A stretch of DNA of 64,000 nucleotides from Alteromonadales bacterium alter-6D02 (lineage in GTDB: Bacteria > Pseudomonadota > Gammaproteobacteria > Enterobacterales > Psychrobiaceae): positions 1 through 64,000 of the forward strand of contig PIZK01000026.1 in NCBI GenBank assembly GCA_002835545.1, read 5' to 3'. Under the pieces are notes generated by a model. That model was not told the DNA's origin and did no database searches. It saw only the letters and a program-made list of their open reading frames with translations. The first letter of the stretch is position 1. Each line of letters begins with the position of its first letter. Position numbers and translations under genes: made by a program. This document shows positions 1 to 64,000 of the stretch, piece by piece.

Positions 1-32
1 GGGGTTAATTGACCGCTTACTTTTTATCTATC

Positions 33-487
33 AAAGTGCGTCTTCCTGAAGTGTTTTTATTCAGGATCTTTGTTTGTTGTATCTGAGAGAGGTTCTGGAT
101 AGAAGCATTCCTGAACGACGACGTTGGGCTTGAACACTGTGCTTTTGTCATCCTGAAGGTGCGTTTATTTTAGGATCTTATGATGGTTCATTAGGTCCTG
201 ACTAAGAACATGTCAGGACGACAGCTAACAGAGAGGTTCTGGATAAAAGCGCTCCAGAACGACGAGTGTGGGGCATGAACACTGTGCTTTTGTCATCCTG
301 AAGGTGTGTTTATTTTGAATCTTATGATGGTTCATGAGGTCCTGACTAAGAACATGTCAGGACGACAGCTAACAAAGAGGTTCTGGATAGAAGTGTTCTA
401 GAACGACGAGTGTGGTCCTGAGAGTGTTGAACTCAGGACCACACAGCCATAGCGAGGTTCTGGATAAAAGCACTCTAGAACGACGGA
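33..487. repeat. Array of palindromic intergenic repeats (left edge)
   Basis: The first 515 bases hold no gene that I can support; almost all of it is alternating hairpin units. Type A units have the form stem, then a CTAAAAGC-like loop, then the complementary stem followed by CGACG (about 91-121, 193-223, 233-264, 339-368, 378-410, 455-487). Type B units have the form TCCTGA, a loop, then TCAGGA (about 41-70, 147-180, 289-320, 412-443). The unit at 412-443 is a near-perfect GTGGTCCTGAG/CTCAGGACCAC hairpin. A block of about 145 bp is tandemly duplicated: the word TGAACACTGT starts at 131 and again at 276. The units resemble REP/BIME elements. Any role as terminators or mRNA stabilisers is inference. 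Confidence 0.75.
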
Positions 488-515
488 TTGAGGTGCTAGA
501 ATGGCGCTTTTTACG

Positions 516-2579
516 TTATTTTATAAATTTAGCCGCTTCTTGCAGTCGATAGGCATTATTTTTAATGTAGGCCGCATTTAAGCGATCATAGTTAAAGTAT
601 GCGTTATCTAAGTTATAAAAACGTGCGCCTGTGTCACCTGACCCTGGGGTTAGGCGATTATGGCTTTTACCAACAAGCGTACTGATACCATAGTTCCAAT
701 TAGGCAAGCCACGCACTTGGAAGTATTTGCTATTAAAGTCTTTTCTTGGTGTGAATGGTATTGAGAAACCGATGCCGACAAATTGATTCCTTTCTATATC
801 GTCTTTTTTAGTATCGCGATAGCTCATGTTGATAATCACATCGCCGAACATGCGCTTCAAAGATAGGATATAGCCTTTATCTTGTTGCCAGAACTGTCCG
901 GCTTGCACTTCAAAAGAAGTGTTTAATTTAGACGCATAATAACGGTATTCACCTACAATCACCGTTCTATTTGGATCTTCAGCAGGTTTCCAACAGGCGG
1001 CAAAAAGTATGTTACAACCTTGATAATGCTCACGAGGTGGAACCACTTGATTTTCATATTTTGAGGTTATTACGTTAGCACGATGTGCACCGTTACTACT
1101 TTGCCAACGGATCTCGTTGCTGACAAAGTCGTGATCATAACGATCGCGTCCTACAGTGGTCATATTTTTGAGGTTGTAAGGTAAAGTGAAGGTTTGATTT
1201 AAGCTATAACCTTGCATCCCCGTTTGATGGCGGCTATTTTCAAAGTAACGACCGTCTTTAAAGTCTTCAGTTTCACTGATATGAGTAATATGCTGTGCTG
1301 TTAACGCCGCGCCTGACCAAAGTGGAACCTCTAAATGGCTGGCTAAACCTAGCGAAGCATCAAACATACCAAACTCTGTACCAACAGTTGAAATGATTGA
1401 TGGCCATAAGGTTAAGCGAGGCTTAAACCAAGTTTTATTGCTGTTGTGCTTATTTACAAAAGTGACCGTTTCGTTGGTGTTATAAACATCCGTTGTGATA
1501 CCCACGGCCAGAGGCTTTTCTTCGTTAAGAAAAGCAAGGTAATCAGCTGTATTACCTGTGATTGCAAGTAATGAAACTTCTTGCTCTTTGGTGACCAGTT
1601 TAAATTGAGTATATTGCTTTGACAAATTAGTATTGATGATCGCAAGTGCAACACCTAACCCATCAATTTGATTGCGGTTGTAGATGTGGTTCTCTAGTTC
1701 AATATAAGCAGTTGACGAGTTTATTTCACCGACACGGATAGACTCGAAGCCTTCTTCTGTTAGTTTGTTTTTTACTTTTTCTAAAGTGCCAGTATTATCA
1801 ACAACGTCTTGAGCGATGTAGCGATAAGCTTGCTTTGATGTCTTTTGTTTAAAGCTGGTTTTGGTGTGCATTGGTACATTAATTTCAATACCATAATAGA
1901 TATTATCGCTTAACTGGTCGTTCGAGCTATAAGCAAGTAGATTAGCTTTTACCTGCAGTTGATTATTAAGCCACTCTTTAGGTGACGAGAGGTGAAGCCC
2001 AACGTTGGTATCGCTGCTATCGTGCTCAACCGATAATTTGGCCCAATCTGTGGCTTGCCAAGCAACACTGCCAAAGAAACCGTCCATACGGCCGACTTTG
2101 GAGTCACTGCTACTTGCGCCCAATGATACTTGGATATCTTCAAATAATGTTTTTGAAGCAACAGCGTACTTAGCCCCAAAGTTATTTGCAGCACCACCAG
2201 CATCTTGAACACCGATAGCTAATGTGAACCAATCTTTTGGAATATATGGAATGGTAAACTTCACATTGGCTGACAGGTCAGTAATAAGAGCTTTGCCATT
2301 TTGGTCCTTATAGTCAGCTAACCGACCTGAAACTTCAACATGCTCCCACAGACCAAGGCCAAAATGCAGATTATTACCGTCGCGATATTGGCCACGGGCT
2401 TCCGTTTGATTACTTTGTTGAAAATGAAATATGCCTGTCTCAAAAATATCAGCAGTCGGTGTGTTAATTAAGCCGCTGAAACCTTGATATGATGTTGTAA
2501 TATTTTTTTGCGCCATCGCCGAGGTGCAAGCAATGGAGAGTGAACAAAGTGCTAATGCTTTTAGAGCAGGCTTTTTCAT
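516..2579 (-). CDS. yjbH: YjbH-family outer-membrane exopolysaccharide protein
   Basis: This 687-residue protein starts with a signal peptide (MKKPALKALALCSLSIACTS, cleavage near AMA-Q). It then shows the GLINTPTADIFETG opening typical of YjbH/DUF940 proteins, which are predicted outer-membrane beta-barrels linked to exopolysaccharide production in the E. coli yjbEFGH operon. The C-terminal half has many alternating aromatic beta-strand segments and the family-like RGLPNWNYGISTLVGKSHNR stretch. The start is supported by AAGG 8 bases upstream. It lies downstream of the lipoprotein gene at 2683-3720, separated by a strong terminator-like hairpin, so expression may depend on read-through. YjbE, F and G partners are not seen. 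The biochemical function is unknown in the family; a role in polysaccharide secretion or modification is inferred and fits the nearby sugar-nucleotide and XrtA genes. Confidence 0.85.
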   Translation of the reverse strand: MKKPALKALALCSLSIACTSAMAQKNITTSYQGFSGLINTPTADIFETGIFHFQQSNQTEARGQYRDGNNLHFGLGLWEHVEVSGRLADYKDQNGKALITDLSANVKFTIPYIPKDWFTLAIGVQDAGGAANNFGAKYAVASKTLFEDIQVSLGASSSDSKVGRMDGFFGSVAWQATDWAKLSVEHDSSDTNVGLHLSSPKEWLNNQLQVKANLLAYSSNDQLSDNIYYGIEINVPMHTKTSFKQKTSKQAYRYIAQDVVDNTGTLEKVKNKLTEEGFESIRVGEINSSTAYIELENHIYNRNQIDGLGVALAIINTNLSKQYTQFKLVTKEQEVSLLAITGNTADYLAFLNEEKPLAVGITTDVYNTNETVTFVNKHNSNKTWFKPRLTLWPSIISTVGTEFGMFDASLGLASHLEVPLWSGAALTAQHITHISETEDFKDGRYFENSRHQTGMQGYSLNQTFTLPYNLKNMTTVGRDRYDHDFVSNEIRWQSSNGAHRANVITSKYENQVVPPREHYQGCNILFAACWKPAEDPNRTVIVGEYRYYASKLNTSFEVQAGQFWQQDKGYILSLKRMFGDVIINMSYRDTKKDDIERNQFVGIGFSIPFTPRKDFNSKYFQVRGLPNWNYGISTLVGKSHNRLTPGSGDTGARFYNLDNAYFNYDRLNAAYIKNNAYRLQEAAKFIK

Positions 2580-2614
2580 TAGTGAAACCTTAAGTAAAAA
2601 AGGAGATGATAAAA

Positions 2615-2638
2615 GAAAACCCGCCGAAGCGGGTTTTC
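2615..2638 (-). terminator. Rho-independent terminator between lipoprotein gene and yjbH
   Basis: A perfect 10-bp stem (GAAAACCCGC/GCGGGTTTTC) closes a 4-base loop. On the minus strand it is followed by TTTTATC. It sits 45 bases past the lipoprotein stop and only about 35 bases before the yjbH start. That leaves little room for a separate promoter, so it may act as an attenuator that sets the lipoprotein to YjbH ratio. Confidence 0.8.
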
Positions 2639-2682
2639 AAGAGATTAAGCTTCTAAAGTCAGAAGTCTAATTTAATTATAAA

Positions 2683-3720
2683 TTAGTTACCAGTTGCACC
2701 AGTTGCGCCAGTACCGCCAGTTGCGCCAGTACCGTGAATGATGTCGCCAATTAGATCGCCTAATTTATCTGCATCAATTTCATTTGGAATTTCTAGTACA
2801 GGCAGGTCACCGTCAACATCTTGGTTAATTTCAGCTGCTAATGTGTCAACTACAGTATCAATTTGCATTTGAACACTGTTAAGAATAGCTACTGCAGCTG
2901 GAGCAACAGCACCTAGATCAGCATCTTCGTCTGCAAAAATAGCTGACGTGATTGTTTTGATTGCGGCAGTATATGCGGCAATTGCTTGGCCTAAAGACTG
3001 GTCATCAGCTGAGTCTAAAGAAGCAACTGATGCGTTAATCAGTGTTAAAGTTGCTGCAATTTCATCTGTTAAAGAAACGTTAGCACTTACAGAAGCGTCA
3101 ACAATTTCAACATCGTAAATGTTAGCGTCTGTTAAATTGATTCCTAGCGTTGCGCCTACAACCTGAGTTGCACTTTTTTGTAGTTCAACAACTTGCTCTA
3201 ATGTGATGTCAGCTAGAGTGATAGCATCGTTTTCAGCTACTGAAGCTAGGATAGTGTCTGTTGCCATAGTTGTTAATAAGTTAACATCAGCATCAACAGT
3301 TGTACCATCTGAGTAGCTCATTGTTGATAATGTTAAACCAGCTAGGTCAGCTGCTGGAACAACACCACCACGCTCAACATCACCACACATAGGAGCATCA
3401 CAAATCATTGTTGTGTCTGCATCTGCGGTAACACGAGTAATGTAAGTACCTGTAATAGGTGCTGCACTTTCAGTGTTGTTTAATGTAACAGAGTAAGTTC
3501 CGTCTGCGTTAGTTTGACCTGAAGCTAACACGTCTGAGAAGTCTGTATCGCTAGCAGCGAATACTTCTACTAATGCATTGCCAAGAGCACCCTTAATTGC
3601 ATCACCTTGAACGTCAAGCGTTGCTTTAGTGAATGGGATGATGTTGTTTTCAGAGCTACCACAAGCCGTTAATGACAAGCCGATAGCAGCCGCTAACGTA
3701 GTACGAAGAAGATTTTTCAT
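2683..3720 (-). CDS. Lipoprotein of unknown function with Gly-Ala-Thr tail
   Basis: The protein of about 345 residues has a lipoprotein signal with lipobox LTAC (Cys20), followed by GSSENN. Residues roughly 35-110 look like a carboxypeptidase-regulatory/Ig-like fold (VQGDAIKGALGNALVEVF, then an ADGTYSVTL turn). The rest is Ala/Leu/Asp-rich and predicted helical. It ends in a low-complexity GTGATGGTGATGATGN tail made of collagen-like Gly-X-Y triplets, encoded by short tandem DNA repeats (about 2686-2735). I prefer the ATG at 3720 because AAGG lies 9 bases upstream; an in-frame TTG at 3726 is less likely. It is co-directional with yjbH and probably co-transcribed with it. I do not recognise the family. 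It is likely an outer-membrane-anchored or surface protein; it has no PEP-CTERM motif. Confidence 0.7.
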   Translation of the reverse strand: MKNLLRTTLAAAIGLSLTACGSSENNIIPFTKATLDVQGDAIKGALGNALVEVFAASDTDFSDVLASGQTNADGTYSVTLNNTESAAPITGTYITRVTADADTTMICDAPMCGDVERGGVVPAADLAGLTLSTMSYSDGTTVDADVNLLTTMATDTILASVAENDAITLADITLEQVVELQKSATQVVGATLGINLTDANIYDVEIVDASVSANVSLTDEIAATLTLINASVASLDSADDQSLGQAIAAYTAAIKTITSAIFADEDADLGAVAPAAVAILNSVQMQIDTVVDTLAAEINQDVDGDLPVLEIPNEIDADKLGDLIGDIIHGTGATGGTGATGATGN

Positions 3721-4090
3721 TATCAATTACCTTATAAAAATATCGGACAGATAGTTTATTTTTGGGAGTTCCTTGCCATTAACAAAAAACTTAAAATTAG
3801 TTCACGGATAGTACCATCTATCGCGCTGAATTCAACCATTTTTTAGTTTTTATTTTAAGCATTGTCACAGGCAAATATAGATCAAATTCACTGTAATGTA
3901 AGAGCTATAATACTTTAGATTTACTCTGCTTTATTTTCTCTTACTAGTCTATACGCTTTTAGGTGAATTATTGCTGAATATTATGTCATTTTTATGTTTT
4001 TTTATTGAAAATAATAAAACCACGTTCCAAGTATACCTTTGAGAGTCTTTTGGTGTTGCGGCTTGGTTGTGGTTACAGGGGGACCAGAGT

Positions 4091-4450
4091 GACAAAGCAT
4101 TTTATTCATGAAAGTGTTTAATTCAGGGGTTAGGTTTCTTGCTACAGCATGAGGCCCTGACTAAAAGCATGCCAGGGCGACGGTTGTGGGACATGTCAGG
4201 GCGACAGCAGTGGGGCATGCGAGAGTGACAAAGCATTTTATTTATGAAAGTGTTTAATTCAGGGGTTGGGTTTCTTGCTACAGCATAGGACCCTGACTAA
4301 AAGCATGCCAGGGCAACGGTTGTGGGAATGCGAGAGCGACGGTTGTGGGACATGCCAGGGCGACAGTTGTGGGACATGTCAGGGCGACGGTTGTGGGGCA
4401 TGCTATGGGGACGATTTTGGGCATGGCAGAACGAGCCACGATTGTCGTCC
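4091..4450. repeat. Tandem hairpin-repeat array in 880-bp intergenic gap
   Basis: The gap between 3721 and 4608 holds no supported gene. From 3721 to about 4090 it is A+T-rich and presumably carries the promoter of the minus-strand lipoprotein gene, though I see no clear consensus. From 4091 a 136-bp block is tandemly duplicated (GACAAAGCAT at 4091 and 4227). Each copy contains a CCCTGACTAAAAGCATGCCAGGGC hairpin of the type A kind. A degenerate run of roughly 24-bp units built on GGGCGACGGTTGTGGGACAT follows, to about 4420. An apparent cysteine-rich reading frame over this array is an artefact of the repeats. Confidence 0.7.
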
Positions 4451-4577
4451 TAGACACCTTTTAAGCCTAGGGCTGTTGATGTGAAGTAATTGCTGTTGGA
4501 ATATTACAAAAGTAAGTTACAATAATTACATGGTGATGGCGTTATAATGACGCGATCTTTTTACAAGGATTGTAATT

Positions 4578-4625
4578 ATGTTAGAGATCTTTCTTAGCAC
4601 TTTGTTGCGTGGCTATAGTGAATAG
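4578..4625 (+). CDS. Possible 15-residue upstream ORF overlapping the hydrolase start
   Basis: An ATG at 4578, with AAGGA about 9 bases upstream, opens a 15-codon frame (MLEIFLSTLLRGYSE) that stops at 4625. It overlaps, in another frame, the GTG start assigned to the metallo-hydrolase at 4609. The upstream frame has the better ribosome-binding site, so it could couple translation to the downstream gene, or the upstream start could reflect a frameshift. No homology is recognised; confidence that it is a real peptide is low. Confidence 0.25.
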   Translation: MLEIFLSTLLRGYSE

Positions 4626-6168
4626 TCAAGCTAATCACCACGAAGGTGAGAACGACAAAGGTGTGGTTAAGTCAGCTGGGGATGGATTTGTTCCCATTTT
4701 TAGTACACATATTTTTCATCACGGGGCAGTTAATGGCGTGACAGGTTCGTGCCATGAGTTAGCGGTTGACGTAAACCCCGTGACTATTGATGACGCTCGC
4801 CATCGTTATGTAATTGATTGTGGATTATTTCAAGGGGCTGAAACTGCAGGGGTTGCAACAGAGTCACTATTAGCCATTAACTTTTCTTTGGATAATGTGG
4901 CTGCGTTATTAGTTACTCATTGTCATATTGATCATGTGGGACGTATTCCTTATTTGTTAGCAGCCGGTTTTACCGGCCCTATTTATTGCAGTACTGCTAC
5001 AGCAATATTACTGCCAGAAGTGATAGAAGACGCGTTAAAAGTCGCGGGTTTTAAGAGTCATGTTATAACAAGTGCCATTTTAAAGCGTTTAACCGAGCAA
5101 TTGGTTGCTGTTGATTATCATCAATGGCAAGCGTTACCGTTAGCTTTCAATGATCCAGCGCTCTCGGTAAAAGCACGTTTCCAACCAGCAGGCCATATCT
5201 TAGGCTCGGCCTTTATTGAATTTGAAATTCAACATCAAGCAGATAAAAAATGCACAGAACGAGTTATCTTTTCTGGCGATTTAGGTGCCTGTTATACACC
5301 GTTATTGCCTGCGCCCAAGCCGCCATACCGTTGCGACAAGTTAGTCATTGAAAGTACTTATGGTGATGCAAATCATGTTGGCCGAAAAAAGCGCAGAGCA
5401 GCGCTTGCTAGTGTCCTTAAACGCTGCGTAGCAGATAATGGCGTGGTATTAATTCCGGCATTTAGTATTGGTCGCACCCAAGAGCTACTTTATGAGATTG
5501 AAGAGATTTTACATCGCTTGTCTTTGAAGTCATCTCTGAGTGACGCAGAAAAAACCCTCAACCAAATTGATATCATCATTGACTCGCCGATGGCTGCAAA
5601 ATTTACCAAAGACTATCGTAATCTGCAGCAATGTTGGGATAAAGAAGCGCGTAGGAAAGTAAAACAAGGTCGTCATCCGCTCTCTTTTGAGCAACTCATG
5701 GTTGTTAACTCTCACCAACAGCATTTGGAGGTGATGGACTACCTCGATAAGCATCGACAAAAAGTACCCGCCATTATTATTGCCGCCAGTGGAATGTGTA
5801 GTGGAGGGCGAATTGTTAACTACCTCAAACGCTTTATTGAGCAGCCGAGTACCGATATTTTGTTCGTTGGTTATCAAGCTGAAGGGACGCCCGGTCGAAT
5901 TATTGCCAAGTATGGGCCCAAGCAGGGTTATGTTTATCTTGATAACCAAAAATACACGATTAATGCTCAAGTTCATGCAATGAGTGGCTATTCTGCCCAT
6001 GCAGATCAAAAAGATTTATTACGTTTTGTTAAGCGCATGCGAGTAAAGCCTAAACACATCCGCATTGTGCATGGTGATAATAAAGCCAAACAGACATTAA
6101 AAGCTCAATTACAGCGATTGTTACCCAATACCGAGGTGGTTATTGGTGCTTTGCATCAATCGCGATAA
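4609..6168 (+). CDS. MBL-fold beta-CASP metallo-hydrolase (RNase-like)
   Basis: The 519-residue protein has the metallo-beta-lactamase signature HCHIDH at residues 104-109, preceded by the glycine-rich GAVNGVTGSCHEL segment typical of the CPSF73/YSH1-like branch. A beta-CASP region follows, including SIGRTQELLYEIEE and ASGMCSGGRIVNYL. The C-terminal RNA-specificity (RMMBL) part carries SGYSAHADQKDLLRF with its conserved His. Bacterial members are predicted zinc-dependent RNases; the substrate is not known. The GTG start at 4609 is uncertain: it has no obvious ribosome-binding site, and GTG 4618 is an alternative. The core fold begins only near residue 30, so a short N-terminal extension is possible. 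It is followed after 32 bases by pgi on the same strand, so co-transcription is likely, although no functional link is known. Confidence 0.85.
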   Translation: MAIVNSQANHHEGENDKGVVKSAGDGFVPIFSTHIFHHGAVNGVTGSCHELAVDVNPVTIDDARHRYVIDCGLFQGAETAGVATESLLAINFSLDNVAALLVTHCHIDHVGRIPYLLAAGFTGPIYCSTATAILLPEVIEDALKVAGFKSHVITSAILKRLTEQLVAVDYHQWQALPLAFNDPALSVKARFQPAGHILGSAFIEFEIQHQADKKCTERVIFSGDLGACYTPLLPAPKPPYRCDKLVIESTYGDANHVGRKKRRAALASVLKRCVADNGVVLIPAFSIGRTQELLYEIEEILHRLSLKSSLSDAEKTLNQIDIIIDSPMAAKFTKDYRNLQQCWDKEARRKVKQGRHPLSFEQLMVVNSHQQHLEVMDYLDKHRQKVPAIIIAASGMCSGGRIVNYLKRFIEQPSTDILFVGYQAEGTPGRIIAKYGPKQGYVYLDNQKYTINAQVHAMSGYSAHADQKDLLRFVKRMRVKPKHIRIVHGDNKAKQTLKAQLQRLLPNTEVVIGALHQSR

Positions 6169-6200
6169 CGAATTAAAAAACGAATTTAAAGAAGTAAAAA

Positions 6201-7838
6201 ATGAACGAACATACTTTATCAAAATTAGCTGTCGAGTATTCAAACTTCTCGATTTATCAGTCTTTTGTAACCGATGCTAAGCGGGCTGAGCGTTTTTCGG
6301 TCTCTGCAGCAGGACTTTTTCTTGATTACTCTAAGCAGAAAGTGACTTGTGAGATTATGGACCAGCTTGAGCAATGGGCGCAAAGGTTAGGTTTGTCGGC
6401 AAAAATATCTGCTATGTTTAATGGCGATAAAATTAACTTCACAGAAGATCGCGCGGTTTTACATACCGTTTTACGCGCTCCTTATGAAAGGCAAGAAGCG
6501 ATATTAGGTGAAGCATTGGCTAATGAAGTTGCCAATACCGAGCTGAAAATGGAAACATTAATTCAAGCGATTAATGACAAGTCTATGACGGGGTATAGCG
6601 GGTTGGCATTTACCGATATAGTGGCTGTGGGTATCGGAGGGTCATACTATGGACCAAAAATATGTGATAAGGCGTTAACACCTTATCAATCGAAAGGATT
6701 GTCAGTGCACTATGTCGCTAATGTTGACGGTAATGCATTAGAAAGCAAGTTACAGCTTTTAAACCCTCAAACCACTTTAGTCGTCGTAATATCAAAGACC
6801 TTTACCACTCAAGAAACACTATTAAATGCCAACGCACTTAAATCATGGCTTGTAGAGTCTGGTTGTGGGGAATATTTAATTCATAAACACTTTGTTGCTG
6901 TAACGACTAACCTTGAGTTAGCGGTACGCTTTGGTGTTGATCCCGATAACATCTTACCGATGTGGGATTGGGTTGGCGGGCGTTTTTCACTGTGGTCTGC
7001 GGTCGGCTTTCCGTTAGCTTGTGCTATTGGTGTTGAAAACTTTAAACGTTTAAAAGCAGGGGCCTATGAAATGGATAAGCATTTGTTAGAGGCGCCCTTA
7101 AGTAGCAATATGCCTGTCATTCTTGCGTTATTGGGCGTGTGGAACCGTAGCTTTTTAAATTATCCAAGCTTAGCGGTATTGCCTTATGATCACTTGTTAG
7201 GAGACTTTCCGGGGTATCTACAGCAGTTGGATATGGAAAGTAATGGCAAGCAAGTGACAGTTGATGGCGATGAGGCTCCATTAGCCACCGCCCCAATTGT
7301 GTTTGGGCAAGAGGGCACTAATGGTCAACATGCTTTTATGCAATTAATGCATCAAAGTGATGAGGTGGTGCCAACTGAGTTTATTGTGGCATTGCGCGGT
7401 CATAGTCGTTTTCCGGAGCACCATCAAACCTTGGTCGCTAATTGCTTTGCACAAAGTGAAACGTTGATGCAAGGCAAGTCCCTTGTGCAAGTGCAAGAAG
7501 AATTAGCTAAGCAAGGGATGTCGAGTGCCGATATTGCTCAGCTAGCACCGCATAAAGTGATGAAAGGTAATGTCCCAAGTGTCACTTTAACTATGGAGCA
7601 GCTGACCCCTGAAACGATGGGTAGCTTAATGGCGCTGTATGAGCATAAAATTTTTGTTCAAGGGGTGATGTGGCAGCTAAATTCATTTGATCAGTGGGGC
7701 GTTGAACTCGGTAAAGTCTTAGGGCTGCGGGTGATGGCAGCGATGAGTGGTAACCCAGACGCCGGGTTGTCTGCTTCAAGCCAGCAGTTAATTAATCGAT
7801 TTAATCAAGTGAATAAAAATGCCGTTAAAAAACAATGA
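6201..7838 (+). CDS. pgi: Glucose-6-phosphate isomerase
   Basis: The 545-residue length matches the family. It interconverts glucose-6-phosphate and fructose-6-phosphate in the cytoplasm. The sequence shows the SIS-fold phosphosugar loop GIGGSYYGP, the signature WVGGRFSLWSAVGFPL (family signature 1) and GVMWQLNSFDQWGVELGK (signature 2, with the catalytic-region Q-x-G-V-E and Lys). The ATG is preceded by AAAGAAGTAAAAA, which offers a modest ribosome-binding site. It precedes manC and manB on the same strand, and the three together lead from glucose-6-phosphate to GDP-mannose. A type B hairpin repeat starts about 20 bases after the stop and could serve as a terminator. Confidence 0.97.
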   Translation: MNEHTLSKLAVEYSNFSIYQSFVTDAKRAERFSVSAAGLFLDYSKQKVTCEIMDQLEQWAQRLGLSAKISAMFNGDKINFTEDRAVLHTVLRAPYERQEAILGEALANEVANTELKMETLIQAINDKSMTGYSGLAFTDIVAVGIGGSYYGPKICDKALTPYQSKGLSVHYVANVDGNALESKLQLLNPQTTLVVVISKTFTTQETLLNANALKSWLVESGCGEYLIHKHFVAVTTNLELAVRFGVDPDNILPMWDWVGGRFSLWSAVGFPLACAIGVENFKRLKAGAYEMDKHLLEAPLSSNMPVILALLGVWNRSFLNYPSLAVLPYDHLLGDFPGYLQQLDMESNGKQVTVDGDEAPLATAPIVFGQEGTNGQHAFMQLMHQSDEVVPTEFIVALRGHSRFPEHHQTLVANCFAQSETLMQGKSLVQVQEELAKQGMSSADIAQLAPHKVMKGNVPSVTLTMEQLTPETMGSLMALYEHKIFVQGVMWQLNSFDQWGVELGKVLGLRVMAAMSGNPDAGLSASSQQLINRFNQVNKNAVKKQ

Positions 7839-7854
7839 GAAAGATGTGTTTGAT

Positions 7855-7980
7855 TTGTCATCCTGAGAATCTTCTACTCAGGTTCTCCTGGTTGATGCTG
7901 CATGAGACTCTTGTTAAAAAACTGCTATTAGGGCCAAGCTTCGTCGCTCTGGAGGTATTTTTAGCCCCAGACGTGGCGTA
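7855..7980. repeat. Hairpin repeats between pgi and manC
   Basis: A type B hairpin (CATCCTGAG, loop, CTCAGGTTC, about 7859-7887) lies close to the pgi stop. A degenerate type A unit in reverse orientation (CGTCGCTCTGG, loop, CCCCAGACG) follows at about 7944-7975. They belong to the same family as the arrays at the left edge and at 11053-11426. Confidence 0.6.
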
Positions 7981-8080
7981 AATGTTCAGGTACATAGACT
8001 TAGTGATTCTCGGTATTTTTGACTATACTTAGCTCAAATAGGGGATTACGTCTTTTTACTTGGGCTCTAAGGAGTTAATA

Positions 8081-9520
8081 ATGCTCATTCCTGTGGTTAT
8101 GGCTGGTGGCTCTGGTACGCGTCTTTGGCCGCTATCTCGACAACTTTTTCCAAAGCAATTTTTACCTTTGGTTGATGATTCAACCATGCTTCAAGCGACA
8201 CTCAATCGTTTAGAAGACCTTCCTACGGGTGAGTCGATCACCATTTGTAATGAAGAACATCGTTTTGTTGTGGCTGAACAACTTCGTCGTAGCGGTGAGT
8301 TGGGGTCGATAATATTGGAACCTGTAGGCCGAAATACAGCGCCAGCAGTAGCTTTAGCGGCGCTAGTTGCGCAGCAAACCGACGATGAACCATTGTTACT
8401 TGTGCTTGCTGCTGATCATGTCATCGAAGATCAAGAGGCGTTTGAGCAAGCCGTATTATCGGGGATGGACCTTGCAAAGCAAGGCAAGATGGTTACTTTT
8501 GGGATCGTTCCAACTAAACCACACACCGGTTATGGTTATATAAAGCAGGGCCAACCTATTACGGAAACGGCTTATGGAGTAAGTGAGTTTGTTGAAAAGC
8601 CAGATCTGGAAACTGCAACTCACTATGTAGAGTCGCGTGAGTTCTTGTGGAATAGCGGTATGTTCTTATTTAAAGCCAGTGATTATCTAAAGGCGCTTGA
8701 GCAGTTTCGGCCCGATATTTTACATGTTTGTCAGCGTTCAATTGAAACTCTGGCGTCTGACCTTGATTTTGTGCGGGTTGATAGCGAAATATTTGCAGAA
8801 TGTCCTGATGACTCAATTGATTACGCTGTGATGGAGCCACTAACCGCACAAAGCGATAATCAGGTAACGGTTGTACCCCTTGATGCTGGTTGGAATGACG
8901 TAGGTAGTTGGGCTTCATTGCTAGAGGTTTCTGATAAAGACCAACAAGGCAACCACTTTAGTGGTGATGTTATTGCTAAAGAGACCAAAGGCACTTATGT
9001 CTATGGCAAGCAAAAACTAGTAACCACGTTAGGGGTGTCAGATCTAATCATCGTGGATACGCCTGATGCATTGTTGGTTTCAAGTGTAGAGTGTAGCCAA
9101 CAGGTTAAAGAAATCGTTGATGAGTTAAAGCTTAATAGACGAGAGGAAGCAACAATTCACCGTGAGGTCTATCGGCCGTGGGGTAAGTATGATGCAATTG
9201 ATAATGGCGAACGTTATCAAGTTAAGCATATTACCGTTAAGCCAGGGGCTAAATTATCTGTTCAAATGCATCATCACCGAGCTGAACATTGGATTGTTGT
9301 TAGTGGCGCTGCGTTAGTGACGAATGGCGATGAGCAGTTTATGCTAAGCGAAAATGAATCAACCTATATTCCAATCGGTACCATTCACGCCTTAGAAAAT
9401 CCTGGGAAAATACCTTTAGAGCTTATTGAAGTTCAGTCAGGTAGTTACTTGGGAGAAGATGATATTGTGCGCTTTGAAGATATTTATGGCAGAGTTGAAA
9501 GCTCGATAAAACCGTCTTGA
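8081..9520 (+). CDS. manC: Mannose-1-phosphate guanylyltransferase / mannose-6-phosphate isomerase
   Basis: This bifunctional enzyme (479 residues) makes GDP-mannose from mannose-1-P and GTP, and isomerises fructose-6-P to mannose-6-P. The N-terminal nucleotidyltransferase shows [20 protein letters not shown] near residue 9. Further motifs are [21 protein letters not shown] and the metal-region [10 protein letters not shown]. The C-terminal type II isomerase is a cupin with [10 protein letters not shown] as the likely metal site. The ATG at 8081 has TAAGGAG 6 bases upstream, so an in-frame TTG at 8060 is not the start. It is followed by manB after a repeat-bearing gap of 120 bases. The product probably feeds the XrtA polysaccharide; the cpsB and xanB names are synonyms. 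Confidence 0.95.
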
Positions 9521-9523
9521 TTG

Positions 9524-9596
9524 CGTCGCCCTGAAAGTGTTTAATTCAGGACCTCTTGATGTTGATGAAGGCCTCAACATGTTTAATTCAGGATAG
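9524..9596. repeat. Hairpin repeat between manC and manB
   Basis: A type B unit (GCCCTGAAAGTGTTTAATTC followed by AGGACC) lies just after the manC stop. A second partial AATTCAGGAT copy lies at about 9581-9595. It is of the same family as the larger arrays in this window. Confidence 0.5.
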
Positions 9597-9640
9597 CGTT
9601 TTTATAATATTCCAATGAGTGATGAATGGAGAGTAAATTA

Positions 9641-11011
9641 ATGACAACGGATGAGCTAACGTGTTTTAAAGCCTATGATATTCGAGGTAAGCTTGGTGAA
9701 GAGCTTAATGAAGACATCGCTTATCGCATCGGGCGTGCGTTTGGCCAATACCTCAAACCTAAAACAGTGGTTGTTGGCGGTGACATCCGTTTAACCTCTG
9801 AAGCGTTAAAACAAGCGACAGCTAATGGCTTACTAGACTCCGGTGTCAATGTTATTGATTTAGGGATGACCGGAACAGAAGAGATTTATTACGCGGTCAG
9901 CGCACTCAAAGTGTGTGGTGGTATCCAAATCACTGCTAGCCATAATCCAATTGATTATAATGGCATGAAGTTAGTACGAGAAGAGTCAAAACCTATCAGT
10001 GGCGATAGTGGCTTATTGGAGATAAAAACTTTAGCGGAGGCTAATGTTTTTTCTGAGCCAGCCAAACGAGGAGTTTTATCTAAGCAATCGAACTTAACTC
10101 AGTATGTTGAACATTTATTAACGTATATTCAGTTCAGGAATATCACGCCTCTTAAGTTGGTGGTAAATGCGGGCAACGGTGCTGCTGGTCATGTTATTGA
10201 TGCACTTGAACGTCGTTTTGTTGAGTTAAGTATTCCGATTGAGTTTATTAAAATCTATCACCAGCCTAATGGCCACTTTCCAAATGGTATTCCAAATCCA
10301 CTGTTACCAGAAAATAGGGCGGCTACAGCAGACGCAGTTAAAGTTCATCGTGCTGATATGGGTATAGCATGGGACGGCGATTTCGATCGTTGTTTTTTGT
10401 TTGATGAACGTGGGGAGTTTATTGAAGGGTATTATATTGTTGGTTTACTGGCGGAAGCGTTTTTATTGAAAAAAAGCGGTGAGAGCATTATTCATGATCC
10501 CCGCATGACTTGGAATACTATTGAGCTAGTAAAACAAACTGGCGGCGTCCCAGTATTATGTAAAACAGGGCATGCCTTTATTAAAGAGCGGATGAGGCTA
10601 GAAAATGCTGTTTATGGCGGCGAGATGAGTGCTCACCATTATTTTAGAGACTTTGCTTATTGCGACTCTGGGATGATCCCGTGGTTGTTGGTAGCAGAAA
10701 TGTTGTGTGTTAAAAAACAGCCTTTATCTTCATTAGTGAGTGAACGCATTTCTCGTTACCCATCCTCAGGTGAAATAAATCGCAAGTTGGCAAATCCGCA
10801 AGCGGCAATAACAAAAGTCGAGCAAAGGTTTAGTCAAGACGCACTCGCCATAGATTATGTCGATGGTTTAAGCATTGAACATAATACATGGCGTTTTAAT
10901 TTACGCAGTTCAAATACCGAGCCCGTTGTTCGACTAAATGTAGAATCAAAAGGAGATGTCGCATTGATGGAAAAGAGAACCCAACAGATAATTGATGTAT
11001 TAGAGAGTTAA
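9641..11011 (+). CDS. manB: Phosphomannomutase
   Basis: The 456-residue protein matches the length of E. coli CpsG/ManB and is very similar to it by eye ([20 protein letters not shown] at the start). It interconverts mannose-6-P and mannose-1-P. The phosphoserine loop [14 protein letters not shown], the Mg-binding DGDFDRCF, the sugar-binding [10 protein letters not shown] and the C-terminal phosphate-binding RSSNTEP are all present. The ATG at 9641 has GGAG 9 bases upstream, so it is preferred over the ATG at 9626. Together with ManC it completes the cytoplasmic GDP-mannose route. The gene is probably in one transcription unit with manC, despite the hairpin repeat between them. Confidence 0.95.
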
Positions 11012-11052
11012 CTCGCTCGTACTGTTATTTTATTTATTGCTTTGTGAAATCG

Positions 11053-11426
11053 GTCTTCCTGAAGCTGTGTGATTCAGGACCTTATTGTGTTTTTGAACAG
11101 CGAGATACCGGCTAAAAATCTGCCAGTATGACGATGTGGAGGTATTCATTTTGTCTTCCTGAGAGTGTTTTACTCAGGACCTCGTCGTGTTTTTGAACAG
11201 CGAGATACCGGCTAAAAACTTGTCGGTACGATGATGTGGAGGATTCACTCTGTCTTCCTGAGAGTGTTTTACTCAGGATCTCGTCGTTGGTGTTTGGGAG
11301 GTTCAGGCTAACAAACTGCCCAAACGACGATGTGGGGGTATTCATTTTGTCATCCTGAGAGTGTTTTACTCAGGATCTCGTCGTTGGTGTTTGGGCGGTT
11401 CTGGCTAACAAACTGCCCAAACGACG
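11053..11426. repeat. Four-unit tandem array of paired B-A hairpins
   Basis: The 440-bp gap between manB and bolA holds no gene. It contains four tandem copies, with a period near 98 bp, of a two-hairpin module. First comes a type B stem (CTTCCTGAGAGTG loop, ACTCAGGA). About 25 bases later comes a type A stem ending in ACGA(C/T)GATG. The A stems differ between copies (ATACCGGC...CCAGTAT; ATACCGGC...GTCGGTAC; GTTCAGGC...GCCCAAAC; GTTCTGGC...GCCCAAAC), while the loop CTAAAAA/CTAACAAA and the 3' flank are conserved. Convergent manB and bolA could both end in it. Confidence 0.75.
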
Positions 11427-11452
11427 AATTTCGTTGGAACAATAGAGTGTAA

Positions 11453-11776
11453 TTACTTACCGCCACCTAAACAATTTGGTGATGATGGGACATCACCATT
11501 AGCGTTTTGCCACTGCTGTGGATCAAAAGTGTGTAAGGCTAGGGCATGGACAGGCCCCTCAAGTTCTTCACTTAATACCTTATAGATTAGCTGGTGGCGC
11601 TTCACTTGCCGCAGTCCTGCAAAAGATTCACTGACTAAGGTGACCTTAAAGTGAGTTTCAGAGTTTGGCGGTACCGAGTGCATGTGTGACTCATTCTCTA
11701 CACTTAACACCAAAGGGCTAAACTCTTCGCTTAGCTTTTGTTCTATTTGGCGTTGTACTTTATGGTGGTCTGTCAT
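11453..11776 (-). CDS. bolA: BolA family protein
   Basis: The 107-residue protein carries the BolA class II KH-like fold. The sequence SVENESHMHSVPPNSETHFK contains the conserved His and Ser positions, and the core FAGLRQVKRHQLIYKVL and the VHALALHTFDPQQW motif follow. BolA proteins bind monothiol glutaredoxin with a 2Fe-2S cluster and also act as morphology and stress regulators. The tail ends in SSPNCLGGGK with a Cys of unknown role. It starts 3 bases after the gshB stop, so it is co-transcribed as the last gene of rsmE-gshB-bolA. The link with glutathione synthase is consistent with iron-sulfur and redox function, but that is inference. Confidence 0.9.
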   Translation of the reverse strand: MTDHHKVQRQIEQKLSEEFSPLVLSVENESHMHSVPPNSETHFKVTLVSESFAGLRQVKRHQLIYKVLSEELEGPVHALALHTFDPQQWQNANGDVPSSPNCLGGGK

Positions 11777-11779
11777 CAG

Positions 11780-12736
11780 TTATCCTAGAGCTTTTAAGCG
11801 TGTTTCGATAGCGTTCATCAATGCGCCAGTGATATCGACATCAAATGCTGCTTCAATTTCTTTTATACATGTTGGGCTAGTGACATTAATTTCAGTGACT
11901 TTGTCACCAATTACATCTAAGCCAACGAAGATTAACCCTTTCTCTTTAAGCTTAGGGCCGATGGTTCGTGCTATTTCCCAATCGGTATCTGACAGTGGAC
12001 GAGCTTCTCCTCGGCCGCCTGCTGCTAAGTTGCCACGGGTTTCGCCTTCAGCGGGAATACGAGCTAAACAATATGGCATAGGCTCACCATCGACAATTAG
12101 GATCCGCTTATCACCATTGCTGATATCTGGAACAAATGCCTGTGCCATCGCATACATCGTTTCGTGTTGAGTCAGAGTCTCTATGATCACTCCAACATTT
12201 GGATCGCCAGCTTGAACACGGAAAATCGAGGCTCCTCCCATGCCATCAAGCGGTTTTAAGATCATATCATTGTGTTTTTGGTAAAACTCGCGAATCTTGT
12301 CACTGCGGCGAGTAACCAAAGTGTCTGGCGTTAAATCGGCAAACCATGCGGTATAAAGTTTCTCATTACAATCTCGTAGGCTTTGAGGCTTATTAACCAC
12401 TAATAATCCTTCGTCTTCTGCGCGTTCCAGTAGGTAAGTTGCGTAAATAAATTCAGTATCAAAAGGAGGATCTTTACGCATTAATAGCACATCAAGATCG
12501 CTTAATCGGATCTCTTGTTCATTGCTTAGTTCAAACCACTGCTCAGGATCTTGCTTTACTGATAGGCTCTGGACACGTGCAAAACTATGGCCTTCATTTA
12601 GATATAAATCATTCATCTCGAGATAATACAATTCATAACCACGAGTTTGTGCTTCCATTAACATCGCAAAGCTGCTGTCTTTTAGAATATTGATGTCCTG
12701 GATTGGATCCATCAAAATGCCCAATTTAATTGTCAT
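11780..12736 (-). CDS. gshB: Glutathione synthase
   Basis: The 318-residue length fits GshB. It joins gamma-glutamylcysteine and glycine with ATP in the cytoplasm. The protein opens with KLGILMDPIQDINILKDSSF, the usual GshB start. It shows the RKDPPFDTEFIYATYLLE segment, the ATP-grasp lysine region MILKPLDGMGGASIFRV, the small-loop and metal region GNLAAGGRGEARPL, and NVTSPTCIKEIE near the end. It sits 26 bases after rsmE and 3 bases before bolA, in the common gammaproteobacterial order. Confidence 0.97.
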   Translation of the reverse strand: MTIKLGILMDPIQDINILKDSSFAMLMEAQTRGYELYYLEMNDLYLNEGHSFARVQSLSVKQDPEQWFELSNEQEIRLSDLDVLLMRKDPPFDTEFIYATYLLERAEDEGLLVVNKPQSLRDCNEKLYTAWFADLTPDTLVTRRSDKIREFYQKHNDMILKPLDGMGGASIFRVQAGDPNVGVIIETLTQHETMYAMAQAFVPDISNGDKRILIVDGEPMPYCLARIPAEGETRGNLAAGGRGEARPLSDTDWEIARTIGPKLKEKGLIFVGLDVIGDKVTEINVTSPTCIKEIEAAFDVDITGALMNAIETRLKALG

Positions 12737-12762
12737 TTTCTATCCTTTATTTAAATTTATTA

Positions 12763-13494
12763 TTAGCCTAAGTCACCAAAGCGCGTTTGCAAAGCACTAA
12801 TTACAGTAAGCCCTGCGGTTTCAGTTCTCAATACACGTGGGCCAATTAGAACTTCATCAAAACCACTAGCACTTGCTTCTTCAATTTCAATATCTGATAA
12901 ACCGCCCTCAGGTCCTATGACTAAACGAATACCATGCTCAGGTGCTGGTAGACTATTGATTGAATAGCTCGCACGGGGGTGTAAATTAAGCTTCAGCTCA
13001 TCACTTTCTTGTGCTAACCATTCACTAAGGCCTAATGGCTGGTGGATAGTCGGCACGGTATTACGTCCGCATTGTTCGCAGGCGGCTATAACAATCTTTC
13101 GCCATTGATTGAGCTTTTTTGTTAGTCGCTCACCGCTGAGTTTTACACCGCAGCGCTCTGTAAATAAAGGCGTAATTTCAGTGGCGCCAAGCTCAACGGC
13201 TTTTTGAATGGTTAATTCCATTTTATCACCACGAGAAACCCCCTGGCCAAGGTGTATCTTTAGTGGGGATTCAATATCTATGTCATTAAATGATTCGATT
13301 TGGGCGACAACTTTCTTTTTACCCGACTCGATGAGTTTCGCTGGATACTCACCGCCATTGCCATCAAACAAAATAATCGGTGCATCAACAGTTAAGCGCA
13401 ATACTCGCCCAACATGATTTGCCGCATCAGCATCTAAAGTGACTTGTTGTGCAGACCCAATGGTCTCTGGGTGAAATATTCGAGGAGTTCTCAT
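12763..13494 (-). CDS. rsmE: 16S rRNA (uracil(1498)-N(3))-methyltransferase
   Basis: The 243-residue SPOUT-class methyltransferase modifies U1498 of 16S rRNA using S-adenosylmethionine. An N-terminal PUA-like part (residues about 1-70, with HVGRVLRL) precedes the knotted catalytic domain. The SAM-binding knot shows LVIGPEGGLSDIEIEEA and LGPRVLRTETA-like sequence (here LIGPRVLRTETAGLTVISAL). It is the first gene of the rsmE-gshB-bolA operon; its promoter should lie in the 135-base gap shared with the divergent peptidase gene. Confidence 0.95.
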   Translation of the reverse strand: MRTPRIFHPETIGSAQQVTLDADAANHVGRVLRLTVDAPIILFDGNGGEYPAKLIESGKKKVVAQIESFNDIDIESPLKIHLGQGVSRGDKMELTIQKAVELGATEITPLFTERCGVKLSGERLTKKLNQWRKIVIAACEQCGRNTVPTIHQPLGLSEWLAQESDELKLNLHPRASYSINSLPAPEHGIRLVIGPEGGLSDIEIEEASASGFDEVLIGPRVLRTETAGLTVISALQTRFGDLG

Positions 13495-13629
13495 GCTATA
13501 GCCTATTGGTTATTATCATTCTGATCTGGCGTCAAAGGTTGATTTTTCAAGGTTTGTTACAAAAAAATTATGGCAAATAATAGACTTTGCTCTATATTGT
13601 ATACAATTAATTCATAATTAGGAAAACTC

Positions 13630-15936
13630 ATGATCTCCAACCTTGTGGCGAAACGCTTGGTTTTAGCAATTGGCTTAGGCTTCGGTCTGAGCGCTTGTCA
13701 AAGTACCCTCGAGTCCACGCCAGTTAGTGCCGTTAGTGAACAACAGCCTTTAACCCTTGAACGCATCTATAAGGACAACGAATTTAAGTCGGAATGAATC
13801 GGTCAAATCCGCTGGTTAAGTGATGGTTCTGGTTATACCGCTGTTGAACGTTCAACCAAGAAGCATAAGAATGCGCAAGGTGAATTAAACAGTATTGGTC
13901 ATGATATTGTGGTTTATGATCCGAAGACGAATAAACGCCAGGTGTTGATTTCTGCAGAGCAATTAATTGTTTCTGGGCAAGATAAGCCATTAGCTATCCA
14001 TGATTATGTTTGGTCTCAAGATCGACAGCAGGTATTAATTTATACCAACTCAAAGAAAGTTTGGCGCTCAAACTCGCGCGGTGATTATTATGTACTGGAT
14101 TTAGCGAGTTCTGAGCTTAAAAAAATAGGTGCATCAGATTACCAAGAAAGTCGTTTAATGTTTGCTAAATTCTCACCAGATGGCAGCAAAGTGGCTTATG
14201 TATACCTTGATAATATTTACGTGCAAGAGATAGCGTCGCAGCAAATTACTCAACTAACGTTTGATGCTAATCGAAGTACTATTAACGGCTTATTTGATTG
14301 GGTTTACGAAGAAGAGTTTACCATTCGTGATGGCTTTCGTTGGAGCCCTGATGGCAGTAAAATTGCGTATTGGCAATTAGATACGAGTGGCTCTAAAGAT
14401 TTCATTATGATTAATAATACTGATGATCTTTACCCAACACTGACTAAATTCCCATATCCCAAAGTAGGTGAGAAGAACCCAGCAGCAAAAGTCGGTATGG
14501 TTAATTTATCTACTCAAAAAACAGTTTGGGCTGAGTTTGAAGGGGATGCGCATAATATGTATATCCCTCGCATGAGCTGGGCAGCCAACAGTGATGAAAT
14601 TATTGTTCAGCGCATGAACCGTAAACAAGACACTAATACTGTTTATTTAGTTAAAGCGAGTGATGGTCAGCCACAGCCAATCTATGTTGAAAAAGAGCAA
14701 ACCTTTATAGAGTGGGTTTATGATGTAACGTGGATTGACGATGGCAAGTCGTTTTTATGGATTAGTGAGCAAGATGATTGGCGTCATATTTATAAAATCT
14801 CTCGCGATGGAAAAACGGTGACAGATTTAACGCCAGGGGCCTTTGATATTACCTCGATAAAATCGATAGATCAGGACAATGGCTGGGTCTACTTTATTGC
14901 GTCACCTGATGATGTTGCACAGCGTTATTTATATCGTGCACCATTAGATGGTAGTGGAAAAAAAGAGCGAGTTACGCCACAACAATATGCTGGTTTTAAC
15001 CGTTATCACATGGACGCGAAAGGTCAGTGGGCTATTCACAGCCATTCAAGCTTTGACACACCAACAACAAAGCGACTTGTTGCGTTAAGTGATCATCAAA
15101 CTCAGCGTACCATGCTAAAAAATAAGGCATTAAAAGCAAAATTAGCGCAATTAAGTTTGGGCCAAACTGAGTTTTTTCAAGTGGAAGCGCGTGATGGCGT
15201 TAAGCTAGACGGTTACATTACCAAACCAGCCAATTTTGACGAAAATAAGCAATACCCAGTGATATTCTATGTCTATGGTGAACCGGCAGGTCAAACCGTC
15301 AAAGACAGTTGGCGCGGTAACTCATTTATGTGGGATCAATTATTAACTCAGCAAGGCTTCATCGTTGCTTCAATTGATAATCGTGGTACTAAAGCCCCGA
15401 AAGGTCGAGCTTGGCGTAAATCGATTTATGCAAAAGCAGGTGTGGTCACCTCACGAGATCAATCAGATGCACTAAAAGCGATGGCAAAGCGCTATCCATT
15501 TATTGATACTAAGCGTGTTGGTATTTGGGGGCATTCCGGTGGCGGTTCAATGACGTTAAATATGCTATTTAGATACCCTGAACAATATCAAGTTGGCATT
15601 GCAACTGCACCTGTGCCAGATATCCGTTTATACGATACGATTTATCAAGAGCGTTATTCTGGGCTATTAGAGGATAACAAAGAAGCTTATGAGCAAAGTG
15701 CGCCAATCACCCATGCTAAAAACCTACAGGGTAACTTACTGCTTATTCACGGCACGGGCGATGACAATGTGCATTACCAAGGTAGTGAACGTTTGATTAA
15801 TGAATTAATTAAACATAATAAGCAATTTGAGTTTATGTCTTATCCTAATCGTAGCCATTCATTACGAGAAGGGGAAGGGACAACGCTTCACTTAAAAACA
15901 ATGATGACTAACTACTTTAAGCGTCATTTGCAATAA
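13630..15936 (+). pseudogene. Dipeptidyl peptidase IV (S9B) lipoprotein gene with in-frame TGA
   Basis: The frame from the ATG at 13630 (AGGAAAA upstream) encodes a lipoprotein signal with lipobox LSAC (Cys23) and a DPP-IV start (LTLERIYKDNEFKSE). A TGA at 13795-13797 (codon 56) interrupts it, and the same frame then stays open to 15936, about 768 codons in all. The rest looks intact. The DWVYEEEF double-Glu motif that defines DPP-IV substrate N-terminus recognition lies near residue 225. The beta-propeller follows, then nucleophile GHSGGGS, Asp in GTGDDNVH and His in NRSHSLREGEG. It would cleave X-Pro dipeptides at the cell surface or in the periplasm. A GTG at 13909 could restart translation but would lack the signal and first blade. 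A recent nonsense mutation or a sequencing error explains this best; no frameshift or decay is seen. Confidence 0.85.
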
Positions 15937-15964
15937 GCTTTGAATCTTGTTGGGATTTTCAATA

Positions 15965-16157
15965 GCAGCAAAGGATCCTGAATAACACATTTTCAGGATG
16001 ACGCTTAATTGTTGTCCCAACATACTGGACTACAAAGTTATTTAGAGGTTCGTTAAAACTTCAACCGTCGTCATTCAAGCATGCTTTTAGCCAGAATCTT
16101 TTTCTTAACAACTAAGTGGGCCCCTGAATAACATACTTTCAGGGGCTCACTTATTTA
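15965..16157. repeat. Hairpin repeats between peptidase gene and the CoA-ligase-like gene
   Basis: The 340-bp gap holds three family members. A type B stem (GGATCCTGAA, loop, TTTCAGGATGACG) lies at about 15974-16004, close to the peptidase stop and able to act as a terminator. A type A unit in reverse orientation (GTCATTCAAGCATGCTTTTA GCCAGAATC) lies at about 16073-16102. A GGCCCCTGAA/TTTCAGGGGCTC stem lies at about 16119-16153. The remaining 120 bases before the next gene presumably carry its promoter; no consensus is clear. Confidence 0.6.
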
Positions 16158-16276
16158 GCGTCTAAGTATGTAATAACTCCACAGTTGTCGTTGTGAGTTG
16201 TTTTTTCCTTTATTCGGTGGTCTTTGTCTTATTCTCTTCTATGCTTAAATTAGAGCCTGAGGAGGATAGGGATATT

Positions 16277-17635
16277 ATGACGCAGTCACTTTACACTTCA
16301 CTTGTTAGCAAAGTTATTTTTCCACTTCATGAATCGTTAAAATCTCATCATTCTGTTTCGGTTCGGCAATCATTGGAGCGCTCTCAATGGCAATCTAAGC
16401 AACAGATATTCGCTGAACGCGATCAACGTTTAGCACGTTTTATTGATAAGGTTTATAACGATGTGCCATATATAAATCAATTATTTAATGATTTGTGTTT
16501 AACGCCGGAGGATGTGTGTCAAAGTGATGAACTAACCAAGTTGCCTTTTATGACCAAAGAAGTCATAAAACAAAATTTCGATGAACTGATATCTGTTAAT
16601 GCAGGTCCCTTGAGCAAGGGCAATACCGGGGGATCATCGGGTAGCCCACTGACCTTTATGTTGGGCAAAAACAGAGTTAGTCACGATGTTGCTCAAAAGT
16701 GGCGAGCGACGCGTTGGTGGGGAGTTGATATTGGTGATAAAGAGTTGGTTGCATGGGGCTCACCGATTGAGCTTGGGGCCCAAGACAAAGTGCGTCAATG
16801 GCGAGACGGTTTACTCCGAACCGAGTTAATGCCTGCATTTGATTTAACCGAGCGTAGCATTGAGCAATTCATTCACCGCATTGTGTTCCGCAAACCTGCG
16901 ATGCTTTTTGGCTACCCATCTGTTTATGAAGTCATTGCTAAACAAGCCAGAATGAAAAAGGTGCGCTTAGATAATTTAGGAATAGAAGTCATATTTGTTA
17001 CATCTGAACGTCTTTATGATCATCAACGTGAATTAATCGAGTCTGTCTTTGGCTGTCCTGTAGCAAATGGTTATGGTGGGAGAGACGCTGGCTTTATTGC
17101 CCATGAATGTTCGAGAGGTGGCATGCATTTATCAGCAGAAGACATTATTGTTGAGATTGTAGACTCTGCTGGAAATCCCCTTCCTGATGGTGAATCTGGT
17201 GAAATAGTCATAACCCATCTCGCGTCCGAGGACTTTCCATTTATCCGCTACCGCACTGGAGATATTGGCTGCTTATCGACAGCTAATTGTCCTTGTGGTC
17301 GTGGGTTACCGATGTTGGAGTCAATTGAAGGGCGCAGTACGGACTTTGTGATTGCTCAAGATGGCACTATGATGCATGGTTTAGCATTAATTTATATTTT
17401 ACGTGAAATTGAAGGGATTAAAGAGTTTAAGGTTGTCCAGCAATCGATTGATTTAACAGATGTGTTTATTGTTCCTGAGCAAGGTGGATTAAGCGATGCA
17501 ATGTCCAGTGCTATTACTCAAGGGTTCAAAGCAAGACTCGGCCAAGGTGTGGAGATTAATATTCAATTAAGTGAGGCCATTGTGGCTGAAAAATCAGGAA
17601 AGTATCGTTACATTATTAGTCATGCTATTGATTGA
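16277..17635 (+). CDS. Phenylacetate-CoA ligase (PaaK/CapK)-like adenylating protein
   Basis: The 452-residue member of the AMP-forming acyl-CoA ligase superfamily is most like the PaaK/CapK branch. The phosphate-binding loop is KGNTGGSSGSPLTFMLGK (near residue 110). Later motifs are the adenine-binding NGYGGRDAGFIAHEC, the acidic FIRYRTGDIG loop and a C-terminal AMP-binding lid. A CPCGRGLPMLESIEGR stretch adds Cys residues typical of the PaaK family. I chose ATG 16277 because AGGATAGGG precedes it; the longer frame from 16193 adds a hydrophobic stretch with no ribosome-binding site. Such genes commonly accompany XrtA polysaccharide clusters, where a role in acyl or amino modification of the polymer is suspected. 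The substrate is not known. It converges with prsR. Confidence 0.8.
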   Translation: MTQSLYTSLVSKVIFPLHESLKSHHSVSVRQSLERSQWQSKQQIFAERDQRLARFIDKVYNDVPYINQLFNDLCLTPEDVCQSDELTKLPFMTKEVIKQNFDELISVNAGPLSKGNTGGSSGSPLTFMLGKNRVSHDVAQKWRATRWWGVDIGDKELVAWGSPIELGAQDKVRQWRDGLLRTELMPAFDLTERSIEQFIHRIVFRKPAMLFGYPSVYEVIAKQARMKKVRLDNLGIEVIFVTSERLYDHQRELIESVFGCPVANGYGGRDAGFIAHECSRGGMHLSAEDIIVEIVDSAGNPLPDGESGEIVITHLASEDFPFIRYRTGDIGCLSTANCPCGRGLPMLESIEGRSTDFVIAQDGTMMHGLALIYILREIEGIKEFKVVQQSIDLTDVFIVPEQGGLSDAMSSAITQGFKARLGQGVEINIQLSEAIVAEKSGKYRYIISHAID

Positions 17636-17637
17636 AA

Positions 17638-17664
17638 CTTGTTCAGCAGTTAGCTGCTGACAAG
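17638..17664. terminator. Bidirectional hairpin between convergent genes
   Basis: CTTGTTCAGCAG pairs with CTGCTGACAAG around a TTAG loop with one bulge, covering the space between the two stop codons and the last codons of prsR. The flanking T-tracts are weak, so terminator strength is uncertain. Confidence 0.5.
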
Positions 17665-19008
17665 TTCATTGATATTGTATTTTTCGATCAATGCGTAAAG
17701 CGTTGGCCGAGTAACTCCTAACTGTTCAGCGGTCTTTGACATATTACCATTGCATAGCTCATAAGCACTGACAATTGCTTTACTTTCTGCTTGTGCACGC
17801 ACGTCCCTTAATACAATGATATTATCTTGTGTTGAGGCGTTAAGACCTAACTCAAGTTCATCAATGTAGTTATTATCTGACATTATCACTGCGGATTTTA
17901 TTTTATTTTGTAATTCGCGAATATTTCCTGGCCAAGAATAGTTCATTAGGGCATTAATAGCCTCTGGTGTGAATCCTTTAATCTTTGCGTTTAGCTCTTC
18001 ATTAAACTGTTTTAAGATAGTTTTAGAAAGTAGAATGATGTCACTATCTCGCTCTCTAAGGGCTGGGATATTAATACAAATCTCATTGATTCGATAGAAT
18101 AGATCTTCACGAAAGAACTCTTGGTTAATCATTTCTTCCAAGTTTCGATGTGTCGCACAGATCACTCTAATATCAATCTCTATTTCTTGGCGACCGCCGA
18201 TCCGTTCAATTAACCGCTCCTGCAAGAAGCGTAGCATTTTGGCCTGTAAATTAAGAGGCATATCACCGATTTCATCTAAGAATAAAGTGCCTCCGTGTGC
18301 ACATTCAATCTTCCCTTTCGTTTGTTTGTGAGCGCCCGTAAATGCACCTTTTTCATAACCGAAGAGTTCGCTTTCTAGTAAATTTTCAGGTATTGAGGCA
18401 CAATTTATTGCGATAAAAGGTTTATTTTTCCTATCGCTTAATTGGTGGATTGCTTTGGCCAAAACCTCTTTACCTGTGCCACTCTCTCCGAGCAATAATG
18501 TGGTGATATTATTTTTAGCAATTCGCTCTACCATTTTGATTACACGTTGCATTGGCTGGCTTGAACCGATGATATTGTTGACGGACGGGGCGAGTAGGTT
18601 TAATCGTCGGTTTTCTTCTTCAAGTTGGTAAAGGTGCAACGCACGGGTGAGAAAATGAATTAAAATATCGGGTTCAACAGGCTTTTGGAAAAAGTCTGTT
18701 GCACCCAGTGCAATAGCCTTGACCGCATTTTTTCGATCATCATTGCCTGTGATAACGATTACTTTGGTATGGGGGGCAAAACTTAATATAGCCGTTAGTG
18801 TAGCGAGCCCCTCGCTGGCATTGGTGGGGTCAGGTGGTAAGCCTAAATCCAGTGTTACAACCGTAGGCGCGTGTAAACGCATTTGTGCCATGGCACCGGT
18901 TTGGTTCTCAGCAGTGATAATGTCAAAATCGCTTAAGCTCCATTTTAATTGCTTTAGAATGCCGGGGTCGTCATCGATAACTAAAATTTTAGGCTTTATT
19001 TGACTCAT
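17650..19008 (-). CDS. prsR: PEP-CTERM-box response regulator, sigma-54 activator
   Basis: The 452-residue NtrC-type regulator has a receiver domain (DDD at 12-14, phospho-acceptor Asp54 in TLDLGLPP, Lys in FFQKPVEPD). A sigma-54 AAA+ domain follows, with Walker A GESGTGKEVLAK, the sigma-54 contact loop GAFTGA, Walker B GGTLFLDEIGDMP and RYxWPGN-like NYSWPGNIRELQN. It ends in a Fis-type HTH, NMSKTAEQLGVTRPTLYALI. This architecture next to prsK and an exosortase locus matches PrsR, which with PrsK and RpoN controls PEP-CTERM and polysaccharide genes in studied species. It overlaps prsK by 20 bases, so translational coupling is likely. Its binding sites in this window are not certain. Confidence 0.92.
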   Translation of the reverse strand: MSQIKPKILVIDDDPGILKQLKWSLSDFDIITAENQTGAMAQMRLHAPTVVTLDLGLPPDPTNASEGLATLTAILSFAPHTKVIVITGNDDRKNAVKAIALGATDFFQKPVEPDILIHFLTRALHLYQLEEENRRLNLLAPSVNNIIGSSQPMQRVIKMVERIAKNNITTLLLGESGTGKEVLAKAIHQLSDRKNKPFIAINCASIPENLLESELFGYEKGAFTGAHKQTKGKIECAHGGTLFLDEIGDMPLNLQAKMLRFLQERLIERIGGRQEIEIDIRVICATHRNLEEMINQEFFREDLFYRINEICINIPALRERDSDIILLSKTILKQFNEELNAKIKGFTPEAINALMNYSWPGNIRELQNKIKSAVIMSDNNYIDELELGLNASTQDNIIVLRDVRAQAESKAIVSAYELCNGNMSKTAEQLGVTRPTLYALIEKYNINELVSS

Positions 19009-21124
19009 AATACGAATCCTTGTTGGGCACGAGTTCGGACTGCTGGGGAATTAATAAATTAATGCATGTCCCTTGGTGTTCAATGCTATCTATCTCTAGT
19101 TGACCACCAATGTCTTCGATATAGTGTTTGGCTTCGTAGGCTCCAATTCCCATCCCAGCGTTTCCTTTTGTTGTATCAAAAGGCTTGAAAAGGCGATGTT
19201 CAATAAAGTCTTGGGTCATGCCAACGCCGCTATCTTTAATAGAGATAATCCAATGCTTTACGGTTTGCTTTAACGCAATAGTGACAGAGTGATTTGCCAT
19301 TGATTCTTTACTCAGACTAGATTCCCCTTCAATAAGACTAGCGTGACAAGCATCTTGAGCATTTTTTATTAAGTGCAATATAATATTAGTCAACTTTTCA
19401 GGTTCTAGGTATAAATTTGGTGAAGGGTTAGTGCCCTCGTTTACGTCAATTATGAGTTGTGGAACGGGTGTGTAACTAACTTTGTTAATAATTTCTTTGA
19501 GGAAAGATTTTAAGTTAATTGAACTTCGCTGTTGCTGTTGGGATTGTTTGGTTCGTAGCTGAGAGAGCATATTATTGATTTTTTTACTGGCGTGTTCGAT
19601 GGTTTCAAAAGTGTCATCAATAAACTCTGGGTTATGTTTAAATTTTTGTGCATTAGCTGAGGTTAATTCTAATTGTGCGGCAATATTCTTTAAATCATGG
19701 ACTAAAAACGCTGACATACGATTAAATGCTGTGAATTGGCTAGCTTCCAATATTGCTCTGTTGGCTTGGTTTAGTGCTAAAAAGTTGGCAAGCTGTTGGC
19801 CTGCGGTGAACAGTAAATCCCGATCTTCATAGTTTACGATTTCATTATGGCTAGGCCTAGACAAAAGAAAGTAACCAAATAGGGCATTTTGATGAATAAT
19901 GGGGACGACGATTTTTAGCGAGCAATTTAATACAGCGTCTAATCCCGTCAGTTGCTGTGGGTAAACTTCGGGATAGCGCTCATATTCGTCAATATCAATA
20001 ATCCATTGTTTATCATCTTTTTGATAGCTTGCAATGAAGTCTACCCATTTTGACTCAGTCGTAAAATTATCGAGCGTGGTAGCATTGCACATTATCGGTT
20101 TGTCTTTTTTTATAATGAATAATGCGCCATGTTTCATCTTAAATAATTGAGTAATAGCATTAATGGCGACATATTTGTAATCTGTACTAGAGTCTTCAGA
20201 TAAGCTGTTGTTTAAGTTTATCCACTGTTGTCGATAGTTGTAACGGTTAGCAAAAAAGTGCTTATCTATAAATACTTTAATCTTATTCTTAAGTGGCTGG
20301 TTAATAAATAGCAATACTAAAATAGCCAAAGCTAAAATAGTGAAGAGTAATTGAGATACGACCCCCCAATGCCCGCCATTTATTTTTAAGTAGTAGCCCG
20401 TAGCACCCATAGTGAGTAGGTAAAGGGAGATGCCCAGCAATAGAGTGGAGTGGAACACAACTTCGCGTGATATAAATATGCGCAAGCCTAATGACTCTTG
20501 ACGCTTAATACCAATGACTAATATAGGGCTAAGGAGTATATAAAATGCGCCTCTGAGCCAAAACATGTCTAAGTTTATCTGTGATAATAAAACTGCACTA
20601 GAGTATAAGATAAGGTCGAAAATAGCGAAGCCTGCAATGGTGAAAGCTAATGGTTTGAATCCCCATTTAAACTCGCTGCTGCCTTGGCGGTAAAGGTACT
20701 CGATCATGATTAATAATGCGATTGATTGTGTTAGTTGAGCGATAAAAATGAGTTGAGTTGGTATGAGGTACAAATAAACATTAAGGGTTAAACAGAACAA
20801 ACTAAAAATGATCAGAAAGTAAAACAAAGAGAATTTATTTCTGGTGGCAATTAGTGACAAAAACTTGTTTTTTTTGAGCAATAAGTTAATACAGAGCAAG
20901 CCTAATAGAAGGTTCTTAACCGTCTCAAATATGAAAGAAAAAATTAGAGGCTTTTGACTCTGAATTGAGTAGCTGGTGAAAAAACACCAGGTTGCAGTTG
21001 CTATAACTGCCATAAACAGGATCTTTGAATTTAACTGTTTAATCGAAGTGGTGGACATTAAAAGAAGGAGCAAGAGAAAGCATCCTCCTGCGATTAGGTA
21101 ACTAAAAAAACCAACACTTTCCAT
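18989..21124 (-). CDS. prsK: XrtA/PEP-CTERM system sensor histidine kinase
   Basis: The 711-residue membrane kinase has an N-terminal half of about 8-10 hydrophobic segments (residues 1-290). A GAF-like domain follows (roughly 320-470, with SRPSHNEIVNYEDRDLLFTAG). The dimerisation/His region is FLVHDLKNIAAQLEL, and the ATPase domain has HLIKNAQDAC, KDSGVGMTQDFI and GNAGMGIGAYEAKHYIED. Its partner is PrsR, encoded just downstream with a short overlap. The signal sensed is not known; the large membrane domain suggests an envelope or lipid-linked cue. It starts 3 bases after the ATPase gene, so it is part of the minus-strand operon. Confidence 0.92.
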   Translation of the reverse strand: MESVGFFSYLIAGGCFLLLLLLMSTTSIKQLNSKILFMAVIATATWCFFTSYSIQSQKPLIFSFIFETVKNLLLGLLCINLLLKKNKFLSLIATRNKFSLFYFLIIFSLFCLTLNVYLYLIPTQLIFIAQLTQSIALLIMIEYLYRQGSSEFKWGFKPLAFTIAGFAIFDLILYSSAVLLSQINLDMFWLRGAFYILLSPILVIGIKRQESLGLRIFISREVVFHSTLLLGISLYLLTMGATGYYLKINGGHWGVVSQLLFTILALAILVLLFINQPLKNKIKVFIDKHFFANRYNYRQQWINLNNSLSEDSSTDYKYVAINAITQLFKMKHGALFIIKKDKPIMCNATTLDNFTTESKWVDFIASYQKDDKQWIIDIDEYERYPEVYPQQLTGLDAVLNCSLKIVVPIIHQNALFGYFLLSRPSHNEIVNYEDRDLLFTAGQQLANFLALNQANRAILEASQFTAFNRMSAFLVHDLKNIAAQLELTSANAQKFKHNPEFIDDTFETIEHASKKINNMLSQLRTKQSQQQQRSSINLKSFLKEIINKVSYTPVPQLIIDVNEGTNPSPNLYLEPEKLTNIILHLIKNAQDACHASLIEGESSLSKESMANHSVTIALKQTVKHWIISIKDSGVGMTQDFIEHRLFKPFDTTKGNAGMGIGAYEAKHYIEDIGGQLEIDSIEHQGTCINLLIPQQSELVPNKDSYYESNKA

Positions 21125-21127
21125 TGC

Positions 21128-22117
21128 TTAACTCTTATTAAGTAACATTGTTACTTTAGTATCTAGTTTTTTTATTTTATCAATGGCTTGGGTAAGTAAT
21201 AACTCTAGCTCCTTACTTGTTTCACTTTGTTTCGTTGGAGCACGTAACGCAGGTTGAACGATAGGGTTTTGTTCAACTTTAGCCGACTGAAATGCTGTTG
21301 TCATATTGAGCTCGTTCGACATCTCTTTCAACACGGTATCGATGGCTTCAACATTAAAGTGCTTTAATTCTTCAATAAAGCCAAATAACATTAACCTATC
21401 CATAAATAGGTTAATCATCCTTGGGATCCCTTGAGTTTGGTGATGAATGATTGAAAAGGCTGTAAATGATATTAATGAGTCACCTTGCCATCCTGCTTGC
21501 TTCAATCTGTGATTAATATAATGGCGTGTTTCTTCTTGAGTTAATGGTGCGAGATGGCATGAGGCAATGATTCGCTGTCTAAACTGCTCCATGCCTGGAG
21601 CTTGAATGATAGTGCGTAGCTCGTTTTGCCCTAACAGAAAACTTTGAAATAAAGGCATGTTACCGATTTGAAAGTTTGACAGCATCCTGAGTTCTTCGAC
21701 GGATTCCGCTGGAAGGTTTTGGGCTTCATCAACTAATAAAACGGCTCGCTTGCCTTGCTCATTTAATGCAATTAAAAACTTCTCAATACTTTGTAGGATG
21801 GCTGTTTTATTTCGTTCAACAACATTTATTTTGAATGCTGCTGCAATCATTTCTAATAGTTCAAGCGGCTCTAGTAATGTAGTGACTAGTTGAGCGGCGA
21901 CAATATTCCCTCCGTCAACGTCATCAAGTAATGCTCTAGCAATGGTCGTTTTACCAGTTCCAATGGCACCTGTAATCACAATGAACCCTTCTTGCTGTGA
22001 TAGGCCATACTTCAAGTAACTCAGTGCTTTCTTATGTAGTTCACTTGAGAAAAAAAATAAGGGGTCAGGACTCAACTGAAATGGCTTGCTCTTTAAACCA
22101 TAAAATTCAAGATACAT
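21128..22117 (-). CDS. XrtA-associated AAA ATPase (ExeA-like)
   Basis: The 329-residue ExeA/GspA-type ATPase opens with MYLEFYGLKSKPFQLSPDP, the typical start of this family, and shows Walker A TGAIGTGKTT (near residue 48), Walker B AVLLVDEAQNLP and sensor-like GQNELRTII. It continues to the AAA lid, then a C-terminal extension rich in polar residues with a short helical LLTQAIDKIKKLDTKV segment. Proteins of this kind are constant members of XrtA loci; their task is probably energising assembly or export at the envelope, but it is not established. It lies 3 bases before prsK and 4 bases after the beta-barrel gene, so translation is tightly linked. Confidence 0.9.
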   Translation of the reverse strand: MYLEFYGLKSKPFQLSPDPLFFFSSELHKKALSYLKYGLSQQEGFIVITGAIGTGKTTIARALLDDVDGGNIVAAQLVTTLLEPLELLEMIAAAFKINVVERNKTAILQSIEKFLIALNEQGKRAVLLVDEAQNLPAESVEELRMLSNFQIGNMPLFQSFLLGQNELRTIIQAPGMEQFRQRIIASCHLAPLTQEETRHYINHRLKQAGWQGDSLISFTAFSIIHHQTQGIPRMINLFMDRLMLFGFIEELKHFNVEAIDTVLKEMSNELNMTTAFQSAKVEQNPIVQPALRAPTKQSETSKELELLLTQAIDKIKKLDTKVTMLLNKS

Positions 22118-22121
22118 AGGA

Positions 22122-23744
22122 TTAAAACCTCATTGAGAGCGAAAGCATGATTCGTTGCTCTTTATATTGTTGGTTGCTTTCAAAATCTCGGTCTAACTCT
22201 GTTAGCTGTAATTGGACCCCTATTTCCGGACTTAATGAGCGTTGGTAGCTTAAGCTAAGTCGCGTATCATCAAATCGAGGCAATAACTGCTCCTCATCTT
22301 CAAGTTGAAATTGACTAATGCTACTTGAAAATTCGATACTATCTCGTTGTGAAAGCAGGTAATTAAAGCGCAAACCAACAAAGAGTTGATCTCTTTCTTG
22401 ATCCGTTTGCAAGTTGGTCTGAGTACTCGAAATAAAATTAAAATGTGTAAGTAGTTTACGTTTCTGATAGCTGATGCTAGCGGTATAACGCTTATCTAAA
22501 TAGGTGTTATTTTGTAAGTCTGGGGTGAGTTCTTGCTGCGGAATGAGTTGTTGACCTGCACCTAGGGTTGGAGATGGGTCAGAGGTAAACTCACACTGAT
22601 CTAGAGTAAAAGGTTCAAGTGTTGGGCAAATTAAATTATCAGTTGGTGATTCGTCAAGGCTCGATAGACGGTAGCTAATAATTTGTTCAGTATAAGCGAC
22701 TTTGGTAACAATACGTTTCTTTCTGTGGTTAAAACTAAAGGAATAAGCATCACCGAAAAAACGCTTTTTAGTACTAATTTCAAACGAGGTTCTTCGGCTA
22801 GGGTGCCAAGCTAACTCAGCACTGATGTGGTCTTCGTTGTTGTCATCTAAGGCCCAGTTATAGGCAAGTTTAATATCCGTTTTTGAGCTAGGTTGCCAAC
22901 GAATACCTGAGCCATAACTCGCATAATTCAAGTGTGGTGCCCCCCCTCCAATAACATCATAGTCTTCCTTTGCATATTGCAGGTACAAAGATGTAGTAGA
23001 GGTTAGGCCAAAACCAAGGTTTGCTCGGTAGTTATTGAGTTTTTGTTTGGTGAGAGAAGAAAAGCCTTGTCCACGTCGTTCACTTTCTGTCTGCCTTGCT
23101 GACAATCGCCAATAGCTATGTTTAAAGAAGCGCCCATTACTTAGCGTTAATTGAGTAGAATAAGCATCTGTATCATCGAGTAATGATTGCTCAGCGTTAG
23201 TCACTTGATCCGCTTTTATTTTGTCGGCGGTTAAGTTGAAGTTATAGTCTAAAAAACGTCCTAAACGCGAATTGAAATTGGAGTTTATTTTATAATTTGT
23301 AATATCAGTTTGCGCTGCACCCGAGAGTATATCATCACCACTATTACCTGACGTTAACGTTGATGCAAAACGCCCTTTTTGAGTCGATAATTTGATAAGG
23401 AGCTGATCATCAATCAACTTGAAAGTGGTTGAGGCGAGATAATTACTGAAGTCCTGATCAAGTTGGTGAAATGTTTGATATTTTAGCTTTGTATATTGGT
23501 AACTTAAATTTGTATCAAGCAACATACTTCGACTATTAAGTGCTAATGCAGCGACTAGTTGATTCACGTTGTCAGACTCTATTTGCTGGGTGTCGCTTCG
23601 GTTAAAAAGGTTATCTGAATAGAGTTGAGACATCGACACTCTAGGGGTTACTTTTAGCTCGGCATTAACCGGTAAGGCCATAGAGAACAATACTAAAACA
23701 GAAATCTTAATTGGGTTTTTAGATGCCATACCTTTATAAACCAT
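22122..23744 (-). CDS. XrtA/PEP-CTERM system outer-membrane beta-barrel protein
   Basis: The protein of about 540 residues starts with a signal peptide (KISVLVLFSMALPVNA-E). It is followed by many amphipathic beta-strands and ends in Phe (LSLSMRF), as expected for an outer-membrane barrel. This matches the TIGR03016-type barrel found in exosortase A loci, proposed to help polysaccharide export. An extended frame from 23798 would overlap the kinase gene by 65 bases; I prefer ATG 23744 (GGA upstream, 11-base overlap with the kinase stop). ATG 23729 is also possible and gives the same mature protein. The loop around residues 380-400 holds a pair of Cys (LICPTLEPFTLDQCEF). It lacks the Wza fold, so the secretion channel is uncertain. 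Confidence 0.85.
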   Translation of the reverse strand: MVYKGMASKNPIKISVLVLFSMALPVNAELKVTPRVSMSQLYSDNLFNRSDTQQIESDNVNQLVAALALNSRSMLLDTNLSYQYTKLKYQTFHQLDQDFSNYLASTTFKLIDDQLLIKLSTQKGRFASTLTSGNSGDDILSGAAQTDITNYKINSNFNSRLGRFLDYNFNLTADKIKADQVTNAEQSLLDDTDAYSTQLTLSNGRFFKHSYWRLSARQTESERRGQGFSSLTKQKLNNYRANLGFGLTSTTSLYLQYAKEDYDVIGGGAPHLNYASYGSGIRWQPSSKTDIKLAYNWALDDNNEDHISAELAWHPSRRTSFEISTKKRFFGDAYSFSFNHRKKRIVTKVAYTEQIISYRLSSLDESPTDNLICPTLEPFTLDQCEFTSDPSPTLGAGQQLIPQQELTPDLQNNTYLDKRYTASISYQKRKLLTHFNFISSTQTNLQTDQERDQLFVGLRFNYLLSQRDSIEFSSSISQFQLEDEEQLLPRFDDTRLSLSYQRSLSPEIGVQLQLTELDRDFESNQQYKEQRIMLSLSMRF

Positions 23745-24582
23745 AATAATTTCCATAACCGTAGCCGTAGCCGTAATTCTGAAAGCTATTTTCAGCACTT
23801 TTGTTTAAAACAAAACCTATAGCCATCTCTTTATCGAGTAACTTAACCGCTTTGGTGATGTTGCTTGTAGGGGTTTTATTTTCTTCGACGACAATTACAG
23901 CCTGACCACTGACACTTGCTAAAACTTGTGTTTCGCTCACTCCGATTAAGGGAGGTGAGTCGAGCAAAATAATCCGGTCTGGATAGCGGGAAGCTAATTC
24001 TTGCATCAACTCTTCCATACGAACACTTGAAAGAAGCTCGTGGGTCAAATGGTGGCGACTACCTGCGGGTATTAACGTTAACTTATCAATGTTTGTGTGG
24101 TAGATAACTTGTCCTATGTCACTCACATTTCCTAATAGATAATCGACTAAACCACTTGTCGAGTCATACCCTAACTCTGCTCCAATACTCGGATTAACCA
24201 CGTCCGCATCAATTAATAATACGGTTTTATCTTGCTCTAAAGCCATACTTAAGGCGAGATTGATTGATGTGAACGTTTTTCCCTCATTGGGGTGTGTACT
24301 AGAAATAAGTACAATATTTGAATTGGTTAATAAGTTAGAGGCCTTACCAAAGGCGTTTGTCAGAATTTTTCGTTTAATAAAACGGTACTCTTCATTTGTT
24401 CTGCTTCGCTCTGTACGGTTTGTGACCATCGACTTTCTGGCTAACTCGTTCAAATCAATGGTTATAGTGTGTGCATGTGGCGGCGTAACGCCATGCTCTT
24501 CTTCATTTGAGTTATTGGTTAATGATGTTGAATTAGTGCTTTCAGGTTTACCCTTGGAAAGGGCCTTTTCAATTGTACTCAC
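23734..24582 (-). CDS. XrtA-associated tyrosine autokinase
   Basis: The 282-residue cytoplasmic BY-kinase is of the CpsD/Wzc-C type. Walker A lies in STHPNEGKTFTSINLA (near residue 98), Walker A' in VLLIDADVVNPS and Walker B in RIILLDSPPLIG. A Tyr-rich tail, NYGYGYGYGNYYGL, is the expected autophosphorylation cluster. It cooperates with the separate chain-length protein encoded just upstream (4-base overlap), and phosphorylation of the tail normally tunes polymer length. The N-terminal 50 residues are Ser/Asn-rich and low in complexity. It is part of the minus-strand operon led by the export lipoprotein. Confidence 0.92.
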   Translation of the reverse strand: MSTIEKALSKGKPESTNSTSLTNNSNEEEHGVTPPHAHTITIDLNELARKSMVTNRTERSRTNEEYRFIKRKILTNAFGKASNLLTNSNIVLISSTHPNEGKTFTSINLALSMALEQDKTVLLIDADVVNPSIGAELGYDSTSGLVDYLLGNVSDIGQVIYHTNIDKLTLIPAGSRHHLTHELLSSVRMEELMQELASRYPDRIILLDSPPLIGVSETQVLASVSGQAVIVVEENKTPTSNITKAVKLLDKEMAIGFVLNKSAENSFQNYGYGYGYGNYYGL

Positions 24583-26174
24583 TGTAACACTCCTTGAGCA
24601 AAAACTCGCAAATCAGGCAATAAAGCATTGGTGATATCTAACGCAATAATTGCTGCATAAAAAAGAAATAAAAGACTCAAGAGGCCAATGAAGGTAATAT
24701 TTTTAGTTCTACGCTCACGATTGAAGCCTCGAGTATCAGTATGAGAAACAGCACCAAGTACTGGATACCCAGTTAACTGGCTTAGCTGAAATGGGCTCAT
24801 AATGACTGAGTTTAATTGGCTTGTAATAAAAGCAATTCCGACCCCTGCGGCAATCGAGCCAACTAAAGCGATAGTGTAAAAGAGGCTCCTATTTGGCCCC
24901 GTGGCTTGTTCATCGGCTCGGGGTGGGTCAATAACCTTAAATTGAATATTATCGACAGATTTTTCAGCTCGCTCACCAAGTAGTGCTGTTTCTCGTCGCT
25001 TTAAAAGTTCTTCATATTTTTGCTTGGTAATATTGTATCCACGGTTTAATGCCATTAGTTGGGATTCAATCTCGGGAATTAAATGAATTTTGTTCCTTAA
25101 GTCCATTAACTTATCTTTAAAATTATCAACTCTAACTTTAATTGCCACTAAGCGGCTTTCTAAGTTGATAACGTTAAGGCGCATTTCTTGAAATACAGGG
25201 TTATGGTCTAATGATTGGCCCAGCGAGCTGTTGTTGACGCTAGCTATATCTAGCATTTCTGATATCTCTTCCTCCCTGAGTGCTTGCAATGAGTCGACTC
25301 GAGCTCTTAATTCTTTGACATCAGGGTGTTCGTTGGTGTACTTCATTGTCAGCTGATCTAAATTAGCTTGAAGCTGATTTATCCGCTCATCGTAAGAGGT
25401 AGAGAAGTTACGCTTTTGGCTCGGAGTTAATAGTCCAAAGGTGGGTTGCTCACCGGCCAGTTGAGCGCGGGCAGCTTGAAGCTGAAGCTCGATTTCTCTT
25501 TGTTCTAGTTTTGCCTTTTCTAACTCTTGTTCATATTGTGCTAACGTTGGGTAATAACCTGAGTTGTTTCCTGAAATAAAGCTCCCATTTTTCTGTTTAA
25601 ACTCGGTTAAGCGTTGTTCGCTTTCTAATAATCGATTTTCATATTCCGCAATCTCATCACTAAGAAACTGCTTGGCTACTTTGGCTTCATCTCGTGACTG
25701 ACCAACTGTATTTTCGACGAATACTTTTAACACCGCTTGAACAACGTGAGTAGCTTTTATGGGGTCATCACCAGTATAGATAATGGTATACAGGTTTTCT
25801 TTATTGGTTCTAGCTAACCTAATATTTGATTTTAATTGATCAATCAATCGATCAAATTCTTGTTGGTTATTTGCTAATATATCTAGGTCGACCATTCTGA
25901 GAATTCGTTCTAAATTAGGGCGACTCAGTAATGTCTTTTCCATTAAGCGTATCTGTTGGGTTGGGTTATTACTAATGGTCAACCCTCGTAATAAAGGCTT
26001 TAATAAAGATTGAGTGTCAACATATACACGTGCAGTCGCACGGTACTTGTCAGGCATGATAGTAATGGCCACCCAGCTACTCATTGATATTAACCAGGCA
26101 AAAATAATGATATAGCGCTTTTTTAACCAAATGCCTTTAACAATACTCTGTATTTGCTCGAATAGTTCTTGCAT
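24579..26174 (-). CDS. XrtA system polysaccharide chain-length determinant (Wzz/PCP)
   Basis: The 531-residue inner-membrane polysaccharide co-polymerase has a first transmembrane segment at about residues 20-38 (YIIIFAWLISMSSWVAIT) and a Wzz domain (DKYRATARVYVDTQSLLKPL). It has a long periplasmic coiled-coil (about 170-390, many Glu/Gln/Leu heptads). A proline-rich signature (FKVIDPPRADEQATGPNRS) precedes the second transmembrane helix near residue 435, and there is a third hydrophobic segment near the end. It sets polymer length together with the adjacent tyrosine kinase. The length and the split from the kinase fit the TIGR03007 family of exosortase A loci. Confidence 0.92.
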   Translation of the reverse strand: MQELFEQIQSIVKGIWLKKRYIIIFAWLISMSSWVAITIMPDKYRATARVYVDTQSLLKPLLRGLTISNNPTQQIRLMEKTLLSRPNLERILRMVDLDILANNQQEFDRLIDQLKSNIRLARTNKENLYTIIYTGDDPIKATHVVQAVLKVFVENTVGQSRDEAKVAKQFLSDEIAEYENRLLESEQRLTEFKQKNGSFISGNNSGYYPTLAQYEQELEKAKLEQREIELQLQAARAQLAGEQPTFGLLTPSQKRNFSTSYDERINQLQANLDQLTMKYTNEHPDVKELRARVDSLQALREEEISEMLDIASVNNSSLGQSLDHNPVFQEMRLNVINLESRLVAIKVRVDNFKDKLMDLRNKIHLIPEIESQLMALNRGYNITKQKYEELLKRRETALLGERAEKSVDNIQFKVIDPPRADEQATGPNRSLFYTIALVGSIAAGVGIAFITSQLNSVIMSPFQLSQLTGYPVLGAVSHTDTRGFNRERRTKNITFIGLLSLLFLFYAAIIALDITNALLPDLRVFAQGVLQ

Positions 26175-26245
26175 GTTTGTTTCTCTCTTTCACTGTTAGA
26201 GCGATTGAGTCAATATAAGATATAGAATGTTTGTTGCTTTGCTTG

Positions 26246-26887
26246 TTAAAACCAAGCTTCAGGAATAATGATAATATCGCCTGGTAACACATCGGCATTG
26301 GCCGATATATCTCCATCTTTGACTAAGTCATCAAGCAAAATGAGGTAGGTGTTCTCTTGATTATTGACCACTCTAATGAGTTTTGCTTGATTTCCGTTAG
26401 CAAACTCAGTTAATCCCCCAACAGCAACCATAACATCGAGTAATGTCATATTTTGGCGATAGTTGATTGACTGTGGATTCATGGCCTCGCCGACAATGCG
26501 AATTTGTTCACTAAAAGGTCCGACAAAATTAGATACTGTCACCGTAACAATAGGCTCGCGAATAAAGCGGCTCAACTCTTTTTCAATATCTCTGGCTAGC
26601 ATTGTCGGTGTTTTGCCTGAGACTGGAATATCTTCAACCAAAGAAGTGGTAATTTTGCCATCAGGACGTACTAGAAACTGTCCTGATACTTCGGGGTTTC
26701 GCCAAACAAAAATGTTAAGGGAGTCTCCGGGTCCAATAAGATATTGGTAGTTATCGACAGATGTTGTGAGTGATGGGTAAGTTGTTGCATTACTCAAAAG
26801 AGGTAAGTTGCTACACCCGGTTAGTAAGGTTAATGTTAGGTTGGATGCGATGATTAATTTTGTGATCCCAAAATGTTTCTTGTTCAT
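26246..26887 (-). CDS. XrtA/PEP-CTERM system exopolysaccharide export lipoprotein
   Basis: The 213-residue lipoprotein has lipobox LLTGC and a polysaccharide-export (Wza-like) domain (YLIGPGDSLNIFVWRNPEVS, then VRPDGKITTSLVEDIPVSGK). An SLBB domain follows (VGEAMNPQSINYRQNMTLLDVMVAVGG) and the protein ends in LPGDIIIIPEAWF. It is shorter than Wza and lacks its C-terminal helix, as in the TIGR03027 group. It is the first gene of the minus-strand XrtA operon, so its promoter should lie in the shared 600-bp control region to its right. Confidence 0.92.
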   Translation of the reverse strand: MNKKHFGITKLIIASNLTLTLLTGCSNLPLLSNATTYPSLTTSVDNYQYLIGPGDSLNIFVWRNPEVSGQFLVRPDGKITTSLVEDIPVSGKTPTMLARDIEKELSRFIREPIVTVTVSNFVGPFSEQIRIVGEAMNPQSINYRQNMTLLDVMVAVGGLTEFANGNQAKLIRVVNNQENTYLILLDDLVKDGDISANADVLPGDIIIIPEAWF

Positions 26888-27486
26888 AATAATTATTCCA
26901 TGTTTTATAAATAAACAATCTAATTCACCCTAATGCACTGTTTTGATAGTGCTTAAAAGGTGTATAACAAGCTTCACCAATGCCTAATGTAGTGATACCA
27001 ATATTCATTAATATCCTGATCATTTGTTAAGGGCTAAACGAATGATAGCTACGTTATTTACTATCGATGAAGGGCAACCACATATGCTAATAAATGCCTT
27101 GCTCTAATTCGTTTGAACACATTACAAAACTGTTCACTTTATTAACCGAGTTGGTATTAGTTAAAGTCACTAGTCGCTTTAAAATCTATGAGATGAACCC
27201 CGATCTTTTAGTCAATGATTCACATCCCACCATTGTTCAATATCCCGAACTTTTTTAATTTTTTTATGCCGGAAGAGGATAATTCACCCTTTATTTTCAA
27301 TACATTTTAAAGTTAGACGATGAATTTAACTTCGTCTAGGAAACAGGAATAACTTTATTTTTAGAAAAGTTATCGATGAGAAGAAAAGACCAAAAATATG
27401 CACTACGCTTAATATATTTAACACCGACTTAACATTATCATTTAGCTCATATAAAGACGTTATTGTTCATGAAAGGAGATTGATAA
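26888..27486. promoter_or_regulatory. Divergent control region of the two XrtA operon arms
   Basis: This 600-bp gap separates the export/regulator arm (minus) from the biosynthesis arm (plus), so promoters of both must lie here. The 11-bp word TAATTCACCCT occurs in direct orientation at 26921-26931 and 27280-27290. Two inverted repeats are visible: GCACT-N8-AGTGC at 26935-26952 and TAGACGA-N11-TCGTCTA at 27314-27338. Either could bind a regulator such as PrsR, but I know of no consensus that would confirm this. I see no convincing sigma-54 site. The middle is taken by a MITE-like palindrome. The plus-strand gene has a good AAGGAGA site at 27474-27480. Confidence 0.5.
26993..27160. mobile_element. 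MITE-like palindromic element
   Basis: A 168-bp imperfect palindrome runs from TGATACCAATATTCATTAAT at the left to ATTAACCGAGTTGGTATTA at the right; the ends are imperfect inverted repeats. Inside, CTAAACGAATGATAGC at the left mirrors GCTCTAATTCGTTTGA at the right. A related half-element lies at 40568-40630. It has no coding capacity. It looks like a short non-autonomous element common in Alteromonadales intergenic DNA, which is recollection rather than a search result. Confidence 0.55.
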
Positions 27487-28896
27487 ATGCCAAAAGTAGA
27501 TCCTGGTTACCTTAATAAGAATGGTAAGGCATTGATTTTACTTGAAAGTGTTATTATCGTCATTTCAATGATTATGACAATGGAGCTAACATCATATGTT
27601 TTTGAAAAGCCATTCACCTCTCAAGAACTGATCTTTAATACGTTTTATATTGTATTTTCTTTTATGTTTGCAGCACAGTTTTTTGCACTTGCTTTAGGCT
27701 TATATAGTCGTGAGTGTCGAGAAGACTTTTTGGGTATATCTCAACGATTTCTTTTAAGTTTTCTTTTAGCATTTCTTCTCGTCATTGTTGGTTTGGCTGT
27801 GCTGGAAAACCAGAAAGGTTATGAGCCATCTTTATTTATGTCTGCTGCTGTGAGTTGTTCAATCATCTGCTTTTTACGCTACCAACTATTAAACTTTGTT
27901 GTTGCACATTCGTTTAAAAAGCGGATTCTCGTTTTAGGGGCTGGTAAAAGAGCATCAATTATTGAGCGAAGAATGAGACGAGAAGTTGATCGGCGACAAG
28001 TGGAAATAGTGGGTTTTGTTCGCTTTGATGGAGACTGTGAAGAAGAGCTTTGTCGCGATAAATTATTAACACTTGAAGGTTCTGTGGACCAGTTTGCCCA
28101 GAAGCATAATATCGAAAAAATTGTTGTTGCCTGTGATGAGCGACGTAATAATGTTCCTTATGAAGCTCTCTCAAAATGCAAATTAAAAGGCATTGATATC
28201 GTTGATATCCTCTCGTTTGTTGAGCACGAAACTGACCAACTTGCAATTGATCTTATTTATCCAGGTTGGGTGATCTATTCGCAGGCTTTTCAAGGGCCAA
28301 CACGAATGAATGCCTTTTATCATCGCGTATTTAATACCATATTAGCGTTTTGCATTTTATTGTTTAGTTGGCCTTTTCTTATCTTAGCTATTATCGGAAT
28401 CAAGATTGAGGATGGATTACTTGCGTCGGTGTTTTACCAGCAAGTGCGAGTGGGTTTAAATGGGCAATTATTTACAATTTATAAGTTACGCAGCATGCGA
28501 GAGAATGCCGAGGCTGGAGGGGCGGTCTGGGCAAAGGAAAACGATGACCGGACGACAGTTGTTGGTCGGTTTATAAGAAAGTATCGAGTTGATGAATTAC
28601 CCCAGTTATATAATGTCATTAAAGGGGATATGGGTTTTGTCGGACCTAGACCAGAACGACCTGAATTTGTTGAACAATTAGCGGTAAAAATTCCTTTTTA
28701 CAATGAGCGTCATCATGTCAAGCCAGGGTTAACGGGCTGGGCTCAACTACGTTATCCTTATGGCGCAAGCGAAACAGATGCATTGGAAAAACTTAAATTT
28801 GACCTGTATTACGTTAAAAACCGTAGCTATTTATTCGATCTATTAATCTTATTAAGAACAATAGAGATCGTAATTTTCTCTAAAGGTAGCCGTTAA
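27487..28896 (+). CDS. XrtA system sugar transferase (priming glycosyltransferase)
   Basis: The 469-residue polyprenyl-phosphate sugar phosphotransferase has an N-terminal half of four to five transmembrane helices and a CoA/NAD-fold-like stretch (KRILVLGAGKRASIIERRM). A further membrane helix lies near residue 285, before the catalytic bacterial sugar transferase domain. Its motifs are the QVRVGLNGQLFTIYKLRSMR start, the YRVDELPQLYNVIKGDMGFV core with the catalytic Asp-Glu region, the GPRPERPEF phosphate motif and KPGLTGWAQLRY. It loads the first sugar onto undecaprenyl phosphate at the inner face of the membrane. The organisation fits TIGR03013, specific to PEP-CTERM loci. It is the first gene of the plus-strand arm, with AAGGAGA 7 bases upstream of ATG. 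Confidence 0.92.
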   Translation: MPKVDPGYLNKNGKALILLESVIIVISMIMTMELTSYVFEKPFTSQELIFNTFYIVFSFMFAAQFFALALGLYSRECREDFLGISQRFLLSFLLAFLLVIVGLAVLENQKGYEPSLFMSAAVSCSIICFLRYQLLNFVVAHSFKKRILVLGAGKRASIIERRMRREVDRRQVEIVGFVRFDGDCEEELCRDKLLTLEGSVDQFAQKHNIEKIVVACDERRNNVPYEALSKCKLKGIDIVDILSFVEHETDQLAIDLIYPGWVIYSQAFQGPTRMNAFYHRVFNTILAFCILLFSWPFLILAIIGIKIEDGLLASVFYQQVRVGLNGQLFTIYKLRSMRENAEAGGAVWAKENDDRTTVVGRFIRKYRVDELPQLYNVIKGDMGFVGPRPERPEFVEQLAVKIPFYNERHHVKPGLTGWAQLRYPYGASETDALEKLKFDLYYVKNRSYLFDLLILLRTIEIVIFSKGSR

Positions 28897-28923
28897 TAGC
28901 ACCGTTTAATTTGGGGAAATTGA

Positions 28924-29775
28924 ATGAGTAAAGCAATAACTAATGCGATGACGGTGGATGTTGAAGACTACTTTCAAGTGTCTGCTTTCGCCAAGCATTA
29001 TCCTCATAGCCGATGGGATTCACAACCATTAAGAGTTGAGAAAAATACTCAGCGCTTACTCTCTTTATTTAATAAACATCAAATAAAAGCAACTTTTTTT
29101 ACCTTGAGCTGGGTCGCTGAACGCTGCCCTAATTTGATTAAAGAGATTGTTGCTCAAGGGCATGAGTTAGCTTCACATGGGCATTGGCATCAACGAGTGA
29201 GTGAACTATCACCCCAAGAGTTTAAACAAGACCTTTATCGCTCTAAAAGCATACTTGAGCAGGTGTCAGGAGTTGAGGTGATGGGCTATCGAGCACCAAG
29301 CTTTTCTATCGGCGATGAAAACTTTTGGGCCTTTGAGATAATTCGTGAGCTAGGATTTAGGTATAGCTCAAGCACCTACCCTATAAAGCATGATCATTAT
29401 GGGGTGCCACAATGGCCTAGGTTTTCATATCAAGTAATTGATGAATTGATAGAGATTCCAGTGACTACATTAAAGCGCTATTGCAAAACTTGGCCTATTG
29501 CTGGTGGAGGTTATTTTCGTTTAGCTCCTTATCAGTTAAGTCGGTGGGCATTAAAACAATTTCATCTTCAAGAGCAGCGTGCGGCGGTTTTTTATGTACA
29601 TCCGTGGGAGTTAGACCCACAGCAACCCCGCACCTGCGGTGTGGGTTATAAGACGAGGTTTAGACACTACCTTAATTTGGATAAAGTTGAACAACGTTTA
29701 GGCTGCTTATTAACGGATTTTAACTGGTCAACAATGAAAAATGTCTATCAAACAGATCTTCAATTAATTAAATAA
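28924..29775 (+). CDS. XrtA system polysaccharide deacetylase
   Basis: The 283-residue NodB-fold enzyme has motif 1 TVDVEDYFQV, motif 2 HELASHGHWHQRV (metal-binding His pair) and motif 3 GYRAPSFSIG. The protein also shows the family-specific HDHYGVPQWPRF and PIAGGGYFRLAPYQL stretches and YVHPWELDPQQP near the C-terminus. It has no signal peptide, as in the TIGR03006 family of exosortase A loci, so it may act on lipid-linked intermediates in the cytoplasm or be exported in another way. Removal of N-acetyl groups from amino sugars is the family reaction; the exact substrate is not known. It lies 28 bases after the priming transferase gene and 11 bases before the FemAB-like gene. Confidence 0.9.
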   Translation: MSKAITNAMTVDVEDYFQVSAFAKHYPHSRWDSQPLRVEKNTQRLLSLFNKHQIKATFFTLSWVAERCPNLIKEIVAQGHELASHGHWHQRVSELSPQEFKQDLYRSKSILEQVSGVEVMGYRAPSFSIGDENFWAFEIIRELGFRYSSSTYPIKHDHYGVPQWPRFSYQVIDELIEIPVTTLKRYCKTWPIAGGGYFRLAPYQLSRWALKQFHLQEQRAAVFYVHPWELDPQQPRTCGVGYKTRFRHYLNLDKVEQRLGCLLTDFNWSTMKNVYQTDLQLIK

Positions 29776-29785
29776 GGTTAGCTTC

Positions 29786-30829
29786 ATGACAGGGATGATA
29801 AAGACACTTTCAATGGTTGATTCAGTGCAATGGGATTCTTACGTCAAACAACACCCTAAAGGTACATTTTATCATTTAAGTGGCTGGAAAGAGGCGATTG
29901 AGTTTGCTTTAGATCATCGCTGTTATTACTTATATGTTACACAAGACGAACAAATTAAAGCTGTACTACCTTTAGTGCTCCTCGATAGTGTCCTGTTTGG
30001 ACGTTCTTTAGTCTCGACCCCTTTTTGTATCCACGGTGGGGTACTAGCTGATGAAGAGTGTTATCAAGCTCAGTTAATTGAATTTACTAAAACACTCGCT
30101 AACGAGTTAAACGTCGAATTTGTTGAATTTCGTATTGCAGACTCAATGGATAGTGAGCGATTCGGGCTTGCTACTCCGGCACAAGAATCTCATGCTTTGT
30201 TTGGGTGTGAGATTGCTAATTCAGATGAAGCGATTCTAGCCTCAATCAAGAAGAAGCAGCGCGCGGTAATTCGTCAATCTATGAAGTCGAATTTATCCTA
30301 TAAAATTGAGGATAATATCGATAATTTATTCGATATTTACTCTCAGAGTGTACGCAATTTAGGGAGCCCGGTTTTTTCCAAGAAATTTCTTCAACGCTTA
30401 TTTGAAAACTTTAGCAAACAATGCGATGTATTAACGGTTTATTCAGGGGCGCGACCAGTGTCCAGTGTCATGAGTTTTTATTATCACGGGCAAGTTATAC
30501 CGCATTATGGAGGGGGGACTGTTGCTGCTCGTGACTTAAAGAGCAATGATTTTATGTATTATCAGTTAATGTGTCATGCGCGTCATAAAGGCTGTCATTA
30601 TTTTGATTTTGGTCGTAGTAAAGTCGACAGTGGTGCCTATAAGTATAAAAAACATTGGGGGATGAAACCAACTCCGATGGTTTATCAGTTTTACTTAAAT
30701 AACGGTGGTGCCTTACCACAACGTAACCCCAATAACCCTAAGTATGCACTAGTGATTAACTTATGGAAGCGCTTACCATTGAAAGCGAGCCAAGTATTTG
30801 GACCCATGTTGTCAAAATACTTAGGGTGA
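29786..30829 (+). CDS. FemAB-like XrtA/PEP-CTERM system-associated protein
   Basis: The 347-residue protein has two GNAT-like halves. The N-terminal half includes YVKQHPKGTFYHLSGWKEAI and FGRSLVSTPFCIHGGVLADE. The C-terminal half has the hallmark GARPVSSVMSFYYHGQVIPH, then NDFMYYQLMCHA and HYFDFGRSKVDSGAYKYKKH. Relatives (FemA/X, MurM) transfer aminoacyl groups from tRNA to peptidoglycan precursors. The XrtA-linked family (TIGR03019) may attach an amino acid or acyl group to the polysaccharide, but no substrate is proven. It is followed by xrtA after 5 bases, so co-translation is likely. Confidence 0.88.
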   Translation: MTGMIKTLSMVDSVQWDSYVKQHPKGTFYHLSGWKEAIEFALDHRCYYLYVTQDEQIKAVLPLVLLDSVLFGRSLVSTPFCIHGGVLADEECYQAQLIEFTKTLANELNVEFVEFRIADSMDSERFGLATPAQESHALFGCEIANSDEAILASIKKKQRAVIRQSMKSNLSYKIEDNIDNLFDIYSQSVRNLGSPVFSKKFLQRLFENFSKQCDVLTVYSGARPVSSVMSFYYHGQVIPHYGGGTVAARDLKSNDFMYYQLMCHARHKGCHYFDFGRSKVDSGAYKYKKHWGMKPTPMVYQFYLNNGGALPQRNPNNPKYALVINLWKRLPLKASQVFGPMLSKYLG

Positions 30830-30834
30830 ATGGC

Positions 30835-32349
30835 ATGACACAAATGGCACAGATTAACTTAGGGGAAAAACAACAAAGTAAAAAATTGGCCCACTGCTTT
30901 TTGCTTGGCGGTCTGACATTTTTTATTTGGTTCTTACTTTTCCTACCGGTGATTAAAGAGACTGTTTCTATTTGGCTTCGCTCTGACACATTTGCTCACG
31001 GAATGCTAATTTTACCGGTGGTAGCGTGGTTGTTTTGGCAGCAAAAGCCACGATTTTATGCGTTAGAAATACGTCCGAGTAAGTCGGCTTGTGCAGCGTT
31101 AGTCGGCTTGTTGTTATTGTATATGACAGCGGACTTACTCTCGATTGATGCGATGAGGCAACTTGCTGTTTTCGCATTACTAAGTGTTAGTTTATGGTTA
31201 GTCTTTGGTGACAGTTTTGCCCGAAGCTTTAAATTTCCATTGTGCTATATTTTGTTTGCTGTCCCCATTGGCCATACATTGATTCCATGGTTACAAGTGT
31301 TAACAGCAAAAATTACTGTTTATTTTCTTCAGGTTAGTCAAATCCCTGTCTATTTTGAAGGATTATACATTACAACCCCAAACGGGGTGTTTGAGGTCGC
31401 GGTTGCTTGTTCAGGGATTCGTTATTTACTATCGACAGTCGCAGTCGGGACATTATACGCTTACCTAACCTATCGCTCTGTCCGTAAACAATGCCTTTTT
31501 GCTATCTTCGCAGTATTAATGCCTTTAATTGCTAACGGTATTAGGGCTTATCTGATTGTTCTTATAGCCCATCATTCAGAGATGAAATATGCGACAGGGG
31601 CAGATCATCTTATTTATGGTTGGCTGTTTTTTGGTCTGATTATTTTTGTGATGTTTTATGTCGGTGGTTTTTGGGCTGATCATGAAAAGGCTAAGGAGCA
31701 GAGTAAGAGTTTCCTTAATCCCGTGACTGACTTTCGCTTGGCTAAGTATAGCTATGGGTTGCCGATAATCTGTTTAATAGCATTATTATTATCGACATAT
31801 CTAGTGCGTAATGTCGTGATGAAAACACCTCCTAAAATTGCAGCGGTGATGGTTAAACCTGATGGTATGGAGGGTATTGTCTCTGATGATTTAAAGTATT
31901 GGGGGATCAATTTTCGCCACCCCCTATCGCTTCTCAAAGGGCGTAGTGACAATGGTGTTGAAATTCACATCGCACAATACGCCAACAAACAATCGCAAGG
32001 TAAATTAATTACCTCGACTAATGTCATTTATCATCCCAACCTATGGAGTCTTGAAAAAAAAGAAACGAAAGAAATTCAACTGGCTAACGGAAAAATTCCC
32101 TATGTTGAACTAAGCTTAGTTAGAGCTAACGGTCAACGAAGAACCATTTTTTACTGGTATCACATTGACGGTATCAATAATAACAACAAGAGCTGGGTAA
32201 AGTTAAATCAAGGCATTAATTTATTATTAAACAATGAAGTGGCAGGTTATTTTATTGCTATTTCTGCTGTTGATGATTTTACACAACAAGCTCCACAAAA
32301 ATTGATGTCATGGCTTCAAGTTAATGGGGAAAAAATAAGGTTTGAATAA
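30835..32349 (+). CDS. xrtA: Exosortase A with fused EpsI domain
   Basis: The 504-residue multi-pass membrane cysteine transpeptidase-like protease is expected to cleave PEP-CTERM tails at the inner membrane. The triad is visible: Cys192 in EVAVACSGIRYL, Arg237 in NGIRAYL and His258 in GADHLIYGW. About eight transmembrane helices span residues 20-280. The segment from about 320 to the end is a periplasmic EpsI/DUF3485 domain, a fusion that is usual in the XrtA subtype. ATG 30835 has AGGG 8 bases upstream; the longer frame from 30763 would overlap the FemAB gene by 67 bases and adds an unlikely N-terminus. The next glycosyltransferase gene starts in its stop codon (TAATG). No PEP-CTERM substrate was found in this window. 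Confidence 0.93.
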   Translation: MTQMAQINLGEKQQSKKLAHCFLLGGLTFFIWFLLFLPVIKETVSIWLRSDTFAHGMLILPVVAWLFWQQKPRFYALEIRPSKSACAALVGLLLLYMTADLLSIDAMRQLAVFALLSVSLWLVFGDSFARSFKFPLCYILFAVPIGHTLIPWLQVLTAKITVYFLQVSQIPVYFEGLYITTPNGVFEVAVACSGIRYLLSTVAVGTLYAYLTYRSVRKQCLFAIFAVLMPLIANGIRAYLIVLIAHHSEMKYATGADHLIYGWLFFGLIIFVMFYVGGFWADHEKAKEQSKSFLNPVTDFRLAKYSYGLPIICLIALLLSTYLVRNVVMKTPPKIAAVMVKPDGMEGIVSDDLKYWGINFRHPLSLLKGRSDNGVEIHIAQYANKQSQGKLITSTNVIYHPNLWSLEKKETKEIQLANGKIPYVELSLVRANGQRRTIFYWYHIDGINNNNKSWVKLNQGINLLLNNEVAGYFIAISAVDDFTQQAPQKLMSWLQVNGEKIRFE

Positions 32350-33470
32350 TGACAGAGAAACCTATTCATGTTGTACATATCTTGTATCGTTTTGCTACAG
32401 GAGGATTGGAGAATGGACTGGTTAACTTAATTAATCAGCTTACCTTTGGTCAATTCCGACATTCAATTATTTGTATCACAGATTATGATGATGAGTTTAC
32501 GCAACGTATTCAACGTGATGACGTTAAGCTTATTACTCTCAATAAAAAATCGGGTTCAAATTTTGGTTATTTGTTGACATTAAGAGCACATCTAAAATCA
32601 CTTTCGCCTACGATTATTCATAGCCGAGGTATCGCCGCTTTAGAGGCGCAATTGGCGAGTCTTGGTATGTCTGTTGTTCGCATACATGGTGAGCACGGTT
32701 GGGATAGTGAGTCGGCAAAACACAATGTTAAACATAACTTTTTAAGACGTTTATTAAAACCTTTAATCCATCAATACGTTGTGCTCTCTGCTGAGGGCGA
32801 AGAATTTATTTTGCAACATATTAAAGTGAGTGCTGGTATTGTGGAGCGGATTTGTAATGGTGTAGATACCGAAAAATTTACTCCTGTTCAAACCTCTACA
32901 CCGGCGTCATCCAATATCACCATCACAACGGTTGGCCGCTTAGCAGCGGTAAAAAACCAACAGTTACTAATTTCAGCGGTAGCCCAATTAATAGCAGAAC
33001 AGCCAACGCTTGGGCTGAGTTTACAGCTCGTCGGAGAGGGTGAATGTTTTGATGTTTTACAGCAACAAGTTACTGAGTTGGCGCTACAGGCGCATTGTGA
33101 TTTTCTCGGTGATCGTAGTGACATAGCTTCTATCTTATTGAGCACAGATATTTTTGTTTTACCATCCTCGGCTGAGGGGATCTCAAATACAATTCTTGAA
33201 GCGATGGCCTGTGGTGTCCCTGTTATTGCGAGCAAGGTGGGGGGCAATGTTGAGTTGGTAAAGCATGGTCAGACTGGATTGTTATTTCCAAGTAATAATA
33301 TTGACGATTTAAAAAGCTGTTTGTTGAGCTACATTCAAGATCCACCATTACGTGAAGCACATGGGAAACAAGCGCGGAAGCGGGCGGTTAATCAATTTAG
33401 CTTAAGTAAAATGATTAATCAGTATCAAGCATTATATTTATCGTTGGCCAATATAAATACTAGGGTGTGA
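32349..33470 (+). CDS. XrtA system glycosyltransferase, GT4 (TIGR03088 type)
   Basis: The 373-residue GT-B fold glycosyltransferase has the N-terminal acceptor half HVLYRFATGGLENGLVNLIN-like (HVVHILYRFATGGLENGLVN), IIHSRGIAALEAQLA and the GEHGWD segment. The donor-binding half has TTVGRLAAVKNQQLLI and SSAEGISNTILEAMACGVPV with the E-x7-E retaining motif. It is cytoplasmic or membrane-associated and adds a sugar to the lipid-linked repeat unit; donor and linkage are not known. Its start codon overlaps the xrtA stop by one base (TAATG), and the amidotransferase gene follows after one base, so the genes form a single coupled operon. Confidence 0.9.
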   Translation: MTEKPIHVVHILYRFATGGLENGLVNLINQLTFGQFRHSIICITDYDDEFTQRIQRDDVKLITLNKKSGSNFGYLLTLRAHLKSLSPTIIHSRGIAALEAQLASLGMSVVRIHGEHGWDSESAKHNVKHNFLRRLLKPLIHQYVVLSAEGEEFILQHIKVSAGIVERICNGVDTEKFTPVQTSTPASSNITITTVGRLAAVKNQQLLISAVAQLIAEQPTLGLSLQLVGEGECFDVLQQQVTELALQAHCDFLGDRSDIASILLSTDIFVLPSSAEGISNTILEAMACGVPVIASKVGGNVELVKHGQTGLLFPSNNIDDLKSCLLSYIQDPPLREAHGKQARKRAVNQFSLSKMINQYQALYLSLANINTRV

Positions 33471-33471
33471 T

Positions 33472-35364
33472 ATGTGCGGAATAGCAGGGATCTTTGACTT
33501 ACAAACAGCATCTACGATCAAACAAGATATTTTACAAAAAATGAATGATATCCAAAGTCATCGTGGCCCTGATGATGATGGCTTTTATATTGAACAAGGA
33601 ATTGGCTTAGGCCATCGACGTCTATCAATTATTGATTTAGCTGGTGGACACCAACCGATGTTCAATCTTGATAAAAGTATCGGTATTGTATTTAACGGTG
33701 AAATTTATAACTTTGCTGACTTAGCCCAGGAGTTACGGGAGCTTGGTTACCCGCTGGTGACCAATGGTGATACAGAAACCATCATTTATGCTTGGCAAGA
33801 GTGGGGTGAGCGTTGTGTTGAAAAACTGCGTGGAATGTTTGCTTTTGCAATATGGGATAGCAGAAATGGCTCATTATTTTTAGCGCGTGACCGTCTAGGC
33901 ATTAAACCCCTTTATTACGCATTGTTAGATAATCAGCAATTAATTTTCGGGTCCGAGTTAAAGGTACTAAAACAACACCCAGATTGTCCTCGTATCTTAA
34001 ACAACCAAGCTATAGAGGATTATTTTTCGTTTGGTTATATCCCAGAGCCTAAATCGATTTATCAAGGTGTGTCTAAACTTGCTCCCGGGCATACATTACT
34101 ATTTGTTCGTGGCCAGTCAGCGCCTGAACCTAAGCAATATTGGGATGTTGAATTTGAATCGTTACAACACCAAGCGGAGCAAACTAAGAGCACATTAGTA
34201 GAGAAACTAAAGCAAGCTGTTGACATCAGAATGGTATCCGAGGTTCCACTTGGCGCGTTCCTTTCTGGAGGAGTCGATTCATCTTCAGTTGTTGCAATGA
34301 TGGCGGGTTTACAAGATGACGCAGTTAACGCTTGTTCAATTGGCTTTGATGTGGAAGGTTTTGATGAAACGGACTATGCAAAGAAAGTCGCATCACGCTA
34401 CCAAGCAAGCCACAGAGTTAAGATGGTTGACAGTGATGATTTTGAATTGATTGACCAGCTAGCTCATATTTATGATGAACCTTATGCTGATAGCTCAGCG
34501 TTACCTACCTATCGTTTGTGCCAGATGACAAAAGAGCATGTCACTGTGGCTTTGTCTGGTGATGGTGCAGATGAGTTAATGGCGGGTTATCGTCGCTATC
34601 AGTGGCATTTAAAGGAGCAAAAGATAAGGGAGCTTGTGCCTTTAGCCATACGAAAACCAATATTTGGTCTCTTAGGGCGAATATACCCGAAGCTGGATTG
34701 GGCCCCCAAGGTTTTACGCGCTAAGACGACATTTCAGTCGATGTCATATGACTGGATTGAAGGCTATCACAATAGCATGTCAATTCTAAGAAGTGATGAA
34801 CGTTCACGACTTTTTAGTGAAGCGTTTTCCAAGGAACTGGCTGGTTACAGTAGTTTGGAAGTATTTAAGCAACACGCACAGCAAGTGGAAAATTCAGACC
34901 CTCTATCCCAAGTGCAATACATTGATATGAAGACCTACTTAGTTGGTGACATTCTCACCAAAGTTGACCGAGCTAGCATGGCTAATTCATTAGAGGTGCG
35001 CGTTCCTATTTTAGATCATCACTTTGTGGAATGGAGCGCAACGATTGCACCACCGTTAAGAATCCATAAAAGCCAAGGAAAAGATATCTTTAAGCAGTCT
35101 TTGGTTTCGTATCTTCCGCATGATGTTTTATTTAGGCCTAAAATGGGATTTAGTATTCCTCTTGCCCATTGGTTTCGTGGGCCATTACAAAAAAAGTTAG
35201 AAGAGGGGCTACTATCATCTCATATGCTTAATTGTGGGGTCTTTAACCCAAAAACAATACGCTGGCTAATTGATAGTCATGTTAAAGGGGTTCGTGATAA
35301 TAGCGCTGCGTTGTGGACGTTATTAATGTTTGAACGCTTTTTGGCACAGGAGGCTAACGTATGA
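33472..35364 (+). CDS. XrtA system amidotransferase, asparagine-synthase-like
   Basis: The 630-residue protein has asparagine synthetase B architecture. A glutamine-hydrolysing N-terminal domain carries the catalytic Cys2 (MCGIAGIFD) and the SHRGPDDDGF and NGEIYNF motifs. The ATP-pyrophosphatase synthetase domain has the PP-loop PLGAFLSGGVDSSSVVAMM (near residue 260), ALSGDGADELMAGY and VDRASMANSLEVRVPILDH. This matches the TIGR03108 family restricted to exosortase A loci. It probably amidates a carboxylate on a sugar or attached amino acid of the polysaccharide rather than making free asparagine, which is inference from context. It overlaps the next gene by 4 bases. Confidence 0.92.
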   Translation: MCGIAGIFDLQTASTIKQDILQKMNDIQSHRGPDDDGFYIEQGIGLGHRRLSIIDLAGGHQPMFNLDKSIGIVFNGEIYNFADLAQELRELGYPLVTNGDTETIIYAWQEWGERCVEKLRGMFAFAIWDSRNGSLFLARDRLGIKPLYYALLDNQQLIFGSELKVLKQHPDCPRILNNQAIEDYFSFGYIPEPKSIYQGVSKLAPGHTLLFVRGQSAPEPKQYWDVEFESLQHQAEQTKSTLVEKLKQAVDIRMVSEVPLGAFLSGGVDSSSVVAMMAGLQDDAVNACSIGFDVEGFDETDYAKKVASRYQASHRVKMVDSDDFELIDQLAHIYDEPYADSSALPTYRLCQMTKEHVTVALSGDGADELMAGYRRYQWHLKEQKIRELVPLAIRKPIFGLLGRIYPKLDWAPKVLRAKTTFQSMSYDWIEGYHNSMSILRSDERSRLFSEAFSKELAGYSSLEVFKQHAQQVENSDPLSQVQYIDMKTYLVGDILTKVDRASMANSLEVRVPILDHHFVEWSATIAPPLRIHKSQGKDIFKQSLVSYLPHDVLFRPKMGFSIPLAHWFRGPLQKKLEEGLLSSHMLNCGVFNPKTIRWLIDSHVKGVRDNSAALWTLLMFERFLAQEANV

Positions 35365-36566
35365 ATATTCTTTATCTGTGTCATCGTTTTCCTTACCCAG
35401 CAAAAGACGGAAGCCGGGTACGCTCATTTAATATCATTAATCATTTTCAACAACAGGGGCACAAGGTTTGGGTTGCTTCAATGGTTCGTAATAGCCTGGA
35501 GGAGCAAGAAGGACAGGGGATTGCGCCCTTTTGCCATCAATATATTATGGCGCGAGTTAACGAACCTGTTCAGCAGGTCAGAATGGTGTCGAGGCTATTA
35601 AGCTTTGAACCGTCGAGCATGGGTTTTTTTTACAGTAAATCATTAGCAATACAAATCAAAAAACTCCTTAATGAGCAGAAATTTGATCTGATTTATGTGC
35701 ATTGTTCCTCTGTTGCCCAATATGTTGAACAGGTAACTGACACCGCAAAAATTTTAGACTTTGTCGATATGGACTCGCAAAAATGGCTAAGCTTTACTCG
35801 CTTTAAACCTTTCCCTGTCAACATGGGGTACTGGCTAGAAGGGCGTAAATTAGAGCGGGCGGAGAAACGCTTAAGTCGTTCATTTGATATGTGTACTACG
35901 ATTACCAGAACCGAGTGCGACACGCTAGATAGCTTTGAGTTAGCCCAACAAACGGACTGGTTCTCTAATGGTGTCGATGTGGATTACTTTAAGCCAATCA
36001 CAACGTCTTACTCGCCACATATCATTTCGTTTATCGGCCGAATGGATTACTACCCCAATGAGCAGGCTGTTTCCTTCTTTTGCCATGAAATACTTCCTTT
36101 AATTAGACAACAAATTACTGATGTTGAGTTTTTGATCGTTGGTGCTGCACCTAGTGATAATGTAAGGGCTTTAGCCGCTATTGAGGGGGTAACTGTGACA
36201 GGCTTTGTTGATGATGTTCGTGACTATGTTCAAAAAAGTGCCGTGATGGTTGCACCATTAAAGATTGCACGAGGAACTCAAAATAAAATTTTGGAAGCGA
36301 TGGCCATGGGAGTGCCGGTAGTTACTAGCTCGTTAGGGGCTAGGGGAGTTGATGGTGAAGCAGGTGAAGACTTTTTTGTGGCGCAAACGCCTGAGCAATA
36401 TAGTGAACAAATTTTAAGTCTAATGAAAGATAAAATGCAGCGTTCTATCGTTGCTCAAGCTGGGCGGCAACGTATCCTTAGTAACTACAGCTGGCCCTAT
36501 GTACTGAAGCGACTCGATGACATAGTTGCAACGACTATAAATCATTTTAAAAACGCTAGCGTTTAA
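35361..36566 (+). CDS. XrtA system glycosyltransferase, GT4 (TIGR03087 type)
   Basis: The 401-residue GT-B glycosyltransferase has an N-terminal acceptor domain starting MNILYLCHRFPYPAKDGSRV and a DFVDMDSQKW segment typical of this XrtA family. Its C-terminal donor domain has ISFIGRMDYYPNEQAVSFF, VTGFVDDVRDYV, the APLKIARGTQNKILEAMAMG motif with conserved Glu, and PVVTSSLGARGV. It is probably a retaining enzyme that extends the lipid-linked oligosaccharide. The 4-base overlap with the amidotransferase gene (ATGA type) indicates translational coupling. Donor specificity cannot be read from the sequence. Confidence 0.9.
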   Translation: MNILYLCHRFPYPAKDGSRVRSFNIINHFQQQGHKVWVASMVRNSLEEQEGQGIAPFCHQYIMARVNEPVQQVRMVSRLLSFEPSSMGFFYSKSLAIQIKKLLNEQKFDLIYVHCSSVAQYVEQVTDTAKILDFVDMDSQKWLSFTRFKPFPVNMGYWLEGRKLERAEKRLSRSFDMCTTITRTECDTLDSFELAQQTDWFSNGVDVDYFKPITTSYSPHIISFIGRMDYYPNEQAVSFFCHEILPLIRQQITDVEFLIVGAAPSDNVRALAAIEGVTVTGFVDDVRDYVQKSAVMVAPLKIARGTQNKILEAMAMGVPVVTSSLGARGVDGEAGEDFFVAQTPEQYSEQILSLMKDKMQRSIVAQAGRQRILSNYSWPYVLKRLDDIVATTINHFKNASV

Positions 36567-36586
36567 ATTACTGATAGAGGGAACTG

Positions 36587-37789
36587 ATGCTTGTACTTCA
36601 TGTGTTTGATCATACGATTCCACTTCATAGTGGCTACACCTTTCGAAGCTTAGCTATCTTACGTCAGCAACATGCGTTAGGCATTAAAACTATTCATGTG
36701 AGCTCAGCAAAGCAACTAGAACAAAAACAAAAACAAGAGCAGGTAGATGATTTACTTTTTTATCGAACCTTTGGTGGGACCTTGTCAAAAGTACCTGTCC
36801 TTAATCAGTGGGATGTGATTCGTTCGTTGAGCAAAAGAATTGAAGAGGTTGTTCTGGAACAACGTCCGCAAGTGATTCACGCTCACTCTCCTTCATTAAA
36901 TGCTATCGCAGCCAGTTCTGTGGCTAAAAAATATAACATTCCATTAGTGTATGAGGTTCGTGCATCTTGGGAAGATGCAGCGGTCAGTCACGGAACGTGC
37001 CGAGAAGGATCATTACGTTACAAGGTTGGGCAATGGCTTGAGCGAACCGCACTGCATCGTGCCAATCATGTTACGACCATTTGCCATGGCTTATCTGATT
37101 ACATTCATCATTGGGGAATATCGCGAAAAAATATTACTATTATTCCCAATGCCGTTGATATTACTAAATTCAATATTATCAAGTCTAAAGACGCTGAACT
37201 TATTGAACAATGGGGGCTAGAGGGAAAAACTGTATTAGGATTTCTAGGGTCTTTTTATCGCTATGAAGGGCTGCATTTATTATTGGATGCAATGCCTGCT
37301 ATTTTGGCCAAAAATCCACAAGCACACTTATTGTTAGTAGGTGGAGGGCCTCAATTAGAGCAATTACAGCAGCAAGTTGAAACGCTAAAACTATCGTCTG
37401 CAGTGACATTTATTGGGCGCGTTAATCACCATGATATAAGCCGCTATTATTCATTGGTGGACTTGTTTGTGTACCCACGAGAATCTATACGATTAACTGA
37501 GATGGTGACACCTTTAAAACCTCTTGAGGCTATGGCGCAACAAGGCTTAGTGGTTGCATCAGATATAGGTGGGCACCGAGAAATGATTGAGAATGATGTT
37601 ACTGGTGTGTTATTTAAGCCCGATGATCCCAACGCGATAAGTCAGGCGATTAATCGATTAATTGCGGATAAAAGTTGCTGGCCGGCGTTAAAGCAGTCGG
37701 GTTACGACTATGTCAAAGCCCAACGCAGTTGGCAGTTTAGTGTTGAGCCTATTGTTAATGTTTATGATGAGTTAACACGAGAGCCTTAA
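36587..37789 (+). CDS. XrtA system glycosyltransferase, GT4 (TIGR04063 type)
   Basis: The 400-residue GT4 family protein opens with MLVLHVFDHTIPLHSGYTFR, a start typical of the exosortase A-linked TIGR04063 group. The acceptor half shows VIHAHSPSLNAIAA and YEVRASWEDAAVSHG. The donor half shows VLGFLGSFYRYEGLHLLLDA, LLVGGGPQLEQL, FIGRVNHHDI and TPLKPLEAMAQQGLVVASDI with conserved Glu. It acts at the cytoplasmic face on a lipid-linked intermediate; sugar donor unknown. It follows the previous gene by 20 bases, with GAGGGAACTG before ATG, and its TAA overlaps the next start (TAATG). Confidence 0.9.
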   Translation: MLVLHVFDHTIPLHSGYTFRSLAILRQQHALGIKTIHVSSAKQLEQKQKQEQVDDLLFYRTFGGTLSKVPVLNQWDVIRSLSKRIEEVVLEQRPQVIHAHSPSLNAIAASSVAKKYNIPLVYEVRASWEDAAVSHGTCREGSLRYKVGQWLERTALHRANHVTTICHGLSDYIHHWGISRKNITIIPNAVDITKFNIIKSKDAELIEQWGLEGKTVLGFLGSFYRYEGLHLLLDAMPAILAKNPQAHLLLVGGGPQLEQLQQQVETLKLSSAVTFIGRVNHHDISRYYSLVDLFVYPRESIRLTEMVTPLKPLEAMAQQGLVVASDIGGHREMIENDVTGVLFKPDDPNAISQAINRLIADKSCWPALKQSGYDYVKAQRSWQFSVEPIVNVYDELTREP

Positions 37790-38853
37790 TGATGAAGATA
37801 GCTTTAATTGGACCGACCCCACCACCTAATGGCGGTATGGCGATGCAAACAAAGCAGCTAGAGCAGTTTTTAATAGCCGCTAATCATGACGTTAAACTTA
37901 TTGCGACAAATGCCCCTTATCCGTTTCGGTGGCTTGCCAAAATACCTATACTTCGAGCTGTGGCTCGCCTGTTTAGTTATATTATTGTCCTATATTCACA
38001 ACTTAAGCACTACCAACTTATTCATTTAATGGCTAATTCTGGTTGGTCTTTTTACCTCTTTGTGATGCCGGTTGTTTATATTGCTAATCGTTATCATATC
38101 CCGGTTGTACTTAACTATCGCGGAGGTTTAGCGGAAGAGTTTTTTGCTAAAGATTGGTTCTGGATAAAAGGATGTTTAAGGCGAGTTGATAAGATTATTG
38201 TACCAAGTTCTTTTTTGCAGCAGGTTTTTGCAAAGTATCAGTTAGAGGCAGAAGTGATACCAAACATGGTCGACTTATCGATCTTTGAATTTAAAGAACC
38301 ACAATTGGTTGCTAAGCCCGTACATATTGTGGTGACAAGAAATTTAGAAGCGATTTACGACAATCAAACGGCCATTAAAGGGTTTGCGGTTTTTCACCAG
38401 CAGTTTCCAAATAGTAAATTATCCATCGCAGGTTCTGGTGAGCAGGATCTGATGTTAAAAGCATTGGTCAAAGAACTAGAGTTAGAGCAAAGTGTTGAAT
38501 TTGTTGGGCGCCTTAATCGTCAGCAAATTGCCTGTCTCTACCAGCAAGCCGACATAATGCTAAATACCAGCTTAGTTGATAATACCCCAAACTCAATTAT
38601 TGAAGCGTTAGCGAGTGGGCTACTCGTGGTTAGTTCAAATGTTGGGGGCATTCCCTATTTAGTGGATGATAAAAAACATGCGCTGTTAGTTGACCCACAA
38701 GATCCAAAATCTGTGGCAGCTAAGTTAAATCAGCTAATGAGTTCACCTGAGTTAGTGAGAAAATTAGCATTTAACGGTAACGAACTGGTCTATCAATTCC
38801 GCCCTGAACTTGTTTTACCTTCACTAGAAAAGCTTTATCGAGAGGTAATGTAG
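37789..38853 (+). CDS. Glycosyltransferase family 4 protein
   Basis: The 354-residue GT-B fold protein has the N-terminal glycine-rich loop GPTPPPNGGMAMQTKQLE, a predicted amphipathic or membrane-touching stretch around residues 55-70 (AVARLFSYIIVLYSQL), LNYRGGLAEEFF and then the donor domain. That domain has VVTRNLEAIYDNQTAIKGFA, AGSGEQDLMLKAL, FVGRLNRQQIACLYQQADIM and LNTSLVDNTPNSIIEALASG with conserved Glu. It is the fourth glycosyltransferase of the plus-strand arm besides the priming enzyme, so the repeat unit probably has about five sugars, if each adds one. Its start overlaps the upstream stop by one base; ATG 37792 is an equivalent start. The next gene follows after 2 bases. Confidence 0.88.
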   Translation: MMKIALIGPTPPPNGGMAMQTKQLEQFLIAANHDVKLIATNAPYPFRWLAKIPILRAVARLFSYIIVLYSQLKHYQLIHLMANSGWSFYLFVMPVVYIANRYHIPVVLNYRGGLAEEFFAKDWFWIKGCLRRVDKIIVPSSFLQQVFAKYQLEAEVIPNMVDLSIFEFKEPQLVAKPVHIVVTRNLEAIYDNQTAIKGFAVFHQQFPNSKLSIAGSGEQDLMLKALVKELELEQSVEFVGRLNRQQIACLYQQADIMLNTSLVDNTPNSIIEALASGLLVVSSNVGGIPYLVDDKKHALLVDPQDPKSVAAKLNQLMSSPELVRKLAFNGNELVYQFRPELVLPSLEKLYREVM

Positions 38854-38855
38854 CT

Positions 38856-40154
38856 ATGCGTGACATACTGTTATTAACTGTCTCAATTGCATTACTCATT
38901 TCGATATTTAGAAAGCCTTTTTGGGGAGTTCTGATGTGGTGTTGGATTAGTTATATGGTACCCCATAAGCTTTCGTGGGGCTTTATGGTGAATTTCCCCC
39001 TTGCTCAGCTAACCGCTATTATTTTCCTATTTTCGTTTTTAATCAGTAATGAGAAAAAAACCAATACCCTAAGAGGGCCGTTGATTTGGTTGATTCTTTT
39101 TAATTTATGGATTTTTATTACTTACATCGCTAACCCAATGACTTTAGATGCGCAGGGGTCTTTCGACAAGATTTTAAAAATTCAACTCTTTACATTTATT
39201 ACTTATATTCTGCTAACAACACGTGAACGCCTCAATCAAATATTGTGGGTTGTTGCCCTTAGTATTCTATTTTATGGATTTAAAGGTGGAATTTATACTA
39301 TTTTGTCTGGGGGAGGTGGGCGAGTATGGGGGCCGCCAGGTGGTTTTTTCCAAGGTAACAATGAACTAGGATTAACATTATTAATGGCGATACCAATCAT
39401 GTTTTATTTGGGGGCTATTGCTAAGAATAGGTGGCTCAGATGGTTGTCTTGGTTGATCATCGGTCTGAGTGTTATCGCCGTATTAGGGACGCAATCACGC
39501 GGTGCATTAGTTGCTATTTTATGTTGTGGCTTCTTTTTTTGGGTCAAAAGTCACAGCAAAGCGATATCTTTACTTTTAATTCTGATGGTTTTACCCATTG
39601 GCTACAATTTTATGCCACAGAGTTGGCATGATCGAATGTCGACTATCGTCGAGTCCGATGAGCAGTCTTATGACTCTTCGGTGCAAGGCCGATTTAATGC
39701 GTGGCGTATGAGTTTTAACTTGGCTACATCACAACCATTGGGTGGAGGGCTTGATAGTTTTACAAGAGAGAACTTTTTTCTCTATGCGCCAAACCCTGAT
39801 GACTTTCATGACGCCCATAGTATTTATTTTAAAGTGTTAGCTCAACAGGGGTTTGTCGGGTTATTACTCTTTCTCGGCATGTGGCTCTCTACGTGGCGAA
39901 TGGCGGCAAAGGTGTATCTAAAAACTAAAGATAAAGCAGAATTAGAGTGGGCTAATTTATTAGCTAGGATGTTGCAAATAAGTTTGATTGCTTATGCCTC
40001 AGGGGGAACATTTCTCGGGCTGTCTTATTTTGATTTACCTTATCATATCTTGATATTTGTTGTTGCACTATACAACTTAGTTGAGCAAAAGCTTGAGCAA
40101 GAGCCAGAGTCTGAAAAATCTGCAACAAATTATAATAATGTTTTAGTTTCATAG
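38856..40154 (+). CDS. XrtA-associated O-antigen ligase/polymerase-like membrane protein
   Basis: The 432-residue protein has about ten transmembrane helices and a Wzy/WaaL-type central loop. Visible marks are the N-terminal FWGVLMWCWISYMVPHKLSWG stretch split across two helices, GTQSRGALVAILC and the large periplasmic loop (about residues 255-315) with VQGRFNAWRMSFNLA and FHDAHSIYFKVLAQQGFVGL. These match the TIGR03097 group, annotated as a putative O-glycosylation ligase of exosortase A systems. It could polymerise the repeat unit or transfer it to PEP-CTERM proteins; which one is not known. No Wzx-type flippase is found nearby. It is the last large gene of the arm and ends 73 bases before the small ABM-like gene. 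Confidence 0.88.
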   Translation: MRDILLLTVSIALLISIFRKPFWGVLMWCWISYMVPHKLSWGFMVNFPLAQLTAIIFLFSFLISNEKKTNTLRGPLIWLILFNLWIFITYIANPMTLDAQGSFDKILKIQLFTFITYILLTTRERLNQILWVVALSILFYGFKGGIYTILSGGGGRVWGPPGGFFQGNNELGLTLLMAIPIMFYLGAIAKNRWLRWLSWLIIGLSVIAVLGTQSRGALVAILCCGFFFWVKSHSKAISLLLILMVLPIGYNFMPQSWHDRMSTIVESDEQSYDSSVQGRFNAWRMSFNLATSQPLGGGLDSFTRENFFLYAPNPDDFHDAHSIYFKVLAQQGFVGLLLFLGMWLSTWRMAAKVYLKTKDKAELEWANLLARMLQISLIAYASGGTFLGLSYFDLPYHILIFVVALYNLVEQKLEQEPESEKSATNYNNVLVS

Positions 40155-40227
40155 GATTAGCTAATTGCATTTTTTGTTTAAAACAAGTAAATATAGAGTA
40201 AATAACAAACAAAGATAGTGAAGGCAT

Positions 40228-40521
40228 ATGATAAAAGTAATAATTGAACGAACAATAGTACCGGGAATGGAATCGACCTATGAAGCTGAAGCTAAGCGAA
40301 CGCTTAATGCAGTCATGGGGGCTAGTGGTTTTATCTCCGGGACATCTTATATCGATATGAACAACCCGAACCTGAGAACGATTATTACTAATTGGGAAAA
40401 TATTGCGAGTTGGAACCGTTGGTTTAAATCAGAGTTGCGCCGTGATGTTAATTATAATATTGCTCAAATTCTTGAGGGTGAAGAGAAGATTAAAGTATTA
40501 ATGCTGCAATCACTTTCGTAA
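40228..40521 (+). CDS. Small ABM-like (dimeric alpha-beta barrel) protein at XrtA operon end
   Basis: The 97-residue protein looks like an antibiotic-biosynthesis-monooxygenase (ABM) fold. It has a first strand IKVIIERTIVPG, a helix TYEAEAKRTLNAVMGASGF, a central strand (GFISGTSYIDM), then TIITNWENIASWNRWFKSE, the usual helix with Trp and Trp-x-x-Trp-like positions. It ends without a signal peptide. ABM proteins are small dimers that act as oxygenases, heme-degrading enzymes or structural partners; a function here is not known. It follows the O-ligase gene by 73 bases in the same direction with GAAGG upstream, so it is probably the last gene of the XrtA arm. Confidence 0.75.
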   Translation: MIKVIIERTIVPGMESTYEAEAKRTLNAVMGASGFISGTSYIDMNNPNLRTIITNWENIASWNRWFKSELRRDVNYNIAQILEGEEKIKVLMLQSLS

Positions 40522-40567
40522 TGGTAAAAGTAGTCCTTAACACCGTTGTCTAAAATAATTTAAATTA

Positions 40568-40690
40568 ATACCCATTCCATTAATTACCTGAACATTTTGC
40601 GATCTAAACGAATAATAGCTGCGTTATTTAGTGGCGACATGGATGTCGCTACTTAGATTATGTTTAGAACGCATCAACGACCAATCGTAT
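40568..40690. repeat. Partial MITE-like repeat in 630-bp intergenic gap
   Basis: The gap 40522-41151 holds no supported gene. Positions 40568-40630 match the left half of the element at 26993-27160 (ATACCCATTCCATTAATTAC, then TCTAAACGAATAATAGCTGC and GTTATTTA), with about three quarters of positions shared by eye. It is followed by an 11-bp hairpin AGTGGCGACAT/ATGTCGCTACT around a GG loop (about 40630-40653) and a mirrored GTTTAGAACGC. The right terminal repeat is not seen, so this copy is truncated or diverged. The remaining 400 bases presumably hold the acnB promoter. Confidence 0.5.
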
Positions 40691-41086
40691 GTGAGATGGT
40701 GCTTTGTCGCTAATACTGAAAGGACATGGTTGTTTAACCCGTCAACAAGTAGTTAAATATTGTCGCTGCCTTGCTCGAAAAAATGCAGCTTTTTACATAG
40801 AGCACAGCCAGTCTAATTTGGGATCGTAATCAATGAAATATATCAGCTAATTCTAAATCAAAGGGCTGGTTTTTATATAGTCATTTGGGCCTACGACTAA
40901 TTATCTAGGCTAATTGCAATAGCTATTTCGACGAACTATCTCTTCTGATAGTTAACTAAACTCAATGTTTACCTGTGGTATAAATGAAATTTCTATCGGG
41001 TATAACCTGTATGAATGTCGTTTCTGCATTCAAAGGATTTATAGTAGGTAAAAAATCAGGTAGAGTATGCCCTAAAATTATTCCCA

Positions 41087-41130
41087 GCTAATGACGATGA
41101 GCATTAGCAAACGATGATGAGCATTAGTAA
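41087..41130 (+). promoter_or_regulatory. Hairpin and short tandem repeat in acnB leader
   Basis: GCTAATG pairs with CATTAGC (41087-41108) around an 8-base loop, just 44 bases before the acnB ATG. Overlapping this, GATGAGCATTAG-C/T-AAACGAT is present twice in tandem (41096-41136). The pairing could form in the mRNA leader near the ribosome-binding site, or the sites could bind a repressor. The start of acnB has only a weak GAGAG ribosome-binding site. Confidence 0.35.
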
Positions 41131-41151
41131 ACGATAGCGAGAGAGTGTCCA

Positions 41152-43959
41152 ATGAGTCTGTATTTAGAATATTTAGCAGAAATAGAAAACCGTAAGAACG
41201 AACTAGGTCTTGCGCCAAAGCCAATCGACAGCGCTGAGCTGTTATCTGAAATCATCGCTCAAATCAAAGATACTGATAACGAGCATCGTGAAGCTTCTTT
41301 AAAGTTTTTCACTTATAACACGCTACCAGGCACAACAAGCGCTGCCGGTGTTAAAGCTGCTTTCTTAAAAGAAATCATCCTAGGTCAAGAAACTGTTGCT
41401 GAAATTTCAGCTGAGTTTGCTTTTGAACTATTATCTCACATGAAAGGTGGTCCTTCGATTGAAGTGCTACTTGATTTAGCCCTAAGTGATGACGCATCAG
41501 TTTCTGCACCAGCTAGCGATGTACTAAAAACACAAGTATTCTTGTACGACGCTGATACAGCTCGTCTAGAAGCTGCTTTTAAAGCAGGTAACTCTGTAGC
41601 TAAAGACCTTTTACAAAGCTACGCTAATGCTGAGTTCTTCACTAAATTACCTGAAGTAGCAGAAAAAATTGACGTTGTGACTTACATTGCTGGTGTGGGT
41701 GATATCTCAACTGATTTATTATCGCCTGGTCACCAGTCTCACTCTCGTGCTGACCGTGAATTACACGGCCAATGTATGATCACGCCAGAAGCACAACAAG
41801 AAATTGTTGCTCTTCAAGAGCAGCACTCTGACAAAAAAGTTATGTTGGTTGCTGAAAAAGGCACCATGGGTGTTGGTTCTTCACGTATGTCTGGTGTAAA
41901 CAACGTAGCACTTTGGGCAGGTCAACAAGCGAGCCCATACGTACCGTTTATCAACATCGCTCCAGTTGTTGCTGGTACGAACGGTATCGCACCAATTTTC
42001 TTAACTACCGTTGATGTAACTGGCGGTATTGGTCTTGACCTTAAAAACTGGGTTAAAAAAGTTGATGCTCAAGGTAACACTGTTACTGACGCAAACGGCG
42101 ACCCTGTATTAGAAGAAGCTTACTCAGTTGCTACTGGTACGGTATTAACTATCGATACTAAAGCGAAGAAACTATTTAATGGTGAAGAAGAGCTAGCTGA
42201 TATCTCTTCAGCATTCACTCCACAAAAAATGGAATTCATGAAGGCGGGTGGTTCTTACGCGGTAACCTTTGGTAAGAAATTACAAACATTCGCTGCTGAG
42301 ACACTAGGTGTAGAAGCTCCTGCGGTATACGCACTTGCAAAAGAAGTTTCTCACGAAGGTCAAGGTTTGACAGCTGTTGAGAAAATCTTTAATCGTAATG
42401 CTGTAGGTGTTGCATCGGACGCACCTTTACACGCTGGTTCAGACGTTCGTGTTAAAGTAAACATTGTTGGTTCTCAAGATACAACAGGACCTATGACTTG
42501 TCAGGAATTAGAAGCGATGGCTGCTTCTACTATCTCTACGTCAGTTGACGGCGCGTTCCAATCTGGTTGTCATACTGCATCAGTATGGGACAGCAAAGCA
42601 AAAGCAAATACGCCTAAGTTAATGGCATTTATGAACGCGTTTGGTGTAATCACAGCTCGTGATCCAAAAGGCGTTTACCATTCAATGACTGACGTTATCC
42701 ATAAAGTATTAAACGACATCACTATTGATGATCGTGCAATCATTATCGGTGGTGATTCACATACTCGTATGTCTAAAGGTGTAGCGTTTGGTGCTGACTC
42801 AGGTACAGTTGCTATCGCGCTTGCGACGGGTGAATCGGCAATGCCAATTCCAGAGTCTGTAAAAGTAACATTTAAAGGCAACATGGCAGGTCACATGGAC
42901 TTCCGTGATGTGGTACACGCAACTCAAGCGCAAATGCTTAAGCAGTTTGGTGGCGAGAACGTATTCCAAGGTCGCATCATTGAAGTACACATTGGTACAC
43001 TTTTAGCTGACCAAGCGTTCACTTTCACTGACTGGTCTGCAGAAATGAAAGCAAAAGCGTCAATCTGTATCTCTAACGATGAAACACTTATCAAGTCTAT
43101 TGAACTTGCTAAGAGCCGTATCCAAATCATGATCGACAAGGGTATGGAAAATGAAGCGGGTATGTTAGGTGGCCTAATGAAACTTGCTGACGAGCGTATC
43201 GCTGGTATTAAGTCTGGTGAGCAGCCGCCACTGTCTCCAGATGATAACGCTAAGTACTACGCTGAAGTAGAAATTGACTTAGACGCTATCGCTGAGCCAA
43301 TGATTGCTGACCCAGATGTAAACAACGAAGACGTATCTAAGCGTTATACTCATGATGTGATTCGTCCTGTTTCATACTACGCTGATAAATCGGTTGATTT
43401 AGGCTTTGTTGGTTCTTGTATGGTTCACAAAGGTGACATGCAAATCATCGCACAAATGCTTCGTAATATGGAAGCACAAGGTAATACGATTGAGTTTAAA
43501 GCACCATTAGTTGTTGCTCCACCAACATACAACATTGTTGATGAGTTAAAAGCTGAAGGCGATTGGGATATTCTTGAGAAGTACTCAGGTTTCGTATTTG
43601 ATGATGATGCGCCTAAAGGTGAAGCACGTACTAAGTACGAGAACATTTTATACCTTGAGCGTCCTGGTTGTAACCTATGTATGGGTAACCAAGAGAAAGC
43701 TGAACCAGGTGACACTGTTATCGCCACTTCAACACGTTTATTCCAAGGTCGTGTTGTAGCTGATACCGCTGAGAAGAAAGGTGAATCACTACTAGGTTCT
43801 ACACCGTTAGTTGTTCTATCGACAATTCTGGGTCGCTTCCCTTCAATGGACGAGTACAAGGCTGCAGTTGAAGGCATTGACCTAACTCGTTTCGCTCCAC
43901 CGACTGAAGAAATGACAACAAAATATGTTGAGCAAGCTGTACCTGTAAAAAGAGTATAG
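41152..43959 (+). CDS. acnB: Aconitate hydratase B / 2-methylisocitrate dehydratase, long form
   Basis: The enzyme of 935 residues interconverts citrate and isocitrate in the TCA cycle and probably acts on 2-methylisocitrate too. Order of parts: helical HEAT-like N-terminal domain (1-165), swivel domain with GDISTDLLSPGHQSHSRADR and GTMGVGSSRMSGVNN, then catalytic domains. Cluster-region motifs are VGSQDTTGPMTCQELEAM, FQSGCHTASVW, GGDSHTRMSKGVAFGADSG and the cluster Cys pair GCNLCMGNQEKAEPG. It is about 70 residues longer than the E. coli enzyme (865) and diverges from it in many blocks, including an insert around residues 300-350 (KKVDAQGNTVTDANGDPVLE). From memory it resembles AcnB of Bacteroidota. 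It is a single-gene unit, with a bidirectional terminator after it. Confidence 0.95.
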   Translation: MSLYLEYLAEIENRKNELGLAPKPIDSAELLSEIIAQIKDTDNEHREASLKFFTYNTLPGTTSAAGVKAAFLKEIILGQETVAEISAEFAFELLSHMKGGPSIEVLLDLALSDDASVSAPASDVLKTQVFLYDADTARLEAAFKAGNSVAKDLLQSYANAEFFTKLPEVAEKIDVVTYIAGVGDISTDLLSPGHQSHSRADRELHGQCMITPEAQQEIVALQEQHSDKKVMLVAEKGTMGVGSSRMSGVNNVALWAGQQASPYVPFINIAPVVAGTNGIAPIFLTTVDVTGGIGLDLKNWVKKVDAQGNTVTDANGDPVLEEAYSVATGTVLTIDTKAKKLFNGEEELADISSAFTPQKMEFMKAGGSYAVTFGKKLQTFAAETLGVEAPAVYALAKEVSHEGQGLTAVEKIFNRNAVGVASDAPLHAGSDVRVKVNIVGSQDTTGPMTCQELEAMAASTISTSVDGAFQSGCHTASVWDSKAKANTPKLMAFMNAFGVITARDPKGVYHSMTDVIHKVLNDITIDDRAIIIGGDSHTRMSKGVAFGADSGTVAIALATGESAMPIPESVKVTFKGNMAGHMDFRDVVHATQAQMLKQFGGENVFQGRIIEVHIGTLLADQAFTFTDWSAEMKAKASICISNDETLIKSIELAKSRIQIMIDKGMENEAGMLGGLMKLADERIAGIKSGEQPPLSPDDNAKYYAEVEIDLDAIAEPMIADPDVNNEDVSKRYTHDVIRPVSYYADKSVDLGFVGSCMVHKGDMQIIAQMLRNMEAQGNTIEFKAPLVVAPPTYNIVDELKAEGDWDILEKYSGFVFDDDAPKGEARTKYENILYLERPGCNLCMGNQEKAEPGDTVIATSTRLFQGRVVADTAEKKGESLLGSTPLVVLSTILGRFPSMDEYKAAVEGIDLTRFAPPTEEMTTKYVEQAVPVKRV

Positions 43960-44000
43960 TACGCAATAGAATCTCTACAGCTAGCTGTCGAGTAAGATAG

Positions 44001-44040
44001 AAAAAGCCCCTAATTATTGAACAATAATTGGGGGCTTTTT
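44001..44040. terminator. Bidirectional terminator between acnB and soxR
   Basis: AAGCCCCTAATTATTG pairs with CAATAATTGGGGGCTT around a 2-base AA loop, flanked by A5 on the left and T7 on the right. It can end acnB on the plus strand and soxR on the minus strand. Confidence 0.9.
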
Positions 44041-44052
44041 TTGTTCTCGTAA

Positions 44053-44517
44053 TTAAATGACGTTTCTATCAAGGATCACCGCGCCATTTCCTTCCTTAAC
44101 TAAAATGTCGTCGGGGTTATATAGTGGGCACTTGTCCATTGAAAGGCAGCCACAACCGATACAACCTGTCAAAGAGTCCCTAAGCTTTGTAAGGTAATTA
44201 ATGCGTGCTGTTAGCTGACCGTGCCACTGGGATGATAGTTGGTTCCAATCGTCTTTAGTGGGTGTTCTGTTTTTAGGTAGGGTAGTAAAGGCTTGCTTGA
44301 TCTCCTGTAAACTAACTCCCACTTTTTGTGCGGCCTTAATTACAGCCACTCGACGTAAGACATCGGGCGCATAACGACGCTGATTACCGTTATTACGCCA
44401 TGACTGAATTAATCCTTTCTCTTCATAAAAGTGCAGTGTGGACACCTTAACGTCACATCGCTTTGCAACGATCCCCACACTTAGTTCTATTTTTTGCTGT
44501 GTTGATGGCTTACTCAT
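44053..44517 (-). CDS. soxR: Redox-sensitive MerR-family activator SoxR
   Basis: The 154-residue protein has an N-terminal winged HTH (VGIVAKRCDVKVSTLHFYEEKG) and the R-x-x-GNQRRY segment. After the dimerisation helix comes the 2Fe-2S binding cluster Cys119-x2-Cys122-x-Cys124-x5-Cys130 in CIGCGCLSMDKC, at the same positions as in E. coli SoxR. The length and tail (LYNPDDILVKEG) also match. Oxidation or redox-cycling agents activate it. It faces a canonical SoxR operator/promoter at 44569-44599 that drives genes on the plus strand. I see no soxS nearby, so this SoxR probably controls its targets directly, as in many non-enteric bacteria. Confidence 0.95.
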   Translation of the reverse strand: MSKPSTQQKIELSVGIVAKRCDVKVSTLHFYEEKGLIQSWRNNGNQRRYAPDVLRRVAVIKAAQKVGVSLQEIKQAFTTLPKNRTPTKDDWNQLSSQWHGQLTARINYLTKLRDSLTGCIGCGCLSMDKCPLYNPDDILVKEGNGAVILDRNVI

Positions 44518-44568
44518 AACTATTCATCACTCGAATATTGAATATTTTCATTTTAAGAAAAAAAACAC

Positions 44569-44599
44569 TTTACCTCAACTTAAGTTGAGGTTTTATGAT
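44569..44599 (+). promoter_or_regulatory. SoxR-box promoter with 19-bp spacer
   Basis: An 18-bp perfect palindrome CCTCAACTTAAGTTGAGG (44573-44590) sits between a -35 like TTTACC (44569-44574) and a -10 like TATGAT (44594-44599), with a 19-base spacer. This is the layout of MerR-family promoters and closely follows the enterobacterial soxS promoter. It reads to the right, into the 44-residue ORF at 44629. Confidence 0.92.
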
Positions 44600-44628
44600 G
44601 TGCTCACTTAAACACAAAGGGGAAAGGA

Positions 44629-44763
44629 ATGAGGTATTTATTTTTAAATTCAGAGCTTAACGAGAAAGCTAACCAAAATAAAACGACACAAACGCCGCTG
44701 CAGAGAGCAAGTGTGTCGAGCATATTTAAATTATTTAACCGCACCATGAGCCATAAATCTTAA
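44629..44763 (+). CDS. SoxR-controlled small protein, 44 residues, unknown function
   Basis: The ATG at 44629 has a strong ribosome-binding site (GGGGAAAGGA, ending just before the ATG) about 30 bases downstream of the SoxR promoter -10. The frame encodes 44 residues: MRYLFLNSELNEKANQNKT, then TQTPLQRASVSSIFKLFNRT and MSHKS, ending at TAA 44761-44763. It is basic, with a short hydrophobic or amphipathic C-terminal helix (SVSSIFKLFNRT). I recognise no family. The VOC gene starts 50 bases after it, so both are probably on one SoxR-dependent transcript. Translation is supported by the ribosome-binding site and position only. Confidence 0.65.
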   Translation: MRYLFLNSELNEKANQNKTTQTPLQRASVSSIFKLFNRTMSHKS

Positions 44764-44813
44764 TTACTGAAAGAATGGCGCGCACAGTATATGAATTTAA
44801 AAAGGAGAACAAC

Positions 44814-45233
44814 ATGTTGTATTTAGAGCACTTAAATTTAGTTGTACAAGATATACCCCGGGCATTGAAATTTTATCAAGCCGCTTTCCCGCATTGGCAG
44901 ATTCGTGGTGGTGGTGATAGTGAGTGGTATGGTACGCCAAGAAGTTGGGTTCACTTTGGTGATGATTATCAATACCTCACATTCAATGACAGTGGCACAG
45001 GTGAAAACCGCAACTTAATGAGTAATCAACTCGGCTTGTCACACTTTGCCTTCGTGACGAGCAGTCTTGACGCTATTGTGGCCAGGTTAAATGAAGCTGG
45101 TTTTGATATTGCCAAGCCTGGCGCGGAGGACCCTTACCGTAAGAATGTATATTTCGTTGATCCTGATGGCTATGAAGTAGAGTTTGTCGAATACCTAAGT
45201 GATATACCAAGTCAGCGTAATCTATATCAATAA
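44814..45233 (+). CDS. VOC (glyoxalase/bleomycin-resistance) fold protein
   Basis: The 139-residue single-domain protein of the vicinal oxygen chelate superfamily shows the strand-helix opening MLYLEHLNLVVQDIPRALKF, the central WYGTPRSWVHFGDDYQYL and SHFAFVTSSLDAIVARL. The end is RKNVYFVDPDGYEVEFVEYL with the conserved Glu. The His in LEHLNL and Glu in EVEFVE are candidates for metal binding. Start ATG 44814 follows AAAAAGGAGAACAAC and is better than ATG 44775. The substrate is not known; its position downstream of a SoxR-box promoter and the small ORF suggests a role in resistance to redox-cycling compounds or antibiotics. It lies 50 bases before the CPA2 antiporter gene. Confidence 0.85.
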   Translation: MLYLEHLNLVVQDIPRALKFYQAAFPHWQIRGGGDSEWYGTPRSWVHFGDDYQYLTFNDSGTGENRNLMSNQLGLSHFAFVTSSLDAIVARLNEAGFDIAKPGAEDPYRKNVYFVDPDGYEVEFVEYLSDIPSQRNLYQ

Positions 45234-45282
45234 TGCCTAGGTTAGTGACTCAAGAACAATCATAAGGCACTATTCTAATAAC

Positions 45283-46533
45283 ATGGGCTACTTGATGATC
45301 ACGGAGTTAATAAAAACAATGGAATTTGTGATAGCAACAGCAGGACCATCAACTGAGGTATTGTTAATCTTGGGGGCCTTGTTTCTTGTGGGCTTATTCG
45401 CTAATGAGTTAGGTAAAAAAACACATATCCCACGCGTGACACTTTTGCTGGTCGTTGGTGCAGCAGCTAGCCCTTATGGTTTGAATATCGTACCACAGGA
45501 AATTCAAGGCTGGTTTCCCTATATCAGCCAGATTGCACTCTGCATGGTGGGTTTTTTGCTTGGCGAACAGTTCGTTTATCGAACATTATTAAGATCGGGC
45601 AGAGTGATTTGGTTAATTACCATTTTCGAATCGCTTGGAACATCACTACTGGTCTTTATCGTGCTTTATTTGATTGGGGTGCCTTCTGTTATCGCTATTT
45701 TACTCGCTGGCATTGCTCCTGCGACTGCGCCCGCAGCGACGCTGGATGTGATTAAAGAAAGTAAGCTAAAGGGACTCTTACCTAATACATTGCTGCGCGT
45801 TGTTGCGATTGATGATGCATTTGGCATCATCATTTTTGCGTTATGTTTAGCTCTTGCTGGAATAGTTCATGGCTCAGCTGATTTATTGAATGATTTAAGT
45901 TTGGCTGCATGGGAGGTTTTAAGCTCGATCTTAATTGGCTGTATAATTGGCTGGCCCATGGCTAAGTTAACCGGCCGTCTATCCCCCGGAGAGCCGACAT
46001 TAATTGAAGCGTTGGGTTTTGTTTTATTAGGTGGAGGGCTCGCTCAATTAATTGGTGGTTCATACCTATTGTCTAGTATTGTACTTGGCGCAGTAGTGGC
46101 TAATGTTGCGACACATCACAAACGGCCATTTCATGCTATAGAAGGGATCAGTAGCCCATTATTAATTATTTTTTTCTTGATGGCGGGGTTTCAGTTTAAT
46201 GTTGAGGAGTTTTCATCGATTGGGTTTGTTGGTGGAGCTTACATTGTCGCGCGTTCAGTTGGATTAATCGTAGGCGGGTATTGTGGGGCTAGGCTTGCTA
46301 GCGCACCTAAAGTCGTGCAAAACCATATCGGCTGGTGTTTATTGCCTCAGGCTGGTATTGCACTTGGTTTAGCATTGATGGCGGCTGATCGTTATCCTGA
46401 GTATGCCACCTCCATTATTTCCCTGTTGGTTAGTACCACAATCGCTTTTGAGCTTTTTGGTCCTCTTGTTACTAAACTCACGTTGCTGCGAGCAGATAGA
46501 TTACAACGAACTGAAAAATCTAAAAATAAGTGA
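45283..46533 (+). CDS. CPA2-family cation:proton antiporter
   Basis: The 416-residue membrane protein has about 12-13 hydrophobic segments and fits the monovalent cation:proton antiporter-2 family. Recognisable parts are ANELGKKTHIPRVTLLLVVG, the unwound-helix region GIAPATAPAATLDVI and the functional Asp-pair-like RVVAIDDAFGIIIFALCLAL. Near the C-terminus, WCLLPQAGIALGLALMA is seen. No cytoplasmic TrkA-N domain follows. The start is uncertain (ATG 45283, 45295 or 45319), because only ATG 45319 has a GGAG, at a long spacing. It is co-directional with the VOC gene 50 bases upstream and may belong to the SoxR-driven transcript. Exchange of Na+ or K+ for H+ is the family activity; specificity is not known. 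Confidence 0.85.
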   Translation: MGYLMITELIKTMEFVIATAGPSTEVLLILGALFLVGLFANELGKKTHIPRVTLLLVVGAAASPYGLNIVPQEIQGWFPYISQIALCMVGFLLGEQFVYRTLLRSGRVIWLITIFESLGTSLLVFIVLYLIGVPSVIAILLAGIAPATAPAATLDVIKESKLKGLLPNTLLRVVAIDDAFGIIIFALCLALAGIVHGSADLLNDLSLAAWEVLSSILIGCIIGWPMAKLTGRLSPGEPTLIEALGFVLLGGGLAQLIGGSYLLSSIVLGAVVANVATHHKRPFHAIEGISSPLLIIFFLMAGFQFNVEEFSSIGFVGGAYIVARSVGLIVGGYCGARLASAPKVVQNHIGWCLLPQAGIALGLALMAADRYPEYATSIISLLVSTTIAFELFGPLVTKLTLLRADRLQRTEKSKNK

Positions 46534-46543
46534 AATAAGATGT

Positions 46544-48571
46544 TTACCAGATTTTTACGCGTTTCTCGGGCGCTAAATACATCCCGTCGCTGGTTTTAAT
46601 ATTAAAAGCGCGGTAAAACGCGTCTATATTTCGTGGAGTGCCTAACACGCGATAGTGACCTGGTGAATGAGGGCCAATCATCAGCTTTTGTCGTAATGCT
46701 TTTTCACTGTATTTCCTTCGCCATATTTGTGACCAACCGATAAATAAACGTTGCTCGCCTGTATAGCCATCGATGATTTTTGATGGTTGGCCATTGAGTG
46801 ATAAAGTGTAAGCTCGTGCCGCAATTGTTAGCCCGCCCAAATCGGCAATATTCTCACCGAGGGTTAATTCACCATCAATGCCCAGATCATCAAAGGGTTT
46901 AAAATTGGAATATTGTTGTGCTAGTTTTTTGGCTCGTGCATTAAATTGTTGTTTATCTTCAGGGGACCACCAATTGTTGAGGTTGCCGTCACCGTCATAT
47001 TTTGCACCTTGGTCATCAAAACCATGAATTAACTCATGGCCTATAATTGCACCAATCGCCCCATAGTTTATAGCGTCATCGGCATGAACATTAAAAAATG
47101 GCGGTTGTAAGATCGCGGCCGGAAAAACGATCTCATTACCGGCGGGGTTGTAATAGGCATTGACGCTTTGTGGTGTCATAAACCATTTATTTCGATCAAC
47201 CGGTTGCGTGAGCTCATCGAGCATTCGCTGATGTGATCGCATCATAATATTTTGATAATTTTGAACTAGGTTATTGGGTGTGATAACCAGAGTAGAGTGA
47301 TCTGGCCAATGATTCGGTGCAGCAATTTTATAACGAAACTTACTTAATTTTTTTTGTGCTGCTAATTTCGTCTTATCACTCATCCAATCGAGTTCGTTAA
47401 TACTTAACGAGAAGCCTTTGATGAGCATCTTTATCATTTCTCGCATTCGTGGCTTTAGTTGTGTGGAAACGTAGCTATTGACGTATTGTTTACCAATGAG
47501 CTCACCAAGGTGGTTATCAGTGAAGTCGAGCGCTTTCTTCCAACGAGGTCGTTGGGTTTTTACGCCAACTAAGACTTCTTGGTGGAAGCCAAAGTGTAAG
47601 TTAACCAAGTCTTTATTAAGTAAAGGGGCATAGTGGTCGATGAGCTTGAAGGTTAAGTAATCTCGCCAAGCATTTATTGAAAAGCTAAAAAAGGCCTTAC
47701 CAAAGGCGGCAACAAAACTTGGCTGAGAAACAATGATATACGGTTGATTTTGTACTTGAATATGCTCGGAAAATTGTTGCCAGCTGAAATCGCCAAATAA
47801 TTGATTTATTTCGCTGTGAAGAAATTTATTGTATTTGTTTGTTGCGCTTCGCGCCTCACTTCGGCTCCAATGGGCCTTGGCTAATACCTTTTCAATCGCT
47901 ATTACGTTACTGGCAGAATGGGAGGCGTTAGCGAAAGAGAACAAACGCTCAATATACATCCTGTAATGATGGCGAACCAATGAAATATCGGCTGTGCTAT
48001 CTAAGTAATAAGAGCGATCCGGTAAAGAAAGTCCTGATTGGTGAATATGTAAAGCGGTAGTAGCTGATGCTTTCGCATCTGCATTCACGTAATAGCCTAT
48101 TGGCATGTTAACACCTTGCAGGCTAAGTTTTGCCATTAGTTCGGTAATGCTTTGATAACTTTCAGCGGCATTTATTGCCTTGAGTTGAGAGGCCAGAGGG
48201 GTAATGCCTAGACGTTCAGCGCGCTTTTCGCCCATATAACTATTAAATAAATCCCCAATTTTTTGCTGCTCACTATCAAGTGGCTTCGTGGCTGCTTGTT
48301 TGATTATGTGTTTTAAGACAGCTTGGGTTTGGTCGGTTAATTGACTAAAAGCTCCATGACTAGATCGCTCTTGTGGGATGGTTACTGTGTTTAACCAGTG
48401 GCCATTAACAGCCTGATATAAGTCATCTTGGAGACGGACATTCGGGTCAAAATATCCCTGACCGATACCTGAGGTCGCTGAAAAGTAGAATGCGGATTTA
48501 GGCACGGATGAACAACCAATAACACTGTTAGTAAGTAAGATCATTAAGAACGTTAGCTTTAATAGCTTCAT
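46544..48571 (-). CDS. M13-family metallopeptidase lipoprotein (neprilysin/PepO-like)
   Basis: The 675-residue protein has a lipoprotein signal (lipobox VIGC) and a Peptidase M13 N-terminal domain beginning DPNVRLQDDLYQAVNGHWLN. The catalytic domain has the zinc motif HELIH (in GAIIGHELIHGFDDQGAKYD, about residue 512), the distal Glu in ENIADLGGLTIAARAY and VNAYYNPAGNEIVFPAAILQ. The C-terminal half (GTPRNIDAFYRAFNIK) closes the family fold. It is probably anchored in the outer membrane facing the periplasm and degrades oligopeptides. Length and motif order are typical, with no sign of decay. It converges with the antiporter gene 10 bases away. Confidence 0.95.
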   Translation of the reverse strand: MKLLKLTFLMILLTNSVIGCSSVPKSAFYFSATSGIGQGYFDPNVRLQDDLYQAVNGHWLNTVTIPQERSSHGAFSQLTDQTQAVLKHIIKQAATKPLDSEQQKIGDLFNSYMGEKRAERLGITPLASQLKAINAAESYQSITELMAKLSLQGVNMPIGYYVNADAKASATTALHIHQSGLSLPDRSYYLDSTADISLVRHHYRMYIERLFSFANASHSASNVIAIEKVLAKAHWSRSEARSATNKYNKFLHSEINQLFGDFSWQQFSEHIQVQNQPYIIVSQPSFVAAFGKAFFSFSINAWRDYLTFKLIDHYAPLLNKDLVNLHFGFHQEVLVGVKTQRPRWKKALDFTDNHLGELIGKQYVNSYVSTQLKPRMREMIKMLIKGFSLSINELDWMSDKTKLAAQKKLSKFRYKIAAPNHWPDHSTLVITPNNLVQNYQNIMMRSHQRMLDELTQPVDRNKWFMTPQSVNAYYNPAGNEIVFPAAILQPPFFNVHADDAINYGAIGAIIGHELIHGFDDQGAKYDGDGNLNNWWSPEDKQQFNARAKKLAQQYSNFKPFDDLGIDGELTLGENIADLGGLTIAARAYTLSLNGQPSKIIDGYTGEQRLFIGWSQIWRRKYSEKALRQKLMIGPHSPGHYRVLGTPRNIDAFYRAFNIKTSDGMYLAPEKRVKIW

Positions 48572-48796
48572 GACTCTACCTCCAGCGGTATTTTAATAGC
48601 TACGAACAGGTTTACTTATTCATATCATAGTTAAGTATGATCTGCACTATCAATAACCACACGTTTAAATTAGTGATTACTATAATTTTTATTGTAATGT
48701 GAGTGACTTATAAGCAGTATATTTCTTATTATAAGCATAAAGTGTTATGAGTCGGCCATGGGGCCATTGATTTTATTGTTACACGTTGAGGGAGTT

Positions 48797-50002
48797 ATGA
48801 AATTGATAAGGGCAGTAAGTATTGTGATGATCGTATTATTAAGTGCGGTGCTATGGCAATGGCAGAAAATAAGCCAAGTTTACTATGCTGCTACACTGTT
48901 TTGGCCACACAGTATTGTTGATAATTTTTCCAATATGGATAGAGCGTTTAACTCAGTGAAATTACAGCAGCATCAAGCAAAGCCTTGGGTATATGAGTTT
49001 GAGGAAATCGCTTCCAATTACCAGTTTAGAGAGAGTGAACGATCGGTTAATGAATTTCTAGAGCGCAGTAATACCACCGCACTGATCGTCTTTCATCAAG
49101 GTAAAATTCGGTTTGAGCAATATTACCTTGGCACGACAGCTAACGACCGGCGAATATCTTGGTCAATGGCAAAGTCTTATCTTTCAGCCTTGTTCGGTAT
49201 TGCCGTTGCCGAGGGGCATATTCGATCGATAAATCAGCCTGTGACAGATTATGTACCCAGCTTACTCGGCACTGGTTATCAAGACGTTACGATAAAACAA
49301 GTACTGCAAATGTCGAGTGGAGTGGCGTTCAATGAAGATTATGGTGATTTCTTCTCGGATATCAATCGATTTGGACGAACGATTGCGTTCGGTGGAACCT
49401 TTGACGACTTTGCAACTACGCTAGACAATGAAAGAGTACCGGGTACATATATGCATTATGTGTCAATTGATACTCATGTTTTGGGTATGGTGTTGCGCGC
49501 AGCTACGGGACAAACGTATCTCGATTATTTTGAACAAAAGTTATGGTCAAAGCTCGGTAGTGAATCAAACGCCTATTATGTGGCTGATGATACTGGAGAG
49601 CCAATGGTACTTGGAGGCTTAAATATGATGTCTCGTGATTATTTACGTCTAGGCGTTGCCTTTTTGAACAACGGAAAAATACAGGGTGAGCAAGTGATAC
49701 CCGTACAGTGGATTCAAGCTTCAACAATCCCTGATGCCGCGTATTTAATGCCAGGGAAACGGGAAAACTCAGATCATGTATTCGGTTACGGTTATCAATG
49801 GTGGGTACCTGAGGAGAGTGAGGGGGAGTTTTTTGCTTGGGGGATCTACGGACAGTTTATCTATATAAATCAGAACTTAGATACTGTAATAGTTAAGAAC
49901 TCTGCAAACACGCAATTTATGGATAATGATTTTAATGATCCTTATGAAACCATTGAGATGTTTCGAGGCATTGCCAGAGATATAAGCAAAGGTAAAAAGT
50001 AG
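48797..50002 (+). CDS. Serine hydrolase of the beta-lactamase/AmpC superfamily
   Basis: The protein of about 401 residues has an N-terminal transmembrane or signal-anchor segment (VSIVMIVLLSAVLWQW). The SxxK motif follows as Ser-Met-Ala-Lys in ISWSMAKSYLSALFG (near residue 120), and the Tyr motif as HYVSIDTHVLGMVL. A C-terminal GIYGQFIYINQNLDTVIV carries a KTG-like position. Families of this kind include esterases, D-aminopeptidases and class C-like lactamases; which applies here is not known. ATG 48797 has a GAGGGAG site, while the frame from 48758 adds a poor N-terminus. A direct repeat TTATAAGCA (48708-48716 and 48729-48737), spaced by 21 bases, lies upstream. It is immediately upstream of a BlaI/BlaR1-like pair. 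Confidence 0.85.
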   Translation: MKLIRAVSIVMIVLLSAVLWQWQKISQVYYAATLFWPHSIVDNFSNMDRAFNSVKLQQHQAKPWVYEFEEIASNYQFRESERSVNEFLERSNTTALIVFHQGKIRFEQYYLGTTANDRRISWSMAKSYLSALFGIAVAEGHIRSINQPVTDYVPSLLGTGYQDVTIKQVLQMSSGVAFNEDYGDFFSDINRFGRTIAFGGTFDDFATTLDNERVPGTYMHYVSIDTHVLGMVLRAATGQTYLDYFEQKLWSKLGSESNAYYVADDTGEPMVLGGLNMMSRDYLRLGVAFLNNGKIQGEQVIPVQWIQASTIPDAAYLMPGKRENSDHVFGYGYQWWVPEESEGEFFAWGIYGQFIYINQNLDTVIVKNSANTQFMDNDFNDPYETIEMFRGIARDISKGKK

Positions 50003-50014
50003 TTGCATTGGATA

Positions 50015-50055
50015 ATTACGTATGTAATTCTTTTGGGAAACATTACGGGTGTAAT
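50015..50055 (+). promoter_or_regulatory. Two BlaI-type operator half-site palindromes
   Basis: ATTACGTATGTAAT (50015-50028) and ATTACGGGTGTAAT (50042-50055) are two palindromes ATTAC-N4-GTAAT whose starts are 27 bases apart. They lie just upstream of the BlaI-family gene (ATG 50064). They are the expected kind of target for a winged-helix repressor dimer pair and suggest autoregulation. The core is similar, but not identical, to the TACA/TGTA box of known family members. Confidence 0.6.
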
Positions 50056-50063
50056 TTATATTC

Positions 50064-50438
50064 ATGAACGAGATATCAAAAACAGAATTTGAAGTATTAG
50101 ATGCGTTATGGCAAGGCTACCCTGCCTCTGCGCAACAAATAATAGAACGTCTTAATCAGCACAAGCCTTGGCATGAAAAAACGGTGAAGACTTTGTTAAA
50201 CCGTTTGGTAAAGAAGCAAGCGATCGGTTTTGAAAAGCAACAACGTAGCTATTACTACTCGCCATTGTTTGAGCGTGATAGCTATGTACTTGAAGAAAGC
50301 AAAAGCTTACTAGCGAGGATGTTCAGTGGCAAGCTTGCACCAATGGTGTCTAACTTTGCAAAGAGCGATGAATTATCGCAACAGGATATTGATGAACTAA
50401 AAGCGTTGATTAAAGACTGGGAGCAAGATAATGGCTGA
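50064..50438 (+). CDS. BlaI/MecI/CopY-family transcriptional repressor
   Basis: The 124-residue winged-helix repressor has the family start EISKTEFEVLDALWQGYPAS and the recognition-helix region KPWHEKTVKTLLNRLVKKQA. The wing FEKQQRSYYYSPLFERD and a C-terminal helical dimerisation part follow. BlaI-type repressors are cleaved or released through an M56 BlaR1 protease, and the gene for such a protein follows with an 8-base overlap. The ATG at 50064 lacks a clear ribosome-binding site, because the second operator runs to 50055, so a leaderless or weakly initiated mRNA is possible. It probably represses its own operon and perhaps the serine hydrolase gene. Confidence 0.9.
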   Translation: MNEISKTEFEVLDALWQGYPASAQQIIERLNQHKPWHEKTVKTLLNRLVKKQAIGFEKQQRSYYYSPLFERDSYVLEESKSLLARMFSGKLAPMVSNFAKSDELSQQDIDELKALIKDWEQDNG

Positions 50439-51663
50439 ATGGGTAATTGCTCAGCAATGGCTCATTTGCTTAATTGTCGTAGGTTTGTTGCTAAGCGAGT
50501 ATAAATTCAGTCGTTATTTAGGAGGGAAGTTAACCTACCTATTATGGCTTGCGCTGCCAATCAGTCTGATTATTTATAATTTACCACAACACCTTGTTGT
50601 TCCTAGTTCATTAACGATTAGTCACTATGTTATTACGATGAATGAACAAGTGATATTACTGAGCAGTCTTATTTCGTGGTCCGAAGTTTGGATTATAGGT
50701 GTGGTTTTAACATTATTTTTTAGTGTATATTCAAAAGAACATCGTTTAATTATACATTCGTTGCGACCTATTGATTCGCAAAGTCTTCCTGGTGATATTC
50801 CAAGTGAACTGACTGTTTTTACCAGTAAGCGTGTCAGTAGCCCAGTGTTAACTGGAATATTCAATTGCAAAATGATCTTACCAGCTGACTATCAACAGCT
50901 TTACTCGACACAACAACTCCGTTTAATCATCGAACATGAACTGTGTCATTATGCACGTCGAGATAACCTTTGTAATTTTGTTGCGGTTGCCTTTTTAAGC
51001 TGTTGCTGGTTTAACCCTATTGCATGGCTTGGTTATAAAGGCTTCCGCCGGAGTCAAGAGATGGCTTGTGACAGCCAGGTTTTAGCTAGTCATGGTAATG
51101 AACAGCGTATTGCTTATGCAAAGGCACTCTTATTTTGTGCTGAGCACCATAGGTATAAGTTATCTATCCATTCTAACTATGCGCAAAAAAACACTATGTT
51201 TGAGCGTATTAATTTATTAAAAGATTACAAACTTGTTAATCGGCGTGCGCAATTAATCGCGGTTGTTACTACGAGCCTTGTCCTTAGCGGTGTGGCTGTC
51301 GCAGCAGCCTTGCCCGAGCCGCCAGCGTCGATGATTAAAGTGGAACAGGCACAGCCAACTGTTCGTATTGAACCACGTTACCCGGTACAAGCTGCGAGAG
51401 ATGGTATTGAAGGTTCTGTGGTCTTAAAGTTTGATATTACTCAATCTGGTGACGTGAAAAACATCATCGTGGTTAAATCTGTTCCAGAAAATGTTTTTGA
51501 TAAAGAAGCGCGCCGCGCACTTAAAAAATGGAAATACAAATCACTTTCATCGGGTTCTGGTAGTCGGGGACACTATGTTCAGTTAGATTTCTTATTAAGT
51601 AAAACATCGGCTAACTTTAAGTCGTTACTTGGTGATATCGAACGATTGAAGGTTGTTCAATAA
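50431..51663 (+). CDS. BlaR1-like M56 peptidase with C-terminal TonB domain
   Basis: The 410-residue protein has an N-terminal half of about four transmembrane helices and an embedded M56 zinc protease. Its zinc motif is HELCH in LIIEHELCHYARRDN (near residue 170), followed by CWFNPIAWLGYKGFRRSQEM with the conserved Glu-Met-Ala-Cys-Asp. The C-terminal part (about 300-400) is a TonB-like domain (IEPRYPVQAARDGIEGSVVL, then DKEARRALKKWKY) in place of a penicillin-binding sensor. Such M56-TonB fusions are common in Alteromonadales. The repressor gene just upstream overlaps by 8 bases, so the two form a regulatory pair that may respond to envelope stress. The inducer is not known. A bidirectional terminator follows. 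Confidence 0.9.
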   Translation: MAEWVIAQQWLICLIVVGLLLSEYKFSRYLGGKLTYLLWLALPISLIIYNLPQHLVVPSSLTISHYVITMNEQVILLSSLISWSEVWIIGVVLTLFFSVYSKEHRLIIHSLRPIDSQSLPGDIPSELTVFTSKRVSSPVLTGIFNCKMILPADYQQLYSTQQLRLIIEHELCHYARRDNLCNFVAVAFLSCCWFNPIAWLGYKGFRRSQEMACDSQVLASHGNEQRIAYAKALLFCAEHHRYKLSIHSNYAQKNTMFERINLLKDYKLVNRRAQLIAVVTTSLVLSGVAVAAALPEPPASMIKVEQAQPTVRIEPRYPVQAARDGIEGSVVLKFDITQSGDVKNIIVVKSVPENVFDKEARRALKKWKYKSLSSGSGSRGHYVQLDFLLSKTSANFKSLLGDIERLKVVQ

Positions 51664-51684
51664 AAGCGGTGATTTTTGCCGATA

Positions 51685-51723
51685 AAAAAATACCAACTAG
51701 CGCTAGCTCAGTTGGTATTTTTT
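51685..51723. terminator. Bidirectional terminator between M56 gene and nagB
   Basis: AAAAAATACCAACT pairs with AGTTGGTATTTTTT around an 11-base loop. Tracts of A on one side and T on the other allow it to end both the plus-strand M56 gene and the minus-strand nagB. Confidence 0.88.
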
Positions 51724-51761
51724 GTTGTGATATGGGTAGCGAAGTAATCTACCTAACCAGC

Positions 51762-52568
51762 TTAGTAATTGTGGTATAAACCGTATTGTTGGTTTAATTT
51801 GTTGTTTTGCTTATCAGCCCACTGATAATAGCCTTTATCTTCTAACTTGCTTGCCGCAGCTTTATCTAAAATAACAATCGCATTTTCATGCATTTGTAGT
51901 GCAGAAGCAGGACACATTGCGCTTAATGCACCTGTTACCATATCATTAACTGCATCAGCTTTATTTTCACCTGTCGCCATTAGTAACACATAGCGGCTGT
52001 CCATGATAGTTCCGATACCCATCGTCATTGCCATGTCAGGTTGATGCTCATCTGCTTTAAATAAACGACTATTATCTTTAATCGTTTGTTCTGTTAGCGT
52101 TTTAATACGCGTTTTAGATACTAAGCTAGAAGTTGGTTCGTTAAAACCAATATGACCATTCGCACCAATACCTAAGATCTGTAGATCGATACCGCCGGCA
52201 TCTTTAATCGCCTGCTCGTAATTTAAACCTTGCTCACGAGGGTTTTGCTCAGAAGTACAGGTTGGTAGATGAGTGTTTGCAACGTCGATATCCACATGAG
52301 AAAACAAGTTGTCATTCATAAAAGAACGGTAACTTTGCGGATTAGCAGGGTCGATATTGTGGTACTCATCAAGATTAAAACTAGATACATTTTTAAAGCT
52401 TAAGCCTTGCTCGTTGTGACGCTCTACTAGTTTTTTGTATAAGCTAATTGGAGTACTTCCGGTAGCTAAGCCTAATACTGGATTGGTTTTGTTCTCAACT
52501 AACTCGCTAACCCATTGTGCTGCATGTTCTGCAACTTGCTCAGCGTCATCAAAAATAATAACTTGCAT
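51762..52568 (-). CDS. nagB: Glucosamine-6-phosphate deaminase
   Basis: The 268-residue hexameric enzyme converts glucosamine-6-P to fructose-6-P and ammonia. The start MQVIIFDDAEQVAEHAAQWV, the GLATGSTPISLYKKLVE phosphate loop and the active-site motif FNLDEYHNIDPANPQSYRSF are family hallmarks. ILGIGANGHIGFNEPTSSL carries the conserved catalytic-site His. The length is typical of NagB (266 in E. coli). It is a single-gene unit here with no nagA, nagC or nagE near it, so it is not the usual nag operon. It lies between two terminators. Its start at 52568 is the first ATG of the frame. Confidence 0.97.
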   Translation of the reverse strand: MQVIIFDDAEQVAEHAAQWVSELVENKTNPVLGLATGSTPISLYKKLVERHNEQGLSFKNVSSFNLDEYHNIDPANPQSYRSFMNDNLFSHVDIDVANTHLPTCTSEQNPREQGLNYEQAIKDAGGIDLQILGIGANGHIGFNEPTSSLVSKTRIKTLTEQTIKDNSRLFKADEHQPDMAMTMGIGTIMDSRYVLLMATGENKADAVNDMVTGALSAMCPASALQMHENAIVILDKAAASKLEDKGYYQWADKQNNKLNQQYGLYHNY

Positions 52569-52753
52569 TGATTACTCCATAATGTTTATAAATTACACGT
52601 TTTGTTCATTATACGTTAATTAATTACAAAAAATCATTTTTTTAAGCGCTAAAACAAAGAAAATTAGTCAAGGTTTTAGTGTTAATGTGATTTTATTATG
52701 AAGGCATGTAATTTTATTACTTGGTGCTGAGGTTTTCATTACTCGATAACAAA

Positions 52754-52783
52754 AAGCCATAACCTAGGTCTAGGTTATGGCTT
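52754..52783 (-). terminator. Terminator of the ABC-F gene
   Basis: A perfect 14-bp stem (AAGCCATAACCTAG/CTAGGTTATGGCTT) closes a 2-base loop. On the minus strand it runs into TTTTTG, 39 bases past the stop of the ABC-F gene. The upstream 250-base gap holds nothing else but the nagB promoter region. Confidence 0.85.
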
Positions 52784-52821
52784 AGCTGTAATATTAACGG
52801 TGAGGACAGGGACGCTGGTTG

Positions 52822-54417
52822 TTATTTCTCTGCTTCTTTTGCTTTTAAGAGCTCATCATAAGTACCACGGAAGTCATTAATACCTTGTGGAGTGATCTCT
52901 AAAATACGCGTTGCTAGTGATGAAACAAACTCGCGGTCATGACTGACGAAGAATAGTGTTCCCTCGTAATTTTCTAACGCTAAGTTTACTGATTCGATAG
53001 ATTCCATATCTAAGTGATTAGTTGGTTCATCCATTAATAATACATTGGGTTTTTGCATCATTAATTTACCAAATAACATGCGGCCTTGTTCACCACCTGA
53101 GATCACTTTAACTGATTTTCCGATATCATTTTGCGAGAATAAAAGACGACCTAAGATGCCGCGTACCGATTGCTCATCGTCACCTGGTTGCATCCATTGT
53201 GCCATCCAATCAAATAACGTTAGGTCACTTTCAAACTCACTTGAGTGATCCTGTGCGTAATAACCAATATTTGCATTTTCAGACCAAGCAACAGTTCCGT
53301 TATCCTGTTCTAAATCACGTTGCAAGATACGAATTAAGCTGGTTTTACCTGCACCATTTTGGCCAATGATTGCGATACGTTCACCGACTTCTGTGATCAT
53401 ATCGAAGTTATCAAATAAGGTTTGCTCGTCAAATGCTTTACTTAAGCCTTCAACCGTAACGGCATTACGATAGAGTTGCTTTTCTTGCTCAAAGCGAATG
53501 AATGGGCTTATGCGGCTTGATGCTTTTACTTCTGCTAATTGAATTTTATCGATTTGCTTAGCGCGTGAAGTTGCTTGCTTTGCCTTTGATGCATTGGCTG
53601 AGAAACGACTGACGAAAGACTGTAGTTCAGCTATTTGAGCTTTTTTCTTAGCGTTATCTGACATTAACTGCTCTCTTGCTTGAGTTGCAGCAGTCATATA
53701 CTCGTCGTAATTGCCTGGGAATACGGCTAGTTCACCATAGTCTAAATCAGCCATGTGGGTACAGACTGAATTTAAGAAGTGACGGTCATGCGAAATAATA
53801 ACCATAGTCGATTTACGTTCATTTAAGATATCTTCTAACCATTTGATTGTATCGATATCCAAGTTATTGGTTGGCTCGTCCAGTAATAGAATATCTGGAT
53901 CTGAGAATAACGCTTGTGCTAGCAACACACGGAGTTTCCAACCTGGAGCAACTTCTGACATAGGGCCGTAATGTAATTCTTGTTCAATACCTACGCCCAA
54001 TAATAGCTCTCCTGCGCGAGCTTCTGCGCTATAACCATCCATTTCAGCAAATTGAGTTTCTAGGTCCGCTACGCGCATACCATCTTCTTCACTCATTTCT
54101 GGGTCGGCATAAATGCGGTCACGCTCTTCTTTTACCGCCCACATTTCTTTGTGACCCATAATCACTGTATCAATCACATTATATTGTTCAAATGCGAATT
54201 GATCCTGATGCAACTTACCGATGCGCTCATCGGTATCAACTGAAACATTCCCTGAACTTGGCGTTAAATCACCAGTCAGGATCTTCATGAATGTAGATTT
54301 ACCACAGCCATTAGCACCGATAAGGCCGTAACGATTACCGTTACCAAATTTTACCGAAATATTTTCAAACAATGGCTTAGCGCCAAATTGCATTGTTATG
54401 TTTGCTGTAGTAATCAA
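52822..54417 (-). CDS. ybiT: ABC-F family ATPase YbiT
   Basis: The 531-residue cytoplasmic protein has two ABC domains and no membrane segment. Each has a Walker A ([17 protein letters not shown] near residue 32; [16 protein letters not shown] near residue 347). Signature motifs are [15 protein letters not shown] and [15 protein letters not shown], and Walker B regions are [11 protein letters not shown] and [11 protein letters not shown]. The linker between domains is Lys/Ala-rich ([17 protein letters not shown]). Sequence order and length are close to E. coli YbiT (530 residues), an ABC-F factor that acts on the ribosome. It is a single gene with its own terminator. Confidence 0.95.
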
Positions 54418-54547
54418 AGCGAAGCTCTCTTATGTGATTCAGTTAACTATCAAAGTTTCGCCTATGGTAATAATAACCATCACACAGGCAAAAATGGGGG
54501 CATATTTTACCCTGAGAGGCGCTTAAATACCATCTTTTAAAAGGCTG

Positions 54548-55186
54548 TTAGTTCACAGTCAAGATAATACGATTAACCCAAGCGTTGAATAAACTTGCAG
54601 CAATTAACCACATAATGAATGCAATCAAGAAATCAATGATGCGTCGCACCTTGGGTTTACTTAATGTGACAGATAATTTGGCAGCTCCTGAAGCCAAGGT
54701 AAAGAACCACACGATGGAAGCAAGCATTGCACCGAACATAAAGAGCATTTTGTCATTGCCTTGATATTGACCGCCGACACTACCTAAGATCATGACCGTA
54801 TCGACATAGGCGTGAGGATTCAAAAAAGTGACGATCAAACTTGAAACAATAATGACTTTGAACGACTTCTTTGTCACTGTTGTTGTGCTTGTATTAGTAT
54901 CAGCCTCTACTGCGGCCTTTAAAGCGAGTGCACCGTAGCTCATCAAAAAAACAATGCCACCCCAAGTTAATATTGAAAAGAAAAGGTCGCTGCTATTAAG
55001 TAATAACCCACCCCCTAAAACACCGATAGCGATAAGAATAATGTCATAAAAAGCGCAAAGGCCTGCCGCGGTTAAATGATGGTGACGCTGAACCCCCTGA
55101 TTTAAGATCATCGCGTTTTGCGCGCCAATCGGCATGATCATGCTTAAACCTAAGGTAAAGCCTTTGGCAGCGATTAGTAGGCTCAT
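54548..55186 (-). CDS. argO: LysE-family arginine/amino-acid exporter
   Basis: The 212-residue membrane protein has six hydrophobic segments and the LysE/ArgO signature FTLGLSMIMPIGAQNAMILN near the N-terminus. The SLIVTFLNPHAYVDTVMILG core follows. It exports arginine and related basic amino acids, by family knowledge. A LysR-type regulator (argP) is encoded divergently 118 bases away, which is the usual pairing, and the shared gap should hold the ArgP operator. The start at 55186 (MSLLIAAKGF) has GGAG 5 bases upstream on the minus strand. Confidence 0.93.
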   Translation of the reverse strand: MSLLIAAKGFTLGLSMIMPIGAQNAMILNQGVQRHHHLTAAGLCAFYDIILIAIGVLGGGLLLNSSDLFFSILTWGGIVFLMSYGALALKAAVEADTNTSTTTVTKKSFKVIIVSSLIVTFLNPHAYVDTVMILGSVGGQYQGNDKMLFMFGAMLASIVWFFTLASGAAKLSVTLSKPKVRRIIDFLIAFIMWLIAASLFNAWVNRIILTVN

Positions 55187-55303
55187 TATTTTCTCCGTTT
55201 TTATTGTTTACATCAAATGGCTAAATCGTTATCAAGGGTATTGTGCGCTTGCTGAGTTGATAAATATAATTAATAATATTTATCCTTTATTAGTTTTATT
55301 AAT

Positions 55304-56248
55304 GTGACCCAAATGAAGTTTGATTATAAGTTGTTAGAAGCTTTATCCACGGTGATTGAGCAGCAAAGCTTTGAGTTAGCCGCGCGTAAATTGTTTATTT
55401 CTCAATCGGCAGTATCGCAACGGATTAAACTGCTTGAAGAAACTGTGACTCAGCCAGTCTTAATTCGTTCGCAACCACTGATGGCAACACCAATCGGTGA
55501 GCATTTGCTGACGCATTATAAGATGGTCCGCCAACTTGAGGATGATTTACTCCCTGAGCTGTTACCCGAGGCGCCAAGAAAGCCAATTAAAGTCTCGTTA
55601 GCTGTTAATGCTGACTCAATTGCAACTTGGTTTATTGAAGCTATTACGCCTATCTTGAAAAGTCACTTAGTTGAACTTGATTTAATTATTAAAAATGAGA
55701 GTAAGACGATCGAAAAGTTACGCAGTGGAGAAGCGGTTGGTGCGGTGAGTAATCAGCAAAAATCGTTACCTGGTTATCAGTCGTTTTATCTTGGTGATAT
55801 GCGGTTTATTCTGGTTGCCTCTCCAGAGTTTGTAGCGCGATACTTTCCCAAGGGGATCAAACCATCGAGTTTGAAGTTAGCACCAGGGATTAGCTACGAT
55901 ACGGTGGATGATATGCATGTAAAGTTTATCGAACAACATTTTAAAATTGAAGCTAAAGATTATTTTTGCCACAGTGTCCGTTCATCAGAGGCTTTTGTTG
56001 CTTTGGCTAAGCAGGGAGCTGCTTATTGTTTGGTCCCAGAACTACAAGTTAAAGCAGAACTGGAACAAGGATTATTAGTCAATTTATGTCCCGATAAGGT
56101 CTTAACTCAATCACTCTATTGGCACAGTTGGGTGTTGGTTAAAGGGATAAATAAGCAAATCTCAAAAGAGATTGTTCGTTACGGACAAATGTTACTTTGC
56201 GAAGGTCGCAATCGGAATGAAAAAGCCTCAAACTCGTTTCCAAGTTAG
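55304..56248 (+). CDS. argP: LysR-type regulator ArgP
   Basis: The 314-residue LysR-type regulator has an N-terminal winged HTH (FDYKLLEALSTVIEQQSFEL, then AARKLFISQSAVSQRIKLLE) with the recognition helix SQSAVSQRIKLLEE, a linker helix, and a periplasmic-binding-protein-like effector domain (about residues 90-300). It probably activates argO in the presence of arginine, as in E. coli, where lysine antagonises. The gene is divergent from argO. The ATG at 55310 (MKFDYKLLEAL) is a second in-frame choice. Its 3' end overlaps the terminator of the convergent chemoreceptor gene. Confidence 0.9.
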   Translation: MTQMKFDYKLLEALSTVIEQQSFELAARKLFISQSAVSQRIKLLEETVTQPVLIRSQPLMATPIGEHLLTHYKMVRQLEDDLLPELLPEAPRKPIKVSLAVNADSIATWFIEAITPILKSHLVELDLIIKNESKTIEKLRSGEAVGAVSNQQKSLPGYQSFYLGDMRFILVASPEFVARYFPKGIKPSSLKLAPGISYDTVDDMHVKFIEQHFKIEAKDYFCHSVRSSEAFVALAKQGAAYCLVPELQVKAELEQGLLVNLCPDKVLTQSLYWHSWVLVKGINKQISKEIVRYGQMLLCEGRNRNEKASNSFPS

Positions 56249-56254
56249 AGGCTT
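56221..56254 (-). terminator. Terminator of the chemoreceptor gene, inside the end of argP
   Basis: AAGCCTCTAACTT pairs with GAGTTTGAGGCTT (one mismatch) on the minus strand and is followed by TTTTC. It lies 20 bases past the chemoreceptor stop and covers the last codons of argP on the other strand, so it may also end argP. Confidence 0.75.
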
Positions 56255-56275
56255 CGTGACGATACTTTCTAAATG

Positions 56276-57874
56276 CTAGAGCTTAAAGCGGCTGACTTGT
56301 TGCTCTAGGTCTTTAGCTAGACCTAGTAATTGCTCACTAATCTCTTGACCTCGGATAGCATCTTCAGCGGACTGTTCAGCAACATTACTAATATTAACCA
56401 CGTTAACATTAATTTCTTCGGCAGCAATATTTTGCTGATGAGCGGCAGAACTAATTTGTGTATTGAGCCCATCAAGTTCTTTGATTTGCACGGCTATGCC
56501 ATCTAGTAAGTTGGAAACATTGGCAACGTTCTCTGCTTTTTCGTCTGCTTGCTGACTCGCATTATGCATTGACTCAACAGCCTGACCTGCGGTTTGTTGC
56601 AAACTAAGAATTGTTTTTTGAATTTCATCAATAGAGTCACTTGTCCGAGTAGCTAATGACCGAACTTCATCTGCTACAACGGCAAAACCGCGCCCTTGCT
56701 CACCAGCACGTGCCGCTTCAATTGCCGCATTTAATGCCAATAAGTTTGTTTGCTCTGCTATCTGAGTGATTACTTCTAGTACCGTACCCACTTCAGTTGT
56801 TTTATTACCTAGCTCACTAATCTTTTGACTATTGTCCTGAACTTGTTCTCTTAGTGAATTTATCCCTTGATGTGCTTCTTTGGCAATGGTTAAGCCTTGA
56901 GATGCATTCTTATCTGCTTCAATTGATTTCTCAGCGGCGTATTTTGTATGACTTTCAACTTCATTCGCCGAAGCATCAAGCTCATTAATTGCTGCTGCTA
57001 CAGATTCTGTCGCGGCTTTTTGTGCTAATACAGCGTCTTTAGTCAGTAGTGATATTTCGTTGACATCTTTAGCTGAGGCCGTTAACGCATGAGTTGCTTG
57101 AGATACTTCGACTAAGCTCTCTTTAAATTTGGCCATTAATGAGTTAACTGCTTTACTTAAGGCGCTTAGCTCATCATCATGGTGAATAGTTAGCGCCTTT
57201 CCTAGATCTAAATCACGCTCGATATTACTTAAATGCCCTTTAAGACGATTAATGCGCATGAAAATTAAACGGTGTAGTAAGTAACCTAGAATACCAAATC
57301 CTGTGAGGGTGACTAATAACTGTAGTATTCCTGCCTTAATGATTGATGTTTGAATCTTCTTGTCACTTGCACTTAAATCATAACTCACTTTTACCGCACC
57401 AAGTACATCACCTTCTTTGGCTTGGTGACAGCCTAAGCAATCGGTGCCACGATAATCTTTACTGGCAACCATTGGCATGACGAATTGCATAATCCGACGG
57501 TTGTCTTTTTTGATAATTTGCAAGCCTTGTAGCCCTTTTAAGCCATCTTGCTCAAATGAATCAATAGCGACTTGGTCACTGAATCCATTACCATAAAGCT
57601 TCTTGACTAAGTCGCCACGAATTATCTTGGCTTCAACTATATTATCTTGGCTAAGAATTTTATCTTGGAATATTTTTCTATTTGCTGTCGTGCCTGTTAA
57701 CATCATGGTGTTAACTGAATCAAAATAGTTTTGGGCAATACTTTCTAAATTGATGGCGACATAGTCTTCAGCCATATTTTTTTCATCGTTGTAAAAGTAG
57801 ATGACGGTAGTTAGGAGTAGACTAATACCAATGACTGCGAGAGCCAGTTGAATTTTACGAGCAAGAGTTAACAT
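56276..57874 (-). CDS. Methyl-accepting chemotaxis protein with c-type heme motif
   Basis: The 532-residue receptor has a transmembrane segment ([17 protein letters not shown]), a periplasmic domain (about 30-180), a second transmembrane segment near 190 ([19 protein letters not shown]), a HAMP domain and a long signalling domain. The latter has the highly conserved hairpin tip [20 protein letters not shown] followed by [15 protein letters not shown]. The periplasmic domain contains Cys146-x-x-Cys149-His150 in [13 protein letters not shown], the covalent heme c site, in a DUF3365/Tll0287-like context. It may sense redox state, oxygen or NO. A longer frame from a TTG at 57886 is unlikely, since ATG 57874 has a GGAAG site. 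No CheA or CheW is encoded nearby. Confidence 0.92.
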
Positions 57875-58030
57875 AAATACTTCCAAAATTATGTGACATA
57901 TAATTGCAAAGCTATGGTGTTTTGTTTGAATAGATAAACAAAAAATGTGCCAAACAGAACCAGAGTATAAAATAACTAATAAAAATATAGTATATTTTAG
58001 ATCAAAAATACCTCAATTGACGGATAGCCT

Positions 58031-59839
58031 GTGAGTCACTTTAAAATTAAACCACGTCAGCAGATTCCAATAATATTCTGTCTTTTTATTTTAGTTGTAA
58101 TTATAGGTTTTGTTAGCGGCAAGACATTTAAATTATCTCAATTAAGTGAAGAATTAACAGTCCAGAGTACTGTTTTCAAGATACAGCTTAAGAAAGACCT
58201 CGGTCGTTTTGCTAACGTCGCAACGGTATTTAGTGATAATAGCAACTTTATTGAGTTTTTGAATCAGAACAAAACAAGTAAGCAAGTGGAGAGAATTAAT
58301 CGACAGCTCGCTGAAATTGCTAAGGCAGCAAATGCTTTAAACGTTTATTTGCTGACCCCCTCAGGCGATGTGGTTGCCTCAAGTAACTGGTTAGACTCTG
58401 ATAGTTTTATCGGACAAAACTTTGCATTTAGACAATATATAAAAGATGCCATAATTCACCAGCGCGGTTTCGAGCTCGCGCTAGGAGCAGTATCGGGTAA
58501 GCGAGGTGGGTACTTTTCGACGGCGGTCATGAGCCAAGATCGGATAGTTGGGATATTGGTGGTTAAAGCTGATTTAGCGAGGCTGGAGGTGAGTGACTCT
58601 TTGGCATTGCTTGGTAGTCAGGTTGATTTTATTGTTCAAGATCAGCATGAGGTTATTTTTTTGAGTAACCAACCCTCATGGCAGCTTAAGCGACTCCAAC
58701 AAACTGATCCGTTAGTCAACAAGGTTACTACTTCTCAACAAACACTTAAGCTGCTTAATATTAACGTCAGTCGATTTTGGAGCACGCTAGGGTTTCGTTT
58801 ATGGCAGTTTGAACCCGAAGCAATAAACCAACTAGTGCACATCGACTCTTTCTCTGATTATCCGTGGAAAATAAAGTTGTTTACACCTGCTGATGTGAGC
58901 ACAAGATACGGGGTTGGGGTAGCATTGATGTTTGGTGTGAGTTTCTTGGCGCTGGTGGCTTTTATGCTATTTTATCGAGAGCGACAAAAAAACATTAAAC
59001 AACTCGAACTGTCCCACTTAAAACTGACTAAACAAGTGGCGAGACGAACCCAAGATTTGACCGAAATTAATAAGCAGCTAATGCTGGAAATCCAGCAACG
59101 AGATCTAGCACAACAAAAGCTGGAGTCGGCACAAGCGCAAGTTGTTCAAACCACAAAGTTGGCTGTGATTGGACAATTAAGCTCATCGATTAATCATGAA
59201 TTAAGTCAACCCATCGCAGCGCTATCAAGTTATTTACAAACAACGCAAAAGATTATCGAAAAGCAGCGTTATAGTTATTTACCTGATAATTTAAATCATA
59301 TGATGCATACCGTTGAACGTTTAATTGCGATCGTAGGTCAGTTTAAAAGTTTTAGCCGTCAACATTCACAAACCCTTTCTATGGTGAATGTCAGTCAATT
59401 AATCAATGATACTTTGGTGATAATAGGCCCACATATAAAACAACACCGAGTAAATATAGTCATTGATAACGCACTGCCTTCGTCGCAAGTGATGGTTGAG
59501 CCTGTCCAACTAGAGCAAGTACTGATTAATTTATTAACCAACGCTGTTGATGCTGTCGCAGAAGTTAACGCTGGTGAAATTCAGTTAGCGGTCAATTATT
59601 GCGAGAAGCAGATAGAAATCAGTATTATTGATAATGGAGAAGGAATTGAACCACATTATCTAAATCAGATATTTGAACCGTTCTTTACCACCAAAAAACA
59701 AAATGGGCTCGGGTTGGGGTTATCAATTTCTCGGCAGATTATAGAATCTTTTAATGGGCAATTAATTGTAGAAAGTAATGAGAGGCAAGGGGCAACGTTT
59801 AGAATAAGGTTACCCATTGCTGAGTATAAATCGGTATAG
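58031..59839 (+). CDS. dctB: C4-dicarboxylate sensor histidine kinase
   Basis: The 602-residue kinase has a first transmembrane segment (IPIIFCLFILVVIIGFVSG) and a periplasmic dCACHE-type domain (about 35-290) with NVYLLTPSGDVVASSNWL and SAVSGKRGGYFSTAVM-like residues. A second transmembrane segment lies near 300, followed by a coiled-coil and a catalytic core. The His is in INHELSQPIAALSSYL, and the ATPase motifs are LINLLTNAVDAV, IDNGEGIEPHYL and GLGLGLSISRQI. The layout matches DctB, which senses succinate, malate or fumarate. It starts with GTG at 58031 (GGAT 6 bases upstream) and is followed by dctD after 40 bases. Confidence 0.92.
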   Translation: MSHFKIKPRQQIPIIFCLFILVVIIGFVSGKTFKLSQLSEELTVQSTVFKIQLKKDLGRFANVATVFSDNSNFIEFLNQNKTSKQVERINRQLAEIAKAANALNVYLLTPSGDVVASSNWLDSDSFIGQNFAFRQYIKDAIIHQRGFELALGAVSGKRGGYFSTAVMSQDRIVGILVVKADLARLEVSDSLALLGSQVDFIVQDQHEVIFLSNQPSWQLKRLQQTDPLVNKVTTSQQTLKLLNINVSRFWSTLGFRLWQFEPEAINQLVHIDSFSDYPWKIKLFTPADVSTRYGVGVALMFGVSFLALVAFMLFYRERQKNIKQLELSHLKLTKQVARRTQDLTEINKQLMLEIQQRDLAQQKLESAQAQVVQTTKLAVIGQLSSSINHELSQPIAALSSYLQTTQKIIEKQRYSYLPDNLNHMMHTVERLIAIVGQFKSFSRQHSQTLSMVNVSQLINDTLVIIGPHIKQHRVNIVIDNALPSSQVMVEPVQLEQVLINLLTNAVDAVAEVNAGEIQLAVNYCEKQIEISIIDNGEGIEPHYLNQIFEPFFTTKKQNGLGLGLSISRQIIESFNGQLIVESNERQGATFRIRLPIAEYKSV

Positions 59840-59879
59840 TATTAGCTAACAGTTATAGTTTTTTTCAAGAGGAATATTG

Positions 59880-61268
59880 ATGTTTGAGTCATCAAGTTAC
59901 GAAGTATTTATTGTTGATGATGACCCGCAGGTGTTATTGGCTTTAGAGCAAGTATTTATGCTGGAAGATATTAAAACCCAATGCTTTTCATCGCCGAAAA
60001 AGCTTGTTAAAGCACTTAACCCTGATAGACCTACGGTAGTAATCACGGATTTAAATATGCCAGAGTTAGATGGTTTGAGTTTATTTGCACAAATAAAATC
60101 ATTAGACCACAATATTCCTGTCATTTTACTTACTGGATACGGAGATGTTTCACTAGCAGTGAAAGCTATCCGCAATGGCGTGTATGACTTTATTGAAAAG
60201 CCTTTTAATAATGAGCATGTGCTAGATGTCGTTAGAAGAGCGGCAGAAAAGCACACGCTAACACTTGAAAATAAAAAGTTAAAAGAAACGATAAAACTCC
60301 ATACTGACACAGGATTAAGGATTTTAGGCCGCAGTAGTGAAATCGTAGCAATGCGAGAGCTATTAAGCCAAATAAAAGATATTCCCGCTGATGTGTTAAT
60401 TCATGGCGATACGGGAACGGGTAAGGAACTAGTTGCGCGTTTTTTGCATGATAATAGTCCAAGGAAGGATCAAAATTTTGTTGCGATTAATTGTGGCGCA
60501 ATACCTGAAGAACTTATTGAAAGTGAGTTATTTGGTGCTGAAGCTGGGGCTTATACCGGCGCTAATAAACAACGACAAGGAAAGTTTGAGTATGCCAATG
60601 GCGGCACTCTGTTTTTAGATGAAATTGAAAGTACCCCAATGAGTGTGCAAATAAAACTATTGCGTATCTTGGAAGAGCGCAAGGTAACGCGAGTCGGTGG
60701 TCATCAACAAATTAATTTAAACTTACGAATTGTTGCGGCGACTAAACAAGACTTAAGGCGATTAGCAGACCAAGGAAGCTTTAGGCTAGATCTTTATTAC
60801 CGGTTAAATTTAGTTAATGTTTTTATCCCTGCGCTGAAACAGCGTAAAGATGATATTTCGATTCTTTTTGCTCATTTTGCCAAGATTGCTGCTGCGAATT
60901 ACCACAAACCTTATGCTCCCCTTGATAGTGATCAACTTGCCATGCTGTTGCAATATGATTGGCCCGGCAATGTACGAGAATTACGTAATTTAGCTGAACG
61001 GTATGTATTAATCGGCTCTAAAGCCGCTTTTGCCCAAGAGCCTAGCCTCACCCCTCGCTCGCAACTTGTTACTGAAGCAATGGGCTTAGTACAACGGGTT
61101 GAATTTTTTGAGTCAAAACTGATTGAAGAAGCGTTAAGTATTAATAAAGGGCGCATTAATTCAACAATGGAGTACCTTAAGCTACCAAGAAAAACGCTTT
61201 ATGACAAAATGAAAAAATTTAGTATTAATCGTCATGAATTTAAGGACGATAACATGGGTGGAGAATGA
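59880..61268 (+). CDS. dctD: C4-dicarboxylate response regulator, sigma-54 activator
   Basis: The 462-residue NtrC-family regulator has a receiver domain (DDD at 13-15, phospho-Asp57 in ITDLNMPELDG, Lys in FIEKPFNNE). The AAA+ domain has Walker A GDTGTGKELVAR, the sigma-54 loop GAYTGA (Tyr in place of the usual Phe), Walker B GGTLFLDEIES and the YDWPGNVRELRN motif. It ends in a Fis HTH (NKGRINSTMEYLKLPRKTLY). It is paired with DctB. A sigma-54 promoter lies in the next gap, before the porin. ATG 59880 follows GAGGA; the TTG at 59877 is a poorer start. Confidence 0.92.
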   Translation: MFESSSYEVFIVDDDPQVLLALEQVFMLEDIKTQCFSSPKKLVKALNPDRPTVVITDLNMPELDGLSLFAQIKSLDHNIPVILLTGYGDVSLAVKAIRNGVYDFIEKPFNNEHVLDVVRRAAEKHTLTLENKKLKETIKLHTDTGLRILGRSSEIVAMRELLSQIKDIPADVLIHGDTGTGKELVARFLHDNSPRKDQNFVAINCGAIPEELIESELFGAEAGAYTGANKQRQGKFEYANGGTLFLDEIESTPMSVQIKLLRILEERKVTRVGGHQQINLNLRIVAATKQDLRRLADQGSFRLDLYYRLNLVNVFIPALKQRKDDISILFAHFAKIAAANYHKPYAPLDSDQLAMLLQYDWPGNVRELRNLAERYVLIGSKAAFAQEPSLTPRSQLVTEAMGLVQRVEFFESKLIEEALSINKGRINSTMEYLKLPRKTLYDKMKKFSINRHEFKDDNMGGE

Positions 61269-61286
61269 CCCATTAACAATTAAGTT

Positions 61287-61310
61287 TGGGTGGGAACCCG
61301 CTCATTTTTA
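61287..61310 (+). terminator. Terminator-like hairpin after dctD
   Basis: TGGGTGGG pairs with CCCGCTCA around an AA centre (wobble at two positions), followed by TTTTTA. It lies 18 bases past the dctD stop. Because the near-palindrome is also about 60 bases upstream of the sigma-54 promoter, it could instead, or also, be a DctD binding site. Confidence 0.5.
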
Positions 61311-61366
61311 TCGTTTGAATGTTTGTTTCTCTTATCTACTTCAATTAAAACAACAGGTTAAATTAT

Positions 61367-61382
61367 TGGCCGTGCTTTTGCA
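61367..61382 (+). promoter_or_regulatory. Sigma-54 (-24/-12) promoter of the porin gene
   Basis: TGGCCGTGCTTTTGCA has the invariant GG (61368-61369) and GC (61380-61381) at the required 12-base distance, with TTTGCA at the -12 element. It lies about 50 bases before the porin ATG. The gene directly upstream (dctD) encodes a sigma-54 activator, which supports the assignment. Confidence 0.88.
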
Positions 61383-61433
61383 CTTAATTGCTCGAGATTA
61401 ATAAAATATATAACTAAAATCGAGGAATAGGTA

Positions 61434-62417
61434 ATGAAATTAAGCAATACACTGTTGGCATCAAGCTTAATAATGTCAGCTTCATTCACCACTCAGGCAG
61501 CGTCTGAAAAGATGATTGATGATATTCGCTTTTATGGTAAAGCTGAAATACAAGTTAATAGCACTGAGCATGGGTTAATTAAAGGTATAGAAGGGCATGA
61601 GGGTCTAAGGTATGTGGAAGAGGGGACTTCGATTCACTCACCATTTAGCCGTGTCGGAATTAAAGGTTCACATCAATTAAATGATGAGCTGACGGCTGTT
61701 TTTAAATTTGAATATCAAGTTAAAGGTATGGATAGTTCGACCGATACACTATCTGCCCGTAATACCTATATAGGTATTAAAGGTCGTTTTGGTGAGGTTG
61801 TATTTGGTCGAAATGATACACGCTTTAAAGCATCTGAAGGTAAGTTTGATTTATTCAACGAGAATGCAGCTGATATTGCTCAAGTGTTTGCTGGCCAAGA
61901 TCGTTTAGGTGATAGCGTGACTTATACGGCACCGAGTTGGAGAAATATCAATTTTGCTGTTACCGCTGTCCCGAAACATGATGCTGGATCGGATGATAAT
62001 GGGTATGCATGGTTAGTGTCAACTGGCGATAAGGCGATGAAAAAGTCTGCTTATTATGCAGCGTACGCAGGTACAGAAACGTTGAATGGCTTGAATTTAC
62101 ATCGTGCTCTTGTTAATTATCGCATGGGAAAAGTCACACTAGGTGGTTTAATGCAACGTTCTGAGAAATCTGACGGCTCCGCAGACGGCAACGGTTTTGC
62201 TTTCAACGTAAGCTACTTGATGGGCGCTTGGCTGGCGAAAGCTCAATTTGCCACTGACAATAGCAAGATTCGTCACAGTGAAGACACTAAACAGATAACG
62301 CTGGGGTTAGATTATTTATTTGATAGCCAAGCTAAAGCGTATCTTTTACTGTCGAACTTAGAGCTTGAAACAACGGATGACAGTACTGTTGGTGTTGGTT
62401 TGCAATATAAGTTTTAA
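61434..62417 (+). CDS. Gram-negative outer-membrane porin (DctBD-linked)
   Basis: The 327-residue protein has a signal peptide (NTLLASSLIMSASFTTQAAS) and the porin opening IRFYGKAEIQVN. It contains SRVGIKGSHQLNDELTAVFK, the constriction-loop region GRFGEVVFGRNDTRFKASEG (family loop L3), and ends in a C-terminal Phe (GLQYKF). It is a trimeric beta-barrel for small solutes. Its location between dctD and a DASS carrier, with a sigma-54 promoter, suggests a role in dicarboxylate entry across the outer membrane, which is inference. The ATG at 61434 has GAGGAATAGGT upstream. Confidence 0.9.
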   Translation: MKLSNTLLASSLIMSASFTTQAASEKMIDDIRFYGKAEIQVNSTEHGLIKGIEGHEGLRYVEEGTSIHSPFSRVGIKGSHQLNDELTAVFKFEYQVKGMDSSTDTLSARNTYIGIKGRFGEVVFGRNDTRFKASEGKFDLFNENAADIAQVFAGQDRLGDSVTYTAPSWRNINFAVTAVPKHDAGSDDNGYAWLVSTGDKAMKKSAYYAAYAGTETLNGLNLHRALVNYRMGKVTLGGLMQRSEKSDGSADGNGFAFNVSYLMGAWLAKAQFATDNSKIRHSEDTKQITLGLDYLFDSQAKAYLLLSNLELETTDDSTVGVGLQYKF

Positions 62418-62567
62418 CACCAAATGTATTAAATATGTGTTCTTGTTGTGCCTTGGCCAAATAAACGTGAACAAGGCGCTCGATTGAGAACAACGCCGTT
62501 CCAGTTTATTTTAACTGGCATAGCTGGGCAAATATTAAATGCAATTGGTATAACATAGGGATTATTT

Positions 62568-64000
62568 ATGAGTTTAGCTCAAAATCAGGTTAAAAAGAAA
62601 AACACGCCTATAGGCATGTTAGTCTTAGGGCCTTTAATGATGGCGATGACCGTTCTTATGCCATCACCGTTTACAGGAATGAGTGATACCGCATGGTTAA
62701 CGCTGGGACTGGCCTTGTGGATGGCAATATGGTGGGTCAGTGAAGCAACTCCTGTGGCTGTAACGGCTTTCTTGCCATTAATTGTCGCTCCTATTGTTGG
62801 AGTTGCCCCGATTAAAGTGGCCACTGCCTCTTACGCTCATCCATTAATATTTTTATTTTTAGGTGGTTTTTTAATCTCTATAGCGATGGAGCGTTGGAAT
62901 TTACATCAACGTATCGCATTAAAAACAATGGCGTTTGTTGGAAGCAAGCCGAGCCAGCAAATCGCTGGCTTGATGGCTGTTACTGCCTTTTTATCAATGT
63001 GGATGTCTAATACTGCGACCTCTGTAATGATGTTGCCAATTGGCCTTTCAATTATTGAAATGGTTAATCAAACGCGACAACAACCAAATAAAAGCTTCTC
63101 AAAAGCGATGCTTTTATCAATTGCATTCTCTGCCAGTATCGGTGGCTTAGCAACGTTAATAGGTACACCGCCAAATGCTCTCATGGCGGCATACCTTGCT
63201 GAGAATTACGAGATTGAAATTGGTTTTGCTCAGTGGATGATGGTGGGGCTACCACTAAGTGCGTTAATGTTAGTGATTTGTTGGTTCTTACTAACCAGAG
63301 TTTGTTTTAATTTACATGATGTTGAAAGGGTCGATACGACATCGATGTTTAAAGATAAGTTAAGCGCGTTAGGGAATATATCTAAAGGTGAAAAGCTTGT
63401 ACTAATGTTGTTTATTGCAGCCGCTTTAGGTTGGATTTTTAGACCATTAATAGGTAAAACCACAGGCTTGGCGATTAGTGATACAGGAATTGCGATGTTT
63501 ATTGGGTTATTACTGTTTGTCATTCCAGTTGATCGAAAAACGGATACGCGCATTCTTGATTGGGAAGATACTAAAAAATTACCTTGGGGTGTGTTATTAC
63601 TCTTTGGCGGTGGTTTAGCATTAGCAGGTTTAATCAAAAAATCAGGCTTAGCTGCCTATATTGGACTACAGCTAGAAAGTACGGCTAACTTCCCTATATT
63701 GGCAGCTGTGCTTGTTGTTACCATTACTATTATGTTCTTAACCGAAGTAACAAGTAATACCGCGACAACGGCGAGTTTTTTACCATTACTTGGCCCAATA
63801 GCTGTAACGCTCACCGATGGCCCTATGACATTAGTTATTCCGGCAGCATTGGCGGCAAGTTGTGCCTTTATGATGCCTGTGGCTACGCCTCCTAATGCAG
63901 TGGTATTTAGCTCTGGGCAATTACGTATTGTTGATATGGCTAAAGCCGGTTTTTGGCTTAATATTGCAGCGATTGTGCTAATTTCTGGCCTAATGCTAAC
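62568..64000 (+). CDS. DASS/SLC13-family anion transporter, cut by window end
   Basis: The frame from ATG 62568 (AGGG 7 bases upstream) stays open to the window end and is incomplete at its C-terminus (about 477 codons seen). It encodes a membrane protein with many helices. Family marks are WWVSEATPVAVTAFLPLI, the SMWMSNTATSVMMLP motif (first SNT), GGLATLIGTPPNALM and, in the second half, EVTSNTATTASFLPL (second SNT). These give the divalent-anion/sodium symporter (DASS) family, which takes up succinate, malate or similar acids with Na+. It follows the porin by 150 bases and is probably controlled with it by DctB/DctD. A terminator is not visible between them. Confidence 0.9.
   Translation, partial: MSLAQNQVKKKNTPIGMLVLGPLMMAMTVLMPSPFTGMSDTAWLTLGLALWMAIWWVSEATPVAVTAFLPLIVAPIVGVAPIKVATASYAHPLIFLFLGGFLISIAMERWNLHQRIALKTMAFVGSKPSQQIAGLMAVTAFLSMWMSNTATSVMMLPIGLSIIEMVNQTRQQPNKSFSKAMLLSIAFSASIGGLATLIGTPPNALMAAYLAENYEIEIGFAQWMMVGLPLSALMLVICWFLLTRVCFNLHDVERVDTTSMFKDKLSALGNISKGEKLVLMLFIAAALGWIFRPLIGKTTGLAISDTGIAMFIGLLLFVIPVDRKTDTRILDWEDTKKLPWGVLLLFGGGLALAGLIKKSGLAAYIGLQLESTANFPILAAVLVVTITIMFLTEVTSNTATTASFLPLLGPIAVTLTDGPMTLVIPAALAASCAFMMPVATPPNAVVFSSGQLRIVDMAKAGFWLNIAAIVLISGLML

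Follow-up and report, generated by a model that had tools for sequence, protein, structure and literature searches.

The 44-codon open reading frame ORF44 (44629–44763, plus strand) of Alteromonadales bacterium alter-6D02 is best read as a true protein-coding gene belonging to a new family of microproteins encoded behind SoxR boxes. It starts with ATG, lies behind a SoxR box and ends in a conserved 16-residue tail, and it is among 40 open reading frames with such a tail that we found downstream of 156 distinct SoxR boxes. We favour, with moderate confidence, the view that its product would be a SoxR-induced, trans-acting microprotein whose C-terminal helix docks on a putative partner. Although SoxR ranks among the redox sensors studied in most detail, its targets are poorly characterised beyond a few model groups.

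In the window, i.e. the whole stretch of 64,000 nucleotides analysed here, soxR (44053–44517, minus strand) runs divergently from ORF44 and encodes a protein of 154 residues with MerR helix-turn-helix and MerR-DNA-bind domains and the cysteine cluster CIGCGCLSMDKC. Its 216 bits against TIGR01950 pass the cut-off of 116.9, identifying a bona fide SoxR in this genome. Between soxR and ORF44, and pointing away from soxR, lies a promoter (44569–44599, plus strand) composed of the −35 element TTTACC (44569–44574; identical geometry in relatives), a 19-base spacer and the −10 element TATGAT (44594–44599). The SoxR box, an exact 18-bp palindrome CCTCAACTTAAGTTGAGG without strand (44573–44590), was recovered by both palindrome and promoter-pattern searches, and a SoxR palindrome within such a long-spacer promoter is what marks a site of the SoxR regulon. 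A reference SoxR palindrome matched the window once (2 mismatches, up to 3 allowed), with 0.03 matches expected and 3 of 100 shuffled windows matching. The degenerate SoxR-promoter pattern occurs a single time in the 3.99-Mb genome, at this very site.

ORF44 is preceded by a ribosome-binding site (44616–44628, plus strand) made up of AAAGGGG (44616–44622), 6 nt 5′ of the ATG, and AAAGGA, which directly abuts it; a purine-rich stretch 5′ of the start is found in most relatives. Downstream follows a VOC/glyoxalase-fold gene of type A (44814–45233, plus strand; Pfam Glyoxalase, E 1e-10), which likely starts at 44814, behind its own ribosome-binding site AAGGAG (44802–44807, plus strand), rather than at the upstream in-frame ATG at 44775. 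Since a scan of the 50-nt gap between the two genes found no terminator-like site, ORF44 and the VOC gene probably share one transcript. The sequence thus bears out what the preliminary description had claimed of this site, namely a perfect 18-bp SoxR palindrome in a promoter with a 19-base spacer, and a small open reading frame with a ribosome-binding site placed before a VOC protein. A membrane protein of the Na+/H+ exchanger family is encoded 49 nt 3′ of the VOC gene (45283–46533, plus strand), and may or may not be part of the SoxR-driven transcript.

The soxR–soxS divergon of enterics has, like the window, a SoxR box between divergent soxR and the first target gene. SoxS, with about 107 residues, is a regulator of the AraC type, whereas the product of ORF44 has 44 residues, and neither it nor the family members have a Pfam match to a helix-turn-helix of the AraC/SoxS kind. 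Behind the soxR-divergent boxes of seven further loci (L036, L037, L042–L045 and L047) the first gene encodes, judged by eye, a dehydrogenase, an MFS-type transporter or a flavin reductase, and not a VOC protein. As read from gene order, the soxS position is a swap site.

ORF44 alone, searched against 148 genomes, gave nothing convincing: 19 genomes, its own included, had a match at E ≤ 1, and the best non-self E was 0.05. Nine of 19 other match places were inspected and none had a SoxR box; hence these matches were treated as noise. Taken by itself, this result would suggest a chance frame. Because only the last ~16 codons are conserved, however, a plain ORF44 search misses the relatives, which appear when the position behind the box is read instead. 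SoxR was found in 51 of the 148 genomes, own included (E ≤ 1e-30), and a box-like palindrome (≤3 mismatches) adjoined soxR in all 30 loci fetched. The box led directly to a VOC gene in 16 of these 30 and to different genes in others; besides the window, three loci (L022, L031 and L034) carried a small open reading frame behind the box whose last residues resemble those of ORF44. A search for the box pattern, matched in 33 of 98 genomes of one family, yielded many further tail-bearing frames. A survey of VOC neighbours in named genomes covered 80 loci, a loose criterion assigning a box to 32 of them (one doubtful), and added 11 (two Thalassotalea, a Thalassotalea MAG, Alteromonas halophila, Lacimicrobium, Bowmanella, Rheinheimera pacifica, Colwellia, Aliiglaciecola and two less classified MAGs), among which L155 scores low and L119 duplicates L063.

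The resulting 156 distinct boxes are a non-random sample, drawn from soxR neighbours (27), the one-family box pattern (28), VOC neighbours (30), an order-wide pattern (67) and a small-ORF profile (4); these sources contributed 4, 16, 10, 6 and 4 of the 40 positives, respectively. Boxes with identical flanks were counted once (L119 under L063) and those with more than 1 mismatch in a half-site were excluded. Positives are defined by a leave-one-out tail score above 4 and range from 4.3 to 35.3, with ORF44 at 21.1; the next-best scores are 0.3 (L068, perhaps decayed and excluded from the count) and −3.0. Open reading frames on the opposite strand of the same 156 stretches reach at best −0.9, so none of them matches. 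Training members account for 29 of the 40 positive boxes (30 rows with the second copy in L071), scored with themselves and near relatives omitted. Of the 11 non-training positives, three are near-copies (L085, L154 and L163) and eight are independent (L065, L155, L202, L203, L204, L225, L228 and L240), L155 with its score of 4.3 being doubtful.

Among 34,527 open-reading-frame ends in the loci, scanned with the full matrix and hence partly circularly, all 54 records scoring at least 20 (a count that includes repeated loci) lie 124–341 nt behind a SoxR box. None of the 11 ends scoring 6.2–10.5 lies behind a SoxR promoter, and one of them has a box-like sequence upstream. A profile search of the order matched 203 of 394 genomes at E ≤ 0.5, mostly noise; all seven matches below 1e-6, the window among them, sit behind a box. 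Of 12 weaker matches that we checked, three were behind a box (L169, L176 and L190, all of family f8) and nine were not, L170 and L180 of the same family among these. This profile contained no member of f8, and its three f8 matches behind perfect SoxR boxes (E 0.0014, 0.010 and 0.027) support the tail family independently. By group code, members occur in families f1 (that of the window), f6, f7, f8 and f20, all of one gammaproteobacterial order. A class-wide search with a 20-residue tail profile matched 6 of 369 genomes, the own genome included, and the fetched loci of the other five had no SoxR box; thus no member is shown outside the order.

Aligned at the stop codon, the tail reads F(−15) L x x [FY](−11) F x L(−8) F(−7) N(−6) Q T(−4) M(−3) x N K(0). 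Across the 40 members M(−3) is kept in 36, T(−4) in 32 and N(−6) in 31; K(0) is found in all 40, partly by construction, as the score favours K, and after setting aside one extra residue that follows it in two of them. ORF44 is one of these two: its tail SVSSIFKLFNRTMSHK (44710–44757, plus strand; residues 28–43) ends in K43, followed by S44. Outside the ~16 tail residues nothing is shared. The N-terminal part is polar, mostly basic, variable and unalignable, and the frames measure 21–63 codons when counted from the first possible start after the box. All 30 training rows start with ATG, an internal ATG having been preferred over an upstream start in L061, the first copy of L071, L074 and L081; L204 starts at GTG. 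In the Rheinheimera-like loci L154 and L166, a near-exact repeat of the end of the frame, stop codon included, follows immediately on that stop codon (ATGCAAAATAAATAATGCAGAATAAATAA).

Codon usage in the tail points to selection on the reading frame. T(−4) is encoded by 12 ACC, 5 ACG, 5 ACT and 3 ACA, N(−6) by 16 AAT and 8 AAC, and K by 20 AAA and 10 AAG, and stop codons are mixed among the training rows. Variation is greatest at third codon positions, over the whole stretch as well as at the conserved residues F(−7), N(−6), T(−4) and K(0). Over the last 16 codons, pooled pN/pS amounts to 0.51 in frame, compared with 1.39 and 1.10 in the shifted frames; these values are rough, as they stem from 349, 279 and 310 non-independent pairs, respectively, with synonymous sites near saturation.

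The family looks real and new to the databases searched. Scanning 24 members, all of them also individually, against Pfam, NCBIfam and PHROG brought no curated model over its cut-off, only weak single matches, and no family of these collections common to two members; a PDB search with the tail profile gave no match. Among the literature matches listed, from a collection with few subscription journals, none was seen to deal with a small protein encoded here. We considered YggX (PF04362), an oxidative damage protection protein, which shares the redox-stress setting and gave weak single-member matches only. The match concerned L139 alone (E 0.025, below cut-off) and a stretch that takes in the variable N-terminus; the equivalent NCBIfam model hit 1 of the 24 members (E 0.049). 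YggX was dropped, as the other members, including the Colwelliaceae-type relatives L150 and L156, showed no match; the window genome encodes a separate full-length YggX elsewhere. The earlier statement that the frame matches no known family therefore agrees with the Pfam, NCBIfam, PHROG and PDB tail-profile searches. The same description had made its case depend on conservation of the frame among relatives, and this conservation is borne out, though only for the last ~16 codons, which recur behind 40 of 156 boxes under frame-specific selection.

The distribution of the tail is patchy, with 116 of the 156 boxes lacking it. The boxes of five genomes of the same genus (G001–G005) were read and none had a tail-bearing frame; the box of G004 is too divergent for the set of 156 and that of G005 lies on a different contig from its detected SoxR. 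On a SoxR tree of 98 rows, built by a quick method, presence of the frame needs 18 changes, three of them forced by well-supported branches. Of the 40 frames, 24 begin 38–42 nt behind the box; at boxes without one, the type-A VOC gene begins 35–67 nt behind the box in 63 of 68 cases. In R. hassiensis and Alishewanella the VOC gene directly follows an AAGGAGA-type site, and in R. pacifica the frame lies between two such sites, as would be expected if the gene were inserted or lost when ribosome-binding sites recombine. The gene behaves as a cassette that some loci have between the SoxR box and the VOC gene and others lack. In L051 (1529–1786), a tail-less small frame precedes a VOC frame cut short by a stop after 27 codons; this cassette looks decayed.

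Downstream of the 40 frames the VOC gene is of type A in 33 loci, type B in 1 (L064) and type C in 3, and was not found in 3. The VOC-less locus L071 carries two tandem copies, both with the tail. In the frame-bearing genomes G050, G260, G300 and G389, no type-A VOC was found at E ≤ 1e-6. In 4 of the 40 loci, the frame and a VOC gene stand under a SoxR box without adjoining soxR, SoxR being encoded elsewhere in those genomes; in G413 and G206, soxR has its own box without tail-bearing frame. Because VOC types vary or are absent and such soxR-less box loci exist, the gene tracks SoxR control and not one neighbour. The f8 loci L169, L190 and L228 have a type C VOC (MLPxLxGIDH) after the small frame. 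Judged from these loci, distinct VOC types replace one another in the same slot. In G209, two SoxR proteins (L282 and L292) exceed the family cut-off and neither fetched locus has a SoxR box by the criterion used; a small frame and a VOC gene lie elsewhere in that genome, under a variant box.

In pattern the tail resembles an amphipathic helix and closes with a lysine. Its hydrophobic residues share one face of the helix (test of periodicity, p = 0.0044 over −15 to −1; p = 0.068 including the terminal K), and the tail of L052 contains a proline. AlphaFold predicts a helix at residues 23–41 of ORF44, with a mean pLDDT of 87 for residues 31–40 and of 67.5 overall, i.e. a weak model. We thus propose that oxidised SoxR would switch on the ORF44 transcript, that the protein would be made and act free in the cell, that its variable, mostly basic N-terminus would form a flexible tail, and that the C-terminal helix would dock on one conserved partner and modulate it during redox-cycling stress. 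Action in trans is suggested because the tail-bearing frame persists without a VOC gene, and a specific partner rather than lipid alone because N, T, M and K are strict beyond hydrophobicity. By the same loci, the VOC protein is not an obligatory partner. Most simply, the partner would be something present wherever SoxR is: SoxR itself, in a feedback, or a core redox or membrane component. A stress-regulon small protein docking on a larger partner has a likeness in AcrZ, which is described as co-regulated by SoxS and as interacting with AcrB (PMC4462101). AcrZ acts through the inner membrane, whereas the ORF44 tail has a short amphipathic pattern; we take AcrZ as a functional precedent and claim no kinship with it.

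A more specific proposal, tentative and in our view rather unlikely, is that the family feeds back on SoxR or its reduction from the soxS position via the 16-residue helix or, alternatively, is an arrest peptide sensing redox-cycling compounds. Among 264 tests, no SoxR residue tracked the presence of the small frame beyond phylogeny (best Fisher p 1e-4 among the tests listed), and the three independent pairs on supported branches showed no significant trend; SoxR binding thus receives no positive support.

Arrest and leader peptides such as TnaC and SecM have a variable N-terminus and conserved residues just before the stop codon, as do the tail-bearing frames. ORF44 could accordingly be a regulatory leader peptide whose last ~16 residues act in the exit tunnel, stall at the stop and tune expression of the downstream VOC gene. 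The fixed distance of the 16 conserved residues to the stop, the free N-terminal length and some VOC gene behind 37 of the 40 frames, with gaps of 6–120 nt, would all fit. Unlike TnaC and SecM, however, the frames persist without a downstream VOC gene and in tandem copies (three loci without a type A–C VOC keep the tail, one of them twice). Moreover, three VOC types follow the tail, type-A VOC genes stand behind 68 boxes without it, the RNA fold of the window is unremarkable (z −0.42) and the conserved residues follow an amphipathic-helix pattern. We consider a leader peptide unlikely and keep it in view because conservation next to the stop is its hallmark too.

Mostly basic proteins with an amphipathic C-terminal pattern could also be membrane-surface peptides that act on the envelope or anchor to a membrane complex. 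Conservation of N(−6), T(−4), M(−3) and K(0) is stricter (3.0–4.3 bits) than lipid binding should need, and no long hydrophobic stretch was seen on inspection, which makes this reading doubtful. A chance open frame, with only promoter and VOC gene mattering, would explain the unconvincing ORF44 search and the absence behind the same-genus boxes read, and is highly improbable, being already contradicted by frame-specific conservation across several families, with varied synonymous codons, tails behind 40 of 156 boxes, frame-specific pN/pS and tail scores of 20 or more only behind boxes. That the conservation reflects an RNA or DNA signal coinciding with the frame, as its fixed place behind the promoter (24 of 40 starts 38–42 nt after the box) might suggest, is hardly credible given that third codon positions vary most, even at F(−7), N(−6), T(−4) and K(0), that the length of the frame varies and that its own RNA fold is unremarkable.

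In summary, the favoured reading of ORF44 as a SoxR-induced microprotein acting in trans would mean that, in many related bacteria, the first gene behind a SoxR box encodes a predicted protein whose conservation, limited to about 16 residues, is too short for ordinary homology searches to pick up. Such proteins come to light when one compares what follows a conserved regulatory box from locus to locus, instead of searching with the open reading frame. The tail makes this family directly accessible, since it supplies a motif and a promoter along with some 40 variants from nature.
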